Assembly (NCBI GenBank): GCA_017378975.1
Contig: JAFNXT010000167.1
Coordinates: 1 to 14,680, forward strand
Reading direction: 5' to 3'
DNA length: 14,680 nucleotides
From: Oscillospiraceae bacterium
Lineage (GTDB): Bacteria; Bacillota; Clostridia; Oscillospirales; Oscillospiraceae
In this document: in pieces, positions 1-14,680 of the stretch
Layout of the letters: each line of letters opens with the position of its first letter
Position numbering within the stretch: the first letter of the stretch is position 1
Notes under the pieces: generated by a model
Told to the model about the DNA's origin: nothing
Database searches by the model: none
The model's input: the letters and a program-made list of their open reading frames with translations, nothing else
Program-made: the position numbers and the translations under genes

Positions 1-189
1 AAGGTCCTTCGGCTGTTGGTGCCCGTGGGAGCGGTGGCCTATCTTCTCTTCGGCAGGAAAGAGCGGAAGCAGGAGACACCGTGGGTGGTGGATGTGCCTG
101 CGGTAGAGTCTTCGGTGGTATCTGGGGAAGTGGAAGATCCTCCGGAGGAGATGACAGAACGGACCGATGATGGTCAAGTGACGACTTGA
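1..189 (+). CDS. 3' end of unidentified membrane-anchored protein
   Basis: Frame 1 is open from the window edge to a TGA at 187-189, giving the last 62 residues of a protein whose start lies outside. The fragment begins with a hydrophobic stretch (VLRLLVPVGAVAYLLF) followed by a basic cluster (GRKERKQE), the pattern of a final membrane helix with a positive-inside border. A roughly 35-residue acidic tail rich in E, D, V and T follows and is probably disordered and cytoplasmic. A strong terminator 65 bases downstream in the same orientation supports this being a real gene end. I do not recognise the family; too little is present to name a function. Confidence 0.55.
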   Translation, partial: KVLRLLVPVGAVAYLLFGRKERKQETPWVVDVPAVESSVVSGEVEDPPEEMTERTDDGQVTT

Positions 190-214
190 AGAGACAGACC
201 GGACCATGGATCGC

Positions 215-234
215 GGCGGAGGCATGCCTCCGCC
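215..234. repeat. 20-bp perfect palindrome between gene end and terminator
   Basis: GGCGGAGGCATGCCTCCGCC is its own reverse complement. It lies 26 bases after the stop of the leftmost gene and 20 bases before the main terminator stem. No T-run follows, so alone it is not a typical intrinsic terminator. It may form a small RNA hairpin that protects or pauses the 3' end. Confidence 0.4.
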
Positions 235-253
235 CTACACGGACTTGATGAGG

Positions 254-311
254 CACGGGGCCGAAGCAAAACTTAGGTTTTGCTTCGGCCCCGTGGTGTT
301 ATTTTTTTATT
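254..311 (+). terminator. intrinsic terminator of the leftmost plus-strand gene
   Basis: A perfect 19-bp stem (254-272 with 277-295, core GGGGCCGAAGCAAAAC) and a TTAG loop are followed on the plus strand by a T-rich tract, 299-311, with seven consecutive T at 302-308. The hairpin also lies just past the MATE stop on the other strand, but no T-run follows it in that direction. It should therefore work best for the plus-strand gene and may only weakly end MATE transcription. The T-tract doubles as the last codons of the MATE gene. Confidence 0.85.
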
Positions 312-1639
312 GTCCGCATGACGTGGAGATGGATCGGGATGGCGCAAAGAAGGGTACACAGGTCAGCGGTGGATTGGGCCATCTGGATGCCGGTGAGGCC
401 CAGAAGGGAAGACAGGATCCACAGAGCCGGGATGAAGAAGATGCCCTGCCGGGCGGCGGACAGGAAGGTGGCGGGCACCGTGCGGTCCACGGACTGCTCC
501 ATCATATTGCTCATGACGACCCAGCTTTGGGCAGGGAAGGTCAGGCATTGGAAACGAAGGGCGGCGGCACCGCAGGCGATGACTTCCGGGTCGTCACGGA
601 ACAGGGCGATCAGCTGCGGGGCGAAGGCGAACATCAGGGCACCGGCGCCGGTCAGGAAGACCACGGAGGTCTTGACGCAGAACCAGAAGCCTTCCTTCAC
701 CCGGTGATAGAGCCCGGCTCCGTAGTTGAAGCCGCAGACCGGCTGGAAGCCCTGACCGAAGCCGATCATGGTGGAAGCTCCGAACATCATGATCCGCTGG
801 ACCACGCCCATGGCGGCGATGGCTGCATCGGAGTAGCCGCCGGCGGCGTGGTTCAGGCAGATGGTGGCAAGAGAAGCAAGGCTCTGACGGGCCAGAGAGG
901 GCAGGCCGCCCCGAAGGATCTGGATCAGATAGAAGAGTCGAAAGCGTACTTTGGACAACTGGATCTTCAGGTTGTCTCCACGGGCGCAACCGATGTAGAG
1001 AAGGCAGAAGCTGACGAACTGGCTGATGATCGTGGCCCAGCCGGCACCGGCGACCCCCATTTTGAAATAGAGGATCAGGATCGGGTCCAGCGCGATGTTC
1101 AGTATGGCACCGGTGACGATGCCCACCATGGCATAGGCGGCGCTTCCCTGATAGCGGAGCTGATTGTTCAGCACCAGAGAAGCGGTCATCCACGGGGCGC
1201 CCAGAAGGATCGGGCGGAGGTAGGCTCTGGTGTCCGGCAGGATCGTTTCGGTGGCACCCAAGAGCAAGGAAAGCGGGTCCAGAAAGATATTGCCCAGCAC
1301 CGCGATCACGACACCTGTCAAGAGGGCACCGTAGAAGCCGGTGGCGGCCATGGTGGAGGCTTCCTCATAGTTCTTTTGACCCAACTGACGGGAGATGTAG
1401 TTCCCACTGCCGTGACCGAAGAAGAAGCCGATCGCCTGGATCACTGCCATCATGGAGAACACTACACCCACGGCGGCGGTGGCGGCGTTGCTTTTGAGCA
1501 TGCCGACGAAGAAGGTATCGGCCATGTTGTAGAAGGCGGTCACCAGCATGCTGATGATGCAGGGGATCGCCAGCCGGAGGATGAGTCCCCGGACCGGGGG
1601 CTGGGTCATGGCAAGATATTTCTGTTCCTGCGGATCCAT
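299..1639 (-). CDS. MATE-family multidrug/sodium antiporter
   Basis: 446-residue polytopic membrane protein of the multidrug and toxic compound extrusion family, which exports cationic drugs or metabolites in exchange for Na+ or H+. The family's typical length is about 450 residues with 12 membrane helices, and hydrophobic segments run throughout. Family hallmarks are the first-helix segment YNMADTFFVG (residues 37-46), the end of the first half (LDPILILYFKMGVAGAGWAT, about 184-203) and GFGQGFQPVCGFNYGAG (294-310) in the second half. The start at 1639 is chosen over upstream in-frame codons because AGGAGGT (1648-1654) sits 8 bases before it and the preceding 28 codons overlap the promoter. 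The protein ends in Ile-Lys-Lys. It is a single gene divergent from the giant secreted protein. The substrate cannot be read from sequence. Confidence 0.93.
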   Translation of the reverse strand: MDPQEQKYLAMTQPPVRGLILRLAIPCIISMLVTAFYNMADTFFVGMLKSNAATAAVGVVFSMMAVIQAIGFFFGHGSGNYISRQLGQKNYEEASTMAATGFYGALLTGVVIAVLGNIFLDPLSLLLGATETILPDTRAYLRPILLGAPWMTASLVLNNQLRYQGSAAYAMVGIVTGAILNIALDPILILYFKMGVAGAGWATIISQFVSFCLLYIGCARGDNLKIQLSKVRFRLFYLIQILRGGLPSLARQSLASLATICLNHAAGGYSDAAIAAMGVVQRIMMFGASTMIGFGQGFQPVCGFNYGAGLYHRVKEGFWFCVKTSVVFLTGAGALMFAFAPQLIALFRDDPEVIACGAAALRFQCLTFPAQSWVVMSNMMEQSVDRTVPATFLSAARQGIFFIPALWILSSLLGLTGIQMAQSTADLCTLLCAIPIHLHVMRTIKK

Positions 1640-1670
1640 TCGTGTCCACCTCCTGGGTTCGTTTGTCTCT

Positions 1671-1679
1671 ATTATAGCA
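1671..1679 (-). promoter_or_regulatory. extended -10 promoter of the MATE gene
   Basis: Read on the minus strand this is TGCTATAAT, a perfect extended -10 (TGnTATAAT). The -35 region is poor (TTCCAT at 17-bp spacing, 1694-1699), as expected when an extended -10 compensates. Transcription would start near 1664, about 25 bases before the MATE ATG, leaving little more than the ribosome binding site as leader. Confidence 0.75.
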
Positions 1680-1739
1680 AAATCTGGGGTGGGATGGAAG
1701 ACGATGTGGGAAATTCTGTGCATTGTTTATGACGAAGCC

Positions 1740-1768
1740 TTGATTTTTGGGCAGGATCGCTGTATGAT
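1740..1768 (+). promoter_or_regulatory. sigma-A type promoter of the two giant secreted-protein genes
   Basis: TTGATT (1740-1745), a 17-bp spacer and TATGAT (1763-1768) resemble the housekeeping consensus. The predicted start is near 1775, about 29 bases before the ATG at 1804. An ideal AGGAGGT at 1790-1796 lies 7 bases before that ATG. The promoter is back to back with the MATE promoter; the two -10 boxes are about 85 bp apart. No clear operator repeat was seen between them. Confidence 0.7.
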
Positions 1769-1803
1769 ATGCATAGAAGTATGAAGTTCAGGAGGTATTT
1801 TTT

Positions 1804-4800
1804 ATGAAACGCATGACCGGGAAACGGATCGTGGCGCTGGTGCTGGCACTGTGTTTGGTGCTGGGACTGATGCCGTCGTTCCTCAGCGTGGAGGCGGAGG
1901 CCATCGGAGGTGTCAGCTCGCTGACCTGCTCCAGCTTCATCTCCAACAACATCGCACAGAAATATATCGATACCATGATGCGGTATCACCTGAACACGAA
2001 CTCCACTTTGCAAAGCACGCTGAACAGCGGCTTGTCCGTGGTGTTCATGTTCGAGGGCGGTTCTGACAACTACTGGAACGGCAGCACCTATGCCGACGCG
2101 GTAGGCGACGTTCGGAACCAGGCGGTATGTATCGTGGTCCAGCTGAACTCCAGCGGCAACGTTTACATCCCTTACTACTGCGAGAACAGCTCCTCGATCC
2201 CCGATGACCCCCAGAACTGCACCAACGGTGTGGCTTACTCCGGTGCCACCACGGTGAAGGATGGCATCTATTCCTTCTATACCTGGAACCACACCGGTCC
2301 TTACGGTGCCTTCCAGATCAATCTGGGTCAGGGTTATTACACTCCTGCCAATAACCTCAACGGCTACACCGCCGGTGCTTCCGGCCTGAACATCCATACC
2401 CGTTCCACCAATACCTGCGGCGGTGCCGCGGCGGGCTGGAACTGGTCTCTGGGTTGTCAGGTGATCGGCTCCGGCTACTACACCGGTAATGAATTCAACC
2501 AGTTCATGAAGGTCACCGCCGGTATCAGCTACAACGTGTGGCTGGACTACTACAACAAGTCCTTCAACACCATCACCACCGGCATCAACAAGGGCTACTA
2601 TGTGGTGGACCGCCAGCTGGGCAAGATGGATATCAACGGCAAGGATTACGGCAGCGGTTCTCTGATCCAGCTCTACAACACCACCGCGTTGACCAACATC
2701 ACTGCCAGCTCCACCACCGCCCGGCAGAACGCCGGCTTCTCCATGGACTATAAGGACCAGTGCGAGCGGTTTGCCTCCTACTGCACTCTGAACGTCACCG
2801 GCGCGGATACTCAGGTCCGGGGCGCGCCCTGCTCTGAGGGCTCGGATCCCGCTTCCACTCTGATCGAGACCCTGCAGCCCGGCAAGCAGGTCACGGCGGT
2901 GGGTATCTATAAGAACCTCTACGGCAACTACTGGTATGAGGTCCTGACCTCCACCGGCGATCTGGGCTATATCTACTCCGGCAATGTGGAGTATGTGGAG
3001 GATATCACCACGGATATCGCCCTGAACGGGGCCACGACGCCGGACAGCCATGTGAAGGGCGCGACCTTCTATGTCAATGGCACGGTGGCTACCAAATACA
3101 ATGAGATCACCTCGGTCTCCTGTTACATCTACAATGGCTTTGGTGAGAAGGGGGATCCGGTGACCGGCACCACGGAGAATACTTCGACGACTTCCTATGT
3201 GCTGAAGGGGAGCAAGGTGGACAATGACACCTGGATGGGCGCCCTTCCTCTGGGCAACTATACTTACTATCTGGCGGCGACTTATGCCAATCACTACGCT
3301 GCGGATCCCACCACTCTGAAGTCCAATACCGGTACTGTGGTGTTCAAGGATAAGCCCTTCGTGGTGGTCTCTTCGGCGGTGGATACCGCGACCTGTGCTC
3401 ACACCAATACCGATCACGTCATCAAGACATCTACCTGTCTGACAGATGGCCGGACGATCACTGCCTGTAGTACCTGCGGTCTGGTGGTGGATAAGGTGAC
3501 GAGCGGCGGTCACGCCTATGGCGCATGGAGCACCACCACTGCCCCCACCTGCACCAGGGAGGGCGTGTCCTCCCGGACCTGCTCCCGTTGTGGCGGAGTG
3601 GAGACCAAGGCTATCGATGCCAAGGGCCACAGCTACTCCACAGTGAAGCATCCTGCTACTTGCCAAAACTATGAGCGGTATGAGTACACCTGCTCTGTGT
3701 GCGGTCATAATTACAGCGTTTATGCCGATGAGATGATGACCCAGTGGTCTGAGGTCAAGCCTGAGGGCGTGGATGACAGCCTGATGGAGCGCAAGACCCA
3801 GTACCGCAGCTCTGTCTATGAGACCATCACCTCCGCTTCTGCTTCGGAGCCCGGCTACACGCAGATCGGTAAGAAGTGGATCAAGAATGGGACCAAGACC
3901 ATGCAGTATGTGGACCAGTGGCCTGAAGGCTTTTTGGATACCCACGCATTGTATTCCAAGTACGATAAGGGCCTCTTCGCGCCTGTGGAAGGGGAGACTG
4001 CTACCTCCAAGACGGAGTACACCACCACAAAGAAGCTGATCGGCTATGTGTATTACCACTGGTGTTACGGCTCCTATGCCGATGGCCCCATCAACCGTAC
4101 GACCTCCAAGGTCAATGACGGATCTCACACGACCTTCCATGCCTTCATGGCGGATCTGGCGACCATGGATCCCACGACCTTGACGGAGGCCTCGGACGGA
4201 TCTATGACCTATCCCCGGGCGGATGCCTGTACGGACTCCCACTGGTGGTACGCGATCCCTCTGTATGAGGATAGCTATACCACCTACGATGCCCAGTACA
4301 CCCATGAGCGCTGGACCGAGTGGTCCGAATGGGGCGACACGCCGATCTCCGCTTCCGGTACCCGGAAGGTCCAGGAACGGACCGTCTACCGTTATGTGGA
4401 TGCCAAGCTTGGGGACCACAGCTGGAGCGAGGGCGTTTGTACCGTCTGCGGCACCGCCTGTGAGCATAACTATGTGGACGGCTTCTGCGGCATCTGCGGC
4501 GAGGCAGAACCGGTGCGGAACTATTACCTCTTCGGTTTCATCAATGGCATGGACTATGCCTGCGAGGGCGACTACATGAACATGGGCCAGTATCTGTTCG
4601 TGGATGGGGAGCTCACGGTCACCTTCACGGAGGACAGCTATGTGGGTGTCAAGACCGAGGGGAACTACCGCTGGTATCTGACCAATGGGTTCCTTGGATG
4701 GGATGCCAAGTCCGCTACCCTCTATGACAGCAACACCCTGGCGGAGGCCGATAAGCTCTTCGTCCCGGGGCTCCACGAGATCACCTTCACCCTGACGGTG

Positions 4801-6375
4801 AACGAGGATGGGACCTTGACCTTGAGCTATGAGATCACCAAGTGCGCCCACGGCACCTGGACGGAAGGGGTCTGTACCAACTGTGGTATGCCCTGTAAAC
4901 ACAACTATTTCGCCAATGTATGTAAGATCTGCGGCTTCAAGAAGCCGGTGAAGGATATGTACCTGATCGGATTCATCAATGGCGCAGATCATGGATGCGA
5001 GGGCGACTACCAGAATCTTGGTGGATATAAGTTCGTGGGCGGCACGCTCACCACGACCTTCGCCAGTGACAGCTATGTGGCTGTCAAGTCCCATGATAAC
5101 ATGGACTGGTATATGACCAACGGCTGGCTGGGATATGATGTGACAGCCGCTACCCTTTACAACACCAACAGCGGCATCGTTGCTGAGAAACTGTTCGTCC
5201 CCGGCGGTCGGGAAGTCACTTTCCGTCTGATGGACAACGGGAATGATACCTACACCCTCAGCTATGTGGTGAAGGAATGTAAGCATCCGACCCACGATAC
5301 CAACGGTATTTGCACTGTTTGTGGTGAGAGCGTGAGCCATAAGTATGTGGGCGGTGTATGCTCCTGCGGCGCTAAGGATCCCAATGCCGTGACCGATCCC
5401 GGTCTGGCGCTCCAGTATCCCACCCTCAGCTTCGAGGACGAGATCTTCTACAACGTGTATTTCAGCGTGAAGGATACCTCTTCCGTTGAGGAGTTCGGTC
5501 TGATGCTCCTGTCCTCCCGGAACGATGCCGCCACCATGGCCGATGCCATCGGAACGGTGCCGGGATACATCACCAACGGCTCGGTGTATATGGTCAAGTC
5601 TGAGAGCGTGCCTGCCGCCCATCTGGGTGACACGGTGTATTTCAAGGTCTATGCCAAGCTGACGGACGGTACCTATGCCTATTCCTCTGCCGGCGGCTAT
5701 AACGCCAAGGCCTACGCCAATTCGATCCTCTCCGGCAACAACACCGCCGAGATGAAGGCGCTGGCGGTGGCCATGCTGAACTACGGTGCGGAGGCTCAGA
5801 AGTATTTCGGTCATAACACCGACAAGCTGGTGAACGCCAGCCTGACCGATGCCCAGAAGAAGCTGGTTGCTTCCTACAACGAGGCCATGATGGATGACGT
5901 GGTGAAGGCGGACAGCGCCAAGATCGGCGGCTTCGTGCGGAACAACGCCAACTTCAAGCAGTTGTATCCTTCTGTCTCCTTCGACGGCGCTTTCGCGATC
6001 AACTTCTACTGCACTCCCGCGATCACCGTAGACAGCGGCATGACGCTCTACTGGTGGGATGCGGAGGACTACGCCAACATCAGTATGTTCACCCTGGGCA
6101 ACGCCACGGGCAAGATGGTCATGACCGAGACCGGCGGCAACTACTGGGGTGAGGTGGCAGGGATCGCCGCCAAGGACATGGACAAGACCTATTATGTGTC
6201 CTGCGTGTTCAAGCATAACGGCACCTACACCACCACAGGCATCATCCCGTACTCTCTGGGCAAGTACTGTGAGGGCAAGGCTGCCGCCAGCGGCGATGCT
6301 CAGCAGGCCTTCGCTCAGGCCACGGTCGTGTACGGCTACTACGCCAAGGGCTACTTCGCATCCATCGCCGGATGA
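1804..6375 (+). CDS. giant secreted modular protein A with L,D-transpeptidase-like head
   Basis: 1,523 residues. A signal peptide (MKRMTGKR, hydrophobic core, AEA about 31-33) indicates export. Residues 37-300 form a head with H198 and a WSLGCQ motif (S215, C218). This spacing resembles the His-x(14-17)-[S/T]-H-G-C site of YkuD-type L,D-transpeptidases, though the second His is Leu. Then come an SH3-like domain (about 326-400), an Ig-like module (402-525), CxxC ribbon repeats (530-637), a Trp-rich domain bracketed by WSE motifs (640-870), two copies of a ribbon plus beta-rich unit of about 145 aa (872-1160), another ribbon (1160-1192) and a C-terminal domain (1195-1523). No LPxTG, dockerin or known wall-binding repeat is visible. 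The likely role is acting on or binding peptidoglycan peptides at the cell surface. The catalytic assignment is inferred; the CDS and secretion are near certain. Confidence 0.9.
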   Translation: MKRMTGKRIVALVLALCLVLGLMPSFLSVEAEAIGGVSSLTCSSFISNNIAQKYIDTMMRYHLNTNSTLQSTLNSGLSVVFMFEGGSDNYWNGSTYADAVGDVRNQAVCIVVQLNSSGNVYIPYYCENSSSIPDDPQNCTNGVAYSGATTVKDGIYSFYTWNHTGPYGAFQINLGQGYYTPANNLNGYTAGASGLNIHTRSTNTCGGAAAGWNWSLGCQVIGSGYYTGNEFNQFMKVTAGISYNVWLDYYNKSFNTITTGINKGYYVVDRQLGKMDINGKDYGSGSLIQLYNTTALTNITASSTTARQNAGFSMDYKDQCERFASYCTLNVTGADTQVRGAPCSEGSDPASTLIETLQPGKQVTAVGIYKNLYGNYWYEVLTSTGDLGYIYSGNVEYVEDITTDIALNGATTPDSHVKGATFYVNGTVATKYNEITSVSCYIYNGFGEKGDPVTGTTENTSTTSYVLKGSKVDNDTWMGALPLGNYTYYLAATYANHYAADPTTLKSNTGTVVFKDKPFVVVSSAVDTATCAHTNTDHVIKTSTCLTDGRTITACSTCGLVVDKVTSGGHAYGAWSTTTAPTCTREGVSSRTCSRCGGVETKAIDAKGHSYSTVKHPATCQNYERYEYTCSVCGHNYSVYADEMMTQWSEVKPEGVDDSLMERKTQYRSSVYETITSASASEPGYTQIGKKWIKNGTKTMQYVDQWPEGFLDTHALYSKYDKGLFAPVEGETATSKTEYTTTKKLIGYVYYHWCYGSYADGPINRTTSKVNDGSHTTFHAFMADLATMDPTTLTEASDGSMTYPRADACTDSHWWYAIPLYEDSYTTYDAQYTHERWTEWSEWGDTPISASGTRKVQERTVYRYVDAKLGDHSWSEGVCTVCGTACEHNYVDGFCGICGEAEPVRNYYLFGFINGMDYACEGDYMNMGQYLFVDGELTVTFTEDSYVGVKTEGNYRWYLTNGFLGWDAKSATLYDSNTLAEADKLFVPGLHEITFTLTVNEDGTLTLSYEITKCAHGTWTEGVCTNCGMPCKHNYFANVCKICGFKKPVKDMYLIGFINGADHGCEGDYQNLGGYKFVGGTLTTTFASDSYVAVKSHDNMDWYMTNGWLGYDVTAATLYNTNSGIVAEKLFVPGGREVTFRLMDNGNDTYTLSYVVKECKHPTHDTNGICTVCGESVSHKYVGGVCSCGAKDPNAVTDPGLALQYPTLSFEDEIFYNVYFSVKDTSSVEEFGLMLLSSRNDAATMADAIGTVPGYITNGSVYMVKSESVPAAHLGDTVYFKVYAKLTDGTYAYSSAGGYNAKAYANSILSGNNTAEMKALAVAMLNYGAEAQKYFGHNTDKLVNASLTDAQKKLVASYNEAMMDDVVKADSAKIGGFVRNNANFKQLYPSVSFDGAFAINFYCTPAITVDSGMTLYWWDAEDYANISMFTLGNATGKMVMTETGGNYWGEVAGIAAKDMDKTYYVSCVFKHNGTYTTTGIIPYSLGKYCEGKAAASGDAQQAFAQATVVYGYYAKGYFASIAG
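4417..5283 (+). repeat. tandem intragenic duplication in protein A (two ~145-codon units)
   Basis: Unit 1 spans 4417-4845 and unit 2 spans 4849-5283. Each has a short CxxC-HNY-CxxCG ribbon followed by a beta-rich domain opening with Y-L-x-G-F-I-N-G and CEGDY. Further shared landmarks are DSYV-x-VK, WY-[LM]-TNG-[FW]-LG, ATLY, KLFVPG and a final TLSY. The copies are clearly diverged, so this is an old domain duplication rather than a recent DNA repeat. Protein B lacks the unit. The fold is unrecognised; a ligand-binding beta-sandwich, perhaps for carbohydrate, is a guess. Confidence 0.75.
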
Positions 6376-6415
6376 CGTGCTTTTTGACCCGGATGGATCT
6401 TTTGATATCGAAATA

Positions 6416-6468
6416 AAGGAGGAGGGAAGAAACTGTGGCCTTGCGGCTACAGTTTCGTATGAGCTATG
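6416..6468 (+). promoter_or_regulatory. displaced ribosome binding site with intervening hairpin, gene B
   Basis: The only good Shine-Dalgarno sequence before gene B is AAAGGAGGAGG (6416-6426), 40 bases from the ATG at 6466. An in-frame TGA at 6460-6462 rules out an earlier start. A 12-bp hairpin (6429-6440 with 6445-6456, TTGC loop, one G-U pair) lies between them. When folded it leaves about 11 bases between the Shine-Dalgarno sequence and the ATG, close to normal spacing. Alternatively, a GTG at 6435, 8 bases after the Shine-Dalgarno sequence, could start a 61-codon overlapping frame ending at 6620. Confidence 0.6.
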
Positions 6469-9400
6469 AAAATGATGGAACGTTTCCTCTCGATGCTCCT
6501 GGTGGTGTCCATGCTCCTTGGTCTGGCCTGCTTTGGTGTGGTACCAAGGGTGTCGGCGGCTTCGGCCGGAGACTATATCGCCGCCAGCTACGCGTCCAGC
6601 TTCCGTGTCCGGGCAGATAAGGTCGTGGGACTGAAGGAGGTCCCTGATGCATCCGCCTCGGATAAGTATACGGTACCGGCGGGCACTATGCTCACGGTGA
6701 CCAAGCTCCACCGGAACACCTCCGATACTCATTGGTATCGGGTGCTGTTCTACAAGCAGGAGCTGTATGTGGATGCCCTGTCTGTGACTGTCGTGGAGCA
6801 TCTGACCGGTGATGTGGATGTCTCCGGTCTGTTGACCCCGGCGGCGCTGGGCAAAGGTCAGGGTTTCCCTCTGGAGGGTAAGGTCACTTCAGAGCGTAAC
6901 CGACTTGGTACCATCACCGCTTCCGTCCATCGGTGCAGTAACCTTACCGAGGCCCCGGTGATCAGCTCTTCTGACGAAGCCTCGTATTACAGCTATGACC
7001 TCAAAAACAGCGGTGTGGACGTGGGCATGATCTACAGTGATCTTGCCGCAGGTAGCTACACCCATGTGCTTTCGGTGGAGGCGATCGGCTATTATGTGAC
7101 CAAGAACGGTGAATTGGACGGTATGACGACGGATGTGGTGCTGGAGAGCAAGCCTTTGATCGTCACTACGGCCAATGTGAACAATCCTGTGGTGGCCAAG
7201 GGCATCGACGTGAGCGTCCATCAGGGTACGATCAACTGGGCCGCTACGGCACCTGAGATCGATTTCGCGATCCTTCGGATCGGTTGGGAGACCACGCTGG
7301 ATACTCAGTTCAAAAACAATGCCGCTGGTTGTAACGCCAACGGCGTACCCTTCGGCGTGTACATCTATTCCTACGCAGAGTCTGAGGCCGAGGCGATCGC
7401 GGAAGCCAATTTCGTGATCAATGCCTTGAAAGATTATGATGTGGATCTGCCGATCTACTTCGATATCGAAGATCCAGTCCATACGGTCCTCGGTGCTTCC
7501 ACGATCCAGAAAATCGTCCGTGCGTTCTGTGATACCATCCGGGATGCGGGCTATGAGCCCGGTCTTTACACCTTCCTGAGCTGGTTCAATACCTATTTCG
7601 GCGGCAGTTATTATAACTCTCTGCCTAAGTGGGTGGCGCAGGTGGATGTGAGCACCTGTTCCTATGCCAAGGGACTGACCATGTGGCAGTATTCCTGGAC
7701 CGGCCGTTTCTCCGGCATCTCCGGTGATGTGGACTGCAATTATCTGTTCGGTGAGTTCCCTGGGGAGAATTCTGACAACAGTTATTTGAGCAAGTGTACA
7801 TACTATCCCTCCAACGCCACAGCGACTACCATCGATCAGGCGGAGGTCCGGCAGTATCCCAGCACGGACTATACCTCTCTGGAGACCCTCTCCGCAGGGA
7901 CGGAGGTCCGTGTGGTCGGTATCTACAAGAACGCCTACGGTAACTGTTGGTATCAGGTGGATCTTGATGGGGTCACGGGTTACATCTATCATGATCTGCT
8001 CCAGATAAAGGAGCTTAGCTATGACGATGTCAGCGTGATCGGACCTGCCATGGATGATATGGCCCTGAAGACCGGATATTATTTGAAGGGCAAGTTGTAT
8101 TCCAAATACAATGATATGCAAAAGGTCCACGCCAGGATCTATTCCGGCGAGGATGTGACCGGGTCCCCGGTCCTGCAGAGCAGTGACACGGCAGGGGGCA
8201 AGGAGTATGTCCTCAATTACAGCAAGGTCTGTGATGATCTGTGTTTCAGTGATCTGGCGGCTGGATACTACACCTATGAGATCTCCGCCGATGTGACGAA
8301 CTACTATGTCCAGGACGGGACTCTGGTGAGCAAGACGAAGAATGTGCCGATCTGGACCAAGGGCTTCACGGTGGGGGGCATCACACCGGTGCCTCCGGCC
8401 TCCATGGTATGCGCTCACACTTTGGTCACAGATCCCGGCTATCCGGCCAGCTGTACGGAGGATGGCCTGACGGACGGTGCCCATTGTTCTAAGTGCGGTA
8501 TGGTGGTGACGGCGCCTGCGCCGATCCCGGCCACTGGTCACAGCTATTCCTCGCAGGTGATCCCTGCCACCTGTCAGGACTTTGCCAAGCTCAAGTATAC
8601 CTGCGGGAACTGTCAGCACACCTATACGATCTATGCCAATGAGGCTGAAAACTGGTCCGATACCCGGCCGGAGGGGGTGAGGGACGATCAGCTGGAGATC
8701 AGGACCCAGTACCGTTACAGTGACTTCGGTACGGTGGTCTCCGATCAGCCCACCATGGCAGGCTTCACCCAGATGGGGAAGACCTGGCAGAAGACAGGCT
8801 CCGGCTCGGTCCAGTATGCCCAGAGCTGGCCCGCTGGCTTTGAGACCTCCCATGCGATCTACGGGCAGTACAACAAGACCAAGGTCACCGCTTCTGAGAC
8901 TGCCACCACCAAGACTGTGATCGACAGCGATAAGGTGACCTCCTATATCTACTACCACTGGTGCCAGGGTTCTTACACGCTGGGGCCGATCAACCGTGGT
9001 ACTTCTCCGGTGAAGGCCGATCCTTATCTGACGTTCCATGCCTTCGTTGCCGATGTGTCTACCATGGATCCCACCACCCTGACCCCAGCTTCCGACGGTT
9101 CTGTGACCTATCCGAGAGCCGATGCCTGTACGGATTCCCACTGGTGGTACTACATCCCGGTACATACCCAGAGTTATTCCAGCTATACGGCGGAATTCAC
9201 CTATGAGGGCTGGAAGGAATGGTCCGAATGGAGCGATGATCTGGTGACAGCCACGGCCACCCGGAAGGTGGAGACCCGGATTGTGTACCGTCCCAAGGCG
9301 GAGCTGGGGGACCACACCTATGTGGATGGCGTTTGCTCCCTGTGTGGTGCTGAGGAACCCGACGCGGTGTGCAAGCATCCGATCCATGATCAGAAGGGCG

Positions 9401-10479
9401 TGTGCGGCAACTGTGGTGAGACGGTGGGCCACTCCTATACGGGCGGTGTGTGCGATATCTGCGGAAAAGCGGAGCCTGTGCCCAAGATCTCTCCCAATTA
9501 CTTCAGCGTCTCTTTCGAGGGTGAGGTGCTGATGAACATCTATTTCAAGGTCACGGATATGGAAGGTGTGGCACCTTCGGATATGGGTCTTCTGACCTGG
9601 ACCACGCCTCAGGCTGATGCCACCATCGCCACGGCCCAGAACGTGATCCCCGGCGCCATGACCGACGGCAATTTCTTCATGGTCCGGACCGAAGGCATCC
9701 CTGCCAAGAAGCTGGGCGATCTGGTCTACTTCAAGATCTACGCCAGAATGTCTGACGGTTCCTATGTCTACAGCAAGATGCTCTCCGGCAGTCCCAAGAA
9801 TTACGCTCTGACACAGGTGAACAAGGATATGACCAACGGGTCTGCACAGGACAAGGCTCTGCAGAAGCTCTGTGTGGCTATGCTGAACTATGGTTCTGCG
9901 GCGCAGACGACCTTCTCCTACAAGCCATACAGTCTGATGAACGCGACTTTGACGCAGTCCCAGAGAGATCAGATCCGGGGTTATGATCCATCTATGGTGG
10001 CTGGACTTCCCACTGTCAATGCGTCCAAGGTGGCGAAGCTGAAGGGCAACGGCGGCTTCAGCAAGTTCTATCCCAGCATCTCTTTCGATGGGGCTTTCTC
10101 CATCAACTTCTATATGGTGCCGGGCTATCCGGTGGAGGGTGGACTGAAGCTGTATTACTGGGATCCGGAGACGTATGATGCTGTTTCCCAGTTGGCTTTG
10201 AGCAATGCCACGAAGGTGATCGTGATGGAAAACGGTGGGAGCGGTTCTACCTATTGGGGGGCCTTGAACGGCATCGCCGCGAAGGAGATCGACCGGCCCG
10301 GTTTCTTCGCCGGTGTTTATACCTCCGGTGGGATCACATATTCTACCGGCGTGATCTGCTATTCTTTGGGACGCTATTGCCAGACGACGGCGGCGAATAT
10401 GGATCACGAGACCAGAGCGCTGGCGGCGGAGACGGCGGTCTATGGCTATTACGCGAAGCAGTATTTTGCGCTGATGTGA
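6466..10479 (+). CDS. giant secreted modular protein B, GH25 muramidase
   Basis: 1,337 residues. A signal peptide (MKMMERFLSM, hydrophobic core, cleavage after VSA at 31) is followed by an SH3-like domain (34-112), an Ig-like module (114-236) and a GH25 lysozyme domain (about 244-430). The GH25 domain contains KGIDVSVHQGTINW with D248, the YFDIED active-site motif with D333 and E335, GLYTF, WVAQVD and MWQYS...VDCNYL. GH25 enzymes cleave the MurNAc-GlcNAc beta-1,4 bond of peptidoglycan. A second SH3-like plus Ig-like pair (442-638), CxxC ribbons (648-722), a Trp-rich domain (723-949), more ribbons (953-1004) and a C-terminal domain (1008-1337) match protein A. It lies 90 bases after gene A with no convincing promoter between, so it is probably co-transcribed. 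GH25 and secretion are certain; whether it remodels the cell's own wall or attacks rivals is unknown. Confidence 0.95.
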   Translation: MKMMERFLSMLLVVSMLLGLACFGVVPRVSAASAGDYIAASYASSFRVRADKVVGLKEVPDASASDKYTVPAGTMLTVTKLHRNTSDTHWYRVLFYKQELYVDALSVTVVEHLTGDVDVSGLLTPAALGKGQGFPLEGKVTSERNRLGTITASVHRCSNLTEAPVISSSDEASYYSYDLKNSGVDVGMIYSDLAAGSYTHVLSVEAIGYYVTKNGELDGMTTDVVLESKPLIVTTANVNNPVVAKGIDVSVHQGTINWAATAPEIDFAILRIGWETTLDTQFKNNAAGCNANGVPFGVYIYSYAESEAEAIAEANFVINALKDYDVDLPIYFDIEDPVHTVLGASTIQKIVRAFCDTIRDAGYEPGLYTFLSWFNTYFGGSYYNSLPKWVAQVDVSTCSYAKGLTMWQYSWTGRFSGISGDVDCNYLFGEFPGENSDNSYLSKCTYYPSNATATTIDQAEVRQYPSTDYTSLETLSAGTEVRVVGIYKNAYGNCWYQVDLDGVTGYIYHDLLQIKELSYDDVSVIGPAMDDMALKTGYYLKGKLYSKYNDMQKVHARIYSGEDVTGSPVLQSSDTAGGKEYVLNYSKVCDDLCFSDLAAGYYTYEISADVTNYYVQDGTLVSKTKNVPIWTKGFTVGGITPVPPASMVCAHTLVTDPGYPASCTEDGLTDGAHCSKCGMVVTAPAPIPATGHSYSSQVIPATCQDFAKLKYTCGNCQHTYTIYANEAENWSDTRPEGVRDDQLEIRTQYRYSDFGTVVSDQPTMAGFTQMGKTWQKTGSGSVQYAQSWPAGFETSHAIYGQYNKTKVTASETATTKTVIDSDKVTSYIYYHWCQGSYTLGPINRGTSPVKADPYLTFHAFVADVSTMDPTTLTPASDGSVTYPRADACTDSHWWYYIPVHTQSYSSYTAEFTYEGWKEWSEWSDDLVTATATRKVETRIVYRPKAELGDHTYVDGVCSLCGAEEPDAVCKHPIHDQKGVCGNCGETVGHSYTGGVCDICGKAEPVPKISPNYFSVSFEGEVLMNIYFKVTDMEGVAPSDMGLLTWTTPQADATIATAQNVIPGAMTDGNFFMVRTEGIPAKKLGDLVYFKIYARMSDGSYVYSKMLSGSPKNYALTQVNKDMTNGSAQDKALQKLCVAMLNYGSAAQTTFSYKPYSLMNATLTQSQRDQIRGYDPSMVAGLPTVNASKVAKLKGNGGFSKFYPSISFDGAFSINFYMVPGYPVEGGLKLYYWDPETYDAVSQLALSNATKVIVMENGGSGSTYWGALNGIAAKEIDRPGFFAGVYTSGGITYSTGVICYSLGRYCQTTAANMDHETRALAAETAVYGYYAKQYFALM

Positions 10480-10493
10480 CGTTCCGGATACAA

Positions 10494-10524
10494 AAGACCC
10501 GTTCGCTTTACGCGAACGGGTCTT
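10494..10524. terminator. inverted repeat between convergent gene B and nth
   Basis: A perfect 13-bp stem (10494-10506 with 10512-10524; arm AAGACCCGTTCGC) has a 5-base loop and lies between two converging stop codons. On the minus strand it is followed by TTTTGTAT (four T, the first two inside the stem), a modest intrinsic terminator for nth. The plus strand lacks a T-run (AGTTCG), so it may end gene B only weakly or just stabilise its 3' end. Confidence 0.65.
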
Positions 10525-10535
10525 AGTTCGTAGAA

Positions 10536-11162
10536 TCATGGGACGAATTGGCTACACCATGGGGACAGGGGGCACTGGTCGCATTTGGGGCTTCGGGCGG
10601 TGCAGACCTCTCTGCCGAAGAGGACGACCCTATGGCAGAAATCGGAGCTTTCTTCTGGTGGGAGGATCTGGCGGAGTTGACGTTCCACTTTTTCAGGGTC
10701 CTTGCCCTGAGAAAGGCCCAGACGGCCGCAGATGCGGATACAATGGGTGTCACAGACCACACTGCCGGGAGCGCCGTACAGGTCACCCAGAAGGAGGTTG
10801 GCGGTCTTACGGCCCACGCCGGGGAGCCGGAGCAGGTCTTCCATGGTGCCGGGGACCTTGCCGCCGTAGTCCCGGATCAGCATTTGGCAGGCCAGCACGA
10901 TGTCACGGGCCTTGTGCTTGTAGAAACCGCAGGAATGGACCAGCTCCTCCACATGGGAGATGTCTGCCGAAGCTATGGCCTCCAAAGTAGGGTAGGCGGC
11001 GAACAAATGGGGCGTCACCAGATTCACCCGTGCATCGGTGCATTGGGCCGACAGGCGGACCGCGATCATCAGTTCATAGTCCGTGAGGTAATGGAGGGCA
11101 CAGGGCGCGACGGGATAGCGTTCCTTCAGCCGTTGGATGATGGCGGCGACTTTCTTTTGCAT
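10536..11162 (-). CDS. nth: endonuclease III (DNA glycosylase/AP lyase)
   Basis: 208 residues, the usual length for Nth. It removes oxidised pyrimidines from DNA and nicks the abasic site in base excision repair. Visible hallmarks are LSAQCTD (37-43), the helix-hairpin-helix LPGVGRKTAN (113-122) with catalytic K119, and VVCDTHCIR with catalytic D138. The [4Fe-4S] ligands are C187, C194, C197 and C203 in the standard C-x6-C-x2-C-x5-C spacing. The ATG at 11162 is preceded by GAAAGGTGATC, and the leader contains the palindrome AGGTGATCACCT touching the start codon. It lies 26 bases after the SSB-like gene and is probably read from the same transcript. No missing key residues were found. Confidence 0.97.
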   Translation of the reverse strand: MQKKVAAIIQRLKERYPVAPCALHYLTDYELMIAVRLSAQCTDARVNLVTPHLFAAYPTLEAIASADISHVEELVHSCGFYKHKARDIVLACQMLIRDYGGKVPGTMEDLLRLPGVGRKTANLLLGDLYGAPGSVVCDTHCIRICGRLGLSQGKDPEKVERQLRQILPPEESSDFCHRVVLFGREVCTARSPKCDQCPLSPWCSQFVP

Positions 11163-11188
11163 AGGTGATCACCTTTCTTTCTGCGCGA

Positions 11189-11797
11189 TCAGAAGTCCTC
11201 CGGCGCGTCGGCTTCCATGGCGGAGATCTCGTAGGCGGTCCGCTCCTGGGGGCCGTCTTCCGTCTGCTTGGTGTAGATCCGGCTCTGGAGGCGGCCACGG
11301 ACCCGGATCGTGTCACGGACATGACAGGAGGCGATTTTTTGGGCAACTCTGCCCCAGAGGATGCAGGGCAGATGGTCAGCCCGATGGAAGGCACGGGGGA
11401 TCGCCAGCATCACATCACAGATCTCCCTGCCAAGGGGGGTGTGGCGATAGTTAGGTTCCCGGCACAGGGGACCTTCCAGCGTCACCTCGTTGATCGGTTC
11501 GCCGTCTTCTACCGTGATGGTGGAGGCGAATACGAAGATCAAAAGGCGACGTACACCGTCGATCCGCAGGTTGTGGGAGCGGATCTGGCCGGTGACGGTG
11601 AGCATGGTGCCGGCACAAGGGTCCAGACCATCCAGCAGGGACTCCGACGCTACGACGGGCAGTCGGTCGATGGCACCGGACAGCCGTGGGACGTTCAGCG
11701 TGAAGCGATGGAACCGGCGGCCGTGGTTCTCGTGGCTGAATTGGGGCAGGCTGTCCAGCTCGCCCCGGAGACGGATCAGGTTGTTGGTTCGTTCCAT
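11189..11797 (-). CDS. SSB-like protein with two OB folds
   Basis: 202 residues from the ATG at 11797, chosen over an ORF start 16 codons upstream because GAGGTGG lies 5-7 bases before it. Two similar halves are visible. The first (about 5-96) contains FHRFTLNVPRLS and MLTVTGQIRSHN. The second (about 103-178) contains NEVTLEGPLCREPNYRHTP, GREICDVMLAIPRA, CILWGR and VRGRLQSRIY, close to the SSB pattern of strand-loop-strand with a GR-x-QSR-x-Y ending. The protein ends EADAPEDF, an acidic tip with terminal Phe like the partner-binding tail of classical SSB. It would bind single-stranded DNA. Proximity to nth fits a repair role. The exact role, main SSB or accessory paralogue, cannot be decided here. 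Confidence 0.8.
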   Translation of the reverse strand: MERTNNLIRLRGELDSLPQFSHENHGRRFHRFTLNVPRLSGAIDRLPVVASESLLDGLDPCAGTMLTVTGQIRSHNLRIDGVRRLLIFVFASTITVEDGEPINEVTLEGPLCREPNYRHTPLGREICDVMLAIPRAFHRADHLPCILWGRVAQKIASCHVRDTIRVRGRLQSRIYTKQTEDGPQERTAYEISAMEADAPEDF

Positions 11798-11862
11798 AAG
11801 TACCACCTCGAATACAGATGTATGGAACATCCTATGAGGGGGCATATGGCCTTAGAACGAGA

Positions 11863-12528
11863 TCAGAGGGTGAGGATACGGGTGCGGAAATATTGCTCCT
11901 GAAAGTGGACGGCGTCCAGGATCTGGGTAGGGGAGAAGGTCATCCCTTCGGGAGCCACCACCCATTTGTCCTCGCAGTCGTCTTCCCGATGGATCACCGC
12001 GATCACGGTGCCGGTGAAGCGGTTCGTGGGGTGGTCGATACCAAGGAGATAGGCATCCTGCTCCTCGCCGTCAGGGGCCATGATGCCGGGGATGAAGCCG
12101 TAGTTCACAGAATAATAGATGTCCGGGTGGTTCGGATGGCAGGATCCCAGAGGGCGGTCCACCTGTACGGTGACGGTGGTGCCCATGGGGCCGAGGATCT
12201 GAGCCCGTTTTCGCTTGCTGAAGCTGTCCAGCACCGCCCGGTAGGCCAGATCGATCATGCCGGGAAGCTCCGCTTCCGGGAACCGGGACAGATCGAAGGT
12301 GTTCCAGTAGGGCTGTTGCACCGGTGGGCAGTGATACCCACGGACCACCATCTCGGGCCAGAGGGAGCGGAACAGCTCTCCCTGGGACAGGGTGCATTTG
12401 AGGGTCAGCTTCTCAGCGTATAGCTGGGCGAAGATCTTTCCGCCCACCTTGAAGCAGACCGGAGATGGGCCAAAGGGAAGGGTGGCTTCAGCACCGTATT
12501 TGGACAGGCAATAGTGATGGATATCCAT
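11863..12528 (-). CDS. YjbR/MmcQ-like domain fused to inorganic-pyrophosphatase-like domain
   Basis: 221 residues. The N-terminal half (about 1-103) matches the MmcQ/YjbR family: LPFGPSPVCFKVGGKIFA, KLTLKC, GYH and YWNTFDL. That family has a double-wing fold and a poorly defined role. The C-terminal half (about 114-214) looks like a family I inorganic pyrophosphatase: VDRPLGS, HPDIYYSVNYGFIPGI (134-149), DGEEQDAYLLGID (153-165) and EDKWVVAPEGM. The usual signature D-x-D-x-x-D is altered to D153-G-E155-E-Q-D158, so the central Asp is Glu. Known enzymes hydrolyse PPi to phosphate; activity here is uncertain. The ATG starts one base after the ygiQ stop (TGACATG), with GAGG (12536-12539) inside the ygiQ end, implying translational coupling. 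65 bases separate it from the SSB-like gene. Confidence 0.85.
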   Translation of the reverse strand: MDIHHYCLSKYGAEATLPFGPSPVCFKVGGKIFAQLYAEKLTLKCTLSQGELFRSLWPEMVVRGYHCPPVQQPYWNTFDLSRFPEAELPGMIDLAYRAVLDSFSKRKRAQILGPMGTTVTVQVDRPLGSCHPNHPDIYYSVNYGFIPGIMAPDGEEQDAYLLGIDHPTNRFTGTVIAVIHREDDCEDKWVVAPEGMTFSPTQILDAVHFQEQYFRTRILTL

Positions 12529-12529
12529 G

Positions 12530-14395
12530 TCAGCGCCTCTTTTTTGAGGTGGGACGCTTGCTCAAGGGCTTTTTGGGCGGGGGTGCGGTATGGGTCTTGG
12601 GTCTGGGAGGGACGGCACGGATCAGGCATTTGGGACCGGAGCCGATCAGGTCCTCCCGGTGGGCCTTCAGCAGGGCTTCCTTCACGAGATAATAGTTCTT
12701 GGGGTCACGGTACTGGATCAGGGCTCGTTGCATGGCCTTCTCGTGGGGGTCTGTGGGGACGTAGACCCGTTCCATGGTCCGGGGGTCCAGACCGGTATAG
12801 TACATGACCGTGGACAGGGTAGAGGGCGTGGGGTAGAAGTCCTGCACCTGCTCCGGATCGTGGCCCATTTCACGGATGTACTCCGCAAGCTGGATCGCTT
12901 CCTTCAGGGTGGAGCCGGGGTGGCTGGACATGAGGTAGGGGACCAGATACTGGTCCATGCCGTACTGCTTGTTCAGGGCGGTGTACTTCTCCACGAATTT
13001 CTGGTAGACAGCGTTCTTGGGTTTGCCCATTTTGGCGAGGACCACGTCGGAGACGTGCTCCGGGGCGACCTTCAACTGGCCGGAGATGTGGAACTGGACC
13101 AATTCCTTAAAGAAAGTGTCCTTTTTGTCTGCCAGCAGATAGTCGAAGCGGATGCCGCTTCGGACGAAGACTTTTTTGACGCCGGGGAGCTTACGAAGCT
13201 TCCGCAGGAGGGAAACATAGTCGGAGTGGTCTGCCTTCATGTTTTTGCAGGGAGTGGGCCAGAGGCATTGGCGACCGCCGCAGGCACCCTTGGAGAGCTG
13301 TTTCTCACAGGCCGGGTGCCGGAAGTTGGCAGTGGGACCGCCTACGTCATGGATATAGCCCTTGAAGCCCGGATCTTTGGTCATGAGCTCGGCTTCGGAG
13401 ATGATCGATTCATGGCTTCGGGTCTGGATGATACGCCCCTGATGGAAGGTCAGAGCGCAGAAGGAGCAGGCACCGAAACAGCCACGGTTGGAGACCAGAC
13501 TGTATTTCACCTCTTCGATCGCGGGGACACCGCCGGCCTTGGTGTAGCTGGGATGCCAGGTCCGCATATAGGGGAGGGCATAGACATCGTCCATCTCCTG
13601 GGTGGTCAGAGGCTTCTGGGGTGGGTTCTGGACCACATAGAAGCCGCCGTAGGGTTCAGCCAGCCGCTTGGCAGTGAAGGGATCGCAGTTACCGTACTGG
13701 ACCTTGAAGGACTGGGCGTAGTTGCGCTTGTCGGATCTCAGCTCATCATAGGAGGGCAGGATGACGGTGGGGAGGCTCTCGTCCAGATCTGTGGTCCTGA
13801 AGACGGTGCCGTCGATATAGGTGATGTCATGGACATCGAGACCGGCGTTCAGGGCATCGGCGATCTCTACGATGCTCTTTTCGCCCATGCCGTACATCAG
13901 GAGGTCCGCCTGAGCGTCCAACAGGATGGAACGCTTCAGGCTCTCGGACCAGTAATCATAGTGGGCCAGACGGCGCAGGCTGGCTTCGATGCCGCCGATC
14001 AGGATGGGCACATCCTTGTAGGTCTGGCGGATCAGGTTGCAATAGACCACGGTGGCGTAGTCGGGACGTTTGCCCATCACGCCGCCGGGGGTGAAGGCAT
14101 CGATCTTGCGGCGGCGTTTGGAGACGGAATAGTGGTTCACCATAGAGTCCATATTGCCGCCGGAAACGAGGAAGCCCAGCCGGGGCCGGCCATAGACATC
14201 GATGGAGCGGCGATCCTTCCAGTCGGGCTGAGAGATGATGCCCACGCTGTAACCGTGGCTTTCCAGCACCCGGCTGATGATGGCGTGACCGAAGGAGGGA
14301 TGGTCCACATAGGCATCGCCGATCACATAGACGAAGTCGCACTGTTCCCAGCCCCGGTCGATCATATCCTGCTTACAAATTGGAAGAAAGCTCAT
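12530..14395 (-). CDS. ygiQ: YgiQ family radical SAM protein
   Basis: 621 residues from the ATG at 14395. A longer frame exists upstream, but GGAGG (14403-14407) lies 7 bases before this codon, and MSFLPICKQDMIDRGW is the usual family beginning. The N-terminal domain contains VIGDAYVDHPSFG. The radical SAM core has GCFGACSFC with the iron-sulfur ligands C306, C310 and C313, which would cleave S-adenosylmethionine. The YgiQ-specific Cys-rich insert GACGGRQCLWPTPC and KVFVRSGIRFDYLL follow. The C-terminus is the usual basic, Pro-rich tail ending in SKKRR. Family substrate and reaction are not established; the enzyme is cytoplasmic. It is first in a probable minus-strand operon with the YjbR-pyrophosphatase fusion. 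Confidence 0.95.
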   Translation of the reverse strand: MSFLPICKQDMIDRGWEQCDFVYVIGDAYVDHPSFGHAIISRVLESHGYSVGIISQPDWKDRRSIDVYGRPRLGFLVSGGNMDSMVNHYSVSKRRRKIDAFTPGGVMGKRPDYATVVYCNLIRQTYKDVPILIGGIEASLRRLAHYDYWSESLKRSILLDAQADLLMYGMGEKSIVEIADALNAGLDVHDITYIDGTVFRTTDLDESLPTVILPSYDELRSDKRNYAQSFKVQYGNCDPFTAKRLAEPYGGFYVVQNPPQKPLTTQEMDDVYALPYMRTWHPSYTKAGGVPAIEEVKYSLVSNRGCFGACSFCALTFHQGRIIQTRSHESIISEAELMTKDPGFKGYIHDVGGPTANFRHPACEKQLSKGACGGRQCLWPTPCKNMKADHSDYVSLLRKLRKLPGVKKVFVRSGIRFDYLLADKKDTFFKELVQFHISGQLKVAPEHVSDVVLAKMGKPKNAVYQKFVEKYTALNKQYGMDQYLVPYLMSSHPGSTLKEAIQLAEYIREMGHDPEQVQDFYPTPSTLSTVMYYTGLDPRTMERVYVPTDPHEKAMQRALIQYRDPKNYYLVKEALLKAHREDLIGSGPKCLIRAVPPRPKTHTAPPPKKPLSKRPTSKKRR

Positions 14396-14424
14396 AGCAT
14401 GGCCTCCACAGATCAGTTTGTAAC

Positions 14425-14433
14425 AGTATATCA
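14425..14433 (-). promoter_or_regulatory. extended -10 promoter of the ygiQ operon
   Basis: On the minus strand this reads TGATATACT, an extended -10 (TGnTATAAT with one mismatch). The -35 region at 17-bp spacing is poor (TTCCCT). Predicted initiation near 14418 gives a leader of about 23 bases before the ATG at 14395, containing the GGAGG ribosome binding site. Confidence 0.65.
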
Positions 14434-14469
14434 TTTTTTCGCAGAAAAGGGAAGAGGGAGAAAAAGTTG

Positions 14470-14498
14470 TTGACAAATGAGGGATCGTATGCTATCAT
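14470..14498 (+). promoter_or_regulatory. near-consensus promoter of tRNA-Leu
   Basis: TTGACA (14470-14475) is a perfect -35. After 17 bp comes TATCAT (14493-14498), preceded by TGC, which also makes an extended -10. Transcription should start near 14505, 24 bases before the mature tRNA. This is the strongest promoter in the window, as expected for a stable RNA. Confidence 0.85.
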
Positions 14499-14528
14499 AT
14501 CGAAGTCGCTTGGATGCGACGCACATAT

Positions 14529-14616
14529 GGGCGAGTGGTGGAATTGGTAGACTCGCTAGATTCAGGTTCTAGTGTTCACTGCGGACGTGCGGGTTCAAGT
14601 CCCGCCTCGCCCACCA
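14529..14616 (+). tRNA. tRNA-Leu, anticodon CAG
   Basis: A complete class II tRNA of 88 nt including the encoded CCA. The acceptor stem GGGCGAG pairs with CTCGCCC (14606-14612), followed by discriminator A and CCA (14614-14616). The D-loop contains TTGGTAGA. The anticodon stem CTAGA/TCTAG frames the loop TTCAGGT, with CAG at 14563-14565 reading CUG codons. A long variable arm (14573-14588) is typical of tRNA-Leu. The T-arm is GCGGG TTCAAGT CCCGC. CUG is heavily used by the genes in this window. It stands alone between its own promoter and terminator. Confidence 0.98.
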
Positions 14617-14646
14617 AAGAGACAGCCGAAAGGCTGTCTCTTTTTC
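14616..14646 (+). terminator. intrinsic terminator of tRNA-Leu
   Basis: A 12-bp perfect stem AAAGAGACAGCC / GGCTGTCTCTTT (14616-14627 with 14632-14643) with a GAAA tetraloop is followed by a T-run (five T at 14641-14645). The stem begins at the last base of the encoded CCA, so tRNA 3' processing must cut right at the hairpin foot. Confidence 0.92.
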
Positions 14647-14680
14647 TGTAAGTCCAGCCTTGCCAAAACGGATAAATACC

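Follow-up and report, generated by a model that had tools for sequence, protein, structure and literature searches.

Results

The window, the whole 14,680-nucleotide stretch of DNA analysed here, derives from an uncultured bacterium of the Oscillospiraceae and carries two genes for giant, probably secreted proteins, referred to here as A and B. Gut samples from roe deer and goat are mentioned in database record titles. Both open reading frames are complete, ATG-started and encoded on the same strand with 90 bases between them, so the adjacency claimed in a sequence-only reading of this DNA is borne out by the coordinates (Table 1). Gene A is preceded by the Shine-Dalgarno-like sequence aggaggt. 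No LPxT[GA] motif was found when A and B were scanned.

Table 1. Genes, modules and key residues of the A/B locus (positions in the window)
Feature	Position	Strand	Residues or length	Basis or remark
Protein A, modular, putatively secreted	1804..6375	+	1523 aa	signal-peptide-like N-terminus, residues 1-32, by inspection
Head of A, unnamed family, predicted YkuD fold	1909..2793	+	36-330	conservation, model, fold matches
His198, predicted catalytic base, motif N-I-H-T-R	2395..2397	+	198	invariant in 73-row alignment A3; motif counts
Ser215-Leu-Gly-Cys218, predicted nucleophile Cys218	2446..2457	+	215-218	S, G and C invariant in 73-row alignment A3
Val220, two after Cys	2461..2463	+	220	Arg in most LD-transpeptidases, as described in PMC8263019 and PMC8938487
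SH3 domain of A	2800..2997	+	333-398
Ig-like module of A	3004..3393	+	401-530	similarity to B, tree
CxxC ribbons of A before W	3394..3708	+	531-635
Trp-rich W module of A	3712..4413	+	637-870
Module X1 of A	4513..4839	+	904-1012	no counterpart in B
Module X2 of A	4948..5283	+	1049-1160	no counterpart in B
C-terminal module of A	5404..6372	+	1201-1523	model: two halves, beta-strand plus helix; pLDDT 95.0
12-bp hairpin	6429..6456	+		between Shine-Dalgarno-like sequence of B and its ATG
Protein B, modular, putatively secreted	6466..10479	+	1337 aa
First SH3 domain of B	6574..6801	+	37-112
First Ig-like module of B	6808..7179	+	115-238
GH25 muramidase domain of B	7195..7761	+	244-432	PF01183
Second SH3 domain of B	7798..8007	+	445-514
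Second Ig-like module of B	8014..8400	+	517-645
CxxC ribbons of B before W	8401..8631	+	646-722
Trp-rich W module of B	8632..9300	+	723-945
CxxC ribbons of B after W	9301..9489	+	946-1008
C-terminal module of B	9490..10476	+	1009-1337

The two proteins share an order of modules, namely a bacterial SH3 domain (matching SH3_3), an Ig-like module, CxxC ribbons, the W module and a C-terminal module. Residues 316-963 of A align with residues 440-1078 of B at 38% (E 1e-124), and residues 1159-1519 of A with residues 969-1335 of B at 42% (E 2e-85); A contains eight CxxC motifs and B five. The common scaffold order described in the earlier reading is therefore recognizable, but it is incomplete as a description, as A carries X1 and X2 between its W and C-terminal modules, and B has an additional SH3-Ig block (residues 37-238), which aligns with the SH3-Ig region of A (E 3e-16). 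The GH25 muramidase domain, likewise described as the head of B, is indeed present but lies behind this additional block. Its match to PF01183 (E 3.4e-24) scores 86.6 bits against a curated cut-off of 27, and it resembles the GH25 muramidases 2ww5 and 1jfx (E 3e-20 and 3e-12), which we take to be LytC and Cellosyl, respectively. D248, D333, E335 and D423 of B all align with acidic residues of these two structures, and E335 lies opposite a residue for which 2ww5 has Glu and 2wwc has Gln; the four positions are presumably catalytic in GH25. Unlike those muramidases, B holds the domain mid-chain in a giant array of modules.

The head of A is a different matter. Pfam and NCBIfam searches of A yielded no significant family match for this region, and a PDB sequence search with the head gave chance-level matches only. 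PF03734, the family of the YkuD LD-transpeptidases, was absent from A at E values up to 1 and was not among the 20 families listed for 21 members of the relatives' set (A2) at E values up to 10, while profile comparisons of the head with 4 and with 33 YkuD sequences revealed no kinship beyond the motif. Since there is no family match by sequence, a transpeptidase-like assignment depends upon the motif and the predicted fold. Structure prediction (model pLDDT 92.9) gave a YkuD beta-sandwich. The head was modelled together with the SH3 domain, matches to which filled most of the fold-match list; for the head part, the matches listed were YkuD enzymes only, with moderate scores, the top ones being the LD-carboxypeptidases Pgp2 (Campylobacter), Csd6 (Helicobacter) and Bd1075 (Bdellovibrio). 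DpaA does not appear among the best 50 fold matches, which does not exclude a likeness to it. The prediction, which could have revealed a head unrelated to peptidoglycan, thus returned a peptidoglycan-related fold.

Searches with the head recovered 354 proteins at E values up to 1e-3 among 8000 scored candidates, and the head is present in 26 of the 101 genomes of the window's genus. The YkuD catalytic motif is given in PMC4599014 as H(S/G/D)X14-19C. Among 257 heads, the spacing from His to Cys is 14-19 in 227 and 12-13 in the remaining 30, whereas the residue following His is Thr in 256, where the published motif has Ser, Gly or Asp. The canonical YkuD phrase with Gly two before and one after His was not found in the heads. 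Two residues before His there is Asn in 255 heads, including A, and His in two, and the Trp of Csd6 is not kept; according to PMC4599014, Csd6 needs this Trp-158, two before its His-160. An Arg two after Cys is described as typical of LD-transpeptidases (PMC8263019, PMC8938487) and as missing from LD-carboxypeptidases (PMC8263019). Of 270 head proteins, 15 fell outside the motif pattern, and none of the 255 scored has this Arg, compared with 32 of 33 YkuD controls; the position is occupied by Val or Leu instead. It is likewise not Arg in Pgp2, Csd6 and Bd1075, and Bd1075 has Val as in A (PMC8938487). These three enzymes resemble the head of A in predicted fold and His-Cys motif, but no similarity to it at the sequence level was found in the PDB sequence search, and they carry an NTF2 domain, whereas in A the SH3 domain and a giant scaffold follow. 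Overall, the head of A is probably a YkuD-fold cysteine enzyme of a family without a name. Because the Arg has been lost, it would be expected to act as a hydrolase and not as a cross-linker. Hence the L,D-transpeptidase-like character first attributed to this head stands as regards the fold and the retained His and Cys, while the term transpeptidase is doubtful.

The scaffold is shared beyond A and B: the C-terminal module of B matches 27 places in this genome, these two included. It is also carried by amylase, lipase and LRR proteins; Pfam searches of nine of the 27 places identified a family in six and none in three (L038, L040 and L051). Fold matches of the C-terminal module were generic tandem FN3/Ig-like structures, mostly with large rmsd, from which no function was read. 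In module trees, the Ig-like module of A and the first and second Ig-like modules of B form separate old clades, each with records from the window's genus and from Ruminococcus, and the nearest relatives of the C-terminal module of A are other proteins of its own genome rather than B. Judging from the trees, the arms of A and B would mostly be old paralogues. A recent tandem duplication of the window's pair, one sense in which the supposed duplicated scaffold could be understood, finds no support in these trees and is rejected; L075 is the sole exception, its A and B having C-terminal modules that cluster with each other (support 99/97).

Of the seven loci whose 3' end is visible, five have A and B side by side, and these belong to two lineages. 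The gene order and strand of the window's pair recur in G262, in G236 and in two Ruminococcus records, and the window's neighbour genes are absent beside the relatives' pairs within the flanks compared. Of the 12 large heads, seven extend past the end of their contig, as does, by our judgement, an eighth. Four of 120 listed proteins carry the two heads in one chain, two of them as A and B end to end, and the fusions occur in more than one order. Unpaired A genes also exist (G262:C23 and L077), as do B-like genes without A (L109, L110 and L111). Linked pairs in relatives, the alternative to which was a pair unlinked everywhere, were therefore found, and the A/B partnership looks real. Small head-SH3 genes and GH25 co-occur in 17 genomes, a count that ignores kinship, and share a contig in only two of them (G243 and G244), which rejects their linkage as a general rule; nothing consistent was found among the neighbours at seven small-head loci. 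Our literature search, which covered open-licence texts, turned up no paper naming an A/B-type pairing, in agreement with the original impression; one paper covers a YkuD protein and a GH25 protein from Enterococcus faecalis, each reported on its own.

Discussion

The sequence-only reading of this locus holds in part, with corrections regarding the position of GH25, the extra modules of A, the identity of its head and the commonness of the scaffold. A and B probably work as a team, because they are kept together or even fused in several related bacteria. We consider it moderately likely that in Oscillospiraceae and relatives they are inherited as a pair and are secreted to digest peptidoglycan, with A hydrolysing the stem peptide and B the glycan. 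From its family and residues, B would cut the glycan as a GH25 muramidase. Given the lost Arg, the head of A would hydrolyse a bond at the stem peptide rather than make cross-links, for instance by clipping the residue that follows the diamino acid or by setting free whatever is joined at that point. The SH3 domains would hold both proteins on peptidoglycan, perhaps at the same site, and the W and C-terminal modules may place them in the surface or secreted compartment of the organism's own amylase and lipase proteins. Jointly, the two enzymes could convert polymeric peptidoglycan into trimmed disaccharide-peptides, and the target wall might be either the cell's own or a foreign one. The notion of complementary wall enzymes is retained in the sense that both heads look peptidoglycan-related, one by its predicted YkuD fold and one by its GH25 acidic positions, but not in the doubtful transpeptidase role. 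A parallel is LPH of lactobacilli, a secreted enzyme described in PMC11382707 as combining muramidase and DL-endopeptidase for glycan-plus-peptide digestion; by description, which is the only basis of comparison, it differs in being a single protein with another peptidase activity than A.

Three other explanations deserve consideration. The head of A could be a true LD-transpeptidase that forms cross-links or ties proteins to peptidoglycan while B opens the glycan to make room, by which the pair would build giant proteins into the wall of its own cell. We regard this role as unlikely, given the lack of both the Arg in all 255 scored heads and the canonical Gly residues around His. DpaA, which also lacks the Arg, is reported to have no LD-transpeptidase activity and, as a YkuD enzyme, to hydrolyse rather than cross-link (PMC8263019). 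Moreover, a head found in only about a quarter of the genus genomes is therefore no general substitute for missing YkuD enzymes. Quite unlikely as well is a releasing amidase akin to DpaA (YafK, LdtF) of E. coli, which would free proteins or polymers from the diamino acid while B cuts the glycan, the joint effect being shedding or turnover of material bound to the wall. DpaA, a YkuD-type amidase, resembles the head of A in having a residue other than Arg two after Cys, and the Trp of the aromatic D-Ala pocket of LD-carboxypeptidases, unconserved in the A heads, is Met in DpaA according to PMC10653827. Against this, the best fold matches listed are LD-carboxypeptidases, and no Lpp-like peptidoglycan-linked protein is known to us in this lineage. 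DpaA itself differs from A in being a Gram-negative enzyme that acts on Lpp-peptidoglycan links. Finally, chance adjacency in a lineage rich in shuffled surface modules, to which the many proteins sharing the C-terminal module and the unpaired genes might point, is very improbable and largely refuted by the same-order, same-strand pairs that lack the window's neighbours in the flanks compared and by head fusions in more than one order.

Under the favoured reading of a digesting pair, several implications can be considered. For the unnamed head family, the analysis supplies a recurring partner, a likely set of catalytic residues and a fold prediction. It also points to a further hydrolytic branch of the YkuD fold, one in which His sits in a context of its own, N-x-H-T-R. 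The window's organism is presumably an animal-gut dweller, and it is conceivable, if only tentatively so, that A and B are a dedicated system of gut Oscillospiraceae for feeding on foreign peptidoglycan, in which disaccharide-peptides freed by B would be trimmed or released at the diamino acid by A, the representative of a new family of YkuD-fold hydrolases, and which would also shape gut muropeptides, including NOD1-active tripeptides. PMC11382707 poses as an open question whether LD-carboxypeptidases are secreted by gut bacteria, act on peptidoglycan outside the cell and affect the muramyl-tripeptides of the gut; A and B would be a concrete candidate here if they act on foreign peptidoglycan. 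If A is indeed a hydrolase, gut bacteria would secrete a two-enzyme set directed at both glycan and peptide, and this question would become approachable through two genes.

Two adjacent proteins assembled from related modules

Proteins A and B are encoded by complete open reading frames on the same strand, 90 bases apart, as originally described. Inspection shows a signal-peptide-like stretch at the start of each protein, and a motif scan of the two found no LPxT[GA] motif. Their module orders were derived from BLASTP alignments, in which A 316-963 matches B 440-1078 (38%, E 1e-124), A 1159-1519 matches B 969-1335 (42%, E 2e-85), and the SH3-Ig (Ig-like) block of A has a second match to B 58-244 (27%, E 3e-16). 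A thus consists of head, SH3, Ig, CxxC ribbons, Trp-rich (W) domain, ribbon, X1, ribbon, X2, ribbon, and C-terminal (C) domain, and B consists of SH3, Ig, GH25, SH3, Ig, ribbons, W, ribbons, and C. The common order proposed for the two scaffolds is correct; the match is not exact, since A carries two extra modules (X1 and X2), and GH25 is not the head of B as had been suggested, but is instead internal, after an SH3-Ig block. The assignment of B as a GH25 muramidase stands, with a family match of 86.6 bits, where the cut-off is 27. D248, D333, E335, and D423, which we take to be the GH25 catalytic residues, align with acidic positions of 2ww5 and 1jfx, all four being kept.

Coordinates of features in the window
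Feature	Coordinates	Strand	Description
Antisense open frame	1672-6801	-	1709 aa
A	1804-6375	+	complete ORF, 1523 aa
Hairpin	6429-6456		12 bp, between Shine-Dalgarno-like AGGAGG and ATG of B (segment 6417-6466)
B	6466-10479	+	complete ORF, 1337 aa
Antisense open frame	6889-10539	-	1216 aa

The hairpin preceding B has a fold energy z of -2.25 (5 of 200 shuffles were equally good), and the AGGAGG-to-ATG spacing is closer to normal if it is taken out; it could adjust translation of B relative to A. The long antisense frames opposite A and B are probably a by-product of codon usage.

The head of A is a predicted hydrolase

The head of A, whose family is unnamed in the libraries searched, had been read as L,D-transpeptidase-like. 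Its predicted YkuD fold fits part of that description. The family has N-(I/V)-H-T-R and C-x-(L/V), and the YkuD motif is given in PMC12729407 as hydrophobic-G-hydrophobic-H-G-(S/T) and C-hydrophobic-R. The transpeptidase portion is doubtful, as the Arg two residues after Cys is absent from 255/255 head proteins with the motif (270 scanned, 15 outside the pattern) versus present in 32/33 YkuD controls. DpaA and LD-carboxypeptidases, described without this Arg in an excerpt of PMC8263019, are hydrolases, and Bd1075 has Val at the same position, as does A (portion of PMC8938487). Trp-158 of Csd6 is required for activity according to part of PMC4599014, whereas the head family has Asn there in 255 of 257 proteins; the residue after the head His is Thr in 256 of these 257 (13 of the 270 lack that pattern). 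From the missing Arg we predict that the head is a hydrolase; given the Asn in place of the Csd6 Trp and the Thr after the His, we do not assign its bond. Canonical YkuD (PF03734) was found in 0/19 same-genus genomes, 3/11 from other families of the order, and 82/101 across the phylum.

At L054 (1381-2802, genome G033), a distant head relative is part of a protein that also carries an S-layer homology domain (PF00395), and L055 encodes a near-identical protein. Head relatives P0240 and P0269 have a VanZ domain (PF04892) in a precomputed Pfam list.

A and B are linked, and occasionally fused, in relatives

Large heads (E up to 1e-35) number 12 and come from 7 of the 136 genomes of the genus. 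For four of them the contig extends past the 3' end, and in three of these (the window, G262:C12, and G236:C95) a B protein follows on the same strand; for the fourth, G262:C23, no B was found within the 2.7 kb examined beyond the head gene. Seven others run off the contig. The remaining one, G769:C95, is judged to do so too; L078, of equal frame length, runs off its contig. Among six named records, which include the G236 locus (L075) and the G270:C95 locus (L076), A is followed by B in the two Ruminococcus records (L079 and L080), where the stretch examined ends inside B, and L077 has a head on a different scaffold with no B at the locus. Counting each locus once, A and B are paired at 5/7 loci whose 3' end is visible, or at 5/8 with the addition of G262:C23:19866, a head protein that is more divergent, carries a C module, falls below the cut (E 7e-33), and has no B in the stretch examined. 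For the B-like proteins at L109, L110, and L111, no A was found upstream over the 5 to 8 kb examined.

In G270, the A contig begins with the window's upstream neighbor (77% identical) and the B contig holds its four downstream neighbors (74-90%); on this basis we infer an A/B pair across the contig break. The five neighbors, presumably MATE, Nth, SSB-like, pyrophosphatase, and YgiQ as read by eye, were found at none of L101, L075/L119, L079, or L080, where the flanks are short (1.2 and 0.2 kb searched at L075, the upstream side only at L079 and L080).

Four of the 120 head-bearing proteins listed fuse both heads. P0087 joins an A part (head-SH3-Ig-ribbon-W) to a B part (SH3-Ig-GH25-SH3-Ig) in one chain, P0088 is similar with a second W in its A part, P0116 has a B block then the head, and P0106 has a distant GH25 (29%) then the head. 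Together with the paired loci, these fusions bear out the linkage expected in relatives. Short head-SH3 genes exhibit no general linkage to GH25. A GH25-SH3 protein of ~530 aa occurs in 17/20 genomes with such genes versus 5/81 others (Fisher 3e-12, ignoring kinship), among 101 genomes of which 55 identities were inferred from numbering, the 81 including the 6 large-head genomes.

Scaffold modules are widespread and exchanged

The C module of B has 27 matches in its own genome, including A and B. A Pfam scan of 9 of these places found families in six proteins (alpha-amylase + CBM26; CBM26; GDSL lipase; F5/8 + DUF4855; LRR_5; Flg_new) and none in three. Judged by sequence, the scaffold is general in this genome and not limited to A/B. 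The genome is 2.02 Mb in 359 contigs, rated 76% complete, with the window as contig C200. Several of the 27 places (loci L007-L033) are truncated by contig ends, and repeated C modules may therefore break the assembly.

Pieces below a length cut-off were excluded from the module trees. The Ig modules fall into three clades by position (A, B first, and B second); all three contain sequences from both the window's genus and Ruminococcus, so the split predates these lineages. The A clade also takes in one Ig module of L052 and two from L036, another GH25 protein of the same genome as the window. The C module of A groups with eight other own-genome proteins (99/98) and that of B with other B proteins (95/93 closest; 96/93 for four), the exception being L075, whose A and B C modules pair together (99/97). 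The W tree has two sets. One has 12 rows (6 A + 6 B, 100/98): the window, G262, and L075 contribute both A and B, while L079, L080, and G270 contribute B, and G270 adds two A genes, one of them present as two identical rows. The other, of 13 rows, has dispersed copies plus A of both Ruminococcus records. These patterns indicate that modules were exchanged between proteins, and a simple recent duplication fails to explain the window's A and B.

Possible function of the A/B pair

A and B would be secreted, their SH3 domains presumably binding peptidoglycan. The role of A would be hydrolysis at the stem peptide and that of B cleavage of the glycan; the joint output would be small trimmed muropeptides. 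The pair could serve turnover of the cell's own wall, but because the scaffold is common to amylase and lipase proteins, we lean toward digestion of outside polymers. Both enzyme kinds are already known. Within open-licence texts, we found no linked or fused head/GH25 pairing, and no named system with it, in agreement with the sequence-only reading. In the part of a review bearing on this subject (PMC11382707), whether gut bacteria secrete LD-carboxypeptidases is called an "obvious question", and the action of such enzymes on exogenous peptidoglycan is still to be determined. The A/B pair offers a concrete candidate for the question raised there.
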